From assembly GCA_900317855.1 (NCBI GenBank), contig ONIG01000004.1, positions 1 through 64,000 of the forward strand: a stretch of 64,000 bases of DNA. Reading direction: 5' to 3'. Each line of letters begins with the position of its first letter. Within the stretch, counting starts at the first letter, position 1. The notes beneath the pieces were generated by a model that saw only the letters and a program-made list of their open reading frames with translations, ran no database searches and was not told the DNA's origin. The translations under genes were made by a program, and so were the position numbers. The stretch comes from an uncultured Eubacteriales bacterium (GTDB lineage Bacteria; Bacillota; Clostridia; Oscillospirales; Oscillospiraceae). This document shows positions 1 to 64,000 of this stretch, piece by piece.

Positions 1-1
1 C

Positions 2-124
2 CTGAAGCAGGCCATCGAGCACGTGCTGAAGTTCAAAGTCGTTGAGCTGAAGACCGACCCGCAGCTGATGGGCGCTCTGGGCGCTGCCGAGTACGCTCGC
101 CAGAAGGGTCTCGCCAAGAAGTAA
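2..124 (+). CDS. C-terminal end of an acyl-CoA dehydratase activase-like protein (partial)
   Basis: Only the last 40 codons are in the window, ending at TAA 122-124. The visible tail contains DPQLMGALGAAEYA, which resembles the conserved C-terminus of the BadF/BadG/BcrA/HgdC ATPase family. These ATPases activate 2-hydroxyacyl-CoA dehydratases or benzoyl-CoA reductases by ATP-driven electron transfer through a [4Fe-4S] cluster. The nucleotide-binding and cysteine motifs lie outside the window, so the assignment rests on the tail alone. It is followed by a strong terminator and so ends its transcription unit. Confidence 0.55.
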   Translation: MKQAIEHVLKFKVVELKTDPQLMGALGAAEYARQKGLAKK

Positions 125-147
125 TCGCTTCTGAAATCGCCCCAAAA

Positions 148-183
148 GAGGGAGAATCGCCTGGTTCTCCCTCTTCTTTTTTT
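148..183 (+). terminator. Intrinsic terminator after the activase-like gene
   Basis: GAGGGAGAA (148-156) pairs with TTCTCCCTC (165-173) across an 8-nt loop and is followed by a T-rich run. Confidence 0.85.
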
Positions 184-364
184 GGCAGAAATACAAAGTG
201 CACGATTCCAACGAAAATTTTATAAAAAAATTCATCGTTTTTGCAAGAAGTATTTGCTTTTATGATCAGATTAGTTTAATATATGTACGTCATTAAGACA
301 GTTGACCGACGTATGGAAGAGAGAGCGCCGGCCAAAGCCCAAAATATTAGGAGTGAGAAAAACC

Positions 365-2497
365 ATGGATAACCTATTCTGGATCGGCTTCGTCGGAGCC
401 GCGCTCGCCCTGATTTTCGCCTACCTGCAGAAGTGCAAAGTTATGAAGTGCTCTGAGGGCGACGAAAAGATGGTCAAGATCGCTTCTTCGATCCGCGCCG
501 GTGCCAACGCCTACCTGAAGCAGCAGTATTCCACTGTTGCAAAAGTGTTTGCAGTCGTATTTGTCATCCTGCTGATCATTGCCTTTGCTTCCAAGGGTCA
601 GATGCTCTCCAGAGTGACGCCGTTTGCCTTCCTGACCGGTGGTATCTGGTCGATGCTCGCCGGCCTGATCGGCATGAAGATTGCTACCGCCGCCAATGCC
701 CGCACGGCCAACGCCGCGCACGAGAGCCTGAACCACGGCCTGAACGTTGCCTTCTCTTCCGGCACGGTCATGGGCTTCACGGTCGTCGGCCTCGGCATTC
801 TGGACATCACGCTCTGGTTTATCGGCCTGCGCTACATTGGCAAGATCACCGATCCCACCGTGCTTGCCAACATCATGGTCATGAACGGCATGGGCGCTTC
901 CTTCATGGCGCTGTTCGCCCGTGTCGGCGGCGGCATCTACACCAAGGCTGCTGACGTCGGCGCCGACCTCGTCGGTAAAGTCGAAGCCGGTATTCCGGAA
1001 GATGACCCGCGTAACCCCGCGACCATCGCGGATAACGTTGGCGATAACGTCGGCGACGTTGCCGGTATGGGCGCTGACCTGTACGAGTCCTATGTCGGCT
1101 CCATCCTTGCCACCTTCGCGCTGAGCGCCGCCGCCAACTACGGCTGGAGCGGCATGCTGCTGCCCGTCGCGCTGGCAGTCTGCGGCATTGTCTGCTCGCT
1201 GATCGGCTCCTTCCTCATCAAGACGAAGGAAGACGCCACCCAGATGTCCCTGCTCAAGAGCCTGCGCACCGGCACCTACACGGCTGCCGCCCTTTCCGCT
1301 GTGCTCGCCCTGCCCCTGTCCTACCTGATTCTCGGACCCGAGCAGCACTGCTGGGGCGTCTACGTTGCGATCCTCTGCGGCCTGATCGGCGGCTGCGCCA
1401 TCGGCTACTTCACCGAGTACTACACCTCTGACAACTATAAGCCCACGCAGCAGCTGGCCGCCGCTTCCGAGACCGGCTCCGCCACGATCATCATCGGCGG
1501 TATCTCTCTGGGCCTGAAGTCCACCATGGCTTCCATTCTGATCGTTTCCGTCGCTATCCTGCTCAGCTACTTCTGCGCAGGCGGCACCACCACGATCATC
1601 GACGCCAGCGGCGCGTTCACCGCTGAGTTCAACCAGGGCCTGTACGGCATCGGCATTGCCGCTGTCGGCATGCTCTCCACCCTCGGCATCACCCTTGCGA
1701 CCGACGCTTACGGCCCCGTGGCCGACAACGCCGGCGGCATTGCCGAGATGTCCGGTCTGCCGGAAGAAGTCCGCGACCGTACCGACGCGCTTGATTCCCT
1801 TGGCAACACCACTGCTGCCACCGGCAAGGGCTTCGCGATCGGCTCTGCTTCCCTGACGGCTCTGGCGCTGCTCGTGTCCTACGTCAACATCGTGCAGACC
1901 CGCACGCCCGAGACCCTCAACTTCACGCTGACGAGCCCGTCCGTCCTGGTCGGCCTGTTCATCGGCGCGATGCTCACCTTCGTTTTCTCCGCACTGACCA
2001 TGAGCGCTGTGCAGACCGCTGCGCAGTCCATCGTCGTGGAAGTGCGCCGTCAGTTCCGCGAGATCGTCGGTATCATGGACTACAAGGCAGACCCGGATTA
2101 TGCGGCCTGCGTCAGCCTGTGCACCAAGGGCGCCCTGCACGAGATGGTCGCCCCGGCGCTGCTGGCTGTTGTCGTTCCGATCGTCACCGGCCTGATCCTT
2201 GGACCCACCGGTGTTGTCGGTCTGCTCGGCGGTGTTTCCGTCACCGGCTTTGCGATGGCCGTGTTCATGTCCAACGCTGGCGGTGCCTGGGACAACGCGA
2301 AAAAGTATATTGAGCGCGGCAACCACGGCGGTAAGGGCAGCCCCCAGCACAAGGCGGCTGTCGTTGGCGATACCGTCGGCGACCCGTTCAAGGATACCTC
2401 CGGCCCGTCCCTGAACATCCTCATCAAGCTCTGCTCCACGGTCTCCATCGTGTTTGCAGGCCTGATCATCGCGTTCAACCTCATGAACGTGCTGTAA
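365..2497 (+). CDS. hppA: Membrane-bound pyrophosphatase (ion-translocating, K+-dependent type)
   Basis: Hydrolyses pyrophosphate and pumps H+ and/or Na+ across the cytoplasmic membrane. The 710-residue product has the expected many hydrophobic segments. Diagnostic motifs are visible: DVGADLVGKVEAG with DNVGDNVGDVAGMGADL in the middle (Mg-PPi-binding loops) and GDTVGDPFKDTSGPSLN near the C-terminus. GNTTAATGKG carries Ala where K+-independent enzymes carry Lys, so the K+-dependent subclass is inferred. I chose ATG 365 because AGGAGTG stands about 10 nt upstream; the frame is open back to a TTG at 302, but that start lacks a ribosome site. Monocistronic, ending at a strong terminator. Whether H+, Na+ or both are pumped cannot be read from the sequence with certainty. 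Confidence 0.96.
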   Translation: MDNLFWIGFVGAALALIFAYLQKCKVMKCSEGDEKMVKIASSIRAGANAYLKQQYSTVAKVFAVVFVILLIIAFASKGQMLSRVTPFAFLTGGIWSMLAGLIGMKIATAANARTANAAHESLNHGLNVAFSSGTVMGFTVVGLGILDITLWFIGLRYIGKITDPTVLANIMVMNGMGASFMALFARVGGGIYTKAADVGADLVGKVEAGIPEDDPRNPATIADNVGDNVGDVAGMGADLYESYVGSILATFALSAAANYGWSGMLLPVALAVCGIVCSLIGSFLIKTKEDATQMSLLKSLRTGTYTAAALSAVLALPLSYLILGPEQHCWGVYVAILCGLIGGCAIGYFTEYYTSDNYKPTQQLAAASETGSATIIIGGISLGLKSTMASILIVSVAILLSYFCAGGTTTIIDASGAFTAEFNQGLYGIGIAAVGMLSTLGITLATDAYGPVADNAGGIAEMSGLPEEVRDRTDALDSLGNTTAATGKGFAIGSASLTALALLVSYVNIVQTRTPETLNFTLTSPSVLVGLFIGAMLTFVFSALTMSAVQTAAQSIVVEVRRQFREIVGIMDYKADPDYAACVSLCTKGALHEMVAPALLAVVVPIVTGLILGPTGVVGLLGGVSVTGFAMAVFMSNAGGAWDNAKKYIERGNHGGKGSPQHKAAVVGDTVGDPFKDTSGPSLNILIKLCSTVSIVFAGLIIAFNLMNVL

Positions 2498-2509
2498 ATT
2501 CATGCATGG

Positions 2510-2544
2510 AAAAGCCCGTTGGCAGCTGCCAACGGGCTTTTTTT
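2510..2544. terminator. Bidirectional terminator between hppA and the rRNA methyltransferase
   Basis: A near-perfect palindrome (AAAGCCCGTTGGCAGC and its complement) flanked by A-run and T-run serves the convergent genes on both sides. Confidence 0.85.
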
Positions 2545-2552
2545 CGCCTATG

Positions 2553-3776
2553 TCAAACGATCTGGAAGAGATAGAACTTCAAATAATCCGTCTCCGGCAC
2601 ATTCCAGAGAATCGGATGATCCGGCCCCTGCTGACGTGCCTCGATCTGCCGCAGGGAGACCTGCGCGTCCTTAGCGGCGTCCGCCAGCATGGCGCGAAAG
2701 CGGTCATCCATCATGAAGTGTGAGCACGAGCAAGTGGCAAGATAGCCGCCGCGCGGCAGGATGCGCATGGCCTTGAGGTTGATCTCCTTGTAGCCGCGGA
2801 TGGCGTTGGCCACGGTTGCGCTGCTCTTGGTGAAGGCGGGTGGGTCGAGAATGATATAATCATATGTCCCGCGCTTTTGCTCAGCCAGCTTTGTGAGCAG
2901 ATCAAACACATCGGCACAGAGATACTCCACACGATCCTGCAGACCATTGAGCGCTGCGTTGCGCCGCGCGGTCGTGAGCGCGTCTTCGGATACATCCACC
3001 GATACGACAGATGCCGCGCCCGCCGCCGCGCAGTTGAGTCCGAAGGCCCCGGTGTGCGTGAAGCAGTCGAGCACATGCTTGCCCGGAGCAAGCCGGGCGG
3101 CCGCGCGGCGATTATACTTCTGGTCGAGGAAGAAGCCGGTTTTCTGCCCGTGGATGTAATCCACATCGTACAGGATCCCGTTTTCCCGAATCGTCACATG
3201 TCCGTCCAGGTCTGTCTGCAGACCATCCAGAGGCACAAAGCCGGTCCCCTGCTCCATGCCCTCTTTCTGCCGGAGTTTAACGTCGTTGCGCTCGTAGATC
3301 GCGTCGATTTGTTCCCCGCCTGCGCGCAGCGTCTGCAGCAGGAGCGTGAACAGCTGCACCTTGCGCAGCTCCATACCCAGCGAGAGTACCTGCGCGACCA
3401 GGATCGGGCCGAAGCGATCGACCGTCAGGCCCGGAAAACCGTCCGCCTCGCCGAAAATCAGGCGGCAGTTATCGGAATCCGGCCCCATGACCGTACGGCG
3501 GTAATCGACCGCATACTGGATGCGCCGCGCCCAGAACGCCTCATCGAAACGGTCATTCGCGTTGCGCGAGAGCACGCGCACGCGGATCTTGGACGCGCTG
3601 TTATAAAACCCGGCGCCGAGCCAATGGCCGCCGCGCGTGCACACATCCACGATCTGCCCGTTGCCGCAGGCGGCGTCCGCCTGCAGCACTTCGTCTGCAT
3701 AAACCCACGGATGACCGCTGCGCAGGCTGCGCGCCGCCTTATCCGTGATGAGAATTTTCGGATCATTTCGTTCCAT
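2553..3776 (-). CDS. RlmI-like class I SAM-dependent rRNA (cytosine) methyltransferase
   Basis: A 407-residue protein with an N-terminal PUA-like RNA-binding region (starting near residue 5, HPWVYADEV) and a C-terminal Rossmann-fold methyltransferase. VLDCFTHTGAFGLNCA is the SAM-binding motif I and DPPAFTKS is the catalytic-loop signature of the RlmI/YccW family, which makes 5-methylcytosine in 23S rRNA. A cysteine follows in LATCSCSHFM, as in that family. The target base is inferred from family only. It has its own sigma-A-type promoter divergent from the capA-like gene and shares a terminator with hppA. Confidence 0.88.
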   Translation of the reverse strand: MERNDPKILITDKAARSLRSGHPWVYADEVLQADAACGNGQIVDVCTRGGHWLGAGFYNSASKIRVRVLSRNANDRFDEAFWARRIQYAVDYRRTVMGPDSDNCRLIFGEADGFPGLTVDRFGPILVAQVLSLGMELRKVQLFTLLLQTLRAGGEQIDAIYERNDVKLRQKEGMEQGTGFVPLDGLQTDLDGHVTIRENGILYDVDYIHGQKTGFFLDQKYNRRAAARLAPGKHVLDCFTHTGAFGLNCAAAGAASVVSVDVSEDALTTARRNAALNGLQDRVEYLCADVFDLLTKLAEQKRGTYDYIILDPPAFTKSSATVANAIRGYKEINLKAMRILPRGGYLATCSCSHFMMDDRFRAMLADAAKDAQVSLRQIEARQQGPDHPILWNVPETDYLKFYLFQIV

Positions 3777-3805
3777 AGCATCTTCACTCCAAACAGTATC
3801 GCTCT

Positions 3806-3834
3806 ATTGTACCCCGAACGCGCCGCGCGGACAA
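3806..3834 (-). promoter_or_regulatory. Sigma-A promoter of the rlmI-like gene
   Basis: On the minus strand TTGTCC (3829-3834) and TACAAT (3806-3811) are separated by exactly 17 nt, about 30 nt from the start codon. Confidence 0.7.
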
Positions 3835-3849
3835 GAGCGAAATGCGATA

Positions 3850-3878
3850 TTTACATTTTCCGACCGGTCGTTTATAAT
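3850..3878 (+). promoter_or_regulatory. Sigma-A promoter of the CapA-like gene
   Basis: TTTACA (3850-3855), 17-nt spacer, TATAAT (3873-3878), 33 nt before the ATG at 3912. Confidence 0.8.
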
Positions 3879-3911
3879 ATTGTTATTAGTTTGTTTTGAA
3901 AAGGTGACGCC

Positions 3912-5018
3912 ATGAAGCTTTCCAAATCCGGTATTTTTTTGATCGTCGTGCTCGTGATCGCCATTGGCCTCGGCGCCTGGGTCACGGTCATGACCTGCAA
4001 TGTTCTGGCGAAGGACCCCATCACACTGCCCGACCGCGGCAGCGCTGCCGGTACGCCGCAGCCGGTGCAAAACGCCGATAAGCCGAAGGAGCCGGACACA
4101 TTTGTCATCTCCATGGTCGGCGACTGCACGCTCGCCTCGATCCAGACCGGGCGCGACTTTGACAGCTATATCGATAAAAATGGGACGTCCTGGCCCTTTT
4201 CCGGCGTTGTGGAGTATCTGAGTCAGGATGAATTCACACTGGCAAACCTCGAGTGCACGTTCTCGGATGAAAAGCTCAAGTCCTCTTCCCTGTTCTACTT
4301 CCGCGGCCCGTCGTCCTATGCGGACATTCTCGTGCAGGGCAGTGTTGAATGTGTCACGCTCGGCAACAACCACACGGACGACTTTGGCGCCAAGGGCGTC
4401 ACGGACACAAAGGCTGCACTTGACGCAGTTGGTGTACCGTGGGCGGCCGCCGGGGAATCCAAGGTGGTCACGACCGAGCATGGGCTGAAGATCGGCATCT
4501 ACTGTCCGGGGTGGACCGGCCTGAGCAAGAGCAACATCACCGCCGGTATGGAGAAGCTCAAGGACGCCGGTGCGGATATCCTGATCTTCGCACCGCACTG
4601 GGGCACGGAGGGCAGCTACAAGGTAACTGCAAATCAGGAATCCTTCGCTCACGCAGCCATTGACGCGGGCGCGCACATCGTTTTCGGCACCCACCCGCAC
4701 GTCCTGCAGAAGATGGAAGCCTACAATGGCGGCTATATCTTCTACAGCCTTGGCAACTTCAGCTTCGGCGGCAACACCGCCCCGCGCGACGTGGACACGG
4801 CCATCGCGCAGGTGACCGTGAAAAAAGACGGCAACAGCTGGACCGTCGAGGGGTATGACCTTATTCCCTGCCGCCTGTCGAGCACGGACAGCAAAAACGA
4901 CTACCGCCCGCGCCCGTACAAAGAGGACGAGGAGGGCTATGCGCGTGTGCTCAGCAAGCTCGATGGCTCCTGGACCGGCAGCGACCTGAATGTGGACTAC
5001 TCGTTCATGTACCGCTGA
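3912..5018 (+). CDS. CapA-family (PGA_cap) calcineurin-like metallophosphatase, membrane-anchored
   Basis: The 368-residue product begins with a short basic n-region and one hydrophobic segment (about residues 8-30), so it is probably exported and membrane-tethered. The rest matches the bacterial CapA / poly-gamma-glutamate-synthesis metallophosphatase fold: VGDCTLA, ANLECTF, LGNNHTDDFG, APHWGTEG, GTHPHVLQ and YSLGNFSF are the successive metal-binding and active-site motifs. No other poly-gamma-glutamate genes (capB, capC) are nearby, so capsule synthesis is not supported and the substrate remains unknown. The gene stands alone behind its own promoter. Confidence 0.85.
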   Translation: MKLSKSGIFLIVVLVIAIGLGAWVTVMTCNVLAKDPITLPDRGSAAGTPQPVQNADKPKEPDTFVISMVGDCTLASIQTGRDFDSYIDKNGTSWPFSGVVEYLSQDEFTLANLECTFSDEKLKSSSLFYFRGPSSYADILVQGSVECVTLGNNHTDDFGAKGVTDTKAALDAVGVPWAAAGESKVVTTEHGLKIGIYCPGWTGLSKSNITAGMEKLKDAGADILIFAPHWGTEGSYKVTANQESFAHAAIDAGAHIVFGTHPHVLQKMEAYNGGYIFYSLGNFSFGGNTAPRDVDTAIAQVTVKKDGNSWTVEGYDLIPCRLSSTDSKNDYRPRPYKEDEEGYARVLSKLDGSWTGSDLNVDYSFMYR

Positions 5019-5038
5019 TACATAAAAGTACCAAAAAC

Positions 5039-5064
5039 GGCCATCCGTCGATCGGCGGATGGCC
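5039..5064. other. Hairpin after the CapA-like gene
   Basis: GGCCATCCG ... CGGATGGCC forms a perfect stem 20 nt after the stop codon. There is no T-run, so it is at best a weak terminator or an mRNA 3'-end stabiliser. Confidence 0.5.
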
Positions 5065-5108
5065 AAGAATATGAATAGGATGAGATTCATACGCGTCATA
5101 CGCGCAAA

Positions 5109-5798
5109 ATGCTCGCACTATTATCAGCTTTTCTATGCGTTTTATCCATGTCCGCTTGCAGCGAATCAACTTCAACCGGAATATCATCGCTAAAATTGGT
5201 TGCTTCAAGCGGGCACGTCGAGCTTGATGCGGGTGACTCTGCAAAGGGCTACTTCAAGGTCGATGGCAAAAAGGATTTCTCCATTGACGATATCGAGTTC
5301 GTAAGCTCTGACCCCGCGGTGGCAACATTCGTTTACGACGAAACTGTGCTTGACACTTGTGTTTATTACAAGATTAATGCTCTATCGGCAGGAACAGCTA
5401 CAGTTTACGCTCAAACGAAAGACGGCAGATCGAAAACGGACGAGATAACGGTCACGGTATCAGGATATATCTACAAAGTCGCTGAGTTCGAAGACACGAG
5501 CACAAGCTCTGCGGAGCGGATGACACTTCGCGTTACGGCTTCTGAGGACTACCTCTATGCAATGTCAGACGAACAGCTATCTGATATGGCGAAATTCATT
5601 GCCAGCAGCTATACTCGATCGCACAAAATAAATGCGGTTGTGGTGTATCTATATTGTGACGGAGACGACACCAACGGTGCGTTCACGATTGCTTCCTGCA
5701 CATACGCTCCGTATGGTGACATTTCAAAGGCATCGGATGTTACGGCCGGTGACTACTCATCGTTTGATTACAATGTTTATGTCAATTCTGCTTCATAG
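5109..5798 (+). CDS. Putative lipoprotein with a bacterial Ig-like (BIG2-type) domain
   Basis: A 229-residue product with a hydrophobic N-terminus and lipobox-like LSMSAC (Cys about residue 17), suggesting lipidation and surface display. Residues 30-105 (SSDPAVATF ... LSAGTATVYAQTKDGRS) look like a BIG2 Ig-like domain; the rest is unrecognised. Base composition is visibly more AT-rich than the neighbours. The assigned start is doubtful: the signal peptide from ATG 5109 has no basic n-region, while ATG 5071 or 5080 in another frame encodes MNRMRFIRVIR immediately before it, so a one-base frameshift around 5106 may have split the signal peptide. Confidence 0.65.
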   Translation: MLALLSAFLCVLSMSACSESTSTGISSLKLVASSGHVELDAGDSAKGYFKVDGKKDFSIDDIEFVSSDPAVATFVYDETVLDTCVYYKINALSAGTATVYAQTKDGRSKTDEITVTVSGYIYKVAEFEDTSTSSAERMTLRVTASEDYLYAMSDEQLSDMAKFIASSYTRSHKINAVVVYLYCDGDDTNGAFTIASCTYAPYGDISKASDVTAGDYSSFDYNVYVNSAS

Positions 5799-5828
5799 AG
5801 AGACCTATATAGGAAAGCCGAATAACAT

Positions 5829-5860
5829 AAAAGAGCCTGTCGGCATCGGCAGGCTCTTTT
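5829..5860. terminator. Bidirectional terminator
   Basis: AAAAGAGCCTG pairs with CAGGCTCTTTT across a short loop, between the lipoprotein gene and the convergent repressor gene. Confidence 0.85.
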
Positions 5861-5894
5861 CATCAGACAGTATCATCACGAAAATCATTTCTTT

Positions 5895-6629
5895 TCAGTC
5901 CTGCGGCAGCGGGATCTTGCCCTTGAGCAGCACCTTGCCAAAGCAGCAAATGGTGATGCCGGACGAGGCGCTGATCGTCACATCCGCGTCCTTACGCGCA
6001 CGGTTGAGGGAGAACAGATAGACATTGCCGAGATAGTCCTGGCAATACTGCTTGCATTTCATGTCGCCGTCCACAAAGAACAGACCGATGTCCCCGTCGC
6101 AGATCGTGGCACCGCGCTTGACGAGCACGATCGAATCGTCGTGAATATAAGGCTCCATACTGTCGCCTGCGATGCGAACCGCGAAATCCGCCTCCGAATC
6201 TGCCGCGACGGTATAATCCTCATAGTCGTCCCCAAAGGCGGGCGAGGCATAGCCGGCTGCGGCCGGCGTCATATACAGCGGAATGATCTTATTTTGCTCC
6301 GGCTGCTGCTCGGCAGCCTGCAGACGCGCGCATTCGGCGTCCAGCAGCTGCAGGGTCACGAGGCGTCCGTGGTCATCCAGGCGGCGCAGCTTCCAGAGCG
6401 TCTCCCACTCCTCGGGCGTCGGCTGGTCGGTGCTGCCGGTGCCGCAAAATGTCTCCAGCGGGACATGCAGTGCGTCGCAGATGCGCAAAAGCAGTTCAAA
6501 ATCGATCTTCATATTGTCGCGCCGGATGATGCTGTAGAGCGTTTGCGCGGGCACCTGGATCTGCCGCGCGAACTCATTGACCTTGATCTCGCGTTCATCC
6601 AACAGTTTTTTGAGCGTGGTTCCGATCAT
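5895..6629 (-). CDS. HTH (XRE) transcriptional regulator with C-terminal S24/LexA-like peptidase domain
   Basis: The 244-residue protein joins an N-terminal helix-turn-helix (about residues 5-60; NEFARQIQVPAQTLYSIIR) to an S24 LexA/CI-type domain. AGDSMEP carries the presumptive nucleophile Ser and DMKCKQY the general-base Lys, so self-cleavage or phage-repressor-like regulation is possible. I start at ATG 6629, since AAAGGGG lies 7-8 nt upstream, rather than at the upstream in-frame GTG 6638. No phage genes adjoin it; it faces the aminotransferase gene across an AT-rich 200-bp interval, so it may control that gene or itself. Confidence 0.88.
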   Translation of the reverse strand: MIGTTLKKLLDEREIKVNEFARQIQVPAQTLYSIIRRDNMKIDFELLLRICDALHVPLETFCGTGSTDQPTPEEWETLWKLRRLDDHGRLVTLQLLDAECARLQAAEQQPEQNKIIPLYMTPAAAGYASPAFGDDYEDYTVAADSEADFAVRIAGDSMEPYIHDDSIVLVKRGATICDGDIGLFFVDGDMKCKQYCQDYLGNVYLFSLNRARKDADVTISASSGITICCFGKVLLKGKIPLPQD

Positions 6630-6743
6630 GCTGAACACCCCTTTGCCTCATCATCATATCGAATTTTTCGCTCTATGTCAAGAAATAAAAACAGCATTAA
6701 AAATTATGAAAACGAAAATTTCTTTCAGAATTCGTGGAAACGG

Positions 6744-6772
6744 TTTACTTTTCTATGAAAATGTGCTTAAAT
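6744..6772 (+). promoter_or_regulatory. Putative promoter of the aminotransferase gene
   Basis: TTTACT (6744-6749), 17-nt spacer, TTAAAT (6767-6772), in an AT-rich divergent region; the -10 match is modest. Confidence 0.45.
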
Positions 6773-6835
6773 AAGTCGAGATGTAATCGATGATTTTGTT
6801 CATCATTACCTGCAAAATAAGGAGGAAATTTAGAA

Positions 6836-8023
6836 ATGGTACAGTTTTCCAGCAGAATGAGTCAGCTGAAGGGTTCCGCGATCCGCGAGCTCCTTGCTCT
6901 GGCCAACAAACCGGAAGTGCTCTCGTTCGCCGGCGGCATGCCCGCTCCGGAGCTCTTCCCCGTTGACAAGATCAAGGCTGCGACCGACGCTGTCCTTGAT
7001 GAACAGGGCAAGGTCGCGCTCCAGTACTCCAGCACCAACGGTTTTGAGCACTTCCGTCAGCAGATCGCCGATCGCATGGAAGCGAAGCTCAATATCAAGA
7101 CCAGCGCTGATAACATCCTCGTGACCTCCGGTTCTCAGCAGGGTCTGGATTACTCGGCACGTGTTTTCTGCAACAAGGGCGATGTCGTCATCATCGAGAG
7201 CCCGTCCTACCTTGGCGCTCTGAACGCTTTCAAGGCTTGCGAGCCGAACTTTGTCGCCATCCCCACCGACGGCGACGGCATGATCATGGAAGAGCTCGAG
7301 AAAGTGCTTGCCACGACCGAGAACGTCAAGATGATCTATGTCATCCCCGACTTCCAGAATCCGTCCGGCCGCACCTGGCCGCTCGAGCGCCGCAAGCAGT
7401 TCATGGACATCATCAATAAGTACGAGATCCCCGTCGTTGAGGATAATCCCTACGGCGAGCTCCGCTTTGAAGGCGAGTACCTGCCCGCGCTCAAGAGCAT
7501 GGACACCAAGGGCCTCGTTGTCTTCCTCGGCACCTTCTCCAAGATTCTGGCGCCCGGCTACCGTCTGGGCTGGGTCTGCGCCGATGGCGAGATCCTCCAG
7601 AAGTACAACTTCCTCGCGCAGGCCGCATCTCTGCAGGCTTCCACCGAGGCACAGCTCGTTGTCTCCAAGTTCATCGACATGTTCGACCTCGACGAGCACG
7701 TTGCCACCATCCGTGCGTGCTACAAAAAGCGCCGCGACGTCATGATAGCGACCATGGAGCGCGAGTTCCCGCCCGAGGCGAAGTTCACGCACCCCAACGG
7801 CGGCCTGTTCACTTGGGTCGAACTGCCGGAGTACATCAACACCAACGTGATGGCGAAGCAGTGCCTGGCGCGCAACGTTGCCTACGTCCCGGGCGACGGC
7901 TTCTTCCCGGATGCTGGCCACAACAACTGCATCCGCCTGAACTATTCCTGCATGCCCGAAGAGAAGATTGAAAAGGGCATGACCATTCTGGGCGAGGTCA
8001 TCAAGGCCAACCTCAAGAAGTAA
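6836..8023 (+). CDS. PLP-dependent class I/II aminotransferase (2-aminoadipate / multi-substrate type)
   Basis: The 395-residue fold-type I enzyme transfers amino groups using pyridoxal phosphate. FAGGMPAPELFP, TSGSQQGLDY, PDFQNPSGRTW, EDNPYGELRF and FSKILAPGYRLGW (the PLP-binding Lys) are the motifs seen in the LysN/MocR-type aminotransferase subgroup. There is no N-terminal GntR domain, so it is an enzyme rather than a MocR regulator. AAGGAGG lies 10 nt before ATG 6836. Substrate is not determinable from sequence. Confidence 0.9.
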   Translation: MVQFSSRMSQLKGSAIRELLALANKPEVLSFAGGMPAPELFPVDKIKAATDAVLDEQGKVALQYSSTNGFEHFRQQIADRMEAKLNIKTSADNILVTSGSQQGLDYSARVFCNKGDVVIIESPSYLGALNAFKACEPNFVAIPTDGDGMIMEELEKVLATTENVKMIYVIPDFQNPSGRTWPLERRKQFMDIINKYEIPVVEDNPYGELRFEGEYLPALKSMDTKGLVVFLGTFSKILAPGYRLGWVCADGEILQKYNFLAQAASLQASTEAQLVVSKFIDMFDLDEHVATIRACYKKRRDVMIATMEREFPPEAKFTHPNGGLFTWVELPEYINTNVMAKQCLARNVAYVPGDGFFPDAGHNNCIRLNYSCMPEEKIEKGMTILGEVIKANLKK

Positions 8024-8034
8024 TTTCCCGATAT

Positions 8035-8069
8035 AAAAAGACCGTGTTCTCCGGAACACGGTCTTTTTC
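8035..8069. terminator. Bidirectional terminator between aminotransferase and HAD genes
   Basis: AAAAAGACCGTGTTC and GAACACGGTCTTTTT form a perfect stem with T-runs on both strands. Confidence 0.88.
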
Positions 8070-8071
8070 TT

Positions 8072-8893
8072 TCAATGCAGAACGTGCGCATACAGGAACG
8101 CCGCCACACCGTCGCGATCATTGGCTTCGGTCACATAGTCACAGACCGCGCGCACCTCTGATGCGGCATTGCCCATGGCAACGCTCGTACCGGCAGCACG
8201 CAGCATGCGCAGATCGTTGGAGCTGTCGCCGAAGGCGATGGTATCCGCAGCCGGGATGCCCAAGTGCTGCGCAAGCGCCAGCAGCGCCCTGCCCTTGTCC
8301 GCATTGGCCGCATTGAGCTCCAAATTGTTGCGGAAGGATGACGTGACCAGGATCTCCGGGAACGCCGCCGCGATCTCCGCCCGGGCGGTCTCCCGCTCGG
8401 CCATGTCACGAAAGCAGAGCTGCACCTTCTGGACCGGTTGGCCGTTTTTGCGTAGGAATGCCTTCAGATCATCCACCGGGGCGCGGGTCCGCCGCAGGAG
8501 CGTGACTACCTCCTCATCGGAATTATAATAGCGCACCCGCTCCAGAAACGACCGATCCACCCAGCCGGTGTCGTTCCAGTAGCAGTCATACATCGCATCA
8601 TAACGCCCGGCAAAATCGAGCAGACGCAGGCAGGTGTCGAGCGCGATCTCCGCGCGCAGGAGCGCCTCCCCGGTGCGCGTGTCCGAAACCTTTGCGCCGT
8701 TGATGGTAATGGCGTAGTGCAGAAACGGGAACGCCATCACCTGCTCCGGGATCGCCCGGAGGGCGCGTCCGGTCGCGGGGACGATCACGTGCCCCTGCCC
8801 GGCCGCAAGCGAAAGCGCGGCAAAATTCCGCTGGGAAACGACCTTATCCGAATTGAGCAGAGTCCCGTCCAGATCCAGAGCGATCAGCTTCAT
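8072..8893 (-). CDS. Cof-type HAD-IIB family hydrolase
   Basis: A 273-residue phosphatase-like protein. LDLDGTLLNSDK holds the nucleophile Asp of motif I; TGRALRAIP is the motif II region; GDSSNDLRML is the motif IV metal-binding site near the C-terminus. The cap type (large insert between motifs) fits HAD-IIB Cof-like sugar-phosphate or nucleotide phosphatases. ATG 8893 is preceded by AGGAGG; the longer in-frame extension upstream lacks a ribosome site. Monocistronic. Confidence 0.9.
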   Translation of the reverse strand: MKLIALDLDGTLLNSDKVVSQRNFAALSLAAGQGHVIVPATGRALRAIPEQVMAFPFLHYAITINGAKVSDTRTGEALLRAEIALDTCLRLLDFAGRYDAMYDCYWNDTGWVDRSFLERVRYYNSDEEVVTLLRRTRAPVDDLKAFLRKNGQPVQKVQLCFRDMAERETARAEIAAAFPEILVTSSFRNNLELNAANADKGRALLALAQHLGIPAADTIAFGDSSNDLRMLRAAGTSVAMGNAASEVRAVCDYVTEANDRDGVAAFLYAHVLH

Positions 8894-8912
8894 AAGCACC
8901 TCCTGAAATAAG

Positions 8913-8943
8913 AAAATCCTGTGTTCAAAGAACACAGGATTTT
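8913..8943 (-). terminator. Terminator of the Met-Glu-Val tRNA operon
   Basis: AAAATCCTGTGTTC pairs with GAACACAGGATTTT; on the minus strand it follows the tRNA-Val gene by 3 nt. Confidence 0.85.
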
Positions 8944-8945
8944 GC

Positions 8946-9022
8946 TGGTGGAGACTAATGGGCTCGAACCATCGACCTCATGCGTGTGAAGCATGCGCTC
9001 TAACCAGCTGAGCTAAGCCTCC
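8946..9022 (-). tRNA. tRNA-Val (CAC)
   Basis: Complete 77-nt cloverleaf with CCA encoded; anticodon loop TTCACAC gives CAC. Last of three tRNAs in the operon. Confidence 0.95.
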
Positions 9023-9025
9023 AAA

Positions 9026-9100
9026 TGGTGACCCGTACGGGACTCGAACCCATGTTACCGCCGTGAAAGGGCGGTGTCTTAACCACTTGACCAACGGGCC
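9026..9100 (-). tRNA. tRNA-Glu (TTC)
   Basis: 75-nt cloverleaf, encoded CCA, anticodon loop CTTTCAC. Separated from tRNA-Val by 3 nt. Confidence 0.95.
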
Positions 9101-9105
9101 TAAGA

Positions 9106-9130
9106 TGGGATGCTGCGGGTGCAGCATCCC
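9106..9130 (-). other. Hairpin between tRNA-Met and tRNA-Glu
   Basis: GGGATGCTGC and GCAGCATCCC form a 10-bp stem in the short spacer. It lacks a T-run, so a processing signal or partial terminator within the tRNA operon is more likely than full termination. Confidence 0.5.
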
Positions 9131-9132
9131 CT

Positions 9133-9209
9133 TGGTAGCGGCACCTGGATTCGAACCGGGGACACTTCGGGTATGAACCGAATGCTCTGGCCAACTGAGC
9201 TATGCCGCC
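9133..9209 (-). tRNA. tRNA-Met (CAT)
   Basis: 77-nt cloverleaf with encoded CCA; anticodon loop TTCATAC. Acceptor pairing is complete, so it is not the initiator; a lysidine-modified tRNA-Ile2 cannot be excluded by sequence. Confidence 0.9.
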
Positions 9210-9248
9210 ATGTTGTTCGCGCCTCAGCAACTGCCAAACGCAAGGAGC

Positions 9249-9277
9249 ATTGTACCAAACAATGCTCCTGTTGTCAA
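9249..9277 (-). promoter_or_regulatory. Promoter of the Met-Glu-Val tRNA operon
   Basis: Consensus TTGACA (9272-9277) and TACAAT (9249-9254) with a 17-nt spacer on the minus strand. Confidence 0.9.
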
Positions 9278-9296
9278 TAAGTTTTGCGGCGAATTT

Positions 9297-9992
9297 TTAA
9301 TTTTTTTGCGGCAGATAGTCCAGCGGCGACACGCTCTGACCGGAGGCCGCAACCGACAGATGCAGGTGGCTCTCCTGCGCCGACTCACAGCCGGCGGAAT
9401 CACCGACCGAGCCGATGGTATCCCCAACGGAAACCTGATCGCCGACATTCACCGTCGGGATCGACTCAAGGTTGGCGTACGTGCACCGCAGACCGTCCTC
9501 CCGCTCGGTCACAACAGTCGTGCCATACAGATCGTCATAATACACCTTCGTGACCGTGCCGGACGCCATGGCCGAGACAACTGTGCCGTATTTGGCCTCG
9601 ATGTCAATGCCGTCATGCGTGCGCCAGTCCGACATGGTCTCGTCATAGGCCAGCGCCGTCATGGCATACGGCCGCAGTACGGCGCCGTCCACCGGCCAGA
9701 CATACTTGTCCTGCGCCGCCGTCTCAGCGGCGTCCTCGACCGGAATTTCCGGCTCCGGCGTCATCTCCGGCGTGGGCACCGGCGTCGCCGGCACGGGGAT
9801 TGTCGGCGCGGGCGTGACTTCCAGCACCGCGTTCTGATCGCGTCCGTCATCCATAGTCTTCGTACCCGACAGCAGTGACCAGGCGGAAACGCCGATCACC
9901 GCTGCGCACAGGACGAGGGCTATGTAGAAGCCCTTGCCTTCGATGAAGCGTACGGATCTCTTTTCCGGTTTCTTGTCCTTGTTCGGTTCCAT
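9297..9992 (-). CDS. spoIIQ: M23 (LytM-type) peptidase, SpoIIQ-like sporulation protein
   Basis: A 231-residue protein with a cytoplasmic basic N-terminus, one membrane segment (about residues 25-45), a Pro/Glu-rich linker and a C-terminal LytM domain. THDGIDIEA and SHLHLSV supply the zinc ligands (HxxxD and HxH), both retained, as in clostridial SpoIIQ and unlike the degenerate Bacillus protein. The YVWPVDGAVLRPY lead into the domain is also SpoIIQ-like. In spore formers SpoIIQ sits in the forespore membrane and pairs with SpoIIIAH across the engulfment space. ATG 9992 is preceded by GGAGGG. A generic M23 endopeptidase is the alternative. Confidence 0.75.
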   Translation of the reverse strand: MEPNKDKKPEKRSVRFIEGKGFYIALVLCAAVIGVSAWSLLSGTKTMDDGRDQNAVLEVTPAPTIPVPATPVPTPEMTPEPEIPVEDAAETAAQDKYVWPVDGAVLRPYAMTALAYDETMSDWRTHDGIDIEAKYGTVVSAMASGTVTKVYYDDLYGTTVVTEREDGLRCTYANLESIPTVNVGDQVSVGDTIGSVGDSAGCESAQESHLHLSVAASGQSVSPLDYLPQKN

Positions 9993-10009
9993 CGTGTTTC
10001 CCTCCAAGA

Positions 10010-10055
10010 AAAAAGGTGTTTGCATGGGTATTGTCACCCACGCAAACACCTTTTA
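10010..10055 (-). terminator. Terminator of the glycolytic operon
   Basis: AAAAGGTGTTTGCATGGGT and its partner at 10036-10054 form a long stem; on the minus strand the T-run follows. It ends the unit finishing with eno. Confidence 0.85.
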
Positions 10056-10071
10056 TACCGGTTTGGGAAAA

Positions 10072-11376
<1,305 letters not shown>

Positions 11377-12900
11377 TTATGATTTTTCGATAAGGCTCTC
11401 GCCTGTCATTGCGGGTTTGGGCTCGATGTGCATGAGTTCGAGCATGGTGGGTGCGATATCGGAAAGGCGGCCGCGCGGGCGCAGCGGCAGATCTCTGCCG
11501 ACGAGCACCAGCGGCACAAGATTCGTCGTGTGCGCCGTGTTCGGCGAACCGTCCGGCTCGACCATGCGGTCGGCATTGCCGTGGTCGGCGGTGACGAGCA
11601 GCGTATAGCCCATCTCCTGCGCCGCCGCAACGACCTCGCCGAGACAGCGGTCCACGCACGCGACCGCCTGAATGGCGGCCGACATCACGCCCGTGTGGCC
11701 AACCATGTCGCAGTTGGCAAAGTTGCAGACGATCATGTCATATGTACCGGTGCGGATGCGCTTAACAAGCTCGTCCTTGACCTTGACGGCGCTCATCTCG
11801 GGGATGAGGTCATAGGTCGGATACTCGCGCGGTGACGGGATGAGCACGCGGTCCTCACCGGGATACTGTGTCTCCGTACCGCCGTTGAAGAAAAACGTGA
11901 CGTGCGCGTATTTCTCCGTTTCCGCGATGCGCAGCTGGCGCAGGCCGTTGGCGCTGACGATCTCGCCGAGCGTATCGTGCAGCTCCTCGGGCGGAAACGC
12001 GACCGGGAGATCGGTGAGCTTCTCATCGTAGCGCGTCGTGCAGACATAGTGCAGGTTTTCTGCAACGGTCTTGCGCGCGAAGCCGTCAAAATCCAGCTGC
12101 GTGAGTGCATAGGTCATTTCCCGCGCACGGTCGGGGCGGAAATTCATGAAAATCACGCTGTCACCGGACTGAATGCGCCCATCCGGAACGCAGACGACGG
12201 GCTTGACGAATTCATCCGTCACACCGGCGGTGTAGCTGGCCTCCATCGCGTGAACGGGGTCGGGATCCTGTATGCCCTCGCCGCAGACCATGGCGTTGTA
12301 GCTGGCCTCGATGCGGTCCCAGCGCTTGTCGCGGTCCATGCCATAGAAGCGGCCCTGCAGCGTCGCGATCTTGCCGGTTCCGAGCTCGGCACAGTAGTCG
12401 CGCAGCTGCCGGACGTAGCCCGCGCCGCTCGTGGGCGCAACATCGCGCCCGTCGAGGAAGCAGTGCAGGTATACGCGCGCGATGCCGCGGTCGTGCGCCA
12501 TTTTCACCATGGCAAGAATGTGCCGGATGTGACTGTGCACACCGCCGTCGGACAGCAGGCCGAGGATATGCAGGGCCTTGCCGTTCGCCGCGTTATCAAG
12601 GGCAGCTCCATAGACAGGATTCGCAAAAAACGTCCCGTCCTCAATGGCCTTTGTGATGCGCGGCAGATCCTGAAACACAACGCGGCCGGAGCCGATGTTC
12701 GTGTGGCCGACCTCGCTGTTGCCCATCTGGCCGTCCGGCAGGCCGACATCCAGCCCGGAGGCGGACAGCTTCGTGTGCGGCCAGCGCTGCAGGAGACTGT
12801 CCATGACCGGGGTCTGAGCCATGTAAATGGCGTTGCCGTCGTTCGGCTCGCCGATGCCGTAGCCGTCGAGGATGATGAGTGCGACTTTCCCGTTGCTCAT
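11377..12900 (-). CDS. gpmI: 2,3-bisphosphoglycerate-independent phosphoglycerate mutase
   Basis: Converts 3- to 2-phosphoglycerate with two Mn2+. The 507-residue length is usual. LDGYGIG starts the alkaline-phosphatase-like metal site, MGNSEVGHTNIGSGRVV carries the phosphorylated Ser, and TADHGNADRM provides C-terminal metal ligands. Its start codon overlaps the stop codon of tpiA (ATGA, 12897-12900), implying translational coupling. Confidence 0.97.
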   Translation of the reverse strand: MSNGKVALIILDGYGIGEPNDGNAIYMAQTPVMDSLLQRWPHTKLSASGLDVGLPDGQMGNSEVGHTNIGSGRVVFQDLPRITKAIEDGTFFANPVYGAALDNAANGKALHILGLLSDGGVHSHIRHILAMVKMAHDRGIARVYLHCFLDGRDVAPTSGAGYVRQLRDYCAELGTGKIATLQGRFYGMDRDKRWDRIEASYNAMVCGEGIQDPDPVHAMEASYTAGVTDEFVKPVVCVPDGRIQSGDSVIFMNFRPDRAREMTYALTQLDFDGFARKTVAENLHYVCTTRYDEKLTDLPVAFPPEELHDTLGEIVSANGLRQLRIAETEKYAHVTFFFNGGTETQYPGEDRVLIPSPREYPTYDLIPEMSAVKVKDELVKRIRTGTYDMIVCNFANCDMVGHTGVMSAAIQAVACVDRCLGEVVAAAQEMGYTLLVTADHGNADRMVEPDGSPNTAHTTNLVPLVLVGRDLPLRPRGRLSDIAPTMLELMHIEPKPAMTGESLIEKS

Positions 12901-13679
12901 TCGCAGGCTCCCTGCGCTGTCGCGGCGACGATCTTCGAGAAATCGACCGGCTTGAGCGACGCGCCGCCGATCAGGCCGCCGTCGATATCCGGCTGAGCCA
13001 GCAGCTCGGCTGCGTTGCCCGCGTTCATGGAGCCGCCGTAAAGGATGCTGATCGTCTTGGCCGTCTCAAGATCATAGAGCTTACCGAGCGTAGCGCGGAT
13101 GGCGGCGCAGACCTCCTGCGCCTGCGCGCTCGTGGCGGTGTTGCCGGTGCCAATGGCCCACAGAGGCTCATAGGCGATGACGCAGTGCATGGCCTGCTCA
13201 GCCGTGAGGCCGGAGAAGGCTGCCGCGACCTGATAGGCCACATACGTCTCGGTCAGGTCATGCTCGCGCTGCGCAAGGCTCTCGCCGACACAGATGATCG
13301 GCGTGATGCTGTTGTCGAGCAGGATCTTCGTCTTGGCATTGACCTGCAGATCGGTCTCGCCGTGGTAGCTGCGGCGCTCACTGTGGCCGACGATGCAATA
13401 CTGTGCGCCGAGGTCGCTGAGCTGCTCGGCGGATACCTCACCGGTGAACGCGCCGTGCTGATGCTCGGACACGTCCTGTGCGCCGACGCCGAGATGGCAG
13501 CCCTGCCCCGCCGTCTCCAGCGCGGCAATGAGCGGATACGGTGCGCAGATGACCACGTCGCAGCAGCGCTCGGCGGGAAGATTCGCCTGCAGCTCCTGCG
13601 TGAAGGCCGGGATCTCGGCCACACGCTTATTGAGCTTCCAGTTGCCGGCGATGATTGCTTTTCTCTCTTTCAAATTCAT
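12897..13679 (-). CDS. tpiA: Triosephosphate isomerase
   Basis: Interconverts dihydroxyacetone phosphate and glyceraldehyde 3-phosphate. 260 residues; AGNWKLNK contains the substrate-binding Asn and Lys, GHSERR the catalytic-His region, YEPLWAIGTG the catalytic Glu and LYGGSMNAGN the phosphate-binding loop. It sits between pgk (24 nt upstream) and gpmI (4-nt overlap). Confidence 0.97.
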   Translation of the reverse strand: MNLKERKAIIAGNWKLNKRVAEIPAFTQELQANLPAERCCDVVICAPYPLIAALETAGQGCHLGVGAQDVSEHQHGAFTGEVSAEQLSDLGAQYCIVGHSERRSYHGETDLQVNAKTKILLDNSITPIICVGESLAQREHDLTETYVAYQVAAAFSGLTAEQAMHCVIAYEPLWAIGTGNTATSAQAQEVCAAIRATLGKLYDLETAKTISILYGGSMNAGNAAELLAQPDIDGGLIGGASLKPVDFSKIVAATAQGACE

Positions 13680-13702
13680 GTTTTATGCTTCCTTTCTGCG
13701 GC

Positions 13703-14896
13703 TTACTTATCCAGCAGGCACGCAACGCCCGGCAGCTCCTTACCTTCCAGGAACTCCAGCGAGGCGCCGCCGCCGGTGGAAATGTGCGTCATCTTATCGG
13801 CAAAACCGAGCTTTTCGACCGCAGCGGCCGAGTCGCCGCCGCCGACGATCGTGACCGCGCCGGACTCTGCCAGCGCCGCCGCGATGGCTTCCGTGCCGGT
13901 GGCAAAGGCCGGGAACTCAAACACGCCCATCGGGCCGTTCCAGACGACCGTACCGGCACCCTTGACGGCCTCCGTGAACAATTTGATGGTTTCCGGGCCG
14001 ATATCCAGGCCCATCCAGTCGGCCGGGATGGCATTGGTCGGCACGACCTTGCGCGCACAGTCTGCGGCAAACTGATCGCCGGCCATGGTGTCCACCGGGA
14101 GCAGCAGCTTCACGCCGCGGTCCTTCGCCTTCTGGATCATCTCAAGCGCATAGTCCATCTTGTCGGCCTCGAGCAGAGACGTGCCGATCTCGCCGCCCTG
14201 CGCCTTGACGAACGTATAGGCCATGCCGCCGCCGATGATGATCGTGTCAGCTTTTTCGAGCAGATTGTTGATGACGCCAATCTTATCGGACACCTTCGCG
14301 CCGCCGAGGATGGCCACGAACGGGCGCTTCGGATCCTCGAGCGCCTTGCCCATGACGGACAGCTCTTTCTCGATCAGCAGTCCGGCATACGCGGGCAGAT
14401 ACGCCGCGACACCGGCGGTGGAAGCGTGCGCGCGGTGCACCGTGCCGAACGCATCGGAGACATAGAGCTCCGCCATGGAGGCAAGCTCCTTGGCAAATTC
14501 GGGGTCATTTTTCTCCTCGCGGGGATCGAAGCGCAGATTCTCCAGCAGCAGGAGCTGGCCCGGCTGCAGCGCAGCCGCCTTGGCCTTGGCGTCCTCGCCG
14601 ATGATGTCCTTGGCGAAGATGACTTCCATGCCCAGCAGCTCCGACAGACGCTTGGCCACCGGAGCGAGCGTGAGGCTCTCTTTCCACGTGCCCTTCGGCT
14701 TGCCAAGGTGCGAGCAGGCGATCACGGCGGCGCCGTTGTCGAGCAGATAGCGGATGGTCGGCAGCGCGGCCACGATGCGCTTGTCGCTCGTGATCTCGCC
14801 GGTCGTTTTGTCCTGCGGGACATTGAAGTCGCAGCGCAGGAGCACTTTTTTTCCGGAAAGCGGGACGTCCTTGACGGTCATTTTGTTGTAGTTCAT
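13703..14896 (-). CDS. pgk: Phosphoglycerate kinase
   Basis: Makes ATP from 1,3-bisphosphoglycerate. 397 residues; [11 protein letters not shown] at the N-terminus, GGAKVSDK in the hinge region and [13 protein letters not shown] near the nucleotide site are classic. The gapA gene that usually precedes pgk is not here; trmL lies 48 nt upstream instead, so the glycolytic operon has a rearranged head. Confidence 0.97.
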
Positions 14897-14944
14897 CTTG
14901 CTTCCTCCTGTTTTGTGATTTCACACAGGCGTGTGATATGGTAT

Positions 14945-15421
14945 TCAGACATTCAGATCGATCTGCCCAAGCATATTCTGCTGGCGCAGTGCCTCATAGC
15001 ACAGGATCGCCGCAGAATTGGACAGATTCAGGCTGCGCGCTTCCGCGCGCATGGGGATGCGCAGGCAATGGTCGGCATAGCGCTCGCGCAGCCACTCCGG
15101 CAGGCCCTTTGTCTCTTTGCCAAACATGAGCGTCACGTTCGGGGTCGAGAGATCGGCGTCCACATAGCTCACGTTCGCCTTCGTTGTGAGCAGCCAGAGG
15201 TTCTCATCGCCGTTTTTGGCAAAATACTCGTCGATGTTCTCATAGACCGAGATATCAACCAGATGCCAGTAGTCGAGTCCAGCGCGCTTGACCGCGCGGT
15301 CGGAAATGTCAAACCCGAGCGGCTTGACCAGATGCAGCCGCGAGCCCGTGCAGGCACAGGTGCGGGCAATGGCGCCGGTATTATTCGGGATCTCCGGCTC
15401 CACCAAAACAATGTCCACCAT
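14945..15421 (-). CDS. trmL: tRNA (cytidine/uridine 34-2'-O)-methyltransferase
   Basis: A 158-residue SPOUT-class enzyme that methylates the wobble ribose of tRNA-Leu isoacceptors. VLVEPEIPNNTGAIARTC at the N-terminus, LMFGKETKGLPEWL and the C-terminal RSLNLSNSAAI are the SPOUT knot motifs. Length matches TrmL. It heads the transcript that continues into pgk. Confidence 0.93.
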   Translation of the reverse strand: MVDIVLVEPEIPNNTGAIARTCACTGSRLHLVKPLGFDISDRAVKRAGLDYWHLVDISVYENIDEYFAKNGDENLWLLTTKANVSYVDADLSTPNVTLMFGKETKGLPEWLRERYADHCLRIPMRAEARSLNLSNSAAILCYEALRQQNMLGQIDLNV

Positions 15422-15463
15422 ATTGTTTTCCTCTTACATATTTTTTCTATTTTTACGCTTATT

Positions 15464-15492
15464 ATTTTATCTCGTAGCCGCTTTTTTTGCAA
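15464..15492 (-). promoter_or_regulatory. Promoter of the trmL-glycolytic operon
   Basis: Minus strand TTGCAA (15487-15492), 17-nt spacer, TAAAAT (15464-15469), about 40 nt before the trmL start codon. Confidence 0.7.
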
Positions 15493-15565
15493 TCTCCCTT
15501 TTAAATAAAGCTACCGCTGGAAAGTGCTGCATTTCTGAACTTTTCGTGAAACATGACCAAGACCG

Positions 15566-15594
15566 TTGCGAAATGAATGAAAAAACTTTATAAT
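15566..15594 (+). promoter_or_regulatory. Promoter of the radical SAM gene
   Basis: TTGCGA (15566-15571), 17-nt spacer, TATAAT (15589-15594). Confidence 0.8.
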
Positions 15595-15644
15595 ATCCAC
15601 AGAATCCATTGATTTCACGCAACATCCTATGCGTGGGAGGCATT

Positions 15645-16529
15645 ATGACACAACTTTGCTCCATCTGTCCGCGCGGCTGCGGCGTCGATCGCGCGGGCGG
15701 GCAATTTGGCTTTTGCGCAGTCCCGGACGCACCGGTCGTGGCGCGGGCTGCACCGCACTTCGGCGAGGAACCGTGCATTTCCGGCACACGCGGCAGCGGC
15801 GCGGTGTTCTTCTCGGGCTGCAATCTGCGGTGCGTATTCTGCCAGAACCGCACCATCAGCCGCGGAGAGCACGGAAAAGAGATCACCGTCGCGCAGCTTC
15901 ACGACATTTTTTTGCGCCTGCGCGATGAAGGCGTGCACAACATCAATCTTGTCACGCCGAGCCACTACACGCGGCAGATCGCCGAGGCGCTCTCCGGGCT
16001 GGAGCTCGGCATCCCGGTCGTGTGGAACAGCTCGGGCTATGAATGCGTCGAAACGCTGCGCATGCTCGACGGGCTCGTGCAGGTATATCTGCCGGACCTG
16101 AAGTACGCCCTGTCGGAACCGGCCGCGCGCTACTCCGCCGCGGCGGACTATCCGCAGGTCGCCCGCGCCGCCGTTCTGGAGATGTACCGCCAGACCGGCC
16201 CGTTCCGGCTCGACGAGGACGGCCTGCTGCAGCGCGGCGTGCTCATCCGGCACCTCATTCTGCCGCGGCAGGCGGAAAACACCCGCCGCGTCATCGACTG
16301 GGTCGGGGAAACGTTCGCACCCGGGCAGGTGCTCTTCAGCCTCATGAGCCAGTACACGCCCGTCGGCGATCTGGCACAGTGGCCGGAGCTGCAGCACCCC
16401 ATCTCCCCAGAACTGAACGAAGAAATGTACCAATACCTGATCGACAGCCCGATCGCCGACGGCTTTTATCAGGACCTCGATGCCGCGACCGGAGACATGA
16501 TCCCGGCATTTGACGGCACCGGCGTTTGA
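15645..16529 (+). CDS. Radical SAM protein, PflA-like
   Basis: A 294-residue protein. CNLRCVFCQN near residue 65 is the CxxxCxxC motif binding the radical SAM [4Fe-4S] cluster. The N-terminus has additional cysteines (CSICPRGCGVDR and GFCAV), matching the 4Fe-4S radical SAM group annotated as PflA-like or YgiQ-independent activases; the partner glycyl-radical enzyme, if any, is not nearby. ATG 15645 follows GGGAGG at 15635-15640, so I reject the longer start at 15609. Likely cotranscribed with the FMN enzyme 45 nt downstream. Confidence 0.85.
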   Translation: MTQLCSICPRGCGVDRAGGQFGFCAVPDAPVVARAAPHFGEEPCISGTRGSGAVFFSGCNLRCVFCQNRTISRGEHGKEITVAQLHDIFLRLRDEGVHNINLVTPSHYTRQIAEALSGLELGIPVVWNSSGYECVETLRMLDGLVQVYLPDLKYALSEPAARYSAAADYPQVARAAVLEMYRQTGPFRLDEDGLLQRGVLIRHLILPRQAENTRRVIDWVGETFAPGQVLFSLMSQYTPVGDLAQWPELQHPISPELNEEMYQYLIDSPIADGFYQDLDAATGDMIPAFDGTGV

Positions 16530-16574
16530 ACCACGATTCTTTCAATACAGAAAAAGATATACGGAGGTACCCTC

Positions 16575-17594
16575 ATGGAGTACAAAGAGATTCTTGACAG
16601 CGCACGCACCTGCATCGGGCCGTACTGCAAGGCCTGCCCGGTCTGCAACGGCAAAGCCTGCGGCAACCAGGTCCCCGGCCCCGGCGCGAAAGCGCCCGGC
16701 AGCGGCTTTATCCGCAACTTCGACGCCTGGCAGAAGATTTGCGTCAACATGGACACAATCTGCCCGAACGAACCGGTCGATACGGCCGTGGAGCTGTTCG
16801 GCACCATGTACCGCTATCCGTTTTTCGCGGCCCCGCTCGGCGCGATGAAACTGCACTACGGCGAAAAGTACACCGACCGCGAGTATAACAGCATCCTCGT
16901 CAACGCCTGCGCCGACAGCGGCATCGCCGCCTTCACCGGCGACGGTGTGGACGCTGCCGTGTTCCAGGGCGCGATGGAAGCCATCCGCGCAGCAGGCGGC
17001 GTCGGCGTGCCGACGATCAAGCCGTGGAACCAGGAACTGGTTTTTGAAAAGCTCGATCTGGCCAGAACCAGCGGCTGCAAGTCCGTCGCCATGGACATTG
17101 ACGGCGCGGGCCTCCCCTTCCTGAAGAATATGACGCCGCCGGCCGGCAGCAAGTCCGTGCAGGAGCTCTCGGAGATCATCCGCTACGCCGGCATGCCGTT
17201 CATCGTCAAGGGCGTCATGACCGTGCGCGGCGCGCAGAAGGCCGCTGAGGCGGGCGCCGCAGCGATCATCGTGTCCAACCACGGCGGCCGCGTGCTCGGC
17301 CAGACGCCAGCCAGCGCCGAGGTCCTGCCGGAGATTGCCGACGCTGTGGGCGGCAAAATGAAGATCTTCGTCGACGGCGGCATCCGCACCGGCACGGACG
17401 TGTTCAAGGCGCTGGCACTCGGCGCGGACGCCGTGCTCATCGGCCGCCCGTTCGTGCCGATGGTCTACGGCGACGGCGCACAGGGCGTGGCAACCTACAT
17501 CGAAAAGATCGGCAGCGAGCTGCGCGACACGATGGCCATGTGCGGCGTGCACACGCTCGGCGAGATCACGCGCGACTGCGTGCGTGTGATGTGA
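16575..17594 (+). CDS. FMN-dependent alpha-hydroxy acid dehydrogenase/oxidase family protein
   Basis: A 339-residue TIM-barrel flavoprotein related to lactate dehydrogenase LldD and isopentenyl-diphosphate isomerase-2. SNHGGR holds the catalytic His and substrate Arg; DGGIRTGTDVFKALALGADAVLIGRPF is the FMN-phosphate loop. The N-terminus has five cysteines in 17 residues (CIGPYCKACPVCNGKAC), which is not part of the classical enzyme and could bind a metal or Fe-S cluster; this would suit an anaerobic electron-transfer dehydrogenase. Natural substrate unknown. Confidence 0.85.
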   Translation: MEYKEILDSARTCIGPYCKACPVCNGKACGNQVPGPGAKAPGSGFIRNFDAWQKICVNMDTICPNEPVDTAVELFGTMYRYPFFAAPLGAMKLHYGEKYTDREYNSILVNACADSGIAAFTGDGVDAAVFQGAMEAIRAAGGVGVPTIKPWNQELVFEKLDLARTSGCKSVAMDIDGAGLPFLKNMTPPAGSKSVQELSEIIRYAGMPFIVKGVMTVRGAQKAAEAGAAAIIVSNHGGRVLGQTPASAEVLPEIADAVGGKMKIFVDGGIRTGTDVFKALALGADAVLIGRPFVPMVYGDGAQGVATYIEKIGSELRDTMAMCGVHTLGEITRDCVRVM

Positions 17595-17608
17595 CCGCAG
17601 CAGACAGA

Positions 17609-17643
17609 AAAAAGTCCGGGGACGGCCGTCCCCGGATTTTTTT
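17609..17643. terminator. Terminator between the FMN enzyme and lysA
   Basis: TCCGGGGACGG and CCGTCCCCGGA form an 11-bp stem flanked by A- and T-runs, serving both converging genes. Confidence 0.88.
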
Positions 17644-17660
17644 GTTTCATTTTGTTTCAT

Positions 17661-18923
17661 TCAATCGTCCCAGATCATGGTGGCGAAATAATCATCCGGC
17701 GTTTCGGCGCGGCGGATCAGGCGCGTGGAGCCGTCCGGCTGCAGCAGCACCTCCGCGCAGCGAAGCTTGCCGTTATAGTTGTAGCCCATGGCGAGGCCGT
17801 GTGCACCGGCGTCGTGAATAACCAGCAGATCGCCGATGTCGATGCGCGGCAGTATGCGGTCAACGGCAAACTTGTCGTTGTTCTCACACAGGCCGCCGAC
17901 TATGTCATACGTATGGTCGCAGGGCGCGTCCTCCTTGCCCATGACCGTGATGTGGTGGTAAGACCCGTACATGGCCGGGCGCATCAGGTCGCAGGCGCAG
18001 GCATCCGTGCCGATATATTCCTTGTAAATGTGCTTTTCGTGAATCGCACGCGTCACGAGATGGCCATACGGTGCGAGCATGAAGCGGCCGAGCTCCGTAT
18101 ACAGCGCCACGTCGCCCATGCCGGCTGGGACGAGGATCTCCTCATACACCTTGCGCACACCCTCACCGATGGCGGCAATGTCGTTTTCGGGCTCCTCCGG
18201 CCGATACGGGATGCCCACACCGCCGGAGAGGTTGATGTACGTGATGTGGCAGCCGGTCTCCTGCTGCAGCTCGACCGCAAGCTGGAAGAGAATGCGCGCC
18301 AGCGCGGGATAGTAAGCGTTGGAGAGCGTATTGGATGCCAGAAATGCGTGGATGCCGAACTCTTCCGCGCCCTTGGCCTTGAGCATACGGAATGCCTCGG
18401 TGATCTGCTCGCGCGTCATGCCATACTTGGCGTCGCCGGGGTTATCCATGACCTGAAAACCCTCGCGCGACTCGCCGAGCGAGAACGTGCCGCCGGGATT
18501 GAAGCGGCAGCCGATCTTCTTCGGGATATAGCCAATGGTCTTTTCCAGAAAGTCCACGTGTGTGATGTCGTCCAGATTGATGATCGCGCCGAGCTTTGCC
18601 GCCAGGCGATAATCCTCGGCCGGTGTCTCGTTGGACGAGAACATGATGTGCTCGCCGGTGCAGCCGATGCGCTCAGCCATCATCAGCTCCGTGAGCGACG
18701 AGCAGTCGCAGCCGCAGCCCTCCTCCTGCAGGATCTTGAGGATGGCGGGCGTGGGCGTGGCCTTCACGGCGAAATACTCCCGGTAGCCGGGATTCCACGA
18801 AAAAGCGGCTTTCAGGCGGCGGGCATTCTCGCGGATGCCCTGCTCATCATAGAGGTGAAACGGTGTGGGATAGCGCGCGGCAATGTCCTCGAGCTGCTGC
18901 GCTGTTACAAACGGCTTTTTCAT
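17661..18923 (-). CDS. lysA: Diaminopimelate decarboxylase
   Basis: Fold-type III PLP enzyme that makes L-lysine from meso-diaminopimelate. 420 residues. YFAVKATPTPAIL contains the PLP Lys, NLSGGVGIPY the Gly-rich phosphate loop, ELGRFMLAPYG substrate contacts, and CENNDKFAVDR the active-site Cys region. The length and motifs match the clostridial diaminopimelate/decarboxylase branch; a carboxynorspermidine-type specificity cannot be fully excluded. ATG 18923 follows GGGAGG. Monocistronic with a consensus promoter, and the 5' leader is too short for a lysine riboswitch. Confidence 0.88.
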   Translation of the reverse strand: MKKPFVTAQQLEDIAARYPTPFHLYDEQGIRENARRLKAAFSWNPGYREYFAVKATPTPAILKILQEEGCGCDCSSLTELMMAERIGCTGEHIMFSSNETPAEDYRLAAKLGAIINLDDITHVDFLEKTIGYIPKKIGCRFNPGGTFSLGESREGFQVMDNPGDAKYGMTREQITEAFRMLKAKGAEEFGIHAFLASNTLSNAYYPALARILFQLAVELQQETGCHITYINLSGGVGIPYRPEEPENDIAAIGEGVRKVYEEILVPAGMGDVALYTELGRFMLAPYGHLVTRAIHEKHIYKEYIGTDACACDLMRPAMYGSYHHITVMGKEDAPCDHTYDIVGGLCENNDKFAVDRILPRIDIGDLLVIHDAGAHGLAMGYNYNGKLRCAEVLLQPDGSTRLIRRAETPDDYFATMIWDD

Positions 18924-18958
18924 TGGAATTCCTCCCTGTGAAACCTGAAATTGCACTC

Positions 18959-18987
18959 ATTGTAGGAGCCGCTCGCGGCCGTGTCAA
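18959..18987 (-). promoter_or_regulatory. Promoter of lysA
   Basis: Consensus TTGACA (18982-18987), 17-nt spacer, TACAAT (18959-18964) on the minus strand. Confidence 0.88.
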
Positions 18988-19073
18988 GAAGGCAGAAGCA
19001 TTTTCGCCATTCCATGCACGCGCGCGGCAAAATTGGCCTCCCGCTCCGTCATTTTACCCGGAACGCATTGGCC

Positions 19074-20084
19074 TCAGATGTCCTCGAGCGTCTCCGTTTC
19101 CACCGGCTGAGCCGCATCGACGAAGCGCACCTGCAGCACCGCCTGCGGCCAGTTGACCGAGACGGCGGCCGCGCGGCCGCGCGCCTGCGCCGCTGCGTCG
19201 ATCTGCGCGCACAGCTCCGCCAGCACCTCGCGTGTCAGATAGCCGCCGCGCCAGTGGAACACCAGCCCAGGCTGCTTCTTGCGCAGCGCCTGATCGACCC
19301 TGCGCGCGACCTCCTCCGGCTTCGTCCAGGACAGGTGCTGCAGCTTATAGTAAAACTGCCCGCCGTCCGTGCAGGCCGGGGCCGGATACAGCAGCGGACG
19401 GTGGTCGCGGAAAATCTTTGCGTCGTCGAGATTGAAATAGTCGTAGCGCGGGCCGTATTTACTGAGGGAATTGTCAAACGTGGCGTCCAGATGATAGCAC
19501 TGCCCGCCGAGCTGGACGATGTTCCATGCGTGCAGGTAGCGCTCGCCGTTGGCGCGGTCCCGGTCGCTGACGGCGATTATGCACGGCAGACCGAGCCCGT
19601 CACACAGCAGCTTGACCGTCTTGGCCATGCCCTCGCACACGCCGACGCCGTTGGTCAGCGGGCCGATGACCTCGTGGGAATACGGCTTTTCGAGCTTGTC
19701 ATAGCGGACGTTTTCCACGATGAAATCATGGATCGCGCTCTCCTGCTCCACCGGCGGCAGACTGCGCAGCGGCCGCAGCAGGCGCGTCACGCGTGCCTCG
19801 ATCGCCTGCCGGTGCTCCCGGATGCGCTTTTTCTCGAACCGGTACTCCGGCCAGAACTCCACAAACGCCGCCTCCGGCACCGCGCGGCACGAAAAGCCCA
19901 CGGCGTAAAAGATCTCCGGATGATCCAGCCGGAGCTGGAAAAAGAGCGTGCCGAGCGTTTCCATCGGCAGGCGCGGGATGCGCGCCGACGGCGCCAGCGC
20001 CTGCAGGCAGGTCAGCATACCGTGATAGGCTGCGCGCTCCTGCGGCGGGAGCTGCTGGTAATAATATTGCGGATGCAGCTGCAT
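19074..20084 (-). CDS. Transglutaminase-like cysteine protease-fold protein
   Basis: A 336-residue cytoplasmic-looking protein without a signal peptide. The transglutaminase-like catalytic triad is visible: Cys in NGVGVCEGMAKT, His in YLHAWNIV and Asp in YHLDATFDN. Such domains act as peptidases or amidases; the substrate is unknown. It follows the AraC-type regulator gene by 3 nt on the same strand and is very probably cotranscribed with it. Confidence 0.8.
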   Translation of the reverse strand: MQLHPQYYYQQLPPQERAAYHGMLTCLQALAPSARIPRLPMETLGTLFFQLRLDHPEIFYAVGFSCRAVPEAAFVEFWPEYRFEKKRIREHRQAIEARVTRLLRPLRSLPPVEQESAIHDFIVENVRYDKLEKPYSHEVIGPLTNGVGVCEGMAKTVKLLCDGLGLPCIIAVSDRDRANGERYLHAWNIVQLGGQCYHLDATFDNSLSKYGPRYDYFNLDDAKIFRDHRPLLYPAPACTDGGQFYYKLQHLSWTKPEEVARRVDQALRKKQPGLVFHWRGGYLTREVLAELCAQIDAAAQARGRAAAVSVNWPQAVLQVRFVDAAQPVETETLEDI

Positions 20085-20087
20085 GGC

Positions 20088-20942
20088 TCACTGCACTCCT
20101 TTCGTCAGGTCGGCACGCGGACTGACCTGAAACCGTTTTTTGTACGCCCGCGAGAAAGCGGAATAGTCATGATAGCCGCACTGAAAGCAGGCGTCCGTCG
20201 TGCGCACGCCCTGCGCAATGAGGTCGCGCGCCACACGCAAACGTTTGTCTGTAAGATAACCGTGGATGGTGAAGCCGGTCTCCTCACGGAACATACGCAT
20301 CATATAATATTTGCTGAGGTAAAACGTCTCCGCCAGCGTATCAATGCTGACATCTTCTGTCAGGTGCGTGTTGAGATATTCAAGAATGGCCGCCGTTTTC
20401 TCATTGCAGTGCTCAGACGGGGCATAGTTCGCTCCATCGTCATTCAGCCCGCGGCCGAGCATGACCAGCAGCTGCAGCATCTGTGCCCGCGCGAGCAGGT
20501 CATGCCCGTAGATTGTGCTCTGCTCCTCTGCCTCGAGCGCATCGAGCGTGCGCAGCAGCGCCGCTCGCAGCCCGGCCTCCGGCCGCAGAACAAAGCTCTG
20601 TCCATCGGCCGGCAGACGGAAACAGGCATCCAGCCGGGAGTCAGCCGTGGACTGCGCACGGAGAAAATCCGGTGATATGTAGAGGATCACACGCTCATAG
20701 CGCTGGCTCGGATCGATCTGCGCCTTGTGGATCGCGCCCTGCCGCACGAGCACCACGTCATACGGCCGCAGCACATGTGTGCGCCCTTCGACGATATAGT
20801 TCCCGCGTCCGGCCAGAAAAAAGACCAGCTTATGAAATTCGTGATAGTGAAAAGCCGTGTCCTCCGCCAGTGCGCTGCTCAAATGGAACAGACGGAAATC
20901 CTCATGCAGATACCCCCTGCGCTCATAATCGCTCTGCTGCAT
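20088..20942 (-). CDS. AraC-family transcriptional regulator with cupin-like N-terminal domain
   Basis: 284 residues. The N-terminal half (FHYHEFHKLVFFLAGRGNYIVEGR) looks like an AraC-type cupin effector domain; the C-terminal 100 residues contain two helix-turn-helices (DTLAETFYLSKYYMMRMF and DACFQCGYHDYSAFSRAYKKRF). ATG 20942 follows GGAGGG. Divergent from the symporter gene, so it may regulate that gene as well as its own operon. Confidence 0.88.
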   Translation of the reverse strand: MQQSDYERRGYLHEDFRLFHLSSALAEDTAFHYHEFHKLVFFLAGRGNYIVEGRTHVLRPYDVVLVRQGAIHKAQIDPSQRYERVILYISPDFLRAQSTADSRLDACFRLPADGQSFVLRPEAGLRAALLRTLDALEAEEQSTIYGHDLLARAQMLQLLVMLGRGLNDDGANYAPSEHCNEKTAAILEYLNTHLTEDVSIDTLAETFYLSKYYMMRMFREETGFTIHGYLTDKRLRVARDLIAQGVRTTDACFQCGYHDYSAFSRAYKKRFQVSPRADLTKGVQ

Positions 20943-20975
20943 AGTTTCCCTCCGAAAAAGCATCTTTTGCAATGT

Positions 20976-21004
20976 ATAATAGCACTTTTGTACAATTATT
21001 GCAA
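20976..21004 (-). promoter_or_regulatory. Promoter of the AraC regulator operon
   Basis: Minus strand TTGCAA (20999-21004), 17-nt spacer, TATTAT (20976-20981). Confidence 0.75.
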
Positions 21005-21073
21005 CCGAGAATTGTATATACTGTCACCAAAGCGCTGCTACGGCGCAAACTACGCACTGGGAGTGTTGCATTT

Positions 21074-22348
21074 ATGTCCAAGGCAAACGGTTCCAAGTCC
21101 TTCTTTAAGACTTACGGGTTCCTGATCTTCATGCTGACCGGCATCGTGGCCGGCTGTCTCGTGGGTGCATTCGCCCCGAACTTCGGCAGCAAGATCAAAT
21201 TCCTGGGCACACTGTTCATCAATATGATGTTCTGTGTGGTGGTTCCGATGGTGTTCTGCTCCATCGCCTCCGCCATCGCCAATATGAAGAGCGTCAAGCG
21301 CGCCGGTAAAATCATGGGTGTGACCATCGCAACGTTCCTGGTCACCGCAGCCATTGCCGGTGTCCTGATGTACATCGTCTGCCGGATTTTCCCGCTCGTG
21401 GATGGACACTACACCATCACGGAAGGCGAGATCGGCGATACGCTGGGCTTCGGCGATATGATCGTCAACTTCTTTACCAAGCCTGACTTCATGGAGCTGC
21501 TGAGCCGCAAGGCCATCCTGCCGCTGATCGTCGCGGCGGTGCTCTTCGGCTTCGGCATCCAGATGAACGGCGGCCCCGAGACAAAGACCGCACAATTTCT
21601 GGAGGATATCACGGGCTGCATCATGAAGACCGTGAAGCTCATTACCTACTACGCCCCCATCGGCTTCTTCGGCTTCTTTGCCGATTTGGTGGCCACTTAC
21701 GGCCCGGAGCTGGTCGCGGACTACAGCCGCACGCTCATCATCTACTACGTCATGAGCTTTGTCTATATGTTCGTGTTCTTCCCCATCTACGCCCGGTTCG
21801 GCGGCGGCAAGGGCGGCGCAAAGATCATGTTCTCCAAGCTGTTCCGTCCGGCGGCCGTGTCGTTCGGCACCTGCTCTTCCGTCGCGACCATTCCGACGAA
21901 CATGGAAGTTGCGGAGGAGACCGGTATCAGCAAGGATGTTACGGACATCGTGCTGCCCATGGGCGCCACCATGCACATGGACGGCTCGGCCATGAGCGCC
22001 ATCATCAAGGTCGCGTTCCTGTTCGGCGTGTTCGGACTGGACTTCACGACGGAAAAGGCCATTCTGGCCATCATCGTGGCGGTGTTCTCCTCCGTGGCCA
22101 TGAGCGGTATTCCCGGCGGCGGCGGCACCGGCGAGCTGGTGGTCTGCACGATCTTCTTCCCCGACCAGCTGGCCGTTGCCTATCCGATCGCGCTGGCAAT
22201 CGGCAATCTTGTTGATCCCCCGGCAACCATGGTCAACTCCGCCGGCGACTATGTTGTATCCTTCATCGTTTCCCGCTATGTAGACGGCAAGGATTGGCTC
22301 CAGAAGGCAATCGCCAAGAAGAAAGAGAACGAGGCAATCGAGCAGTAA
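21074..22348 (+). CDS. Dicarboxylate/amino acid:cation symporter (DAACS/SDF family)
   Basis: A 424-residue membrane transporter. The family's serine-rich motif appears as GTCSSVATIPTNM, the substrate/Na+ region as MGATMHMDGSA and the re-entrant loop as IPGGGGTGELV. About eight hydrophobic spans and the two hairpin loops are visible. It imports a dicarboxylate or acidic amino acid with Na+ or H+. ATG 21074 is chosen because the upstream extension is poorly protein-like. Confidence 0.92.
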   Translation: MSKANGSKSFFKTYGFLIFMLTGIVAGCLVGAFAPNFGSKIKFLGTLFINMMFCVVVPMVFCSIASAIANMKSVKRAGKIMGVTIATFLVTAAIAGVLMYIVCRIFPLVDGHYTITEGEIGDTLGFGDMIVNFFTKPDFMELLSRKAILPLIVAAVLFGFGIQMNGGPETKTAQFLEDITGCIMKTVKLITYYAPIGFFGFFADLVATYGPELVADYSRTLIIYYVMSFVYMFVFFPIYARFGGGKGGAKIMFSKLFRPAAVSFGTCSSVATIPTNMEVAEETGISKDVTDIVLPMGATMHMDGSAMSAIIKVAFLFGVFGLDFTTEKAILAIIVAVFSSVAMSGIPGGGGTGELVVCTIFFPDQLAVAYPIALAIGNLVDPPATMVNSAGDYVVSFIVSRYVDGKDWLQKAIAKKKENEAIEQ

Positions 22349-22363
22349 TCTGCCGATGTATCA

Positions 22364-22414
22364 AATTCCTTCCACCCGGAAACACTACGGTGTACCGGAT
22401 GGGAGGAATTTTTT
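22364..22414 (+). terminator. Hairpin that both terminates the symporter gene and covers the sigG ribosome site
   Basis: AATTCCT (22364-22370) pairs with AGGAATT (22404-22410), with CCGG/CCGG pairing further in, followed by TTTTTT. The GGGAGG ribosome-binding site for sigG (22401-22406) is inside the 3' arm. Confidence 0.7.
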
Positions 22415-23197
22415 ATGCTTGGAAAAGTCGAGATCTGCGGTGTCAACACGGCTGACCTGAAGGTCCTGAGCAGCGACGCCTGCCGGGCACTGCTCATCCG
22501 CGCAAAGCACGGCGACACCGACGCACGCGAGCAGCTCATTGCCGGCAACCTCCGGCTGGTGCTGTCCGTGATCCAGAAATTCATCGGCCGCGGTGAAAAC
22601 GTAGACGACCTGTTTCAGGTCGGCTGCATCGGCCTGATCAAGGCCATCGACAATTTTGACGCCGAAAACCACGACGTACGTTTTTCCACCTACGGCGTGC
22701 CCATGATTTCCGGGGAAATCCGGCGCTACCTGCGCGACAACAGCCCCATCCGCGTCAGCCGCTCCACACGCGACACCGCTTACAAAGTTCTGCAGGCAAA
22801 AGAGCGCCTGACCGCCGCCTCCGGCCGCGAGCCGACGCTCGACGAGATTGCAAAAGAACTCGACATCCCGCGCCGGGACGTCGTGTTCGCGCTCGATGCA
22901 ATCAGTGACCCGATCTCGCTCTTCGAGCCGATCTACACTGACAACGGCGAGAGCATCTGCGTGATGGATCAGGTCGGCGACACAAAAAACACAGACGAGC
23001 AATGGCTGGAGCATCTGGCGCTCTCAAACGCCATCTCCGAACTCAACGAGCGCGAAAAAAAGATCCTCTCCCTGCGCTTTTACGCCGGCAAGACGCAGAT
23101 GGAGGTCGCCGGTGAGATTGGCATCAGTCAGGCGCAGGTGTCCCGGCTGGAGAAAAACGCGCTCGGCAAGATCCGCAAGAACATCTTCCCATCATAA
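22415..23197 (+). CDS. sigG: RNA polymerase sporulation sigma factor SigG
   Basis: Forespore late sigma factor. The 260-residue sequence begins KVEICGVNT, the signature start of SigG, followed by region 2 (NLRLVLSVIQKF, DDLFQVGCIGLIKAIDNFD), region 3 and region 4 (QMEVAGEIGISQAQVSRLEKNAL). SpoIIGA/sigE are not upstream; a symporter is instead. Its ribosome site is embedded in a terminator-like hairpin, which could limit translation of read-through transcripts. Confidence 0.93.
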   Translation: MLGKVEICGVNTADLKVLSSDACRALLIRAKHGDTDAREQLIAGNLRLVLSVIQKFIGRGENVDDLFQVGCIGLIKAIDNFDAENHDVRFSTYGVPMISGEIRRYLRDNSPIRVSRSTRDTAYKVLQAKERLTAASGREPTLDEIAKELDIPRRDVVFALDAISDPISLFEPIYTDNGESICVMDQVGDTKNTDEQWLEHLALSNAISELNEREKKILSLRFYAGKTQMEVAGEIGISQAQVSRLEKNALGKIRKNIFPS

Positions 23198-23248
23198 GCT
23201 GCCGCCCGGCGCCATAGACTGGTACCAAAACGCTGCGGAGGGGTTACC

Positions 23249-23530
23249 ATGAAATGCTGTTTATCCGATCTGCGATATAAGGAAGTCATCGACCTGACCA
23301 CCGGGCAGCGGCTCGGCTATGTCTGCGACGCGGAGATTGACCTGGAAGATGGCAAGATCGTGTCCCTGATCGTGCCGGGGCAAAAGAAGCTCGGCGGTCT
23401 GCTCAGCGGCGATGACGACTACATCCTGCCGTGGGAATCCATCTCCAGATTGGGCGAGGATATCATTCTCGCCGAGGTCGCGGCGCAGCAGCCGCGCCGC
23501 CGGCGGGAAAAGCGGCAGAATTATCTCTGA
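23249..23530 (+). CDS. YlmC/YmxH-family PRC-barrel sporulation protein
   Basis: A 93-residue single PRC-barrel domain protein. LSDLRYKEVIDLTTGQRLGYVCDAEIDLEDGKI and LPWESISRLGEDIILAEV are characteristic of the YlmC/YmxH family, whose genes lie near sigG in many spore formers. Exact role unknown. GGAGGGG precedes the ATG. Confidence 0.85.
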   Translation: MKCCLSDLRYKEVIDLTTGQRLGYVCDAEIDLEDGKIVSLIVPGQKKLGGLLSGDDDYILPWESISRLGEDIILAEVAAQQPRRRREKRQNYL

Positions 23531-23550
23531 AGAGCTGAAAAAACGGCAAA

Positions 23551-23583
23551 AATCCGGGCAAATCCTCTTGCATTGCCCGGATT
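23551..23583 (+). terminator. Terminator of the sigG-ymxH unit, overlapping the rpsB promoter
   Basis: AATCCGGGCAA (23551-23561) pairs with TTGCCCGGATT (23573-23583). The -35 box of the rpsB promoter lies in the loop and 3' arm. Confidence 0.7.
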
Positions 23584-23596
23584 TCTCTGGTATAAT
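23568..23596 (+). promoter_or_regulatory. Promoter of rpsB-tsf
   Basis: TTGCAT (23568-23573), 17-nt spacer, consensus TATAAT (23591-23596). Confidence 0.88.
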
Positions 23597-23611
23597 ACCA
23601 GAGCATTACGC

Positions 23612-23671
23612 ACGGGGGTCGATGTGCGACCATGTGGCTTCGGCCTGGTCGGGCACAGCTGACGCCCCCGG
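23612..23671 (+). promoter_or_regulatory. Structured rpsB 5' leader, candidate ribosomal-protein autoregulatory element
   Basis: The leader folds into one long rod: CGGGGG (23613-) with CCCCCG at 23665-23670, then TGTGC/GCACA, GACCA/TGGTC and GGC-TTCG-GCC at the tip. The nested pairings cover almost every base between the promoter and the rpsB ribosome site. Leaders of r-protein operons often bind the encoded protein; that role is inferred here. Confidence 0.6.
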
Positions 23672-23706
23672 AGGTAGCAACTAATTAAAGGAGGAAACAA
23701 AAAACT

Positions 23707-24441
23707 ATGGCAGTCGTATCTATGAAACAGCTTCTCGAGGCCGGTGTCCACTTCGGTCACCAGACCCGCAGATGGAACCCGAAAATGGCGGAGTACATCT
23801 ACTGCGAGCGCAATGGCATCTACATCATTGACCTGCAGAAGACCGTCAAAAAGCTCGAGGAGGCTTACAACTTCGTGCGCACCCTCGCGGAGAATGGCCA
23901 GACCATCCTCTTCGTCGGCACCAAGAAGCAGGCTGCGGACGCTGTGAAGGAAGAGGCTTCCCGCGTCGGCATGTACTACGTCAATGCCCGCTGGCTCGGC
24001 GGCATGCTCACCAACTTCAAGACCATGCGTACCCGTATCGACCGTCTGGCTCAGCTCAAGAAGATGCAGGAAGACGGCACCTTCGACATGCTCCCGAAGA
24101 AGGAAGTCATGAAGCTGCTCGGTGAGATGGAGAAGCTCGAGAAGTACCTCGGCGGCGTCAAGGAAATGAAGAAGCTCCCCGGCGCGCTGTTCGTCGTTGA
24201 CCCCCGCAAGGAGCACAACGCCATCGCTGAGGCCCGCAAGCTGCACATCCCGATCGTCGCCATCGTCGACACCAACTGCGACCCGGACGAGATCGACTAT
24301 GTCATCCCCGCGAACGACGACGCCATCCGCGCCATCCGCCTGATCGCTTCCACCATGGCCAACGCCGTGCAGGAAGGCCGTCAGGGCGCCGACGCTGAGG
24401 AAGCCGCTTCCGAGGAAGAGGCCCAGAAGGTCGAAGAGTAA
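23707..24441 (+). CDS. rpsB: 30S ribosomal protein S2
   Basis: 244 residues: [22 protein letters not shown] at the start, [19 protein letters not shown] and the DTNCDP ... [11 protein letters not shown] block are all S2 hallmarks. The C-terminal extension is acidic. AAAGGAGG lies upstream. Cotranscribed with tsf. Confidence 0.99.
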
Positions 24442-24451
24442 TTGGAAACTG

Positions 24452-24477
24452 CAAGGGCGGGCCGTGTACCCGCCCTT
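24452..24477 (+). terminator. Weak terminator/attenuator hairpin between rpsB and tsf
   Basis: AAGGGCGGG and CCCGCCCTT pair, but only two T residues follow, so partial termination or RNA processing is more likely than a full stop. Confidence 0.5.
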
Positions 24478-24505
24478 CTGATAAAACAATAAAGGAGAAA
24501 GAATT

Positions 24506-25417
24506 ATGGCATTTTCTGCTGCTGATGTGAAAAATCTGCGTGAAATGACCGGCGTTGGCATGATGGACTGCAAAAAGGCCCTCACCGCTGCTGACGGCGA
24601 TATCGATAAGGCTGTGGAATGGCTCCGTGAGAAGGGTCTCGCCGCCGCTCAGAAGAAGGCCGGCCGCATCGCCGCCGAGGGCATGGCTTACGCCGCCGTC
24701 GTCGATGGCATCGGCGTGATCGTCGAGGTCAATGCGGAGTCCGACTTCGTGGCCAAGAACGATCTGTTCGTCGACTACGTCAAGGGTGTCGCCGCTGTCG
24801 TCGCCAAGGAGAATCCGGCCGATCTCGACGCGCTGTACGCCTGCGCTTATGGCAACGGCAAGACCGTGCTCGAGGAGCAGAATGATAAGGTCCTCGTCAT
24901 CGGCGAGAACATCAAGGTCCGCCGCTTCGCGCGCTACGACACCGGCCTGAACGTCCCCTATGTCCACATGGGCGGCCGCATCGCCGTGCTCGTCAACCTC
25001 GAGACCGAGTCCACCGACGCCGCTGTCGTCGAGCTGGGCAAGGACATCGCCATGCAGATTGCCGCTCTGAACCCGACCTACAAGGATAAGAGCGACGTCT
25101 CCGCCGAGTTCATCGAGAAGGAAAAGGAGATCCGCCTGGCACAGGCCAAGGAAGATCCGAAGAACGCCAAGAAGCCCGACGCCATCATCGAGAAGATCGT
25201 CATGGGCGGCATCGGCAAGTACTTCAAGGAGATCTGCCTGCTGCAGCAGCCGTTCGTTAAGGACGACAAAGTCTCCGTTGAGGAGCACATCGCCGCCGTC
25301 GCCAAGCAGGTCGGCGCCTCTATCAAGCTCGTGGGCTACACCCGCTTCGAGAAGGGCGAAGGCATTGAGAAGCGTCAGGACGACCTCGCCGAGGAAGTCG
25401 CGAAGCTCATCAAGTAA
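24506..25417 (+). CDS. tsf: Elongation factor Ts
   Basis: Nucleotide-exchange factor for EF-Tu. The 303-residue product has the N-terminal UBA-like domain and MTGVGMMDCKKAL (the family TDVG-type contact motif), then the NAESDFVAKND core region. Standard length and rpsB neighbour. Confidence 0.98.
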   Translation: MAFSAADVKNLREMTGVGMMDCKKALTAADGDIDKAVEWLREKGLAAAQKKAGRIAAEGMAYAAVVDGIGVIVEVNAESDFVAKNDLFVDYVKGVAAVVAKENPADLDALYACAYGNGKTVLEEQNDKVLVIGENIKVRRFARYDTGLNVPYVHMGGRIAVLVNLETESTDAAVVELGKDIAMQIAALNPTYKDKSDVSAEFIEKEKEIRLAQAKEDPKNAKKPDAIIEKIVMGGIGKYFKEICLLQQPFVKDDKVSVEEHIAAVAKQVGASIKLVGYTRFEKGEGIEKRQDDLAEEVAKLIK

Positions 25418-25436
25418 GTTTCACTTCTGTGATCTG

Positions 25437-25469
25437 TCCCGCGGTTCTGAACAGAGCCGCGGGATTTTT
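25437..25469 (+). terminator. Terminator of rpsB-tsf
   Basis: TCCCGCGGTTCTG... and its complement through 25464 form a stem followed by TTTTT. Confidence 0.85.
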
Positions 25470-25531
25470 CTGCTCATTTTTCCCTTTTCGTCGAAAGCAA
25501 GCGATAAAGACCGCAGTTTTTCAGGAGTAGA

Positions 25532-25565
25532 GCGGCTCTACAGACGTGTAGAGCCGCATTTTTTT
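25532..25565 (+). terminator. Second strong terminator upstream of degV
   Basis: GCGGCTCTAC (25532-25541) and GTAGAGCCGC (25548-25557) form a perfect 10-bp stem with a T-run. It stands alone, 60 nt after the tsf terminator and 130 nt before degV. Confidence 0.85.
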
Positions 25566-25692
25566 CGGTAGAGACCGTAAAATTGGAACGTAGACAGGGA
25601 AAAATGACAGTAGCTTGTATTTGCGCGCCAGCGGGTGTACGGATAAAGAGCGCACACTGTGCAGCACTTTGAGCAAGCAAAGGAGCACTCTC

Positions 25693-26553
25693 ATGATCCA
25701 GATCTTTACCGACACGTCGGCAAACCTGCCGGCTGCTTACATTCAGAAATATTCCCTGCGTGTTATCCCCCTGCACTATTCCATCGACGGCGTGCAGGCA
25801 CAGCAGGATCCGACCGTGGACTTTGACGGAAAAGCCTACTATGACGCCATGCGCAGCGGCGCGCCCGTGTCCACGGCTATGATTAACCTCGCCGCTTTTC
25901 TGGAGCCGCTGCATGAAGCACTGGCTGATGGAAACGACGTGATCTATATCGGCATGTCCGGCGGCATCAGCGGCACGGCGCATGCGGCCGCTATGGCCGT
26001 GGAGGAGCTGCAGGAAGAATTCCCGGAGCGGAAGATCGCCGCCATCGACACCTATGCCGCCTCGCTCGGCGAGGGGCTGCTGGTGCTCGAGGCCGCGCGG
26101 ATGCTTGAAAACGGCGCCCCCTTCTCGCTGATCGTCGAGCAGATCTCCCGCCGCCGCCATACGATGTGCCAGTACTTCACGGTCGATGACCTCGCCTATC
26201 TGGAGCGCGGCGGCCGCGTGAGCAAGGCTGCCGCCATCGTCGGCACCGTGCTCAAGATCAAGCCGCTGCTGCGCGGCGATGACGAGGGCAAGATCGTCCA
26301 GTGCGGCAAGACACGCGGCCGCAAGCAGTCGCTCACCGCGCTGGCGGACTTTTACGAGAAGCTCGTCGCCGATAAGACCGAGGAGATCGGCATCGCGCAC
26401 GCAGACGATGCAGCCGGCGCGCAGTTTCTGCTCGATGCGCTGCGTCAGCGCGGCTTCACCGGCGAGTGCCTGACCGTGTGCTATGAGCCCGTCACCGGCT
26501 CGCACGTCGGGCCCGGCACCGTGGCGCTGTTTTTCCAGGGCATCCACAGATAA
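25693..26553 (+). CDS. DegV-family fatty-acid-binding protein
   Basis: 286 residues with the DegV fold: IFTDTSANLPA at the start, STAMINLAAFLEPLHEAL, YIGMSGGISGTAHAA and the ERGGRVSKAAAIVG region. DegV/FakB proteins bind a fatty acid, and FakB forms present it to the kinase FakA; no fakA is visible here. ATG 25693 is preceded by AAGGAG. Confidence 0.9.
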   Translation: MIQIFTDTSANLPAAYIQKYSLRVIPLHYSIDGVQAQQDPTVDFDGKAYYDAMRSGAPVSTAMINLAAFLEPLHEALADGNDVIYIGMSGGISGTAHAAAMAVEELQEEFPERKIAAIDTYAASLGEGLLVLEAARMLENGAPFSLIVEQISRRRHTMCQYFTVDDLAYLERGGRVSKAAAIVGTVLKIKPLLRGDDEGKIVQCGKTRGRKQSLTALADFYEKLVADKTEEIGIAHADDAAGAQFLLDALRQRGFTGECLTVCYEPVTGSHVGPGTVALFFQGIHR

Positions 26554-26557
26554 AAGG

Positions 26558-26589
26558 AAAACCGGAGGACGTGTCCTCCGGTTTTTTTA
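26558..26589. terminator. Terminator between degV and the DUF951 gene
   Basis: AAACCGGAGGAC and GTCCTCCGGTTT pair, with a T7 run on the plus strand and an A-run on the other side. Confidence 0.85.
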
Positions 26590-26772
26590 TTCTTCTTTCC
26601 GGTCGATCTGCCGGACCATTTTCTCAAACTTCGCGCGCGGGCCCATGACCTCACGCCCGCAGCCGAGGCAGCGGAGCTTGAAATCCGCGCCGATGCGCAG
26701 CACCTCCCAGCGTTTCTCGCCGCAGGGGTGCTGTTTTTTCATCGTCAGAATGTCGCCGACCTGAATGTCCAT
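26587..26772 (-). CDS. DUF951 small protein
   Basis: 61 residues. VGDILTMKKQHPCGEKRWEVLRIGADFKLRCLGCGREVM matches the DUF951 family, with a CxxC and a further Cys that could bind zinc. Function unknown. It follows rarA by 3 nt. Confidence 0.85.
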   Translation of the reverse strand: MDIQVGDILTMKKQHPCGEKRWEVLRIGADFKLRCLGCGREVMGPRAKFEKMVRQIDRKEE

Positions 26773-26775
26773 CGC

Positions 26776-28038
26776 TCACTCCCCCTTGATGCGCAGCCAA
26801 TAGGCGCGCGCAGCCTGTTCGGTCTTGTTATCGCCGTACTCGTAGTAATGCTTTCCCTTCAGCTCATCAGGCAGGTACTGCTGCTGCACCCAATGGCCCG
26901 GGTAGCCGTGCGGATACTTGTAGCCCTGTTCGCGCTCGAAGCCCGTGCCGTCGGCGTGGACGTTCTGCAGCTCACGCGGGATGGGGCCCGCCTTCCCTGC
27001 CCGAACGTCCGCAATGGCCGCATCGATGGACATGACGACGGAGTTGGACTTCGGCGCCGTGGCCAGCAGCAGCACCGCCTCCGCCAGCGGCAGCCGCGCC
27101 TCCGGCAGGCCGAGTTGCAGCGCGCTGTCCACGCAGGACTTGACGATCATGGCCGCCTGCGGATAGGCGAGGCCGATGTCCTCACTCGCCGAACACAGGA
27201 TGCGCCGGCAGGCGCCGATCAGGTCGCCGGCCTCGAGCAGACGTGCCAGATAGTGCAGCGCCGCGTCCGGATCCGAGCCGCGCAGCGACTTCATGAGCGC
27301 GGACACAACATCATAGTGATCGTCGCCCGCGCGGTCATAGTGCATGGCGCTGCGCTGCGTGATGTTCTCGGCATCGGCACGCAGGAGACGGATGGTGTCC
27401 CCCTCTCTCGGCGCCGCCGAAAAGAGCAGCTCGACCGCATTGAGCGCCTTGCGCACATCGCCGCCGCAGACGGACGCGATATACCCCGCTGTGCCTGGCT
27501 CGATGTCTGCCGTGACGTTTTCCCGCTCGCTGAGAATGGACACTGCGCGCAGCACGGCCTTTTCCACCTCGGCGGCCGGCACCTGCTTGAACTCAAACAC
27601 CGTGCTGCGGCTGAGCACCGCGTTATAGACATAGAAATACGGGTTTTCCGTCGTGGAGGCAATGACCGTGATGCGGCCGTCCTCCATGAACTCCAGCAGC
27701 GACTGCTGCTGCTTTTTATTAAAATACTGGATCTCATCGAGATACAGCAGTACGCCGCCGGGCGTGAGCATGGTATCGAGCTCGGCAATGATATTGCGAA
27801 TGTCCGAAATGCTCGCGGTCGTGGCGTTCAAGCGGCGCAGGGTGCGGTTCGTGCTGGCCGCGATGATGCTCGCGACCGTGGTCTTGCCGGTGCCGGACGG
27901 GCCGTAAAACACCATGTTCGGGATCTCCCCGGACTCTACGATGCGGCGGAGCATCCCGTTCGGGCCCAGAATATGCTTTTGCCCGACGACCTCGTCGAGC
28001 GTCGTCGGCCGGATCTCATCCGCCAATGGTCTGTACAT
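26776..28038 (-). CDS. rarA: Replication-associated recombination protein A (AAA+ ATPase)
   Basis: A 420-residue clamp-loader-like ATPase (MgsA/RarA/WRNIP1 family) acting at stalled forks. RPTTLDEVVGQKHILG is the N-terminal motif; GPSGTGKTT is Walker A, LLYLDEIQYF Walker B, STTENPYF sensor 1, and the C-terminal MgsA tetramerisation region ends with KYPHGYPGHWVQQQYLPDEL. ATG 28038 follows AGGAGG. Confidence 0.95.
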   Translation of the reverse strand: MYRPLADEIRPTTLDEVVGQKHILGPNGMLRRIVESGEIPNMVFYGPSGTGKTTVASIIAASTNRTLRRLNATTASISDIRNIIAELDTMLTPGGVLLYLDEIQYFNKKQQQSLLEFMEDGRITVIASTTENPYFYVYNAVLSRSTVFEFKQVPAAEVEKAVLRAVSILSERENVTADIEPGTAGYIASVCGGDVRKALNAVELLFSAAPREGDTIRLLRADAENITQRSAMHYDRAGDDHYDVVSALMKSLRGSDPDAALHYLARLLEAGDLIGACRRILCSASEDIGLAYPQAAMIVKSCVDSALQLGLPEARLPLAEAVLLLATAPKSNSVVMSIDAAIADVRAGKAGPIPRELQNVHADGTGFEREQGYKYPHGYPGHWVQQQYLPDELKGKHYYEYGDNKTEQAARAYWLRIKGE

Positions 28039-28066
28039 AGTGCGCCTCCTGTGATGCAATGGCGAT

Positions 28067-28095
28067 ATTATACCGCATTTTCCGCGCCTTGGCAA
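28067..28095 (-). promoter_or_regulatory. Promoter of rarA
   Basis: Minus strand TTGCCA (28090-28095), 17 nt, TATAAT (28067-28072). Confidence 0.85.
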
Positions 28096-28105
28096 CTCGC
28101 CGCAC

Positions 28106-28134
28106 TTGGCAGGCGGCGCAAAATGTGCTACACT
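28106..28134 (+). promoter_or_regulatory. Promoter of nth-trmO
   Basis: TTGGCA (28106-28111), 17 nt, TACACT (28129-28134), 18 nt before the ATG. Confidence 0.7.
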
Positions 28135-28152
28135 GCCGGAGAGGTGAACAAT

Positions 28153-28791
28153 ATGCGCACACCGGAACAAGTGCAGGAGATCCTCCGCTGTCTGGCACAG
28201 GCCTACCCCGCGGACTGCTCCCTGCAATATGAAAAAGATTATGAACTGCTGTTTGCCGTGCGGCTGGCCGCGCAGTGCACCGACGAGCGCGTCAATCAGG
28301 TCACGCCGGCGCTGTATGCGCGCTTCCCGACGCTCGAGGCATTTGCCGCCGCTGAACCGGAGGACGTGGAGCCCTATGTCCATTCCTGCGGCTTTTACCG
28401 GGCGAAGGCGCGGGACATCGTCCTGTGCGCGCGCAAGCTCGTCGCGGAATACGGCGGCCGCGTGCCGGACACGATGGAGGCCCTCACTTCCCTGCCCGGC
28501 GTCGGCCGCAAGACGGCCAACCTCATTCTCGGCGACGTGTACCACAAGCCCGCCGTGGTCGTGGACACGCACTGCATCCGGCTCTCGAACCGCATGGGGC
28601 TTGTAGACGGACTGAAAGACCCCGTCAAGATCGAGACCGCGCTGCGCAAGATCCTGCCGCCGGAGGAATCATCCGACTTCTGCCACCGGCTCGTGCTGCA
28701 CGGCCGCGCCGTATGCACGGCGCGCAAGCCGATGTGTGACCAGTGCTGTGTGCGCCACGTGTGCCAGACAGCGGAGGAGGCGGACGCATGA
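28153..28791 (+). CDS. nth: Endonuclease III
   Basis: DNA glycosylase/AP lyase for oxidised pyrimidines. 212 residues: LPGVGRKTANL is the helix-hairpin-helix with the catalytic Lys, VVDTHCIRLSNR carries the catalytic Asp, and C-x6-C-x2-C-x5-C at the C-terminus binds the [4Fe-4S] cluster. Overlaps trmO by 4 nt. Confidence 0.96.
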   Translation: MRTPEQVQEILRCLAQAYPADCSLQYEKDYELLFAVRLAAQCTDERVNQVTPALYARFPTLEAFAAAEPEDVEPYVHSCGFYRAKARDIVLCARKLVAEYGGRVPDTMEALTSLPGVGRKTANLILGDVYHKPAVVVDTHCIRLSNRMGLVDGLKDPVKIETALRKILPPEESSDFCHRLVLHGRAVCTARKPMCDQCCVRHVCQTAEEADA

Positions 28792-29465
28792 AGCCCATCG
28801 CCCACATCCGCAGTGACTTTGCCACGAAGTTCGGCATCCCGCGCCAGAGCGGCGTGGTCGGGAGTTTACAGGCAGAGATCGTGTTCGAGCCGGAGTTTCG
28901 CAGCCGCGACGCCGTGCGCGGGCTGGAAGCGTTCTCGCACATCTGGCTCATCTGGGAGTTTTCCGAGAACGTGCGCGCCGACTGGTCGCCGACCGTGCGT
29001 CCGCCGCGTCTGGGCGGCAATGTGCGCATGGGGGTGTTCGCCACGCGCTCGCCGTTCCGGCCGAACCCGATCGGTCTGTCGTGCGTGCGTCTGGAGGACA
29101 TTACATTTTCCGACGCGCGCGGCCCGGTGCTCCATGTCGCCGGGGCGGACCTGATGGACAGCACGCCGATCTATGACATCAAGCCCTATATTCCCTACGC
29201 CGACTGCCATCCGGAGGCGACGGAAGGCTTCACCGGGCAGGTGGAGATGCATGCGCTGACGGTGGATATCCCACCGGAGCTGCTGGCCCGCTTCCCGGTT
29301 GAGAAGCGCGACGCACTCGTCGGTGTGCTCGCGCAGGATCCGCGCCCTCGGTATCAGGCGGACGCCAGCCGTGTCTACGGGCTGGAATTCGGCGATTATG
29401 AGGTGAAATTCACCGTGGCTGGACAAAAATTGACCGTCACGGACATTGCAGAAAAAGACTCGTGA
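28788..29465 (+). CDS. trmO: tRNA (N6-threonylcarbamoyladenosine37-N6)-methyltransferase
   Basis: 225 residues of the TsaA/VirR-like beta-barrel family. IWLIWEFSEN, RPPRLGGNVRMGVFATRSPFRPNPIGLSCVRLE and YDIKPYIPYADC are the conserved SAM-binding strings. Translationally coupled to nth through ATGA. Confidence 0.92.
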   Translation: MKPIAHIRSDFATKFGIPRQSGVVGSLQAEIVFEPEFRSRDAVRGLEAFSHIWLIWEFSENVRADWSPTVRPPRLGGNVRMGVFATRSPFRPNPIGLSCVRLEDITFSDARGPVLHVAGADLMDSTPIYDIKPYIPYADCHPEATEGFTGQVEMHALTVDIPPELLARFPVEKRDALVGVLAQDPRPRYQADASRVYGLEFGDYEVKFTVAGQKLTVTDIAEKDS

Positions 29466-29483
29466 AGTTCACGAGTCTTTTTC
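29455..29483. terminator. Bidirectional terminator between trmO and the nitrilase-family gene
   Basis: AAAGACTCGTGAA and TTCACGAGTCTTT pair, overlapping both stop regions; T-run on the plus strand. Confidence 0.8.
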
Positions 29484-30293
29484 ATATTTCAGTTGATACA
29501 GGTCCGTTCGCCGCGCACTCAGGACCGGGATCTGCGCACGAACGGCGTCCGTCTCCGCAAGGTCCATGTCACAGATCAGCAGCTGCGGCGCCGCCTCCGC
29601 CTGTGCCTGCACGCGCCCCCACGGGTCGCACACGAGCGAGTGCGCATAGGAAACATAGCCCGCCGTCTCGTCCCGCGCCGGAGCGCAGCCCGCGACAAAG
29701 CACTGATTGTCCAGCGCCCGCGCGCGAAACAGCAGCTCCCAATGCGCCGGACCGGTCGTCATATTGAACGCCGCCGGCACCACGATCAGCCGCGCGCCCT
29801 CGAGCGCCAGAATACGAAAGAGCTCGGCAAAGCGCACGTCAAAGCAGATCGCCACGCCGAGTTTTCCGAACGGCGTGTCCACGAGCGTGTATCGCTGCCC
29901 GGGCGAGAGCGTGTCGGACTCAAAAAAGCGCTGGCCGCCCGCCACGTCGATATCGAACAGGTGCACCTTGCGGTGCTTTGCCCGCTGCGTTCCCTGCGGG
30001 TCAAACACGTAGCAGGTGTTGTAGATCGCGTCCCCGTCGCGCTCCGGCACAGAACCCGCCACGAGCCAGACGCCGTATTCGCGCGCCGAGCCGCACAGCA
30101 GACGCCACGTCTCGCCGCCCTGCGGCTCGGCATATTCCACAAACGCCGCGTTGCTGTACGGACAGCACCACATCTCCGGCAGCACGACCAGATCGCAGCC
30201 GGCCGCGGCGGCATCGCGCACATAGCGGCGCATGGTCGCAAAATTCTCCGTTTTGGACGCCGTGACCGGCATCTGGCACAGGCCAAGTTTCAT
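29469..30293 (-). CDS. Carbon-nitrogen hydrolase (nitrilase superfamily), omega-amidase-like
   Basis: A 274-residue amidase. The Glu-Lys-Cys triad is visible in LPEMW, KHRKVHLFD and AICFDVRF. NIT2/YafV-type omega-amidases match the length and the PCPYSNAAF-like segment; the substrate is probably an omega-amide of a 2-oxo acid, by family only. Confidence 0.88.
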   Translation of the reverse strand: MKLGLCQMPVTASKTENFATMRRYVRDAAAAGCDLVVLPEMWCCPYSNAAFVEYAEPQGGETWRLLCGSAREYGVWLVAGSVPERDGDAIYNTCYVFDPQGTQRAKHRKVHLFDIDVAGGQRFFESDTLSPGQRYTLVDTPFGKLGVAICFDVRFAELFRILALEGARLIVVPAAFNMTTGPAHWELLFRARALDNQCFVAGCAPARDETAGYVSYAHSLVCDPWGRVQAQAEAAPQLLICDMDLAETDAVRAQIPVLSARRTDLYQLKYEKDS

Positions 30294-30435
30294 GGTATCC
30301 CCGCTTTCGCATGATCGTCATAGCCAGCATAGCGGAAAATAACGGCGCTGTCAAACATTTCTGTCCGCACACACGTTACTGCTAATACCGCGACCGTGTA
30401 AAAACGGGTGAAATGCAGAATAGTACGTATAAATC

Positions 30436-30984
30436 TCACGAATGAGCTAACAAGAAATCCTGAAACACCTCATAATACTTCTCAATTTCATCTGTCAGCC
30501 CATTAATAGTCTGTTCTGTTGGTTCAACATCAAACATACGAAGATATGCAATTTTCATTGTAGTCTCGCTTTTAGCGTCATCTGTTCCATATTTGTCAAT
30601 AAGTTCGTTTGCGGAATTAATACACTGCATAATCAGCCCAAGTCTATCAACAACAAGAGATTGAGATGCGCCACTATTAATTGCCGTTCTTTTAAACCCA
30701 TTAAATGCCGCTTTTGCAACTTGATCCGTTTCTTCGTCTGAAGCAAATATGCCTGACAAATAGCTTCCCAAGGCATAGCTTGCATATAAAACCCGTTCAC
30801 GTTTTTTCTTTTCTACTCCGTTGGGGAATATATCTTTATTGTGTGAAACTGACGCGCAAAAATCAAAGATAATATCTGACAATGGTACTTGCGCAACGAG
30901 ACTATATCCCAGAAACGGACTGTCCATTAGTTCTTTATACATTGCTCTTTCAAAGCTGCTCACAAAAAGACCCACATTGACCAT
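30436..30984 (-). CDS. Unknown protein, possible partner of the DUF3800 gene
   Basis: A 182-residue, soluble, mostly helical-looking protein that I do not recognise. It is AT-rich, unlike the surrounding genes, and follows the DUF3800 gene on the same strand by 52 nt, so the two are probably one transferred unit. No catalytic motif is evident. Confidence 0.7.
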   Translation of the reverse strand: MVNVGLFVSSFERAMYKELMDSPFLGYSLVAQVPLSDIIFDFCASVSHNKDIFPNGVEKKKRERVLYASYALGSYLSGIFASDEETDQVAKAAFNGFKRTAINSGASQSLVVDRLGLIMQCINSANELIDKYGTDDAKSETTMKIAYLRMFDVEPTEQTINGLTDEIEKYYEVFQDFLLAHS

Positions 30985-31036
30985 CTCCTATTATAAATAA
31001 TCACTTGAATATCAACGTTATATTAATATGTTACTT

Positions 31037-31900
31037 CTATGTAATTTCTCTCATTAAGTCCGTATAGAGCCGATCTCCAATATCTTTTGCTAATTTTTTG
31101 GCAATAGCTCGACCAGCACCGTTTGGAATTTCCTTTACTCCATATTTGTATACATCATAATATGGGGCATTATAAAAACCATTTCTTGTTTTCTTATATG
31201 CATAGCTAAAAAGCAAAGCATGTCCTTGCTCGTATTTGTGCTTTTCCGTTTCTGAAACACTCTCATATTTTGCCGAAGCTGTAAATATACCAGCACAAAT
31301 ATCTGCAATTTGCAATCCATGACACTGATTTGAAAAATCAATATACAGTCCTTTCTTAATATTTGTGTAATTTACATAATCGCCAGCCATAGTCATATCA
31401 TAAACAGCATCTTTAAGAGCCCTTGTCTCACTATTGAGATCATCTGCTACAACAATTGCAAATCCACCTTTCGCAGAAACTGTTGATTGCACTTTCTGAT
31501 ATGCGTTTTGAAGATGCATCTTGAACAATGCGGTTTTATCCACGTGTCCTATAATGTTGTTATCAGTAAGCGTATAATAAACCTCTGCGGACTCTAAACT
31601 TGTCAGTAAATCTAATACTTGCGCATAATACTCCGCCAGTTGCGCAGGCGATAATTTGCATTGACCCTTTCTGTAATGTCCTTTCAGAGCGTTCCCAAAA
31701 TGAGACCATTTTATTTCTATTTCAGGTCGCATTCCAAAAGTTATTTTAATTCTATCCATTCCATTTTGCAAAACCAAATAATCAGAAAATGACATGATTA
31801 CAGTTGAGCGGACATAAAAAGGGTGTGCCATATTAAATTTCTCAGTGCGATTTTTCTGGTAACACCCGCACTCATCTGTAAATGCGAAATATGCTTCCAT
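31037..31900 (-). CDS. DUF3800 family protein
   Basis: A 287-residue protein. The acidic N-terminal AYFAFTDECGCY, the middle IKWSHF, VVADDLN and the GLQIADICAGIF block fit the DUF3800 family, whose conserved acidic residues suggest an RNase-H-like nuclease fold. Such genes are frequent in mobile or defence-rich regions. ATG 31900 follows GAGGAG (TTG 31903 is too close). Low GC suggests horizontal acquisition. Biochemical activity is unknown. Confidence 0.8.
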   Translation of the reverse strand: MEAYFAFTDECGCYQKNRTEKFNMAHPFYVRSTVIMSFSDYLVLQNGMDRIKITFGMRPEIEIKWSHFGNALKGHYRKGQCKLSPAQLAEYYAQVLDLLTSLESAEVYYTLTDNNIIGHVDKTALFKMHLQNAYQKVQSTVSAKGGFAIVVADDLNSETRALKDAVYDMTMAGDYVNYTNIKKGLYIDFSNQCHGLQIADICAGIFTASAKYESVSETEKHKYEQGHALLFSYAYKKTRNGFYNAPYYDVYKYGVKEIPNGAGRAIAKKLAKDIGDRLYTDLMREIT

Positions 31901-32094
31901 CAATACTCCTCAATCATTGTTACAGACTCGATAAATAGAACATCTTTCAGCTGGTGAACTACGCAATCAAATGGACGCTAGAAAACTCATACGCGTATGG
32001 AATATAGAAAAATCAGGTGCCACAGAATTCTCATGTTAATAATTACTTTAGCATAAATGCATGAGATTGTATACTCAAAATCATATAAATTGAC

Positions 32095-32190
32095 TCAATG
32101 ATAGATCAGAAAACCGTTGCCACCATACAGGCCCAGCCCAAGCAGAACCAGAATGGTCGAAATGCTGTCCCAGAGCTTTGGATGCTTCAT
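32095..32190 (-). CDS. 31-residue putative single-pass membrane peptide
   Basis: ATG 32190 is preceded by GGAGG and encodes a short basic start (MKHPKLWDS) and one hydrophobic segment (TILVLLGLGLYGG). Too short for confident homology. Confidence 0.4.
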   Translation of the reverse strand: MKHPKLWDSISTILVLLGLGLYGGNGFLIYH

Positions 32191-32261
32191 ACTACCGCCT
32201 CCAAAAAACATTTGGAGTGTAGGATAGCATTTTTGTGTCAAATCCGAAACCGCATACATGA

Positions 32262-32295
32262 AAAACGCGGGTGAAATGCACCGCATTTCACCCGC
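32262..32295 (-). terminator. Terminator after the zinc-ribbon membrane gene
   Basis: A perfect 13-bp stem GCGGGTGAAATGC / GCATTTCACCCGC, followed by TTTTT on the minus strand. Confidence 0.85.
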
Positions 32296-32304
32296 ACACA
32301 CACG

Positions 32305-32592
32305 TTATGAAGCTAAGGCGCCCAGAACCCCGCTCAGAATCGAGAGCGCAACACCGACGATGAAGCCAATCAGCGCCCATTTGCCGATCGCTTTGGCGCG
32401 CACCGGCGTCGTCTTCTGGAAGCACAGGAACAGGATCAGGCCGACCAGCGGGAACAAAAACGCCAGAATGTTCAAACCTGTCGACGGTTTATCCTCCTGC
32501 TGGCTTACCGGCGTCTGCACCGCGCAGCCGCAGTTCGGGCACACGACCGCCTCGTCGACCAGCTCTTTGCCGCATTGACTGCAGTATTTCAT
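32305..32592 (-). CDS. Zinc-ribbon membrane protein
   Basis: 95 residues: an N-terminal zinc ribbon (YCSQCGKEL ... VCPNCGC) and two C-terminal hydrophobic segments. Start ATG 32592 follows GGAGGG. Role unknown. It lies just beyond the original yebC terminator, so before the element inserted it was the gene downstream of yebC. Confidence 0.8.
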   Translation of the reverse strand: MKYCSQCGKELVDEAVVCPNCGCAVQTPVSQQEDKPSTGLNILAFLFPLVGLILFLCFQKTTPVRAKAIGKWALIGFIVGVALSILSGVLGALAS

Positions 32593-32710
32593 CTGTTTTC
32601 CCTCCATTCATATCTCTGGGCGAAAGTATCGCTCCAATTCTTGTATATTAGCATATTGTTTTACGATTTACAATCCTGAAATTCACAAAATATTCATCTT
32701 TTCGACAAGA

Positions 32711-32747
32711 AAGCGACCGCAGGCGAATCGGCCGCAGTCGCTTTTTT
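32711..32747. terminator. Original yebC terminator, now outside the left end of the element
   Basis: AAAGCGAC...GTCGCTTT with internal CGC/GCG pairing and T-runs both ways, 10 nt from the displaced yebC 3' end. Confidence 0.7.
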
Positions 32748-32756
32748 GTATAAAGT

Positions 32757-32828
32757 TTTACTCTTCCCAGTTGTGCCACACGTTCTGGACATCTTCGTTG
32801 TCCTCGAACATATCGAGCATCTTCTGGA
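32757..32828. repeat. attL: displaced copy of the yebC 3' end
   Basis: Matches 42766-42837 in 71 of 72 positions; encodes on the minus strand the C-terminal end of YebC including the stop. No start or remaining gene is attached. Confidence 0.9.
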
Positions 32829-33334
32829 AAAAAAGCTGCAATTTCAGCACATTTGTCAGAGGCACATTCCTCTGTTATGCAGATGTATGTCACAGTAGAA
32901 CTGGACACTATTATAATAGCATATCGAGCCAAGAATTGCAAACGGTATTCATCGGGGGCAGTTAAAACCAGCGTGAGCGGCTGTTTTTTCAGCGCTGCAT
33001 GTAGGTGACTGACTTGTGCACTGACCCGAGCAATGACGATTGATTTCCGCGAAAAAATCGCTCGATATCCATGTCAAGCACACTTGTTTGCGATTGTGCT
33101 ATTCATACGATTGTGTTTTTCGGCGAATTTGGGCTGACGAGCGCAGCGAGCAGGCAAAATTCAAGCGAGCAGAACGGGCGTAGCACGTACTGCGCTGCAA
33201 GACAGGCCCCGCCGCGCAGCGGTGGATACAGTGAAGCGGTGTATAACGGTGTATGGCAAATTGCTAATTTACATTTTTATCCGTTTTTAACCGCGAGCGA
33301 AATATGCCCACACCACCATACACCGCCATTCCTT
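32829..33334. other. Left-end non-coding region of the element
   Basis: No convincing gene. It contains a hairpin (CAGAGG/CCTCTG near 32861), the arm-type sequence ATGTATGTCACA at 32883-32894, the shared word AAGCTGCAA at 32832, and a cluster of GGTGTAT repeats at 33236-33327 just beyond the helicase gene that could be a replication origin. Confidence 0.6.
33236..33327. repeat. GGTGTAT repeat cluster, possible origin
   Basis: GCGGTGTATAA (33236-33246), CGGTGTATGG (33247-33256) and the inverted copy CCATACACCG (33316-33325) flank an AT-rich 60-bp stretch. Placement beside an SF3 helicase gene is what a phage/plasmid-type origin would show. Confidence 0.4.
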
Positions 33335-34315
33335 TTAGGATGCAGCCCGCTCGAACTCGCTGATAATTCTCAAGCCCTGATACACATTGCCCTTTTTTGT
33401 GCGCTTCTTTGTTGCACCCGCCTTCGTTGCAACCAGCGGAAGCACGGAGGACATGGGAAGCATCCGCTCACCGTGCTCACTGCAGAAGGACGTATACGCC
33501 CCATAAATATCGCTGCCATATGTGTCCTCATTTTTATCCAGAGCGACCCACTCGTTGAAAAAATCCGTGAGCCAGTCATTTTCCTGCTGATACTGCTCCG
33601 TCGCGCTGATGATGCACTCCGGAATGTCTAGCTTATAGTCATTACGGATATATTCGCGGGCACCATCAATGATCCAGCTCAGGATCGCGCCGCCGCAGGC
33701 TCGCACGAGGTAATTGCCATAGTTTTTAATCTCGTTCTCCTGGCTTCGGAATCTGCCGCGAAACGGCACTACAATCAGGCGATCCCAAGTACCGCTGTCC
33801 ATGACCTTTACCGACGGCATGTGGTTCGTACACAGCACGATGGAGTGAGATGGTTTGAACGTGAAAACGTCCTTCCCCTTAAACTGCGCATTGATGTCTC
33901 CGGTACTGCACAAATGCTTTACCTCCGCAGTATCCAGCTGTCTTCCCTCTTCCAATTCCTCTGCAATGGCCAGGCGCTTTCCGCGCAGCCTCGCCAGCTC
34001 AAATTTCTTGCCGCTGTCATTGCTTGCGACCAGAAGCTCCGAGCGGATCGTGCAAGCGTAATCTCCCATCACATCCTGAATGGCGTTAAAAAATGTGCTC
34101 TTGCCATTGCCGCCGCTCCCGAGCGCGATCACGAGCCGCTCTTCATAGACCTTACCGATCGCGGCCATGCCCGCAATCTGCTTGAGGAACGCCACGAGCG
34201 TTTCGTCATTACAGGCAATCTGGTGCAAAAACGTGTCCCAGATAACCGCCCCATCGTCAGAAGGTGCACAGCTCGTCATGTGCGTAATAAAATGCTCCGG
34301 CTCGTGCGGAGACAT
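33335..34315 (-). pseudogene. SF3 (D5/P4-type) helicase domain, primase half missing
   Basis: The 326-residue ORF contains the helicase portion of a phage/plasmid primase-helicase: GSGGNGKST (Walker A), RLAIAEEL (Walker B), SIVLCTNHMP (motif C) and a winged-helix-like C-terminus. Upstream of ATG 34315 the frame continues for only nine codons (PGTGE, the usual linker sequence) before a stop, and no primase domain follows. So the gene is truncated at its 5' end; the remaining helicase may or may not be functional. Confidence 0.8.
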
Positions 34316-34382
34316 TTCTCCCGTACCGGGGCTGCATTTTCGTTATTAAAATATATGTTCTGAAATAATTAGCTTTTGCGTC

Positions 34383-35389
34383 TCATTCAATTACGATGCT
34401 CATGTAATAAACCCCTGAGTAAGAGGAAATAGCGTATCGAATTCCGTTATATGTATACACATCTTCTTTCCTGCAATCCAAAATGCGGATGAGCGTGAAT
34501 TGATGCAGGATGGCGCTCACATGAGATCCCGCGTAATCTAGCGTTGCTATCACCATTTCCTGTGAGAATGTGCCATCGCCAAAATTATCATACATTTCTT
34601 TTGCTATACGTCTTTGAGACTTGCTCAAGACCGGGAGCTCCGGGCTTGGGGTTTTTGCAATCATGTAATGGCGTGTATCGACTTTGATCACCAGCCCCAT
34701 CTGCAGCGCCAATTGCATATCCCCATATCCACGTCTGGGAAGTTAAAGGATACCCAGGGCGGGATGATGGAATACTTATCATCGGTATTGATAAGCGCAA
34801 GGCAGTACGCAAGCTCAACCGGGTATGACTCGATCAAGTCAGCAATGTCCGCATGAGCACAGATTTTCCCGTTGAAAGAGAATCTGATAAGCGTAACCAG
34901 ATTGGGTTCTCCCTGTGCATGAACGAATTTGAAGAAGGATGCAAACTCAGGCCGCTTCGAGAGCAATGAGCAATAAATGGCCTGGAGATGCGCCGGCAGA
35001 CGGTTAAATGCAGTAACCTCATCGTAGAACAGATCTCGGGCCTTTTTGGCATCGTTGAGGGGATTGTTCAGTTCTTCCGTCTGGAGCTTATCGTTCTTCA
35101 GCAGGTGATGGTACGGCCGGTTAGGGAAAAGCAGCGGGGATAAGAAGAGCGTGTCGATAAAGTCATGCTCCTGTCCCGCTGCTTTCAAGTCTGCCTGTAC
35201 ATATTTCAGATCATGGGAAAAGATATTATGCCCGCACATGAAGGCGCAACCAGCCGCGAAGGATGTGAACATCCCCCGATTGGTCGTATGAAGCTCAGTC
35301 TTGTCGTCCTTTACCGCCCCGATATCGAGAAGCTTGCTTCCGTCAGAAGTGACCTCGGTATCAAAGAAAAGAATGCTCTCTGTCTCCAT
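34383..35389 (-). pseudogene. Broken gene: DnaQ-like exonuclease N-terminus (RecQ-helicase type) plus unrelated C-terminal fragment
   Basis: From ATG 35389 a 233-residue frame reads FFDTEVTSDGSKLLDIGAV ... CGHNIFSHDLKY ... IDTLFLSPLLF, a 3'-5' exonuclease domain of the kind attached to some large RecQ-family helicases, but the helicase is absent. Near 34690-34718 the reading shifts to another frame that continues to 34383 with a winged-helix-like segment (LSKSQRRIAKEMYDNFGDG ... HVSAILHQFTLI). An internal deletion plus frameshift best explains this. Confidence 0.65.
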
Positions 35390-35562
35390 AATCTTTTCTC
35401 TCAATAGTTTTCTCTTTAACGCAGATTCTTCCGAAACCTTCTATTTTCAGAGTATAGCATACAAATATGCCTAATGCTACTATAAATCGAGGGCTTTTCA
35501 GGTGCAAGTCACTTTTTTTGCACACCCCATATGTTATCCTTAGAGTAGCATCGTCCAATAGC

Positions 35563-35591
35563 TTGTCTGTTACTGGCAATTACGTTATAAT
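35563..35591 (+). promoter_or_regulatory. Promoter of the CpXC-zinc ribbon-ATPase cluster
   Basis: TTGTCT (35563-35568), 17 nt, TATAAT (35586-35591), 32 nt before the ATG. Confidence 0.8.
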
Positions 35592-35622
35592 ACTAAAAGA
35601 AATCCGAAAAGGAGGATTCGAG

Positions 35623-36255
35623 ATGTCTAGACCTGAAAAGCAAACCGTTTCCTGCCCCAAATGTGGTGAACCTATCGAGTTTACCCTCTGGCATTCTATA
35701 AACACGGATATGCCCAATGCAATCGACGATATTATCAGCGGGAAGCTTTTTGAAGTTGAGTGCAAAAAATGCGGTCACAAAACACATGTTAATTACCCTA
35801 TCCTCTTTAATGACATGATCCACCAGGTGATGATTTACAATGCCATCCCTGACAATGCAAAAGAAACCGAAGAAGCCCTGGATTCTATGAAAAAGTTGTA
35901 TCCGGGTCGGACCCGCATTGTGCTGGACCAGAGCACGTTACGTGAGAAAACTTCGATCTTCAATGCTGGGCTTGACGACCGTGTGACTGAGATACTGAAG
36001 CTGATCGTAATGGCCCAGTTACAAGAGCAGCTGAACGGGAAAAAACTCATGGGCGTATACTTTATTCCCGGGGACGAGCCTGCGTTTGAGGTTGCCTTGG
36101 AAGAAGGTTCTGGATATGTACCGGTCACCATGGAGATGTACAACAATATCGCTCAGCAGTTCCAGAAGCAGTTGACTGCCGGCGATGAAGAATACTACAT
36201 CGATCAGGACTGGGCATTGTCGTTCCTCTCTTCTCCTGAAAACCAGCTCCAGTAA
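35623..36255 (+). CDS. CpXC-domain protein
   Basis: 210 residues. The N-terminal VSCPKCGEPIEFTLWHSIN with a second pair VECKKCGHKTHV forms the zinc-binding CpXC domain; the rest is unrecognised. AAAAGGAGG precedes ATG 35623. First gene of a three-gene plus-strand cluster in the element. Function unknown. Confidence 0.85.
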   Translation: MSRPEKQTVSCPKCGEPIEFTLWHSINTDMPNAIDDIISGKLFEVECKKCGHKTHVNYPILFNDMIHQVMIYNAIPDNAKETEEALDSMKKLYPGRTRIVLDQSTLREKTSIFNAGLDDRVTEILKLIVMAQLQEQLNGKKLMGVYFIPGDEPAFEVALEEGSGYVPVTMEMYNNIAQQFQKQLTAGDEEYYIDQDWALSFLSSPENQLQ

Positions 36256-36264
36256 ATTTACGCC

Positions 36265-36462
36265 ATGAAAAACGCGCACTGGATTCAGAAAACTCATCTT
36301 TTCAGGGCCGATGAGTTTGTCTGCTCAGCCTGCGGAGCTTCTTTCTCAAAGCCTTACCAACTCTGTCCGGCCTGTAAAGTGCAGATGAAGAAAACAAAAT
36401 ATGATCCGTCGTGGGTTGATGAGGCGGAGGGGCTTTCCGCTTTATTAGATGACGATTGGTAA
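36265..36462 (+). CDS. Small zinc-ribbon protein
   Basis: 65 residues with two CxxC knuckles (FVCSACGASF and LCPACKVQM) and an acidic C-terminus. No clear ribosome site, but the 9-nt gap after the CpXC gene and 5-nt gap before the ATPase gene argue for one operon. Role unknown; small zinc ribbons of this type are common on Clostridial mobile elements. Confidence 0.7.
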   Translation: MKNAHWIQKTHLFRADEFVCSACGASFSKPYQLCPACKVQMKKTKYDPSWVDEAEGLSALLDDDW

Positions 36463-36467
36463 GAAAC

Positions 36468-37214
36468 ATGGAGAACAGATTCAGCACATTGGATATCCGG
36501 GAAATCCGTATCGACGATGGCATCCCTGAAACTGAGTATTACACGGACCTTCCAGCAGTTAAGCAAATAGTCCGAGAACACGGGATTGCACTTACAAAAC
36601 CTGTCACTTTCTTTGTCGGCGAGAACGGAATTGGTAAATCGACTCTGATTGAGGCAATTGCTGTCGCTGCAGGCTTCAACCCTGAAGGCGGAACACGTAA
36701 CTATAATTTTTCTACGGCTGATTCCCATTCATCGCTCCATGAACACGTTCATTTGGTAAGGGGAATTGATCGCCATTCAGACGGTTATTTTCTGCGGGCG
36801 GAAAGCTTCTATAATGCAGCCTCCTACCTGGATACGATGGATAGCAAGGTGCTTCTTTCCTACGGAGGAGAATCACTGCACAAGCTTTCACATGGTGAGA
36901 GTTTTCTCGCTCTGGTCGAAAACCGTTTTTCTGCAGATGGCCTCTTCATTTTAGATGAACCGGAAGCCGCAATCTCTCCCATGCGCATGCTCAGATTATT
37001 GGTGGATATTCATGACCTGGCAAAACGAGGGGCACAGTTTATTATCTCTACGCATTCGCCGATTCTTATTACCCTTCCTGGGGCAGATATTATCCAGTTC
37101 TCTGATGAAGGCCTTAAGCACGTCAGCTATCAAGATACAGAGCACTTTCAGGTGACAAAAGATTTCCTGTCCAATCCAGACAGGATGCTTCGTATTCTTT
37201 TGGAGGAAGATTAA
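36468..37214 (+). CDS. ABC-type AAA ATPase, soluble
   Basis: 248 residues. VGENGIGKSTLIEAIA is Walker A, KLSHGES the ABC signature, LFILDEPEAAIS Walker B and ISTHSPIL the switch His. No membrane domain, so it belongs with the stand-alone predicted ATPases (AAA_15/23-like) rather than a transporter. ATG 36468 is used; TTG 36456 is the in-frame alternative. Confidence 0.88.
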   Translation: MENRFSTLDIREIRIDDGIPETEYYTDLPAVKQIVREHGIALTKPVTFFVGENGIGKSTLIEAIAVAAGFNPEGGTRNYNFSTADSHSSLHEHVHLVRGIDRHSDGYFLRAESFYNAASYLDTMDSKVLLSYGGESLHKLSHGESFLALVENRFSADGLFILDEPEAAISPMRMLRLLVDIHDLAKRGAQFIISTHSPILITLPGADIIQFSDEGLKHVSYQDTEHFQVTKDFLSNPDRMLRILLEED

Positions 37215-37247
37215 GCATACAAAAAGGCTTTTTATACTACAGGTTTC

Positions 37248-37276
37248 TTTACAACGGGAACCTACCGTGGTATATT
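37248..37276 (+). promoter_or_regulatory. Promoter of the leader-rtcB-HTH-tRNA array operon
   Basis: TTTACA (37248-37253), exact 17-nt spacer, TATATT (37271-37276). A small hairpin (GGGC-AGC-GCCC) lies before the leader ribosome site. Confidence 0.8.
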
Positions 37277-37320
37277 GGCGTCAGTAAAAACAAGGGCAGC
37301 GCCCGGAAAGGAAAAAAGAC

Positions 37321-37449
37321 ATGATTGCAGTTCGTTTCTCTTTGTCTTGGAAAAAGCACATGGAACAGCTCCAGTCCAGCTTTAATTATCTGGACCGTCA
37401 TTTCACGCGCTCATATAAGGCAAAGAAGAATCGTAATGTGATCTCATAA
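37321..37449 (+). CDS. 42-residue leader peptide upstream of rtcB
   Basis: ATG 37321 follows AAAGGA with 8-nt spacing; TAA at 37447. Codons 6-28 hold only array amino acids apart from one Arg (codon 26): Phe, Ser, Leu, Trp, Lys, His, Met, Glu, Gln, Asn, Tyr, Asp, i.e. all twelve amino acids of the downstream tRNA array and nothing else. Codon choice also follows the array: adjacent AAA and AAG for the two Lys tRNAs; UUG, CUC and CUG for three different Leu tRNAs; UCU/UCC and AGC for the two Ser tRNAs; UGG, AUG, CAC/CAU, GAA, CAG, UUU/UUC, AAU, UAU, GAC for the rest. Thus the peptide looks built to sense tRNA supply, not to act as a protein. Confidence 0.85.
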   Translation: MIAVRFSLSWKKHMEQLQSSFNYLDRHFTRSYKAKKNRNVIS

Positions 37450-37511
37450 CCCGCCCGGGGAATATCAGATAGATTCTGGCCGCTTGCCTTGTATGAGGTG
37501 AGCGGCTTTTT
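37374..37511 (+). promoter_or_regulatory. Transcription attenuator with mutually exclusive terminator and antiterminator
   Basis: Terminator: 37479-37490 pairs with 37495-37506 (12 bp with three wobbles, GTAT loop) followed by T5. Antiterminator: 37410-37423 pairs with 37484-37497 (14 bp, a single G-U), which uses most of the terminator's 5' arm and loop, so both cannot form. The 5' antiterminator strand lies in leader codons 30-35, just after the sensing codons. A pause-type hairpin, GTCCAG/CTGGAC at 37374-37395, lies inside the sensing stretch. The arrangement matches trp/his-type attenuation: ribosome stalling at scarce codons would expose 37410-37423 and permit read-through. Confidence 0.85.
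37479..37511 (+). terminator. Attenuator terminator upstream of rtcB
   Basis: GCCGCTTGCCTT / GAGGTGAGCGGC stem followed by TTTTT; lies between the leader stop and rtcB. Confidence 0.85.
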
Positions 37512-37537
37512 CACGTCCATTTATAGGAGAAAACAAC

Positions 37538-38737
37538 ATGATGGAAATTAAGGGGCAAGTGAATACCGCGGTCTGTTTTGCTAAGGTCATCGAGGACGAG
37601 GCTATTGAGCAAATCCGCCGGATGTGTGATTACGAGTTTACGGCAGGCAGCCAGATCCGCATCATGCCTGACGTCCATGCCGGCAAGGGCTGCACGATTG
37701 GAACGACCATGACCGTGAGGGACAAGGCAGTTCCCAACATCGTCGGCGTGGATATCGGTTGCGGCATGTACACCGTGAATCTTGGCAAAGTCGAAATCGA
37801 TATGGAACAGATGGACGCCGCCGCGCACTTCATCCCCTCCGGACTGAACGTATGGGAGGGGCGGAAGGAGCACTTCGACCTGCTTGGCTTACGCTGCTAC
37901 CGCGGGCTGAAGGACGCCAAGCGTCTCGAACGCAGCCTCGGCACTCTCGGCGGAGGCAACCACTTTATCGAGATCGACCAGGCCGCAGACGGAACGAAGT
38001 ACTTGGTGATCCACTCGGGTTCCCGCAACCTGGGCAAACAGGTGGCCGAGTTCTACCAGCGCCTTGCCATCGAACTGAACAAGGGCAAGGAGGAGTACTT
38101 TGCCAAGCGTGATGCGCTGATTGCAGAGTACAAAGCTGCCGGCCGCCGGAATGAGATCCAGGATGCGTTGAAGGCGCTCAAGTGGGAAGCACGTGAGGCA
38201 ACGATCCCGGAGGACCTCTGCTTCGTATACGGCCAGTACCTCGAAGACTATCTCCACGACGTGGAGATCTGCCAGCGCTTTGCCCGCCGGAGCCGTGAGC
38301 TCATGGCTGAGATCATCCTGCAGCGCCTTGGCATCGAAGCGGTTGACGCCTTCCACACGATCCACAACTACATCGACACGGACGAGATGATCCTCCGCAA
38401 AGGCGCCATCGCGGCGCACGAGGGCGAAAAGGTACTGATCCCGATCAACATGCGTGACGGCAGCGTGCTTGCCATCGGCAAGGGTAATCCCGACTGGAAC
38501 TATTCCGCTCCGCACGGTGCAGGCCGAATCATGTCCCGCACCGCGGCAAAGGAGAATCTCGATCTGGACGAGTACCGCCGTGAAATGGAGGGCATCTACA
38601 CCACCTCGGTCAACGAGGCCACGCTGGATGAGGCCCCCATGGCGTACAAATCCTTATCCGACATTATCGACGTGATCAGCGAGAGCGTCGATGTGATTGA
38701 AGTACTGAAACCTATCTATAACTTTAAGGCCAACTGA
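37538..38737 (+). CDS. rtcB: RtcB family RNA ligase
   Basis: GTP- and Mn2+-dependent ligase that joins RNA ends bearing a 2',3'-cyclic phosphate (or 3'-phosphate) and a 5'-OH, the ends left by anticodon nucleases. 399 residues with all family motifs: PDVHAGKGCTIG, GVDIGCGM (metal), GGGNHFIE, HSGSRNLG, FHTIHNYID and APHGAGRIMSR with the guanylylated His. It ends about 40 nt before the HTH gene and the tRNA array, on the same strand, and is controlled by the upstream attenuator. A repair role for tRNAs follows from family knowledge and from this context. Confidence 0.97.
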   Translation: MMEIKGQVNTAVCFAKVIEDEAIEQIRRMCDYEFTAGSQIRIMPDVHAGKGCTIGTTMTVRDKAVPNIVGVDIGCGMYTVNLGKVEIDMEQMDAAAHFIPSGLNVWEGRKEHFDLLGLRCYRGLKDAKRLERSLGTLGGGNHFIEIDQAADGTKYLVIHSGSRNLGKQVAEFYQRLAIELNKGKEEYFAKRDALIAEYKAAGRRNEIQDALKALKWEAREATIPEDLCFVYGQYLEDYLHDVEICQRFARRSRELMAEIILQRLGIEAVDAFHTIHNYIDTDEMILRKGAIAAHEGEKVLIPINMRDGSVLAIGKGNPDWNYSAPHGAGRIMSRTAAKENLDLDEYRREMEGIYTTSVNEATLDEAPMAYKSLSDIIDVISESVDVIEVLKPIYNFKAN

Positions 38738-38782
38738 GCCGGTTCCTTTCCGGCTCTGCGCCGGAACAGGAGCGTAAATGAA

Positions 38783-39037
38783 ATGAATCGAATACCGGTC
38801 ATCGACATGACCGCAACGGGTATCAACATCACCCGCCTTCGCGTAAACGCCGGGTTGACGGTGAAGGATCTCCAGGACATCTTCGGGTTCAGCACCCCGC
38901 AGGCCATCTACAAGTGGCAGCGCGGAACGGCACTCCCGACCGTTGACAACCTTGTCGTCCTTGCCGCAGTGTTCGGCGTGAAGATCGATGACATTCTTAT
39001 TTTTCAAGGATGCGGAGTGATCCAAATTTCCGCATAA
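38783..39037 (+). CDS. HTH (XRE-type) protein between rtcB and the tRNA array
   Basis: 84 residues. NAGLTVKDLQDIFGFSTPQAIYKWQRG is a clear helix-turn-helix, followed by LPTVDNLVVLAAVFGVKIDDIL as in many small Clostridial XRE proteins. GGAGCG precedes the ATG; only 32 nt separate the stop from the first tRNA. It may regulate the operon or simply be a mobile passenger. Confidence 0.85.
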   Translation: MNRIPVIDMTATGINITRLRVNAGLTVKDLQDIFGFSTPQAIYKWQRGTALPTVDNLVVLAAVFGVKIDDILIFQGCGVIQISA

Positions 39038-39046
39038 ACAAAAACC

Positions 39047-39067
39047 AGCCCAAAGGATCGGGCTGGC
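39047..39067 (+). other. Hairpin at the mRNA/tRNA junction
   Basis: CCAGCCC pairs with GGGCTGG immediately before the first tRNA. There is no T-run, so a processing or stabilising hairpin is more likely than a terminator. Confidence 0.5.
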
Positions 39068-39069
39068 GT

Positions 39070-39146
39070 GGTCCCTTCGACTAACTGGTCAGGTCACCGC
39101 CCTTTCAAGGCGGCAATGCTGGGTTCAAATCCCGCAGGGATCACCA
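39070..39146 (+). tRNA. tRNA-Glu (TTC), array position 1
   Basis: 77-nt cloverleaf, CCA encoded; anticodon loop CTTTCAA. Confidence 0.93.
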
Positions 39147-39151
39147 TATAT

Positions 39152-39225
39152 TCCGGATTGGTGTAATGGTAGCACGCCTGACTCTGACTCAGGAGGCCGT
39201 GGTTCGAGTCCATGATCCGGAGCCA
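39152..39225 (+). tRNA. tRNA-Gln (CTG), array position 2
   Basis: 74 nt, perfect 7-bp acceptor TCCGGAT/ATCCGGA, CCA encoded; loop CTCTGAC. Confidence 0.93.
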
Positions 39226-39228
39226 TAT

Positions 39229-39302
39229 ATGGGTCTCATACAATGGTAGTATGCCGGTCTCCAAAACCGGTCATTGTGGTTCGAATCCACAGGCCCGTGC
39301 CA
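39229..39302 (+). tRNA. tRNA-Trp (CCA), array position 3
   Basis: 74 nt, encoded CCA tail, anticodon loop CTCCAAA. Confidence 0.92.
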
Positions 39303-39305
39303 TAT

Positions 39306-39382
39306 AGCTCCGTGGTGAAGATGGCTATCACGCCTGACTGTCTATCAGGAGATCGCGGGTTCGAGTCCCGTCGGAGTTGCCA
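39306..39382 (+). tRNA. tRNA-Asp (GTC), array position 4
   Basis: 77 nt, anticodon loop CTGTCTA, encoded CCA. Confidence 0.92.
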
Positions 39383-39385
39383 TTT

Positions 39386-39462
39386 GGCCCCTTAGTCTAA
39401 CAGGTTAGGACGCCGGCCTCTCAAGCCGGAAATGCCGGGTTCAAATCCCGCAGGGGTCACCA
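39386..39462 (+). tRNA. tRNA-Glu (CTC), array position 5
   Basis: 77 nt, anticodon loop CTCTCAA, encoded CCA. Close relative of position 1. Confidence 0.93.
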
Positions 39463-39466
39463 ATTT

Positions 39467-39551
39467 GCCTGCGTGGTGGAATTGGTATACACGTCCGGCT
39501 TAAGATCGGACGCCGTAAGGATTGGGGGTTCGAGTCCCTCGGCAGGCACCA
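39467..39551 (+). tRNA. tRNA-Leu (TAA), array position 6
   Basis: 85-nt class II tRNA with long variable arm; anticodon loop CTTAAGA, encoded CCA. Confidence 0.92.
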
Positions 39552-39554
39552 CAT

Positions 39555-39642
39555 GCGCGTGTGACGGAACTGGTATACGTGTCAGGCTCAAACCCTGGTG
39601 CCCGTCATGGGCTTGTGAGTTCAAATCTCACCTCGCGCACCA
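39555..39642 (+). tRNA. tRNA-Leu (CAA), array position 7
   Basis: 88-nt class II tRNA; loop CTCAAAC, encoded CCA; one mismatch in the acceptor stem. Confidence 0.92.
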
Positions 39643-39645
39643 AAT

Positions 39646-39719
39646 ACCGGACTGGTGTAATGGGAGCACACCTGGCTTTGACCCAGGAGGACGAGGATCG
39701 AAACCTCGGTGCGGTGCCA
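39646..39719 (+). tRNA. tRNA-Gln (TTG), array position 8
   Basis: 74 nt, loop CTTTGAC, encoded CCA. T-loop reads ATCGAAA (A at position 54) and the acceptor has one G-G mismatch. Confidence 0.88.
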
Positions 39720-39729
39720 AAGCAGATAT

Positions 39730-39818
39730 GCAGGATGATGTCAGCCGGCGCTGACACCGGTCTAGAAAACCGAGGGCAACAGAGATGTTGTGGGGATCGA
39801 CACCTCCGTCCTGCGCCA
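39730..39818 (+). tRNA. Non-canonical tRNA-Ser-like (AGA) with 8/4 acceptor/T geometry, array position 9
   Basis: 89 nt. Acceptor GCAGGATG (39730-39737) pairs 8 bp with CGTCCTGC (39807-39814), leaving a 4-bp T-stem GGGG/CCTC around loop ATCGACA; a 7/5 fold would put a T-C mismatch in the T-stem. The D-stem is 6 bp (TGTCAG/CTGACA, 6-nt loop), the variable arm is long (CAAC/GTTG) and the discriminator is G. These resemble tRNA-Sec or the published 8/4 serine tRNAs. Anticodon loop CTAGAAA gives AGA at 39764-39766, so serine UCU with possible inosine. Confidence 0.8.
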
Positions 39819-39821
39819 TAT

Positions 39822-39910
39822 GGAGTGATACCCTAACAGGTAAGGGACCTCCCCGCTAAGGAGGCGACGCAGTAATGTGTTTGAGCGTTCGAGCCGCTCT
39901 CACTCCGCCA
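39822..39910 (+). tRNA. tRNA-Ser (GCT), array position 10
   Basis: 89-nt class II, perfect acceptor GGAGTGA/TCACTCC, loop CCGCTAA, G discriminator. Confidence 0.93.
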
Positions 39911-39913
39911 CAT

Positions 39914-39996
39914 GCACAGGTGTTGGAATGGTAGACAAGCCAGTTTCAGGAACTGGTGCCCAAGGCATGCGGGTTCGAGTCCCGCTCTGTGCACCA
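39914..39996 (+). tRNA. tRNA-Leu (CAG), array position 11
   Basis: 83-nt class II, loop TTCAGGA, encoded CCA. Confidence 0.92.
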
Positions 39997-39999
39997 TAT

Positions 40000-40075
40000 A
40001 CGTTCTTAGCTCAGTTGGTAGAGCAGCGGTCTTTTAAACCGCAGGTCGCGGGTTCGAGCCCCGCAGGGCGTACCA
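40000..40075 (+). tRNA. tRNA-Lys (TTT), array position 12
   Basis: 76 nt, loop CTTTTAA, encoded CCA. Confidence 0.94.
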
Positions 40076-40078
40076 TAT

Positions 40079-40154
40079 GCGTTCTTAGCTCAGTTGGTAG
40101 AGCGACGGACTGTTAATCCGTATGCCGCAGGTTCAAGTCCTGCAGGACGCGCCA
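40079..40154 (+). tRNA. tRNA-Asn (GTT), array position 13
   Basis: 76 nt, loop CTGTTAA, encoded CCA. Confidence 0.94.
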
Positions 40155-40157
40155 TAT

Positions 40158-40233
40158 GCGCTTTTAGCTCAGCTGGTAGAGCAGCGGACTCTTAATCCGA
40201 AGGTCGTGGGTTCGATCCCCTCAAGGCGCACCA
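40158..40233 (+). tRNA. tRNA-Lys (CTT), array position 14
   Basis: 76 nt, loop CTCTTAA, encoded CCA. Confidence 0.94.
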
Positions 40234-40236
40234 TAT

Positions 40237-40324
40237 GCACGAATGGCGGAACTGGAATACGCGCCAGACTAAGGATCTGGTGCCCGTCATGGGCTTGTGA
40301 GTTCGACTCTCACTTCGTGCACCA
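40237..40324 (+). tRNA. tRNA-Leu (AAG), array position 15
   Basis: 88-nt class II; perfect acceptor GCACGAA/TTCGTGC. Anticodon loop CTAAGGA gives AAG, with an A at wobble position 34, rare in bacteria. Confidence 0.92.
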
Positions 40325-40327
40325 TAT

Positions 40328-40402
40328 TGCAGGGTGGCAGAGCGGTAATGCAACAGCTTCATAAGCTGCCCTATGTGGGTCCAACTCCCACCCCTGCAAC
40401 CA
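40328..40402 (+). tRNA. tRNA-Met (CAT), array position 16
   Basis: 75 nt; perfect acceptor TGCAGGG/CCCTGCA, anticodon loop TTCATAA. T-loop is TCCAACT, with C in place of the near-universal U55. Not an initiator; Ile2 identity not excluded. Confidence 0.88.
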
Positions 40403-40407
40403 TTTAT

Positions 40408-40485
40408 GTTGCGTGTAGCTCAGATGGTTAGAGCGCCAGGTTGTGGCCCTGGAGGTCGCCGGTTCGAGCCCGGTCACGCACCCCA
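40408..40485 (+). tRNA. tRNA-His (GTG), array position 17
   Basis: 78 nt including an encoded G-1 facing C73, the histidine identity pair; loop TTGTGGC; T1-C72 mismatch. Confidence 0.92.
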
Positions 40486-40486
40486 T

Positions 40487-40562
40487 GGGTTCTTAGCTCA
40501 GTTGGTAGAGCGGCAGACTGAAGATCTGCGCGTCCCAGGTCCGATTCCTGGAGAGCCCACCA
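40487..40562 (+). tRNA. tRNA-Phe (GAA), array position 18
   Basis: 76 nt, loop CTGAAGA, begins one nucleotide after the His gene. T-loop TCCGATT also lacks U55. Confidence 0.92.
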
Positions 40563-40567
40563 TATAT

Positions 40568-40655
40568 GGGAGAATGCCTGAGTCTGGTCAAAAGGGGCGG
40601 ACTGTAAATCCGTTGGCTTCGGCCTACGTTGGTTCAAATCCAACTTCTCCCACCA
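40568..40655 (+). tRNA. tRNA-Tyr (GTA), array position 19
   Basis: 88-nt class II, perfect acceptor GGGAGAA/TTCTCCC, loop CTGTAAA, encoded CCA. Confidence 0.94.
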
Positions 40656-40711
40656 AACAAAATCCGTTATAGGTTTTATATATGAATGTTAACAAATTCT
40701 TCACAGAAAAA

Positions 40712-40738
40712 TTAGCACTCTCTCTTGACGAGTGCTAA
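40712..40738. promoter_or_regulatory. CIRCE operator (HrcA binding site) of hsp20
   Basis: Perfect TTAGCACTC - 9 nt - GAGTGCTAA, the canonical HrcA operator. It overlaps the -35 region of the hsp20 promoter, as expected for heat-shock repression. Confidence 0.95.
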
Positions 40739-40753
40739 AAATGGTGGTATAAT
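40725..40753 (+). promoter_or_regulatory. Promoter of hsp20
   Basis: TTGACG (40725-40730), 17 nt, TATAAT (40748-40753), inside and after CIRCE. A 125-nt structured 5' UTR with CCGGAAC/GTTCCGG hairpin follows. Confidence 0.9.
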
Positions 40754-40878
40754 ATAATCGCAAGAGGGAAAGAGATCCGGAACTGAGGTTCCGGGTTTCC
40801 TCATCTCCCCTTGCGGCATATACCATAGCAAAAGCCCTGAACAGCATCCAGGACCGAAAATAAAAGGAGGTTTGACTT

Positions 40879-41334
40879 ATGTTGTACATGCCTAGTATTT
40901 TTGGTGAGGATCTGATGGATCGTTGGTTCGATGACATGGATCGTGAATTTGGCCGGATGGAGAAACCGCTTTACGGTCACAATGCCAAGAACCTGATGAA
41001 GACGGATGTGCGGGAGCACGACGACAGCTATGAAGTGGATATCGAGCTTCCTGGCTTCCACAAGGATGAAGTTAAGCTCAGCCTGGAGAACGGGTATCTG
41101 AACATCACGGCGGCGAAAGGCCTTGACAAGGATGAGAAGGACAAGAAGACCGGTAAGCTCATCCGTCAGGAGCGTTACGCCGGCAGCATGAGCCGTAGCT
41201 TCTATGTTGGCGAAGATGTCACGGAAGAGGACATCAAGGCCAAACTGGAACACGGTATTCTGTCGCTGCAGATTCCTAAGAAGGAAGCAAAGCCGCAACT
41301 GCCTGAAAAGAAATACATCGCGATCGAAGGGTAA
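40879..41334 (+). CDS. Hsp20/alpha-crystallin small heat-shock protein
   Basis: 151 residues. The alpha-crystallin domain runs from about residue 40 (VREHDDSYEVDIELPGFHKDEVKLSLENGYLNITA) to LEHGILSLQIPKK, and the C-terminal tail has the IAI-like motif used in oligomerisation. ATP-independent holdase. Preceded by AAAGGAGG. CIRCE control ties it to the host HrcA heat-shock regulon. Confidence 0.96.
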   Translation: MLYMPSIFGEDLMDRWFDDMDREFGRMEKPLYGHNAKNLMKTDVREHDDSYEVDIELPGFHKDEVKLSLENGYLNITAAKGLDKDEKDKKTGKLIRQERYAGSMSRSFYVGEDVTEEDIKAKLEHGILSLQIPKKEAKPQLPEKKYIAIEG

Positions 41335-41342
41335 TCCCTTGA

Positions 41343-41370
41343 CAGCTCCCCACCAATTACGGTGGGGAGT
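41343..41370 (+). terminator. Terminator after hsp20
   Basis: GCTCCCCACC / GGTGGGGAGT stem soon after the stop codon, followed by TTCGTC, so moderately T-poor. Confidence 0.65.
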
Positions 41371-41709
41371 TCGTCATTAAGAAGGGAGATGATTCCCTCT
41401 CCATTTTCAAAGCATATGTCTTGGCAATTTTTCGTTTTTTTGCCGAGACATATGCTCTTAACGCTCATATAATGGATAAATGAGCGGCCGCACAAAACAT
41501 TTTCCCATACACCACCTACACCCGGCAGTGCTACAAATTGCTGATGACGCTCGTCTCGAAGCATCGAGGATTGGTGCGTCTTGAATTCTTTCGTGATATC
41601 TCCAAAAGCTAAGGCGCATTGTCCGAATAAAAATCGCCTACGTGATAACAGCGAGTTGCAACAAATATAATACCGCGGCGCCTTCTCTTCAAAAAGAAGG
41701 CGCCGCTGT
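41371..41709. other. Intergenic region between hsp20 and the integrase
   Basis: Contains a 16-bp inverted repeat (GCATATGTCTTGGCAA at 41412-41427, complement at 41440-41455, T-rich loop), a possible C-terminal protein remnant (41484-41612, TYTRQCYKLLMTLVSK...), and a GC-rich hairpin at 41676-41706 (GCGGCGCCTTCT / AGAAGGCGCCGC) that likely ends the integrase transcript. No complete gene is seen. Confidence 0.55.
41676..41706 (-). terminator. Hairpin at the 3' end of the integrase gene
   Basis: GCGGCGCCTTCT pairs with AGAAGGCGCCGC in 12 bp, only a few nt from the integrase stop; the following T-run on the minus strand is weak. Confidence 0.6.
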
Positions 41710-42606
41710 TTATCGCATATTCATCAGCACGCTTTTCTGCTTGGCTATCTCGATCACTTCCTGGTCGCGCAGGCTGTTCAGGTAAGTCTGCGTGATCCCG
41801 ATATTCTCATGTCCCAGCAAGCGACTGATCGTATAGAGATCCGTTCCCATTTTCACCTGCTGCTGCGCGAAAAAATGCCGGCATGTATGCGGAGACACGC
41901 GAACACCTTCTATCCCCGCTCCGCGCTTGCGAAGAACATACTCCACAGCTCCGTCCGTCAACTGCCTGCCATGGAACGACAGGAAATAAAACGCATCATG
42001 CGGGCGAAGCACAAAGCACTTCTCTTTACCGCTCTCATATCTGAGCATCGCCTTTTTCAGAACAGGCGTAATCGGCACCACGCGCTGCTTATGGTTCTTG
42101 CCATTGATGATGATAAAATCGTCGTGGATATCTTCCTCACGGATGCAGCACAGCTCCCAGCAGCGAATTCCGGTCTCAAAGAGTAATGCCAGGATCGCAT
42201 AGTCGCGCAGCGAGAGATAATCATGCCCACGGCAGCTTTGCAGCATGATCCGCACCTGCTCCGGAGAAAACGCGGTGATGACCGGCTTCTCCTCCTTGCA
42301 CCACTTGAACGTCTTGCGCGTATCAAAGCCGCCGTATCCTTCCTCATAACAATACTGAATGAACGACTTGATCGATTTGAGCACGCCATTGATATAGGTG
42401 CCCTTGCGCCCTGCCTCGCTCATGCAGCGTGAAAACTGCCGCACAACTGCGGGCGTGAGCGTCTCGACAGTCTCGACGTGCAATTTCTCTGCGCAAAAAC
42501 GCAAAAAGAGATTGAGGTTACACCGGTAACTCCGAATCGTCTTCGGGGTATACTTGCGAACCTCAATCTCAACCAGATACTCTTCGACAGCACTTTGGAT
42601 CTTCAT
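41710..42606 (-). CDS. Tyrosine recombinase (integrase) of the element
   Basis: 298 residues, XerC/D-like phage-integrase family. N-terminal core-binding domain (KYTPKTIRSYRCNLNLFLRF), then the catalytic domain with Arg in ETGIRCWEL, the HxxR in SPHTCRHFFAQ, the second His in RLLGHENIGITQ and the nucleophile Tyr in TYLN. ATG 42606 is 8 nt after GAGGAGG; the earlier ATG 42612 is too close. It probably catalyses insertion at yebC; arm-type repeats lie directly upstream and could couple expression to binding. Confidence 0.94.
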   Translation of the reverse strand: MKIQSAVEEYLVEIEVRKYTPKTIRSYRCNLNLFLRFCAEKLHVETVETLTPAVVRQFSRCMSEAGRKGTYINGVLKSIKSFIQYCYEEGYGGFDTRKTFKWCKEEKPVITAFSPEQVRIMLQSCRGHDYLSLRDYAILALLFETGIRCWELCCIREEDIHDDFIIINGKNHKQRVVPITPVLKKAMLRYESGKEKCFVLRPHDAFYFLSFHGRQLTDGAVEYVLRKRGAGIEGVRVSPHTCRHFFAQQQVKMGTDLYTISRLLGHENIGITQTYLNSLRDQEVIEIAKQKSVLMNMR

Positions 42607-42621
42607 ACCCATGTCCTCCTC

Positions 42622-42657
42622 ATGTATGTCACAACAGAGGTGGCCATGTATGTCGCA
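42622..42657. repeat. Arm-type direct repeats at the right end
   Basis: ATGTATGTCACA (42622-42633) and ATGTATGTCGCA (42646-42657), 24 nt apart, and the same word at the left end (32883-32894). Typical placement for integrase arm sites. Confidence 0.65.
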
Positions 42658-42765
42658 GCTGACGCCGTGTTTTCCCGCAGGAAACGACGTTTGAAGCTGC
42701 AAAGCGCCATGTTATCCGTCAAATATGCTGTTTTGTGTCCGGAAACGCATGCGTTTCACAGGCAG

Positions 42766-42837
42766 TTTACTCTTCCCAGTTGTGCCACACGTTCTGGACA
42801 TCTTCGTTGTCCTCGAACATGTCGAGCATCTTCTGGA
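42766..42837. repeat. attR: yebC 3' end restored by the element
   Basis: 71/72 identical to 32757-32828; holds the functional last 24 codons of yebC. Confidence 0.9.
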
Positions 42838-43498
42838 GGTTTTTGATGTCGCCCTCGTCGGTGAGCTTGATGGTGTTCTGCGGCACCATCTCCACCTGCG
42901 CGCTCAGCAGCTCATAGCCGTCATTCGTGAGCGCCTCGGCCACCGATGCCACATCGTCTGGATCGGTATAGACCGTGTAAACACCCTCGTCAGGCGCAAA
43001 GTCCGCCGCACCGGCTTCGAGCGCGTCCTCCATGACCTTGTCTTCCTCGAGCTCCTGATCCTCGTCATTGATGACGATGACGCCCTTCTTATCAAACGAC
43101 CACGACACGCAGCCGGTCGCACCCATGTTTCCGCCGTACTTATCAAAGTAGTGGCGCACCTCGGAGGCAGTGCGGTTGCGGTTATCGGTCATCGTCTCGA
43201 CGATGATGGCGACACCGGACGGACCGTAGCCTTCATAAGTGATGGACTCGTAGTTATCCGTGTTGCCGGAGCCGAGCGCCTTGTCGATCGTGCGCTTGAT
43301 ATTGTCATTCGGCATGTTGGCGGCTTTCGCCTTGGCGATGACAGCAGCGAGGCGGGAATTGTTATTGGGGTCGCCGCTGCCGCCCTCTTTGACGGCCACG
43401 ATCATCTCACGGGCGATCTTCGTGAACGCCTGCGCGCGCTTGGCGTCCTGCGCGCCTTTGGTTTTCTGTATATTATGCCACTTGGAATGTCCGGACAT
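42767..43498 (-). CDS. yebC: YebC/PmpR-family protein
   Basis: 243 residues: MSGHSKWHNIQKTKGAQDAKRAQAFTKI at the N-terminus, GYGPSGVAIIVETMTDNRNRTASEVRHYFDKYGGNMG in the middle. YebC proteins act in transcription or translation of polyproline-type stalling; which applies here is unknown. ATG 43498 follows AGGAG with 8 nt. The element inserted exactly at its 3' end, and the attR copy keeps the C-terminus intact. Confidence 0.96.
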   Translation of the reverse strand: MSGHSKWHNIQKTKGAQDAKRAQAFTKIAREMIVAVKEGGSGDPNNNSRLAAVIAKAKAANMPNDNIKRTIDKALGSGNTDNYESITYEGYGPSGVAIIVETMTDNRNRTASEVRHYFDKYGGNMGATGCVSWSFDKKGVIVINDEDQELEEDKVMEDALEAGAADFAPDEGVYTVYTDPDDVASVAEALTNDGYELLSAQVEMVPQNTIKLTDEGDIKNLQKMLDMFEDNEDVQNVWHNWEE

Positions 43499-43586
43499 AG
43501 TCACAACTCCTCTTGCTAAAATGCTTTGAATATTTTAGCACACTCCGGGCCGTGTGGCAAGAAAAATCCGCATATTTGCGCGAAAA

Positions 43587-45086
43587 CTACGCCTGTGTTT
43601 TGGGAATGAGGAGATATTGCGGCGGTTCGGCCATGGCGGCCTCGTCCGTGAGACCGTTCGTCTCGCGGATGAGCTGCTCGCTCGAGCAGTAGCGCTTGGC
43701 AAGCGCCCACAGGTCCTCCCCGCCCCAGCGCACGATCGTCAGCGACGGCACGGAGGCATACGGGCAGGCGCGCTCCTGCGCCGTCGCACCGGTGACCTGC
43801 CGGAAGCCGGGCTCCTGAAGCGCAGCTGTCCGCGCCGTCACCGTCACACGGATCAGAAACCCATCCGCCGTGACCGTCACCGCTGGCTCCTCCGGCTGCA
43901 CGCTCAACAGCTCCAGCCGCGCGCCGTCTGCCGCCTCGAGCGGCAGGTGCAGGCGCTTTTCCATGCAGGATACACGCTGCTCGGCATCCGTCACGAGCAG
44001 GCGGACGAGCACGTCACAGCCATCCTCCGTCAGACCGCAGACCACGGCCCGCCGAGACACGACGGTCAGCGCGCCCGCCTCGCACGCGAGTGTGCCCTCC
44101 GCCGACAGGCGCAGCGGCTCTCCCGGCTGCACGGTGCCGGCCGGCACCGTCTCGCGCTCGAGCGTGAGCTCCGCTGTGTTGCAGTAGGCGTCCGTGACGC
44201 AATCCACCTCCGCATCCGCAAGGCACACCGTCTGCGCGACGAGATGATACTCCGCCTCCAGCGCCGCGCCGTCGGCCGCGGCGCTCACGTTCAGGTAGGC
44301 CGCCGTGAGGTTGACGGTCGTGTGCAGCAGGCACGGCGATGTGTCCGCCGGGCAGTCAAGCATTTGCGAAAACTGCGTCTCGAAGGTCTCGACCGTCGGG
44401 CACATCTGTCCCTGTTGGAGGTAGGAAACCGCCGCGCATACGCGTCCCTGCAGGATCACGCGGCTGCCGACAACGCTGACATCATCGAGCAGCACCGTCT
44501 CCGTGTGGCAGAGCAGACGGTCCGCCTCCGGCTGCCCGGCCGTGAAGCGGTGCGTCTCCGAAACGGTGAACGTCTTTTCTTCCACGGACACCGGCACCTG
44601 CACACGGAGCGTTTCCGTGCGCGTGAATACCGTGCCGCCGTCGCCCTCGATGCGGTCTGTGAGCGCGAGCTCCGTCTCCCGGTAGGCGCGCAGGCACAGG
44701 CTCAGCCGCGCCGTGACACGCACCTTGCGCGAATTGACGGCGCGCGCGTCCAGCGCGGCGAGCGTACAGCGCAGCCACGGCCGCACGTCCGGCGAGAGCG
44801 TCTCGCCGCCGATGCGCACCTTCACCGGCAGCTCCACCGGGAAGCTGCGCAGCGCACCGCCCTCCTCCGCATAGACTACGTCAGCCGCGACGCTGCCCTC
44901 GATCTGCGCGCTCTTGTCCGAAAAGTCCAGATTCCAGAGGCAGAACGTGCCCTCCGTGACCACGATCGCGCCAATATCCCCCAGCGCATCGGGCACAACG
45001 GCGTCCACGCTGCAGGTCTCTTCCTCCGTGCGGTCAAACACCCGCGCGTACATCATGCGTTTCTGCTTGCCCAGTTGTAGTTCCAT
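43587..45086 (-). CDS. sipL: SipL-like spore morphogenesis protein (DUF3794 repeats + LysM)
   Basis: 499 residues. Repeated DUF3794-like beta domains in the first 420 residues (VRIGGETLSPDVRPWLRCTLAALD, VLLDDVSVVGSRVILQGRV, LTLERETVPAGTVQPGEPLRLSA) and a C-terminal LysM (TIVRWGGEDLWALAKRYCSSEQLIRETNGL). This architecture matches C. difficile SipL, the SpoIVA partner needed for coat assembly. AAGGAGC precedes ATG 45086. An ordinary DUF3794 protein is the alternative. Confidence 0.82.
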   Translation of the reverse strand: MELQLGKQKRMMYARVFDRTEEETCSVDAVVPDALGDIGAIVVTEGTFCLWNLDFSDKSAQIEGSVAADVVYAEEGGALRSFPVELPVKVRIGGETLSPDVRPWLRCTLAALDARAVNSRKVRVTARLSLCLRAYRETELALTDRIEGDGGTVFTRTETLRVQVPVSVEEKTFTVSETHRFTAGQPEADRLLCHTETVLLDDVSVVGSRVILQGRVCAAVSYLQQGQMCPTVETFETQFSQMLDCPADTSPCLLHTTVNLTAAYLNVSAAADGAALEAEYHLVAQTVCLADAEVDCVTDAYCNTAELTLERETVPAGTVQPGEPLRLSAEGTLACEAGALTVVSRRAVVCGLTEDGCDVLVRLLVTDAEQRVSCMEKRLHLPLEAADGARLELLSVQPEEPAVTVTADGFLIRVTVTARTAALQEPGFRQVTGATAQERACPYASVPSLTIVRWGGEDLWALAKRYCSSEQLIRETNGLTDEAAMAEPPQYLLIPKTQA

Positions 45087-45149
45087 AAAGATGTGCTCCT
45101 TGTCGTTTTTGTACATCCTTATGCCGGGCACGCGCCGGTTATGCTGCCA

Positions 45150-45305
45150 TCAACAGCGCAGCAGCCACACGCCTGCCGCAATGAGCGCACCGCCGAGCGC
45201 AAACCACCAGAAGCCGGCCGGCAGCACCAGCGCCAGAATGATGAACACACCGGTGACCACGCACGCGATGCCGATCCAGAAGCAAATCCCCCGCCGTCGA
45301 AACAT
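45150..45305 (-). CDS. 51-residue two-pass membrane protein
   Basis: MFRRRGICFWIG begins a short protein of two hydrophobic segments (CVVTGVFIILALVLPAG and FALGGALIAAGVWLL). Its ribosome site (GGAGGGCGG) lies in the 3' arm of a 17-bp hairpin (45306-45322 with 45347-45363). Similar small membrane proteins are uncharacterised. Confidence 0.65.
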   Translation of the reverse strand: MFRRRGICFWIGIACVVTGVFIILALVLPAGFWWFALGGALIAAGVWLLRC

Positions 45306-45363
45306 AAAGCACCGCCCTCCGCTTGCAGGTTCTCCCTACAGTGTATGCGGAGGGTGGTGCTTT
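45306..45363 (-). promoter_or_regulatory. Long hairpin sequestering the ribosome site of the 51-residue gene
   Basis: AAAGCACCGCCCTCCGC pairs with GCGGAGGGTGGTGCTTT (17 bp, one wobble). On the minus strand the hairpin follows rsgA immediately and its 3' arm carries the GGAGGG ribosome site. Confidence 0.7.
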
Positions 45364-45369
45364 GGTGCG

Positions 45370-46254
45370 TCACTTCTTCTTTTCCCAGTCGCAGACCTGA
45401 GCCGAGAGCGCGTACAGGCGCGCATAGCTCTCATGGCGCTCCGGCGCGATCTTGCCGGCTTCCACGGCGGCGAGAACGGCGCAGCCGGGCTCTTTCAGGT
45501 GCGCGCAGTCGCGAAAGCGGCACTGGCCGATGTACGGCCGGAACTCCCGGAAGGCATATTGCAGATTCTCACACGAGATAGGATCGACCATGTTCACCTC
45601 AAACGAGGCAAAGCCGGGTGTATCGGCGACAAACGTATCGTCCCCGAGCGCGTAGAGCTCGACATGGCGCGTCGTGTGCTTGCCGCGGCCGAGCCGCTCG
45701 CTGACGGCGCCGGTCGCAATGCCGAACGACGCATCAAGCGCATTGAGCAGGCTCGATTTGCCGACGCCGGAGTTGCCGGTGAAGGCGCTGGTTTTGCCGC
45801 GCAGCGTATCGCGCAGCTCGTCCAGACCGAGTCCGGTTGCCGCGCTCGTGCGCAGGACGCGAAAGCCGATGGAGCGGTAGATCTCATAGAGATGGTCCGC
45901 CGGGTCAAGGTCGCACTTATTGAGGCAGACGACCGGTTCGCAGTCCGCGTTTTCCGCAATGGCGACCACACGGTCGATCAGAAATGGGTCCGTGACCGGA
46001 TTGACGTTCGCCGCGATCATGATGAGCTGGTCAATGTTTGCCACCGCCGGGCGGATGAACGCATTGCGCCGCGGCAGAACAGTGTCAATGCGGCCCTTGC
46101 CGTGCGCGTCGAAGCTGACCTCCACGCGGTCGCCGACCAGCGGACTGCACCCGTCGTACCGGAAGCGGCCGCGGGCCTTGCACTCCACGATCTGATCGCC
46201 GGCGGCCACATAGTAAAAGCCGCTGAGCGCCTTGATGATGACACCCTGCACCAT
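45370..46254 (-). CDS. rsgA: Ribosome small subunit-dependent GTPase A
   Basis: 294 residues; 30S maturation GTPase with circularly permuted motifs: LNKCDLDP (G4), then GNSGVGKSSLLN (G1) and DTPGF (G3). N-terminal OB fold, C-terminal zinc site (C...CRFRDCAH...C). Preceded by the PASTA kinase gene. Confidence 0.96.
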   Translation of the reverse strand: MVQGVIIKALSGFYYVAAGDQIVECKARGRFRYDGCSPLVGDRVEVSFDAHGKGRIDTVLPRRNAFIRPAVANIDQLIMIAANVNPVTDPFLIDRVVAIAENADCEPVVCLNKCDLDPADHLYEIYRSIGFRVLRTSAATGLGLDELRDTLRGKTSAFTGNSGVGKSSLLNALDASFGIATGAVSERLGRGKHTTRHVELYALGDDTFVADTPGFASFEVNMVDPISCENLQYAFREFRPYIGQCRFRDCAHLKEPGCAVLAAVEAGKIAPERHESYARLYALSAQVCDWEKKK

Positions 46255-46278
46255 AAGTGTTGTTGCTCCTTTATCTCT

Positions 46279-47967
46279 TTACGGTTTTGCCGGCCCGTCG
46301 GAGACCCAGATATAGACCTTGCTGTACTCCGTGAGCTGTGTGTTGGCCGGTGCGCTCTGCTTGAAGACCGTGCCCTGCTTGGCGTCGTTGGCCTCTTTAT
46401 ACGTGCCGCCGTAGCACAGGCCGCTGCTCTCGATGCGCGCGATAGCGGCCGACTCCGTCAGCTCCGACAGATCGGGCACCGTGACCGGGCGCAGCTCGGG
46501 GCCGCCGCTGACGATCAGCTTCACGCTGGAACCGGCGGCCGCCTTTTCGCCGGGCGCGGGCTCGCAGCTGATGACATACTTCGCCGTCACATCCTTCGAG
46601 GCCTGAAACTCCGTCGTGACCGTAAAGCCGGACTTTTCGAGTGCGGCCGTCGCCTCCTCGTAGTCTTTATTGATCACATACGGCACATCGGTCATGACGA
46701 CGCCGGTGCTGACGGTGAGCTGCACGTTGATGCCGTCCGAGACGCGCATGCGGCTCTTGCCCGCCACCGGGTCCTGCTCAATAATCACGCCGTCCGGCAC
46801 ATCGGGATTGACCGTGTACACGACCGTGAAATGATAGTCGGCATACTGCTTATCATTGACGACTGCCTCGTAGGACTTGCCGGTAAAGTCCGGCACGTCC
46901 ACGCGCTCGGCCGTGCGGAACAGATCCTCAAGCCAGAAATTCCAAAGGAACACAAACAGCAAAATGGCAAAGACGCCGACCGAGAAAATGCCCGTGAAAT
47001 AACTCACGCGCTTGGCCCGCTTGCGCCGGCGCTGGTACGCCTCTTCCGTCAGATCCTGACCGACACCGAAAAAGGAGTCCTTTTTCTCCGCGCTCTCCCG
47101 GCGCCGCTCGGCGAGCGGGCGCTGCTGGTTGAGGTGTTTTTTGCAGGCGTTGAGCGCTTTGAGCATCTCCCCCGCCGACTGATAGCGTTTGCGCAGATCC
47201 GGCTCCATGGCGCGGAGCGTGATGCGCTCGAGCTCCTCGGGAATGTCGCTGTTCCACTCCCGCGGCGGCTTGGCGCTGCCGGCGATGTGCATGAGCGCAA
47301 TCTCCTCCGGAGTGTCCGCGTCATACGGCAGGTGGCCCGTGAGCATCTCATAGAGCACGACACCAAGAGAATACAGGTCGCTGCGTGCGTCGGCATTGAG
47401 GCCCTTGGCCTGCTCGGGTGCGATATAGTGCACGGAGCCGATGGCCTGCCCGCTGCGCTCCTCGTGGATATTCTCGAGCGCGGCGATGCCGAAATCAGCG
47501 ACCTTGACCATGTCGTCGTTCGTGATCATGATGTTCTGCGGCTTGATATCCCGATGGACGATGCCGTGGGCGTGCGCGTGCTGCAGCGCCTTACAGATCT
47601 GCGTGGCGTAGTGCAGCGCCTCCGTGGCGCTGAATACGCCGTGCTCTGCCATGCGCTGCTTGAGTGTCTCGCCCTCGATGAGCTCCATGACGATATACTC
47701 CGTCTCGCCGCTGTGGCCGACATCGTAGACCGAGACGATATTCGGCTGCGAGAGCATGGCGACCGCGTGCGCCTCCGCCTGGAAGCGGTTTTTCAGCTCG
47801 GCGTCCGCCGCCATCTCATCGCGCAGGATCTTGACGGCAACATAGCGATGCAGCTTATGGCACATGGCCTTGTAAACGACCGACATGCCGCCGCTGCCGA
47901 TGATCTCCAGGATCTCATAGCGGTCATCGAGCATCTGACCGATATAGCGATTCATTGATTGTTCCAT
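46279..47967 (-). CDS. prkC: PASTA-domain Ser/Thr protein kinase
   Basis: 562 residues. N-terminal Hanks-type kinase (VAVKILRDEM, IVHRDIKPQNIM, VADFGIA), a membrane segment near residue 330 (FTGIFSVGVFAILLFVF), then three extracellular PASTA domains that sense peptidoglycan fragments. Regulates cell-wall growth and, in spore formers, germination. Start ATG 47967 has GGGGG upstream. Coexpressed with its phosphatase. Confidence 0.96.
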   Translation of the reverse strand: MEQSMNRYIGQMLDDRYEILEIIGSGGMSVVYKAMCHKLHRYVAVKILRDEMAADAELKNRFQAEAHAVAMLSQPNIVSVYDVGHSGETEYIVMELIEGETLKQRMAEHGVFSATEALHYATQICKALQHAHAHGIVHRDIKPQNIMITNDDMVKVADFGIAALENIHEERSGQAIGSVHYIAPEQAKGLNADARSDLYSLGVVLYEMLTGHLPYDADTPEEIALMHIAGSAKPPREWNSDIPEELERITLRAMEPDLRKRYQSAGEMLKALNACKKHLNQQRPLAERRRESAEKKDSFFGVGQDLTEEAYQRRRKRAKRVSYFTGIFSVGVFAILLFVFLWNFWLEDLFRTAERVDVPDFTGKSYEAVVNDKQYADYHFTVVYTVNPDVPDGVIIEQDPVAGKSRMRVSDGINVQLTVSTGVVMTDVPYVINKDYEEATAALEKSGFTVTTEFQASKDVTAKYVISCEPAPGEKAAAGSSVKLIVSGGPELRPVTVPDLSELTESAAIARIESSGLCYGGTYKEANDAKQGTVFKQSAPANTQLTEYSKVYIWVSDGPAKP

Positions 47968-47991
47968 AGTAATCCCCCAAGTGTTGCGCTT

Positions 47992-48717
47992 TCAGCGGAA
48001 AAGAACCAGCGCGGTCACATTGTCGCGCGCGCCGCGTGCCAGCGCCGCCGCGATCAGGCGGCTGCAGATCTGCTTTGCGTCCCGCGAGCTGCGGCAAAAA
48101 TCATGCATCTGGACATCTGACAGCGTGTTGGACAGTCCATCCGTGCACAGCAGCAGCCGCGCCCCGAGCGGAAACGGCAGCGTGCGGCAGTCCGGCTCCA
48201 CCTTCGGCCCGACACCGACAGCGCGCGTGATCACGTTCCGGCGCGGGTGGCGGTGCGCCTGCTCCGGCAGCACCTGGCCGCTCGCGACCAGCTCCTGCAC
48301 GAGCGAGTGATCCGTCGTCAGCTGCTGCATCCGGCGCAGGCAGGCCAGATACGCGCGGCTGTCACCGACATGCAGCACCGTCAGCCGGCCGTGCCGCACA
48401 CAGGCAGCAACGATCGTCGTGCCCATGCCGTGCAGATCCGGGTCTGCGCACGCGCGGTCATAGACGGCGCGGTTGGCCGCATCGCAGGCATGGCGCATGG
48501 CGGGCTCGACCGCGATGCCCGCTTGCATTTCGCGGCGAAAATCCGCCAGAAACGTGGATGCTGCCAGATCGCTCGCGAGCTTTCCCCCGGCGGCACCGCC
48601 CATCCCGTCGCAGACGACGGCGATGGTGCAGCCTTTGCGCCGGATGTGCGCACAGGCGGCGCGATCCTGATTCTCCTTGCGGACGGTTCCTTTGTCCGAC
48701 TGTGCAAAGCAGTTCAT
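47992..48717 (-). CDS. prpC: PP2C-type protein phosphatase
   Basis: 241 residues. QSDKGTVRKENQDRA, VCDGMGGAAGG, LHVGDSRAYL and the C-terminal RGARDNVTALVL are the PPM metal-binding motifs. Reverses the adjacent kinase. ATG 48717 follows GGGGGAG. Confidence 0.94.
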   Translation of the reverse strand: MNCFAQSDKGTVRKENQDRAACAHIRRKGCTIAVVCDGMGGAAGGKLASDLAASTFLADFRREMQAGIAVEPAMRHACDAANRAVYDRACADPDLHGMGTTIVAACVRHGRLTVLHVGDSRAYLACLRRMQQLTTDHSLVQELVASGQVLPEQAHRHPRRNVITRAVGVGPKVEPDCRTLPFPLGARLLLCTDGLSNTLSDVQMHDFCRSSRDAKQICSRLIAAALARGARDNVTALVLFR

Positions 48718-48730
48718 GGGTTCTCCCCCT

Positions 48731-49762
48731 TCAGGCGCGGTGATCGGCGACCTTCTTGCGCAGCTGGCCGCACGAAGCGTCCACATCACTGCCGAGCTTG
48801 CGGCGCACGGTCACGTTCACGCCCGCCTGCTCCAGAATGTGCATGAATGTCTTAAGATGCTCCGGCGTGGACGGCCGGAACGCGCGCTCTTCCACGTGGT
48901 TGAGCGGGATAAGGTTCACGTGCGCGCAGACGCGCCGCGCGTGTTTGGCCAGCAGTCTGGCATGCTCCGGCGTGTCGTTCACGCCGTCGATCATGGCATA
49001 TTCAAACGAAATGCGCCGGCCAGTCGCTTCATAATACCGGGCGCAGGCGTCAATGAGCGCTGCCACGCCGCGGCCGTGGTTGGCCGGCATGATCTTCGAG
49101 CGGGTAGCATCGTCCGGCGCATGCAGAGAGACCGACAGCGTCAGCTGCAGGTCGCGCGCCGCCAGATCGTCAAAGCGCTCGATGAGGCCGCACGTGGACA
49201 ACGAAATATGCCGCATGCCGATGTTTTCTCCATCCGGGTGGTTGACCAGCTCAAGAAAGCGCATAACGTTGTCAAAGTTATCGAGCGGCTCACCGATGCC
49301 CATGAGGACGATGTTGGAGATCTTGCTGCCGGACTCCCGCTCGGAATAGAGCACCTCATCGAGCATTTCCGACGGCTCGAGGTTGCGGATCAGGCCGCCG
49401 ATTGTGGACGCGCAGAACGCGCACCCCTGCCGGCAGCCGACCTGCGAGGAGATGCAGACCGTGTTGCCGTGCTTATAGTGCATGACGACAGTCTCGACGG
49501 CGTTGCCGTCGCCGAGCTGCCAGAGATATTTGATCGTCCCGTCAATGGCCGACACCTGCTTGCGCAGCATCTCGAGCTTTGAGATATAAAAGCGCTCCGA
49601 GAGTGCGGCGCGCAGGTCCTTGGACAGGTTCGTCATCTCGTCAAACGACGTCACACCGCGCGCGAGCCATTGAAAGATCTGCTTGGCGCGGTATTTCGGC
49701 TGCCCCATTTCGGCGAGGGCCGCCGCGATCTCCTCGGGGAGCATGGCTTTGATGTCTCTCAT
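48731..49762 (-). CDS. rlmN: Dual-specificity 23S rRNA A2503 / tRNA A37 methyltransferase
   Basis: 343 residues, radical SAM. GCRQGCAFCAS is the CxxxCxxC cluster motif; the C-terminal DASCGQLR carries the methyl-accepting Cys. Overlaps rsmB by 4 nt. Confidence 0.96.
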   Translation of the reverse strand: MRDIKAMLPEEIAAALAEMGQPKYRAKQIFQWLARGVTSFDEMTNLSKDLRAALSERFYISKLEMLRKQVSAIDGTIKYLWQLGDGNAVETVVMHYKHGNTVCISSQVGCRQGCAFCASTIGGLIRNLEPSEMLDEVLYSERESGSKISNIVLMGIGEPLDNFDNVMRFLELVNHPDGENIGMRHISLSTCGLIERFDDLAARDLQLTLSVSLHAPDDATRSKIMPANHGRGVAALIDACARYYEATGRRISFEYAMIDGVNDTPEHARLLAKHARRVCAHVNLIPLNHVEERAFRPSTPEHLKTFMHILEQAGVNVTVRRKLGSDVDASCGQLRKKVADHRA

Positions 49763-51087
49763 TCGTGTCTCCTCAGCTTACAAACAAAAAATCCGTCCGT
49801 GCCGTGTTCCTGCGGCCAGAAGGTGAACATACCGTCGGGTGCGTCCGCGCCCGGGAGCGGTAGCGAAAACGCCTCCGGTGAAAACTCCGGATGTGTACGC
49901 AGAAAGCCGCGCACCACATCCTCGTTCTCCCGCGTGAGCACCGTGCACGTGGAATATACCAGCACGCCGCCGGGCTTCACGCACGGCGCCAGACCGGCGA
50001 GAATATCCCGCTGGATACCCGGCAGACGCTCGAGCTCTGCCAGATCCTTGAAGCGGATCTCCGGCTTCTTGCGGATGACGCCCAGTCCGGAGCACGGCAC
50101 ATCGGCCAGCACTATGTCCATCGCTCCGGTCAGATCCGCGTCCGGGCGGCGGGCGTCCATCGTGCGCGTCGAAATGCACGTCAGCCCCAGCCGCTCAGCG
50201 CCGGCGCGGATACGCTTCCATTTATTCTCGTGAATATCGCAGGAAATCATACATCCCTGATCGCGCATCTGCACGGCAGCAGCGAAACTTTTGCCGCCGG
50301 GGGCGGCGCAGGCATCGAGCACGCGCATGCCCGGCTGCGCGCCGGAGACGAGCGCCGCGCAGTGCGCGGCCGCATCCTGCACATAAAACCAGCCGTCAGC
50401 AAAGGCGCGCACGGCCGCCAGATTGCCGCCGCGGCACAACAGCGCGTCCGGAAGCCACGGGTGCGGCTCGGTCGAAATGCCGTCCGCGCGCAGGGATGCA
50501 GCCAGGGCATCCGCCGTCGTTTTCATCGTGTTCACCTGCAGGCAGGCCGGTGCATCGGCATTGTTCGCCGCCAGCGCCCGCTCGGCAAACGCATAGCCGT
50601 GCGCGTCGATATACCGCTGTGCCAGCCAGCGCGGGTGGCTGTAGCGCACGGCAAGATAGTCCGCCGTGCCCGCGCCCGGAATCTCCGGCAGCGAATCCCG
50701 ATGCTCCACCACGCGGCGCAGCACCGCATTGACCAGGCCCGACGCGCGCGCACAGCCGCCCCTGCGGCAGAGCGCGACCGCCTCGTTCACGGCGGCGCGC
50801 GGCGGGACTTTATCCAGCAGCACGATCTGATAGGCCGACAGCCGCAGCAGGTCGAGCACCTTCGGCTCGAGCTTTTGCAGCGGCGTCGTGCAGTAGGCGG
50901 AAAGGTAATGATCCAACAGGGTCAGATTTTGCAGCGTGCCGTAACAAATGCGCGCTGCGAGCGCGGCGTCGCGCGGCTCCAGCTGCGCATTTTGCAGAAC
51001 GGCATTGAGCGCAGCGTCCGACCATGCGCCGTTTTTGCGCCAGCGCTGCAGCGCGGTCCAGGCAGCTTCCCGGGCAGTCATAGCCAT
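49759..51087 (-). CDS. rsmB: 16S rRNA (cytosine967-C5)-methyltransferase
   Basis: 442 residues: N-terminal NusB-like RNA-binding domain, then the methyltransferase domain with VLDACAAPGGKSFA (SAM), DVPCSGLGVIRKKPEIRF and YSTCTVLTREN with the catalytic Cys. Confidence 0.95.
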   Translation of the reverse strand: MAMTAREAAWTALQRWRKNGAWSDAALNAVLQNAQLEPRDAALAARICYGTLQNLTLLDHYLSAYCTTPLQKLEPKVLDLLRLSAYQIVLLDKVPPRAAVNEAVALCRRGGCARASGLVNAVLRRVVEHRDSLPEIPGAGTADYLAVRYSHPRWLAQRYIDAHGYAFAERALAANNADAPACLQVNTMKTTADALAASLRADGISTEPHPWLPDALLCRGGNLAAVRAFADGWFYVQDAAAHCAALVSGAQPGMRVLDACAAPGGKSFAAAVQMRDQGCMISCDIHENKWKRIRAGAERLGLTCISTRTMDARRPDADLTGAMDIVLADVPCSGLGVIRKKPEIRFKDLAELERLPGIQRDILAGLAPCVKPGGVLVYSTCTVLTRENEDVVRGFLRTHPEFSPEAFSLPLPGADAPDGMFTFWPQEHGTDGFFVCKLRRHE

Positions 51088-51089
51088 AG

Positions 51090-52013
51090 TCAGTCCTCAA
51101 CGGGCAGCGTGTGCCCGAGCAGATAGTCGGCTGCCGACATACGCTTTTTTCCCGGCGCCTGCAGCTGCGTGATACGCACCGTCTGCCCACCGGCGCAGGC
51201 GATCGTGACGCCGTCCTTCCCGGTGGCTACGATGGTTCCGGGCGTTTTGTGCGTCGTTCGCTCGGAGTAATCCGCCGCATGAATTTTGAACGTCTGCCCG
51301 CCAAGCTCCGCCGTTGCGACGGGCCAAGGCTCCAGACCACAGATATGCTTGATGATGGCACGCGGGCTCTGATTCCAGTCGATGGGGGAATCGTCGCGCG
51401 TGAGCGGACGAGTGTAGGTTGCCTGACTGTGATCCTGCGGCGTGCGCGGCGCGGTGCCGGCCTCGATATCGCGCAGCGTGCGCACAAGGAGGTCCGCCCC
51501 CATGACAGCCAGCCGGTCGAAGAGCGCTCCGGCAGTCTCAAATTCGCCGACCGGCGTCTGCTCTGCATAGATCACGTCACCGGTATCCATTTCGCGGTCG
51601 AGATACATGGTCGAAACGCCGGTCACGGCATCGCCATTGAGCACCGCCCATTGGATCGGCGCAGCGCCGCGGTACTTCGGCAGCAGCGAGCCATGGACAT
51701 TGACCGCGCCATAAGGTGCCGCTGCGAGCAGATCATCCGGCAGGATGCGGCCATAGGCCACAACGACGAGAATGTCCGGCCGCAGGCGATTCAGATCGGC
51801 CAGCGCCGTGCCATCGCGCATCTTTGCCGGCTGAAACACCGGTAAGCCGGCCGCGAGTGCGATCTCCTTGACCGGGCTCGGCTGGAGCTTCATGCCGCGG
51901 TTTTTCGGCTTGTCCGGCTGCGTGAACACGCCGACCACGTCAAACCGCTCATCAAGCAGACGCTGCAGGGACACGGCCGCAAAATCCGGCGTGCCCATAA
52001 ACACGATGCGCAT
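51090..52013 (-). CDS. fmt: Methionyl-tRNA formyltransferase
   Basis: 307 residues. MRIVFMGTPDFAA, VVAYGRILP, NVHGSLLPKYRGAAPIQWA and the C-terminal OB region are diagnostic. Formylates initiator Met-tRNA. Placed between def and rsmB as in many Firmicutes. Start ATG 52013 (the longer frame extends into def). Confidence 0.96.
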   Translation of the reverse strand: MRIVFMGTPDFAAVSLQRLLDERFDVVGVFTQPDKPKNRGMKLQPSPVKEIALAAGLPVFQPAKMRDGTALADLNRLRPDILVVVAYGRILPDDLLAAAPYGAVNVHGSLLPKYRGAAPIQWAVLNGDAVTGVSTMYLDREMDTGDVIYAEQTPVGEFETAGALFDRLAVMGADLLVRTLRDIEAGTAPRTPQDHSQATYTRPLTRDDSPIDWNQSPRAIIKHICGLEPWPVATAELGGQTFKIHAADYSERTTHKTPGTIVATGKDGVTIACAGGQTVRITQLQAPGKKRMSAADYLLGHTLPVED

Positions 52014-52018
52014 GCGCC

Positions 52019-52519
52019 TCACCCCTTCGCCTGCTGCTCGAGCTCCTCGGGAGAGAGCATCCGGATGGCCTTGTCGATGAACAGAACACCGTCGAGATGG
52101 TCGATCTCGTGGCAGAAGGCGCGCGCCGTCAGGCCGCGGCCCTCGACCTCGAACCACTCGCCGTGGCGATCCTGCGCGCGGACCTTCACGTAGTCCGGGC
52201 GCTGGACAACACCGAACTCGTTCGGGATACTCAGGCAGCCCTCGGCACCGGTCTGCTCCCCGGCCGTCTCCACAATGACGGGGTTGATGAGCTCGATCAT
52301 ATACTCCTCTTCGTCGTCCGGGACGTTCGTCTCGAGCACGATGACGGCGCGGCGCAGCACGCCGACCTGCGGCGCGGCGAGACCGACGCCGTTGGACTCC
52401 GCCAGTGTCTGGCGCATATCGTCGAGCAGCATGTGCAGCCGGGGGTTAAAATCCTTGACCTCGTGGCAGTGCTTGCGCAGCTGCGGGTCACCGTTTTTGA
52501 GAATCATTCTTGTAGCCAT
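52019..52519 (-). CDS. def: Peptide deformylase
   Basis: 166 residues. GVGLAAPQVG, EGCLSIPN and HEIDHLDGVLF are the three metal-binding motifs. Partner of Fmt. Confidence 0.97.
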   Translation of the reverse strand: MATRMILKNGDPQLRKHCHEVKDFNPRLHMLLDDMRQTLAESNGVGLAAPQVGVLRRAVIVLETNVPDDEEEYMIELINPVIVETAGEQTGAEGCLSIPNEFGVVQRPDYVKVRAQDRHGEWFEVEGRGLTARAFCHEIDHLDGVLFIDKAIRMLSPEELEQQAKG

Positions 52520-52533
52520 AGTGTATCTCTCCT

Positions 52534-54987
52534 CTAATTCAGCGGATTGTCATCGGCAAAAACGGTGACATCGCGGAATGATTTTTCTGTGTTGCAGTAC
52601 ATGACGATATTCGCCGCCGCGCGGCGCACCGCCTTGCTCTGATTGCAGTAAAGCGTGACGCGGTAGCGGTAGCGGTTGTTCATGCGCACGACCGGCAGCG
52701 GCGCCGGGCCGAGCACCTCCGCGCGCTCGCCGATCGTCTGGCGGAAATAATCGCGGATATAGGCGCAGCAGCGCACGACTGCATTCTCCTGCGCACCGGA
52801 GACCGTGACGGCCAGCACCTCGCTGAACGGCGGCGTGCCGTTGAGTTCCCGGAGCCGGATCTCCGAGCGGTAAAACGCGTCGTAATCCTGCCGCGCCGCC
52901 TGCTGGATGGTCTCGTTTGCGGGCGTAAACGTCTGGATAACGGCCCGGCCGGGCACATCGCCGCGCCCGCTGCGGCCGATGACCTGCGTAATGAGCGAAA
53001 ACGTGCGCTCACTGGCGCGGTAATCACCGACATACAGGCTCTGGTCGGCGTTGAGCACGCCGACGAGCGTGACGTTTTCAAAATTCAGCCCCTTTGTGAT
53101 CATCTGCGTGCCGATCATGATGGGGATGTGCTCACGCGCAAAGCGCTGCAGCAGCGCCTCATGCGTGCCGGCCATGGCGATGGCATCGGCGTCCATGCGC
53201 AGCGTCTCCACACCGGGAAACAGCGCGTGCAGATCTGCCTCGATGCGCTCCGTCCCGTCGCCGAGAAAGCGCAGCTCCCCGCCGCAGACCGGGCACTGTG
53301 GGTCGACCCGCCGCCGGTAGCCGCAGTGGTGGCAGATGAGCATCTGGTTGCCCTGGTGATATGTCAAACTGACGCTGCAGTTCGGGCACGAATAGGTCGC
53401 GCCGCACTCGGCGCAGGTGACGATCTTGCTCGCGCCGCGCCGGTTGAGAAACAGGATGCTCTGCTCGCCGCGGCGCAGATTCTCCTCCAGCTCGCCGTAG
53501 AGCACGGAGCTGATGGAGCCGGCATTGCCGCTGCGCAGTTCCTGCTTCATGTCGGCGATGATCACGTCCGGCAGCTTGCGGGCGTTGAACCGGTCCGGCA
53601 GCGTGAAGTAATGATAGCGGCCGGTCTCGGCGTAATAACGGCTGACGACGTCCGGCGTCGCCGAGCCAAGCAGCAGCAGCGCATTGTGCTGGGCGCAGCG
53701 GAACTTGGCCACATCGCGCGCGTGGTAGCGCGGCGTGCTCTCGGACTTATACGTGTCCTCCTGCTCCTCGTCGATGATGAGCAGACCGAGATCCTGCACA
53801 GGTGCAAATACCGCGCTGCGCGTGCCGACGACGACGCGCGCAAGACCCGTGCGGATGCGCTTCCACTCGTCATAGCGCTCCGAGAGCGGCAGACCGCTGT
53901 GCAGGACGGCGACCGTGTCACCGAAATAGGCAGAAAACGCCTCGATCATCTGCGGCGTCAGCGAGATCTCCGGCACGAGCAGGATCGCGCCCTGCCCCGC
54001 TGCGAGCGCCTGCGCGATCAGGTACAGGTAGACAAGCGTCTTGCCGCTGCCGGTCACGCCGAAGAGCAGCGCCGCCTGCGCATCCGGCGCGCGCAGCAGT
54101 GCCTGCAGGCCGGAAAACACCTGCTCCTGCGCCGGCGTAAGCGCCGGGATCGGCTGCGGCTGGCCGGTATAGTGCACCGGGCGGCGAAAATAGGGCTCGG
54201 TGTCAATACGCACGACGCCCTGCTGCACGAGCGTTTTCATGGTGCTTCTCGGCGCACCGGTGAACTGGCACACTTCGTTGGCCGACGCGCGGCCGATCGT
54301 GCACAGCAGCTCAAGGATGGCGACCTGATGCTTTGCACGTCTGCGGCGGCGGATCTCCTCCTGCGCCTCTTCCAGCGGGACGGCAAGGCTGGCATACTCC
54401 AGCTGCTTATCGCGCATGACGCGCGTTTCCGCGCCCTCCACGGTCAGAAATTTCTGCTGCACGAGCCAGTGCAGAGCGCTCGCCGGGTCTTTATCGCCAA
54501 ACGCCGCCTGCAGCTCGTCCAGCGGGCAGCGGCCGCCGTGCTCCAGCACGGTCTCCAGCGCCAGACGGCGCTGCTTGGATTTTCCGCACTGGGTTAGCGC
54601 CGCGGCCGTGTCGAGCTCCGGCACCGTGCAGTAGAACGTACTGACCCGGTACCAGACGCCGGCGGGCAGGATCGCGTGCAGTGCATCATAGATCGTGCAG
54701 AAAAAGCGGTCATGCATCCAGACGGCCAGGCGCAGCAACTCCTGCGAAAGGATGGGCTCGGGGTCGAGCTGGCGCGTGATGGGCTTGAGCTTCGGGTCAT
54801 CCTCCGCCTCACCCACCGCAAGCACCATGCCCTCGCACGGGCGGTTCCCGCGCGAAAACGGCACCATGACGCGGCAGCCGGGGCGAAGCGTATCCGCCAG
54901 CGGCTGCGGGATCTTATACGTATACGGTCGATCGAACGCAAATGTTGCAGCCAGAACGGCGACTTTTGCGACCGGGATCTGCAGCAT
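52534..54987 (-). CDS. priA: Primosomal protein N' (replication restart helicase)
   Basis: 817 residues. N-terminal DNA-binding domain, helicase GVTGSGKTLVYLYL (Walker A) with LLIIDEEQEDTYK in place of DEEH, then the eight-Cys zinc region (CAECGATYSCPNC ... CHHCGYRRRVDPQCPVCGG). Upstream of def-fmt, and separated from rpoZ by a terminator. Confidence 0.95.
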   Translation of the reverse strand: MLQIPVAKVAVLAATFAFDRPYTYKIPQPLADTLRPGCRVMVPFSRGNRPCEGMVLAVGEAEDDPKLKPITRQLDPEPILSQELLRLAVWMHDRFFCTIYDALHAILPAGVWYRVSTFYCTVPELDTAAALTQCGKSKQRRLALETVLEHGGRCPLDELQAAFGDKDPASALHWLVQQKFLTVEGAETRVMRDKQLEYASLAVPLEEAQEEIRRRRRAKHQVAILELLCTIGRASANEVCQFTGAPRSTMKTLVQQGVVRIDTEPYFRRPVHYTGQPQPIPALTPAQEQVFSGLQALLRAPDAQAALLFGVTGSGKTLVYLYLIAQALAAGQGAILLVPEISLTPQMIEAFSAYFGDTVAVLHSGLPLSERYDEWKRIRTGLARVVVGTRSAVFAPVQDLGLLIIDEEQEDTYKSESTPRYHARDVAKFRCAQHNALLLLGSATPDVVSRYYAETGRYHYFTLPDRFNARKLPDVIIADMKQELRSGNAGSISSVLYGELEENLRRGEQSILFLNRRGASKIVTCAECGATYSCPNCSVSLTYHQGNQMLICHHCGYRRRVDPQCPVCGGELRFLGDGTERIEADLHALFPGVETLRMDADAIAMAGTHEALLQRFAREHIPIMIGTQMITKGLNFENVTLVGVLNADQSLYVGDYRASERTFSLITQVIGRSGRGDVPGRAVIQTFTPANETIQQAARQDYDAFYRSEIRLRELNGTPPFSEVLAVTVSGAQENAVVRCCAYIRDYFRQTIGERAEVLGPAPLPVVRMNNRYRYRVTLYCNQSKAVRRAAANIVMYCNTEKSFRDVTVFADDNPLN

Positions 54988-55003
54988 CTGCGCGCCCCCT
55001 CTC

Positions 55004-55033
55004 CGAAAAAATCAGGCGGGTACTGCCCGCCTG
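55004..55033 (-). terminator. Terminator between rpoZ and priA
   Basis: CAGGCGGGCAGTACCCGCCTG-type stem with six Ts on the minus strand. Confidence 0.85.
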
Positions 55034-55040
55034 AAAGCGA

Positions 55041-55238
55041 TTATTCCTTGTGCACGACCTGAAGGCGGCCGTCATACACCTCGTCGATCGCCATGGAAAC
55101 CGGTTTGGTATCCAGCGGCTCACCCGCAGCCTGTGCGGCGGCAGCGATGTTGCGCGCGCGGCGCGCGACCAGGTTCACCAGCAGATAGCGGCTGCCGGCC
55201 TTGGCGGCCAGCTCACTCATGGGGGGATAGAGCATCAT
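55041..55238 (-). CDS. rpoZ: RNA polymerase omega subunit
   Basis: 65 residues. RYLLVNLVARRARNIA and the KPVSMAIDEVYDGRL block match omega. Overlaps gmk by 4 nt (ATGA). Confidence 0.92.
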   Translation of the reverse strand: MMLYPPMSELAAKAGSRYLLVNLVARRARNIAAAAQAAGEPLDTKPVSMAIDEVYDGRLQVVHKE

Positions 55239-55846
55239 TTTTCAAGCACCTCTGTAAAATAGTTTTTCCGATCGGGATAGCGGCAGCACTCTGCCGTGAT
55301 GATGGCGTCGAGCTCTTTGGCCGCGACGTCGGGATCGTCATTGATGACGATGTAATCATATGTATACGCCAGCGCGCACTCGCGGCGCGCCTGTGCCAGG
55401 CGCTCACAGATCTTCTGCTCATCGTCCGTGTGCCGACCGCGCAGACGGCGCTCCAGCTCCGCCAGAGACGGCGGCATCATGAACACACGGATCGCGTCCG
55501 GCCGGTTCTCGGAGATCTGGTGCACGCCCTGCACGTCAATGTCCAGCAGGACATGCATGCCCTCGGCGCAGCACCGCTCCACATAGCTCTTCGGCGTGCC
55601 GTAGCAGTTGCCGACGTATTCGGCGTGCTCCAGCAGCTCGTCCGCCGCGACCATAGCGTCAAACGCCGTGCGCGTGACGAAAAAATAGTCCTTTCCGTCC
55701 ACCTCGCCGGGGCGCGGGTCGCGCGTCGTGGCCGAGACGGAAAAGCACACGTCATCCCGCAGGCGCATCAGCCGGGCGATCACGGTGCTCTTTCCGGTGC
55801 CGGACGGCCCGGAGATCAGGATCAGTTTCCCTGTCTGGTGGTTCAT
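55235..55846 (-). CDS. gmk: Guanylate kinase
   Basis: 203 residues. [12 protein letters not shown] is the P-loop; [17 protein letters not shown] and [10 protein letters not shown] are GMP-binding. ATG 55846 follows GGAGGAG. Central gene of the remA-gmk-rpoZ unit. Confidence 0.97.
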
Positions 55847-56106
55847 GTTGCGTCTCCTCCGCTTTCCAGATCTGTGGCCTCTACACGGGCCTGCACCGCA
55901 TCCGGCGGCAGCGCCGAGAGCACTGCGTGGCCGGTATCCATGATGAGGACGGCCTGCGTCTTTCGGCCATAGGTCGCATCGATGAGCATGCCGATCTCGC
56001 GGCTGTCCTGCACAATGCGCTTGATGGGGGCGGAATCTGGACTGACGACAGCCAGCAGCCGCTCCGCGGAAACATAGTTTCCGTATCCGATGTTGATGAG
56101 TTTCAA
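55843..56106 (-). CDS. remA: RemA (DUF370) family DNA-binding regulator
   Basis: 87 residues: [30 protein letters not shown] matches RemA, the DNA-binding activator of matrix genes in Bacillus. Overlaps gmk by 4 nt. Confidence 0.9.
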
Positions 56107-56118
56107 GTCCGCGGCTCC

Positions 56119-56997
56119 TTACTCGATGTTCTGGATCTGCTCGCGGATCTTCTCGATCTCGGACTTGAGGTCCACGACCACCTTCGCAATGTCCGCATTC
56201 TGGCACTTGGAGCCGATGGTGTTCGCCTCACGGTTGAACTCCTGAATGAGAAAATCCGCCTTGCGGCCGACCGGAGAGCCGCTCTCGAGCATCTGGCGCA
56301 GCTGTGCAATATGACTGCGCAGGCGCACCGTCTCCTCATCGACGGCAACATGGTCGGCATAGATCGCAGCCTCGGCAATGATGCGCGGCTCGTCAATATC
56401 GGTCGCGGCGAGCACCGCCTCGAGCTTCTGGCGCAGGCGCGCCTCATAGGCCGCGGCCGTTTCGGGGGCGGCCGTCTCCACGTTTGTCACCAGCGACTCG
56501 ATGCGCGCGAGCTTTTCCTCCACGTCGGTGCGGAGCTTCGCGCCCTCGCGCTCGCGCATCTGGTCATAGTCAGCGAGCGCCTGCTGCGTCAGCGCGACCA
56601 GACCGGCGCGGATCTTGTCCTGATCCGCCTCCGCCTTCTCCACGGACAGAATGTCCGGGAAACGCATGAGCGACATGAGCGACATGTCGTTTTTCAGGTC
56701 ATAGCGCACGGCGAGCGTGTTGAGCGTGTCGATATAGGCGCGCAGCAGCGGCTCATTCACGCGCAGGACGGTGTCGGCCGCCTGCGAGGAGTCGATCGTG
56801 ACAAACACATCCAGCTTGCCGCGGCTGACGTGCTGCTGGATGGTGGATTTGACCGCGTCCTCCGCGAAAAGGAAGTTGCGCGGCATGCGCACGGCGATGT
56901 CCAGATAGCGGTTGTTGACGCTCTTGAGCTCCACCGTGACGTTCAGGCCCTCGACAACGCCCTTTGCGCCGCCGTAGCCGGTCATACTTCTTATCAT
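56119..56997 (-). CDS. yicC: YicC family endoribonuclease
   Basis: 292 residues. MIRSMTGYGGAKG and the SVNNRYLDI segment open it, and the C-terminal KCQNADIAKVVVDLKSEIEKIREQIQNIE tail is diagnostic. Family members process or degrade small RNAs. 12 nt before remA. Confidence 0.92.
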   Translation of the reverse strand: MIRSMTGYGGAKGVVEGLNVTVELKSVNNRYLDIAVRMPRNFLFAEDAVKSTIQQHVSRGKLDVFVTIDSSQAADTVLRVNEPLLRAYIDTLNTLAVRYDLKNDMSLMSLMRFPDILSVEKAEADQDKIRAGLVALTQQALADYDQMREREGAKLRTDVEEKLARIESLVTNVETAAPETAAAYEARLRQKLEAVLAATDIDEPRIIAEAAIYADHVAVDEETVRLRSHIAQLRQMLESGSPVGRKADFLIQEFNREANTIGSKCQNADIAKVVVDLKSEIEKIREQIQNIE

Positions 56998-57015
56998 TGG
57001 CTTACCCTTCTTATC

Positions 57016-57426
57016 TTAGGATTCCCGGATCTGAATGATCTCAAAAGTAATGGGGCTGGCTTTCTTTTTGCGCTGGTAGATGACATTGAACGCCACGCCG
57101 AGCGCGAAGAAACCAAAACCGATCAAGACACAGCCGCCCTCGGCCCAGCCGAGCGCACTGCCGATGGCATACCCCAGAAACAGCAGCACAAACGGCACCA
57201 TATACAGCAGCACCGCCGCACCGAGCACGTCCGACGTCTTGCTCTCGATGACGACCTTCTGACCCGGCAGCGCCGAGATCTTGTTGACCGCCTCGGCACG
57301 GATGCGGTTCTGGAACACACACGCCTCGCACGACTCACACGTGCCGCCGCAGGCCGTGCCGCGCTCCACTTCCACCTCCGCCACATGGCGGCTGACCAGC
57401 TTGGTCACCACTGCGTCCTGCGTCAT
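57016..57426 (-). CDS. RseC/SoxR-reducing-system family membrane protein
   Basis: 136 residues with a Cys-rich N-terminal region (CGGTCESCEACVF) and two hydrophobic segments. RseC family members are linked to the Rnf/SoxR redox system; no rnf genes are here. ATG 57426 follows GGGAGG. Confidence 0.85.
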   Translation of the reverse strand: MTQDAVVTKLVSRHVAEVEVERGTACGGTCESCEACVFQNRIRAEAVNKISALPGQKVVIESKTSDVLGAAVLLYMVPFVLLFLGYAIGSALGWAEGGCVLIGFGFFALGVAFNVIYQRKKKASPITFEIIQIRES

Positions 57427-57430
57427 GGTA

Positions 57431-58681
57431 TTATCCTCCCGTAAAATGCACATTCACAACGTATTCTCCGATCGCTCCGGCGTCGGAGAAGCCGTCCACA
57501 TAAACCTTGGCCGGCACGGCGACCGTACCGCTCGTGGCCTTATAGTTTGTCAGATCCACGACCACGCGCACATTGTCCGCCGTGATCTGCGAGATCGCAC
57601 CTGCCGGCGCGCGCACGGTCACGTCCAGCGCCGTCGTTGTGATCTCCACATGCCGGTTCGTCCCGGTCGCGGTGATATTCGTCGCCGTGATCTTTGTCGT
57701 CTCCAGCCCGCGGACGGAGATACAGACCGTGGCCTCCGTGACGCCGCTGAGGTTTTTCAGATCATTCCCCAGGGGGATCGTGACCGTCGTCTCATACGAC
57801 GAGGCAAAGCTCGACAGGTCGACCGTTGCGACGACGAGCTGGTTGAGCTTTTGCAGCACTGTCGTGTCGCCCGCGACCTGGATGCTCTTCGGCTCGATCT
57901 CGACGACGCAGTTGTCCTCCGTCGCCCCGGCACCGCCGACCAGCGAGACCGTCAGCGGCAGGTCTTTGTTCATCAGCACCGGCATCGACACGCTGACCGT
58001 GTCATAATTGCCGGAGATCTCCTTGGGCTTGAGCTTATTGCCGTCCTTATCCAGCAGAACATACGGGCAGTTGGTCGGCTCAATGGACTTGTCCAGATCC
58101 GTGCGCGTAACATAGACGCAGATGCTGTCCACCGCATCGAGCTCCTCCTGCGGGCCGTAGAGCGTGATGGACGACGGCTCCACCTGGATGGGTTCGGCCG
58201 TGTAGCCATCTTTGACGCTTCCGGTGAACACGCCCTTGACCTCAAGCGTCTTGTTGGCCTCCTGCACGACGGAGAAGCTGATCGTCTCCGGCGATTTGCT
58301 CAGAACGGTGATGCTGCTCTTATCGACATTGGTCGGGTACTGCAGCGAATAGCTCACCTGCATCTCACGTGCCTGCGAGATGCCGGACACATCGATGACC
58401 GCCGACAGGTCCGCCGAGCTGAGGTTGCCGAGCACACGCCGCGTGCCCTTGAGGCGCACGGAGACCGTTTCGGCATCGGCATCCGTTACGATCAGGCCGC
58501 GCGCAGCGCGCAGATCATCCGCGCCCTGATACACGACCTTGACATTGGAAAACGTCATCTCGATTGTCGTCTCCTCCGTGGACATGATATACGTCCACAG
58601 CAGGAACGATGCCAGCAGCGAAATGATGATCCAGAAAGCCTTACTGCCGACTATTTTGTTGATCGTCGTCTTTTTTGTCAT
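57431..58681 (-). CDS. cdaR: CdaR (YbbR-domain) regulator of diadenylate cyclase
   Basis: 416 residues: one N-terminal membrane segment (WIIISLLASFLLWTYI) and several YbbR repeats outside. Overlaps cdaA by 41 nt, as its usual regulator. Confidence 0.92.
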   Translation of the reverse strand: MTKKTTINKIVGSKAFWIIISLLASFLLWTYIMSTEETTIEMTFSNVKVVYQGADDLRAARGLIVTDADAETVSVRLKGTRRVLGNLSSADLSAVIDVSGISQAREMQVSYSLQYPTNVDKSSITVLSKSPETISFSVVQEANKTLEVKGVFTGSVKDGYTAEPIQVEPSSITLYGPQEELDAVDSICVYVTRTDLDKSIEPTNCPYVLLDKDGNKLKPKEISGNYDTVSVSMPVLMNKDLPLTVSLVGGAGATEDNCVVEIEPKSIQVAGDTTVLQKLNQLVVATVDLSSFASSYETTVTIPLGNDLKNLSGVTEATVCISVRGLETTKITATNITATGTNRHVEITTTALDVTVRAPAGAISQITADNVRVVVDLTNYKATSGTVAVPAKVYVDGFSDAGAIGEYVVNVHFTGG

Positions 58682-59561
58682 GTTGTTTCTCCCGACGAAG
58701 CGGATTGAGTTTCTTCACGAAATCGACAAAGGTGTCCCAGCGTCTGCGCCGCTGCTCTTCCGCCGGCAGCAGCTCGCTGCGGAGGATCGCCTCGAACGTG
58801 TCCGGAGAGAGGCGGCGCTTGAGCATGCCGTCCACGGCGATGGAAATGCCGCCGGTCTCCTCGGACACGATCACGATCACGGCGTCCGAATGCTCGCTCA
58901 TGCCGATGCCCGCGCGGTGGCGCGTGCCGAGATCCGGGCTGAGGTTCGTGTTGTTCGTCAGCGGCAGGACGCAGCCGGCCGCCGCGATGCGGCCGTCCCG
59001 GATCACGACCGCGCCGTCATGCAGTGGAGCCTTGGGATAGAAAATGTTCTTGAGCAGCTCCGCCGTCACGTCCGAATTGATCGTGGTGCCGCTGCGCATC
59101 TGCTCATCGAGCGTCACGCTGCGTTCAAAAACGATGAGCGCGCCGGTCTTGGTCGCAGACAGCTGCGTGCAGGCAGCGATGGTCTGCGAAATGACGTTGT
59201 CCATGCCCAGCGTCTCAAGCGGCTTTGACCCGAAACTTGGGAGCGCCTTGCTGCCCATACGCTCGAGCAGGCGGCGCAGCTCCGGCTGAAAGATGATGAC
59301 GAGCGCGATCAGGCCGAGCTCGACCGTCTTTTGCAGGATGCGGTTGAACATCGTCAGCTTCAGCACACCCGACAGCCACAGAGCGATCAGGATCAGCAGA
59401 ACGCCCTGCGCCAGGCGATACGAATTCGTCTTGCGGATGAGCATGATGACATTGTAAATCAGATAAGCGACGATCAGGATATCCACGATATCCGAAAACC
59501 GGATCGTAGATACCAGCATCGTCAGCTTTGCCCAGAAGGCTGCAAGTTGTGCCATAAGCAT
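58641..59561 (-). CDS. cdaA: Diadenylate cyclase
   Basis: 306 residues. N-terminal membrane segments then the DAC domain: APLHDGAVVIRDGRI (DGA motif) and GTRHRAGIGMSE (RHR motif). Makes c-di-AMP. The usual glmM neighbour is absent from the window. Confidence 0.96.
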   Translation of the reverse strand: MLMAQLAAFWAKLTMLVSTIRFSDIVDILIVAYLIYNVIMLIRKTNSYRLAQGVLLILIALWLSGVLKLTMFNRILQKTVELGLIALVIIFQPELRRLLERMGSKALPSFGSKPLETLGMDNVISQTIAACTQLSATKTGALIVFERSVTLDEQMRSGTTINSDVTAELLKNIFYPKAPLHDGAVVIRDGRIAAAGCVLPLTNNTNLSPDLGTRHRAGIGMSEHSDAVIVIVSEETGGISIAVDGMLKRRLSPDTFEAILRSELLPAEEQRRRRWDTFVDFVKKLNPLRREKQHDKKDDDQQNSRQ

Positions 59562-59620
59562 TTCCTCGGCTGTTGGTTTCCGTTTTGCAGATACAAAACG
59601 CCAATCTTATGAATTATAAT

Positions 59621-59649
59621 ATTATACCCTACAACCCGGCGGATTTCAA
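59621..59649 (-). promoter_or_regulatory. Promoter of the cdaA-cdaR unit
   Basis: Minus strand TTGAAA (59644-59649), 17 nt, TATAAT (59621-59626). Confidence 0.8.
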
Positions 59650-59663
59650 TACATAAATCTGTG

Positions 59664-60785
59664 TCAACCCGCACGCAGGATCTCGTGAAACACGCGTGCC
59701 GTGCGCGCGATCTCCGCGTCCGTGTTGAAGGGCGACAGGCTCAGGCGCACGGTGCCGGTCTCCAGTGTTCCGGCTGAGCGGTGCGCGACCGGCGCGCAGT
59801 GCAGCCCCGCACGCACGGCAATGCCGTAGCGCGCGAGCTTCTGCGCCAGCAGCTCGCTGTCCATATCCCGGCAGCGGACGGACAGCACCGCCGTCTGGCA
59901 CGCCGGATCCGGTGCCGCGAACACCTCCAACCGCGGCTCCGCGCGCATCTGCGCCGTCAGGCGCTGCGCGAGCCGCCGCTCCCGCCGCTCGATATTCTCG
60001 ACGCCCTGCGCCGACAAATAGCGGATCCCGGCGAGCAGGCCCGCGATGCCGGGGACGTTGTGCGTCCCGGCCTCGAGCCGGTCGGGCAGTTCCTCGGGCA
60101 TATCCTGCAGCACGCTCTGCGAACCGGTGCCGCCGCACAGCAGGGGCTTCGGCTGCGCAAAGCACAGCAGGATGCCCGTGCCCTGCGGGCCGAGCAGGCC
60201 CTTATGCCCCGGCATGGCCACGAACGCCGCACCGAGTGCCGCCGCGTCGAACGCGACACAGCCGGCCGCCTGCGAGGCATCCACGATCAATGGGACGCCC
60301 GCTGCGGCGCAAAGTTCCGCGATCTCCCGCACAGGCAGCAGATAGCCGAACACGTTCGACACCATCGTACACACGGCCGCCTTCGCGCCCGGCAGCGCGC
60401 GCCGGAAGGCGCCGACCGCTGTCTCCGGCTCGAAGAGCGGGCTCTCCGCCACGCGCACCTGCGCGCCCAGTGCATGGAGCGGGCGCGTGACGGAATTGTG
60501 CTCGTAACCCGAGATCACGACCGGATCGCCGGGCGATACGAGCGAGTAAATCGCGATATTGAGCGCATGCGTCGCATTCATGGTGAACACAACGCGCTCC
60601 GGCTCCGGAACATGAAACAGTTCCGCCGCCGCTTCTCTGCAGGCAAACACCGTATCGGCCGCGCGCATGGCGGCGCCGTGGCCGCCGCGGCCGGGACTCG
60701 CCATCGTGCGCATGGCCATGGCCGTCGCACGCACCACCGACGGCGGCTTGAGCAGACTCGTAGCCGCCGAGTCCAGATAGATCAT
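59664..60785 (-). CDS. Cysteine desulfurase-like class V aminotransferase
   Basis: 373 residues. YLDSAATSLLKPP, NATHALNIAI and MPGHKGLLGPQGTG (PLP Lys) match the class V fold. CsdA/NifS-like; it may provide sulfur, or selenium with DUF3343. Overlaps the DUF3343 gene by 4 nt. Confidence 0.87.
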   Translation of the reverse strand: MIYLDSAATSLLKPPSVVRATAMAMRTMASPGRGGHGAAMRAADTVFACREAAAELFHVPEPERVVFTMNATHALNIAIYSLVSPGDPVVISGYEHNSVTRPLHALGAQVRVAESPLFEPETAVGAFRRALPGAKAAVCTMVSNVFGYLLPVREIAELCAAAGVPLIVDASQAAGCVAFDAAALGAAFVAMPGHKGLLGPQGTGILLCFAQPKPLLCGGTGSQSVLQDMPEELPDRLEAGTHNVPGIAGLLAGIRYLSAQGVENIERRERRLAQRLTAQMRAEPRLEVFAAPDPACQTAVLSVRCRDMDSELLAQKLARYGIAVRAGLHCAPVAHRSAGTLETGTVRLSLSPFNTDAEIARTARVFHEILRAG

Positions 60786-61042
60786 ACCGTCACCTCCTGG
60801 TAAGTGCCATCTTCCAGCAGGCGATACACCTTCCCCCGCCGGATCGCTGCGCGGTCCAGGAGCGCCAGCGCACGAACCAGACGGGATTCATAAAGTTTGA
60901 CGCAATAAGTGCATCCGGTTTTTGAAACGCTTTGCGGCGCTTTGAGCACAGTAGCGGTAATGCCCGCGCGCTCGAGCACCTGCGATGACCGCTGCGCATA
61001 GGTCAATGACCTGCACATGATCAGACAGTAGCGCTGCATCAT
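60782..61042 (-). CDS. DUF3343 family small protein (putative Se/S carrier)
   Basis: 86 residues. The motif SVSKTGCTYCVKL contains the conserved CxxC. DUF3343 genes commonly pair with cysteine desulfurases. Function by family only. GGAGGG precedes the ATG. Confidence 0.85.
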   Translation of the reverse strand: MMQRYCLIMCRSLTYAQRSSQVLERAGITATVLKAPQSVSKTGCTYCVKLYESRLVRALALLDRAAIRRGKVYRLLEDGTYQEVTV

Positions 61043-61095
61043 GAGCTCCCTCCCACATCGTTATGCCTCATTCTATGCGGGAGCGGCGTGGGCGT

Positions 61096-61575
61096 TTACG
61101 AAATCCGTTCGATCAGGACGACCGCATGGGCGGCAATGCCCTCGCCGGCGCCGGTGAAGCCGAGCCCTTCCTCCGTCGTCGCCTTGACGCTGATGCAATC
61201 GGCGCCCACATCCATGCACCCGGCCAGATTGCGGCGCATCTGCGCGATATACGGTGCGAGCTTCGGCGACTGCGCAAGCACGGTGCAGTCCAGATTGCCG
61301 GCCGCATACCCTTCCGCGCGTAGGCACGCCATGACTTCACGCAGCAGTTCCATGCTGCTGATGCCGGAAAAAGCCGGGTTATTGTCCGGGAAAAGCTGGC
61401 CGATATCCCCCATGGCCGCCGCGCCGAGCAGTGCATCCATGACGGCGTGCGTGAGCACGTCGGCGTCCGAGTGGCCGAGCAGGCCCTTCTCGTACGGAAT
61501 ATCTACGCCGCCGAGGATGAGCCTGCGGCCCGCGACGAGCCGGTGCACATCGTAACCATGACCAATCCGCATCAT
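61096..61575 (-). CDS. ispF: 2-C-methyl-D-erythritol 2,4-cyclodiphosphate synthase
   Basis: 159 residues: [30 protein letters not shown] and the [18 protein letters not shown] loop are diagnostic. MEP isoprenoid pathway. Overlaps ispD by 4 nt. Confidence 0.97.
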
Positions 61576-62297
61576 GCCTGCCCGCGCCTCCTCAGAATGG
61601 ACTCCGCGAGCTCGATATCGATCGGCGTCGTGATCTTGAGATTCTCGTCCGAGCCCTGCGTCACGACCGGCTTGACACGCAGCTGCTCCACGGCCGAGCA
61701 GTCGTCCGTGATGGCCAGATGCTTGCGCATGGCATTCGTGAGTGCAGCCTTGATGAGTTCCGCCTGGAACACCTGCGGCGTCTGAATGGCAGTGAGCGTC
61801 GCGCGCTCGGGCGTGCCGGTGATGACGCCGCCGGCCGTGGTCTTGACCGTGTCGCGCACCGGGACGCCGGGCGCGGCGGCGCGGCTCTTTTTCGCCGCAT
61901 GGATGGTCTCGGTGATGATGGCATCCGTCACGAGCGGGCGCGCCGCATCGTGGATGCCGATGAGCGTCGCCTTGCCGCTGGCTGCCAGCACACCGGCAAG
62001 CGAGGACTCGGCGCGCGTCATGCCGCCGACGACGACCTTGGTCATCTTCGTGAGGCCATATCGGTCGCGCAGCGCCGCGATCTCCTCAAGGCGGGACGTG
62101 CGCGTGACGACGATAAGCTCGTCCACGGCGGCGCAGTCCTGCATTGCCCGCAGCGAGCGCACGAGTACCGGCACGCCGCCGACCTCCATCATCAGCTTGT
62201 CGCGGCCCATCCGCTTGGAAGAACCGGCCGCCAGAACGACCATCGTGCAAAACGGTTTGCCGACGAGCTTCGCTTTGATCTTTCCGTAAAGTGCCAT
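61572..62297 (-). CDS. ispD: 2-C-methyl-D-erythritol 4-phosphate cytidylyltransferase
   Basis: 241 residues. [14 protein letters not shown] is the CTP-binding motif; IHDAARPLV and the TPQVF region follow. ATG 62297 has AAGGAG upstream. Confidence 0.95.
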
Positions 62298-62388
62298 GGG
62301 ATCGCTCCTTTCCAAAACATCATGCAGTTAGTCAGAATTCTTTGTTTTCATTATAATCAGAAATCCGGCCCGGCGCAAGGTGCGGACA

Positions 62389-62427
62389 GCAAAAAAACAT
62401 CCCTGCACGGCTCGTGCAGGGATGTTT
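62389..62427 (-). terminator. Terminator of the ispH-rpsA gene
   Basis: ACATCCCTGCACG / CGTGCAGGGATGT stem followed by T7 on the minus strand. Confidence 0.88.
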
Positions 62428-62439
62428 GGGGGACTGGAA

Positions 62440-64000
62440 TTACTCGTCGATCTCGTCGTCGATCTCGGGGATGTTGCCGGTGGCCTCGCCGGTAGCGGAC
62501 ACTTCGTACACGAGCGCGTCAGCTTCCGGAGCCTGCGGCTTCTTCGCCGGGCGCTCACGCACCGGGGCCGGCTCGGGAGCGGTCAGCGCGCGGATGGACA
62601 GAGAGATCTTGTGCTTCTCCTCGTCGATTGCAGTGATCTTCGCATCGACAATATCGCCGACGGTCAGCACCTCATCGGGCTTACCGATGCGGCGGTTGGC
62701 GATCTGGGAGATGTGGATCAGGCCGTCCACACCGGGCAGCACCTCGGCGAACGCGCCGAAGGGCATGAGCTTGACGATGGTGACCTTCGCCACATCGCCG
62801 ACCTGGAAGGTGGACATGAACTTGGTCCAGGGGTTGCCGTTGGGATCCTTGTAGCCAAGGGAGATCTTGTGGTTCTCCGCGTCGAAGCTGATGACATAGA
62901 CATCGACCTCGTCGCCGACGGACAGCACGTCGGACGGCTGCTTGATGCGGCTCCAGCTCAGCTCGGAGACGTGGACCATGCCGTCAATGCCGCCGATGTC
63001 GACGAACGCGCCGTAGGACGTCAGGGACTTGACAACACCGTGATAGTGCTTGCCGACCTCAATCTCGCTCCAGATCTTCTCAGCGCGCTCGCGGCGCTCC
63101 TTCTGGGCAACGGCACGGATGGAACCAACGACGCGCTTGCGGCCGCGGTTGACCTCGGTGATCTTCAGGCGCACGGTCTGGCCAACGAGCTCGGACATGG
63201 CAGCGTCCTTCGGCAGGCCGGACTGGGAAGCGGGCACGAACACGCGGATGCCCTTGACGGACACAACGATGCCGCCCTTGTTGTCCTCGGTGACTTTGCC
63301 CTCGACGATCTCGCCGCTCTCCTGCGCCTCTTCGATGGAAGCCCAGTTCTTCACGGCGTCGAGACGCTTCTTGGAGAGCATCGCAGTGCCTTCCACGTCG
63401 TTAACGCGGACAACGCTCGCCTCAATGGTGTCGCCGACATGCAGGACGTCTTCGACCTTGATGCCGTCGTCGGTGAACTCGCTGGTCGGGATGAAGCCGG
63501 AATACTTGGTGCCGATATCGACACTGATCTCGGTGCCAGAAATGGCCACGACCGTACCGGTTACCTTTTCTCCATTATATATAGGCTTGAGAGATGCCTC
63601 CAGCATTTCATCAAAATTTTCAGTCTCCGTGGGATTTTCTTGAGTCAGGATCTCGTCGCTCATCTTTTGTTTTACCTCCTTAATGATCCATGCAGGCACG
63701 GAGGCCCCGGCTGTCAGGCCGACCGTATCCGCATGTACGAACGCGCTTGTATCAAGCTGCGCTTCGTTTTCAATAAATTGCACGTTTGCGCACGCACTGC
63801 GGCAGATCTCGTAGAGATGGCGGCTGTTGGCGCTGTGGCTGCCGCCGACGACGACCATTGCGTCGCACGTGCGGGCCATCTGCGCAGCCTCTGTCTGACG
63901 TGTAAACGTAGCACCACATATTGTATCAAACAATTTTGCGTTTGTACACTGTTTTTTTATGATTTTCTGACATTCCAGCAGTTTCTCTTGCGTTTGGGTC
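62440..64000 (-). CDS. ispH: Fused HMBPP reductase / ribosomal protein S1 (5' end outside window)
   Basis: The frame is open to the window edge. The upstream part shows the end of IspH (CTNAKLFDTICGATFTRQTEAAQMA, GGSHSANSRHLYEIC, DTVGLTAGASVPAWIIKEV), then four S1 domains (for example GTKYSGFIPTSEF, VSVKGIRVFVPASQ, YGAFVDIGGIDGMVHVSELSW, FGAFAEVLPGVDGLIHISQI). The fusion is typical of Clostridia. An internal start, ATG 63663 with ACCTCCT (63674-63680) as its SD on the minus strand, could give a separate S1-like protein. Confidence 0.95.
   Translation of the reverse strand, partial: TQTQEKLLECQKIIKKQCTNAKLFDTICGATFTRQTEAAQMARTCDAMVVVGGSHSANSRHLYEICRSACANVQFIENEAQLDTSAFVHADTVGLTAGASVPAWIIKEVKQKMSDEILTQENPTETENFDEMLEASLKPIYNGEKVTGTVVAISGTEISVDIGTKYSGFIPTSEFTDDGIKVEDVLHVGDTIEASVVRVNDVEGTAMLSKKRLDAVKNWASIEEAQESGEIVEGKVTEDNKGGIVVSVKGIRVFVPASQSGLPKDAAMSELVGQTVRLKITEVNRGRKRVVGSIRAVAQKERRERAEKIWSEIEVGKHYHGVVKSLTSYGAFVDIGGIDGMVHVSELSWSRIKQPSDVLSVGDEVDVYVISFDAENHKISLGYKDPNGNPWTKFMSTFQVGDVAKVTIVKLMPFGAFAEVLPGVDGLIHISQIANRRIGKPDEVLTVGDIVDAKITAIDEEKHKISLSIRALTAPEPAPVRERPAKKPQAPEADALVYEVSATGEATGNIPEIDDEIDE

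Follow-up and report, generated by a model that had tools for sequence, protein, structure and literature searches.

It is very probable that the short reading frame ahead of rtcB in the stretch of DNA analyzed here (64,000 nt from an uncultured Oscillospiraceae bacterium; hereafter, the window) is a ribosome-mediated transcription attenuator that samples, through its codons, the tRNAs encoded in the same operon, such that lack of any one of them would open the operon. The observed basis for this reading lies in the sequence of the leader and its operon, in a conserved pairing, in the tracking of arrays by leader codons across loci, and in the position of the codons that track.

A leader and a spare tRNA array in one operon

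The operon consists of a promoter, a 42-codon ORF, a terminator, and then rtcB, an HTH gene, and a tRNA array (Table 1), a layout that an earlier note made from the letters alone had described and that was borne out. The short ORF carries a ribosome site and lies downstream from the promoter, both judged by consensus matches. Promoter-like sites (at least 9/12, 15–140 bases upstream) accompanied 88 of 92 leaders of the first set described below, versus 20 of 92 base-shuffled sequences (one copy each). The array, with 18 called tRNAs, is dense enough to class as a tRNA array unit.

Table 1. Features of the leader-controlled operon in the window
Feature	Position	Strand	Basis
Sigma-70-type promoter, TTTACA-17-TATATT, TG before -10	37248–37276	+	Predicted, consensus match
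Leader ORF, 42 codons, ATG start, MIAVRFSLSWKKHMEQLQSSFNYLDRHFTRSYKAKKNRNVIS	37321–37449	+	ORF call; 11 homologous proteins
Putative sensing zone, codons 6–28	37336–37404	+	Array-set residues 22/23, all 12 amino acids
Segment predicted to pair with 37416–37430 (antiterminator strand) on the ribosome-free leader	37336–37349	+	MFE of 37277–37515
Antiterminator 5′ strand, codons 30–35	37410–37423	+	Covariation, 53 rows
Antiterminator 3′ strand, within terminator 5′ arm and loop	37484–37497	+	Covariation, 53 rows
Intrinsic terminator, stem 37478–37507 plus T run	37478–37511	+	Pairing in 53 rows; fold
rtcB, predicted RNA ligase (PF01139)	37538–38737	+	Domain match
Small HTH_3 (XRE-type) protein gene, commonest partner of leaders	38783–39037	+	Domain match
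tRNA array: 18 ARAGORN tRNAs plus odd Ser(AGA)-like gene at ∼39728–39818; 12 amino acids	39070–40655	+	

Codons 6–28 of the window leader read F S L S W K K H M E Q L Q S S F N Y L D R H F. As had been claimed, 22 of these 23 residues belong to the set served by the array (E, Q, W, D, L, S, K, N, M, H, F, and Y), and no member of this set of twelve is missing from them; Gly, Pro, Cys, and Thr are absent from codons 6–28 and from the array alike. We estimated how often chance would yield a 28-codon zone in which 22 residues of a 23-codon stretch are hits and none of the twelve amino acids is lacking, with the set fixed by the array and the choice of stretch allowed for. The probability was ∼1e-4 under the leader family's own composition (200,000 draws), and the composition of six window ORFs gave no such zone in 200,000 draws.

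The finer proposal, that individual codons match individual array tRNAs, held in part. Three Leu codons (TTG, CTC, and CTG) are indeed found in the zone, but the array has four Leu tRNAs, and TTA is unused. Gln is encoded solely by CAG and Glu solely by GAA, which leaves tRNA Glu(CTC) without a strict cognate codon. The second of two proposed Ser tRNAs (AGA) is present, but its gene is odd: a divergent tRNA-like cloverleaf whose variable arm is long and whose anticodon was read from the fold, since neither ARAGORN nor Rfam called it. In one homologue of the window leader, protein P0001, 25 residues are duplicated in tandem and in frame, a stretch that spans most of the sensing zone and the antiterminator strand; this duplication may be an assembly artefact.

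The host draft genome (97.4% complete) has 41 other tRNA genes that cover all twelve array amino acids, which makes the array spare. Fifteen of the 18 called array tRNAs share their anticodon with a host tRNA, at 64%–78% identity, and Gln(CTG), Glu(CTC), Leu(AAG), and the odd Ser(AGA) were not found among the other tRNAs of this 97.4%-complete draft. The array holds two A34 tRNAs, the Ser(AGA)-like one and Leu(AAG), which is unusual for bacteria. An RtcB relative occurred in none of the nine other genomes of the genus (57%–97% complete); the search covered 149 genomes, and 28 of them, counting the window's own, had one. Judged from this patchy occurrence and the divergence of the tRNAs, the unit looks laterally acquired; together with the absence of an RtcB relative from those nine genomes, a tyrosine recombinase gene that adjoins the operon (PF00589; 41710–42702, − strand) hints that the unit is mobile.

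Two further neighbors deserve mention. Directly behind the tRNA array lies a perfect inverted element (TTAGCACTC-N9-GAGTGCTAA, 40712–40738), which we take to be CIRCE, upstream of an ORF (40879–41334) that is presumably of the Hsp20 type. A small AAA ATPase gene (PF13304; 36456–37214) sits just upstream of the promoter. We considered it as a member of the system and dropped it: a relative was found upstream of one of 92 other leaders (L122, 57%), a count that is a lower bound because 40 of the 92 loci have just ∼290–540 bases of upstream sequence.

Leaders and arrays across homologous loci

A genome scan by RtcB alignment gave 80 loci, mostly from Lachnospiraceae and other Clostridia by title. 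A leader ORF of 36–54 codons was assigned in 52 of them by reading ORF lists with the arrays in view, and the usual terminator in these loci had the form ACCGCTTATCTTGTATGAGATAGGCGGT-T(n); six more loci matched the covariance model with no ORF assigned (L084, L099, L115, L124, L128, and L151). That model (R1), built from 46 leaders (the window, 43 genome loci, and two viral contigs), had matches in 47 of 397 genomes of one family (E ≤ 1e-6), in 19 of 392 genomes of the order, and in 33 of 79 genomes of one genus. Of the 24 places matched in a class search, 19 were weak; the eight regions fetched (L320–L327) lacked rtcB, HTH gene, and tRNAs, and the weak matches were treated as false. We used 40 of 54 fetched regions, dropping those eight and six others with no clear ORF or a near-duplicate (L281, L289, L296, L305, L307, and L313). 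Another locus was dropped as a duplicate (L399, of L117, whose contig is equally long), and three were left out at contig ends (G543, G896, and G1251). One fetched stretch (L279) also carries an azaaromatic (yjdF) riboswitch at 1052–1176, on the other strand and kilobases from its leader–rtcB operon.

The collection comprised 131 leaders, 93 in a first set and 38 in a second. All except three (L288, L312, and L419) were followed by rtcB (77), an HTH gene (121), or tRNAs (79). The ligase gene is optional: 41 loci had tRNAs without rtcB, 39 had rtcB without tRNAs, and 10 had the HTH gene alone. We defined arrays as ARAGORN calls chained over gaps of up to 700 bases; they lie between terminator and rtcB or behind the HTH gene. 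Their range from 1 to 28 tRNAs in the 79 loci allowed leader and array to be compared, and the 52 leaders with no detected array imply that an array is not the sole thing such a leader can serve. Array-less leaders with rtcB may serve repair alone.

Viral-class contigs carry the leader as well, with rtcB and HTH gene in L001, L002, and L045 and with HTH gene and tRNAs in L344–L347; the latter four were kept outside the 131 and outside the statistics. Among 80 loci kept from an RtcB scan of viral contigs, an HTH relative adjoins rtcB in three (L001, L002, and L045); the upstream stretch was read in nine of the 80, and the same three had a leader and no tRNA called. An HTH-based viral scan gave 21 loci, in which L344–L347 had leader, HTH gene, and tRNAs, L348 was L045 again, and L349–L362 had no tRNA and no leader within 700 bases. 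The phage- or prophage-like leader–rtcB–HTH operons L001, L002, L045, and L147, without tRNAs at default thresholds, share a conserved leader of their own (LVLPE..Y..LSC.HSTK) and a different terminator/antiterminator sequence in the same layout.

Across these homologous loci, leaders follow their own arrays. In the combined set, thinned to 49 loci, the fraction of zone residues in the locus's own set was 0.344 versus 0.275 with arrays swapped (z = 8.5), and 194 of 203 array amino acids were present; the tail of the leader gave z = 0.4, and the other two frames gave z = −1.0 and −0.4. The two sets differ in how leaders were chosen. First-set leaders were hand-picked with the arrays in view; the criteria applied to the ORF lists were position, ribosome site, and pairing. 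In the 48 array loci of this set, 177 of 180 array amino acids occurred in the own zone, the misses being Trp in L106, Cys in L135, and His in L292; after thinning to 44 loci, the matching fraction was 0.300 versus 0.236 permuted (z = 7.9), with a flat tail (z = 0.2) and flat +1 and +2 frames (z = −0.8 and 0.1). All 38 second-set leaders were picked by a rule written before their sequences were seen. Here, 31 loci had arrays, and 179 of 190 array amino acids were present (examples of the 11 missing are His in L430 and Ala, Asp, Gln, and Val in L433), with z = 2.5–3.4 for the zone. In this set alone the tail tracked the array about as well (z = 2.5–3.6), as expected if close relatives share both zone and tail.

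Contrasts were also drawn between 36 pairs of sister loci. An amino acid for which the two arrays differed in tRNAs was commoner in the zone of the holder in 60 cases, rarer in 24, and tied in 82 (p = 1e-4), with corresponding counts of 30:15:121 for the tail (p = 0.036) and commoner-to-rarer counts of 37:39 and 45:35 for the two other frames. Scored by pair, the zone was right in 23, wrong in six, and tied in seven, as compared with 20, six, and 10 for the tail and 9:15:12 and 15:12:9 for the frames. On their own, sister contrasts thus separate zone from tail poorly; the thinned permutation and the positional profile do separate them. Since the tail tracks the array in the second set and leans the same way in the sister contrasts, part of the leader–array signal may be shared ancestry.

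At the level of single tRNAs, the own zone offered a cognate codon to 209 of the 225 array tRNAs in the first set; averaged per locus, the fraction was 0.968, compared with 0.818 after swapping. Amino acids outside the array were present in most zones too. We also looked for a preference among isoacceptors beyond the amino acid (Ser AGY vs. TCN, Ile ATA, and Leu boxes), which was not clear-cut except in L346.

The excess matching occupies a limited stretch of the leader. It starts ∼24 codons before the antiterminator and ends four codons before it (65 loci with distinct leaders), with per-bin z of 2.3, 4.6, 3.4, 4.2, 5.6, 3.6, and 3.5 and none above 1.8 elsewhere. After thinning of these to 44 loci the values were 3.4, 5.0, 3.1, 3.8, 4.5, 3.1, and 2.4, and the highest value elsewhere was 2.0, at +9 to +11. 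A ribosome covers ∼12 bases beyond the first base of the A-site codon; with this footprint, a stall at any position up to codon 26 of the window leader leaves 37410 free. The match therefore ends about where stalling would no longer be useful, and in both the 65 and the 44 thinned loci the matching codons are placed where a stalled ribosome would leave the antiterminator free.

Several loci illustrate the match. On the viral contig L346, codons 7–25 of the second leader (8130–8267) read CKQHRHEEKRFWFCQERQF, with 19 of 19 residues in the set of their own 12-tRNA array (Trp, two Gln, two Lys, two Glu, Phe, Cys, two Arg, and His; read by hand) and a cognate codon for 12 of 12 tRNAs; with loci and offsets roughly corrected for, the chance of such a match is ∼5e-6. 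This contig holds two leader–HTH–array units (4487–9893), with a third tRNA cluster upstream; the second HTH-like ORF, from ∼8356, was read by eye, and the called tRNAs, taken together, leave just Ala and Val uncovered. The L303 array (Tyr, Cys, two Gln, and Ser) goes with the leader zone NCYSYQYEQQLVQEYEQSLVC, and the zone of L407, a locus with 15 tRNAs for 11 amino acids, has 26 in-set residues out of 29. At the upper end, L106 and L121 have 28 tRNAs for all 20 amino acids, and their leaders hold 19 and 20 of the 20 in 29–30 codons. Their relative L155 also has 20 of 20, though its array calls cover nine. The complete sets of L121 and L155, in 30 and 29 codons, each have a chance of P = 3e-5 to 2e-4, before allowing for 131 leaders. 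Within one genus, His stands at two leader places in loci with tRNA-His (L405 and L437) and Tyr stands there in loci without it (L404 and L426), a pattern that L430 and L436 of the same genus contradict.

Two exclusive pairings

The antiterminator helix proposed earlier, of 14 bp with one G–U pair (37416/37491), stood up to scrutiny: some of its bases also belong to the terminator stem, and homologous leaders keep the pairing while changing in both strands. In a 53-row alignment, 81.5% of antiterminator cells were paired, compared with 34%–51% in slid controls, and 49 cells were double changes, compared with 8–33 slid and 21 shuffled. Shuffles reached the five antiterminator measures in 0, 1, 0, 4, and 0 of 500 cases, and 95.9% of terminator cells were paired. 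These figures are for all 53 leaders that had a terminator call at that stage; a first alignment of 46 of them (leaving out L087, L091, L121, L131, L138, L146, and L152) had the same outcome and similar figures, except for further pair types, reached in 122 of 500 shuffles. Among 127 leaders for which a terminator was called, a search over whole leaders placed the antiterminator strand at codons 27–42 in 119. Homologous leaders thus have an intrinsic terminator before the first structural gene (53 rows) and a conserved antiterminator that excludes it and has one of its strands within the leader ORF, as an attenuator should.

Predicted folds of the window RNA agree with a switch. With the antiterminator strand free, the antiterminator formed (−36.6), and with the strand masked, the terminator formed (−34.8). 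On the whole unoccupied leader, the segment at the start of the zone pairs with the antiterminator strand and the terminator forms. Untranslated classical leaders lead to termination, and in this the window leader resembles them. The duplex concerned has −18.2, versus −10.4 ± 2.4 for codon-shuffled copies (family mean z = −1.2).

In a snapshot before the terminator 3′ arm is made, the antiterminator was the MFE fold in all 81 loci examined, which are first-set loci chosen for pairing at codons 27–42, versus 24.4 with the strand shuffled. In the complete RNA with the strand freed, it was the MFE fold in 15 of the 81, and the window leader also fails under the criterion and start used; readthrough must therefore be kinetic. 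We rejected equilibrium folding (15/81) as weak proof of a switch and used the snapshot with its shuffled control instead. A T-box reading found no support, with no Rfam match at 37248–37537 at gathering thresholds and the signal sitting in the reading frame.

Mechanism, alternatives, and related systems

From these observations we infer translation of the leader, stalling, readthrough, repair, and tRNA-cleaving enzymes as the trigger. RNA polymerase is predicted to start at the promoter at 37248–37276 and a ribosome to translate the leader. With all sampled tRNAs charged and intact, the ribosome would pass codons 30–35 and mask the antiterminator strand; the exclusive pairings and their covariation predict that the terminator would then form and transcription stop. 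Were any sampled tRNA missing, the positional signature suggests that the ribosome would stop at about codons 6–26, with its footprint ending before 37410, and that the freed antiterminator would form as its 3′ strand is made, allowing readthrough into rtcB, the HTH gene, and the tRNAs. Going by the protein and tRNA families, RtcB would rejoin cleaved tRNAs, and the divergent spare tRNAs would stand in for them. The usual cause of depletion would likely be tRNA-cleaving toxins in phage, plasmid, or rival conflicts. Our guess for the HTH protein is that it represses the leader's promoter. More broadly, and with less assurance, we find it fairly probable that such leaders are evolvable test strips of the tRNA pool, in which a single passage of a ribosome samples as many as all 20 amino acids within ∼29 codons and the codon list changes as genes enter and leave the array; the switch would then be a mobile, general alarm against tRNA-cleaving defences and toxins, found in bacteria and on viral-class contigs alike.

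Uncharged tRNA would stall the same ribosome, so a classical sensor of amino-acid starvation, in which tRNA damage is incidental, is mechanically indistinguishable here. We regard it as unlikely, given that the operon encodes tRNAs and an RNA ligase and no biosynthetic enzymes, and that the amino acids sampled correspond to its tRNA genes rather than to any one pathway.

Slightly less likely again is a general translation-stress attenuator that any slowed ribosome would open (through antibiotics or ribosome damage), with the codons irrelevant. Such behavior has been reported for the bmrB leader of bmrCD in Bacillus subtilis, which, like the leader proposed here, opens by attenuation when translation is hindered and shares the layout of leader, terminator, and antiterminator found in attenuators induced by translation inhibitors; unlike it, bmrB answers to ribosome-targeting antibiotics, and the abstract draws no link to tRNA genes (PMC4191407). 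The 39 loci with leader and rtcB and no tRNAs would fit a general alarm, as would the response of the Anabaena trn operon to translation antibiotics summarized in PMC10272220. Against it, codon content tracks the array, in the coding frame, at the stall positions that leave the antiterminator free.

We think it very improbable that the leader senses no tRNAs and that shared ancestry, codon usage, or base composition produced the match incidentally. The loci are related, one genus has many near-identical leaders but differing arrays, and the tail tracks too in that genus and in sister pairs; yet thinned and permuted tests leave the +1 and +2 frames flat, the positional limits persist after thinning, and the dissimilar loci L346, L303, L286, and the window each match their own array. 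Just as little credence goes to a functional small protein (a toxin, an antitoxin, or an HTH partner) with a secondary RNA switch, for although the short ORF is conserved with its ribosome site and has an HTH gene nearby, the peptide differs greatly from one locus to the next under a preserved RNA pairing, and P0001 bears its in-frame duplication of 25 residues.

The preferred reading, a leader that samples the tRNAs of its own operon, has precedents for its parts. Classical attenuators (trp, his, thr, and ilv) have a translated leader, stall codons upstream of the antiterminator strand, and an exclusive antiterminator and terminator, and they sense one to three amino acids of the controlled pathway. 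The leaders described here are alike in their predicted translation, putative stall codons, and exclusive pairings and differ in sampling up to 12 or all 20 amino acids, a set that follows the operon's tRNA genes. A paper on ilvBNC (PMC11857589) belongs to the literature on the classical type.

For the operon as a whole, one near counterpart is the Anabaena trn operon, which is described as a silent spare array of 26 tRNAs induced by translational stress, with rtcB under the same repressor, TrcR (PMC10272220). The likeness lies in the spare array and rtcB; there, in contrast, the repressor is a ribbon-helix-helix protein and rtcB lies at another locus, and no word beginning "leader" occurs in the main text of that paper. 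The regulator-like gene of the window operon encodes an HTH_3 protein, not one of the ribbon-helix-helix (TrcR) type. Extra-tRNA arrays also make up the mycobacterial tRNA array units (PMC5966550, PMC12803027), and extra tRNAs of phages and plasmids have been proposed to counter tRNA-depleting defences, including anticodon nucleases (PMC10264068); unlike here, no leader or attenuator is mentioned in the listed titles and abstracts of these three sources. In Escherichia coli and Salmonella, RtcR turns rtcB on when tRNAs are damaged, as related in PMC10272220, though as a protein activator and not as a translated RNA switch. The RtcB of jumbo phages is another neighbor in the literature. Among the matches listed from the titles and abstracts of the open-access literature, which leaves most subscription papers outside, none described tRNA genes preceded by an attenuator with a leader peptide, or any leader that samples many tRNAs.

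If the proposed mechanism is true, bacteria and mobile elements would survey much of the tRNA pool through a single short reading frame, and their response would be repair and spare tRNAs. Attenuation would become an OR gate over many inputs, re-programmable by single codon changes. The tRNA arrays, so far putatively anti-defence, would gain a built-in sensor, and their purpose would become directly testable, since the leader of each operon would list the tRNAs that its owner expects to lose.
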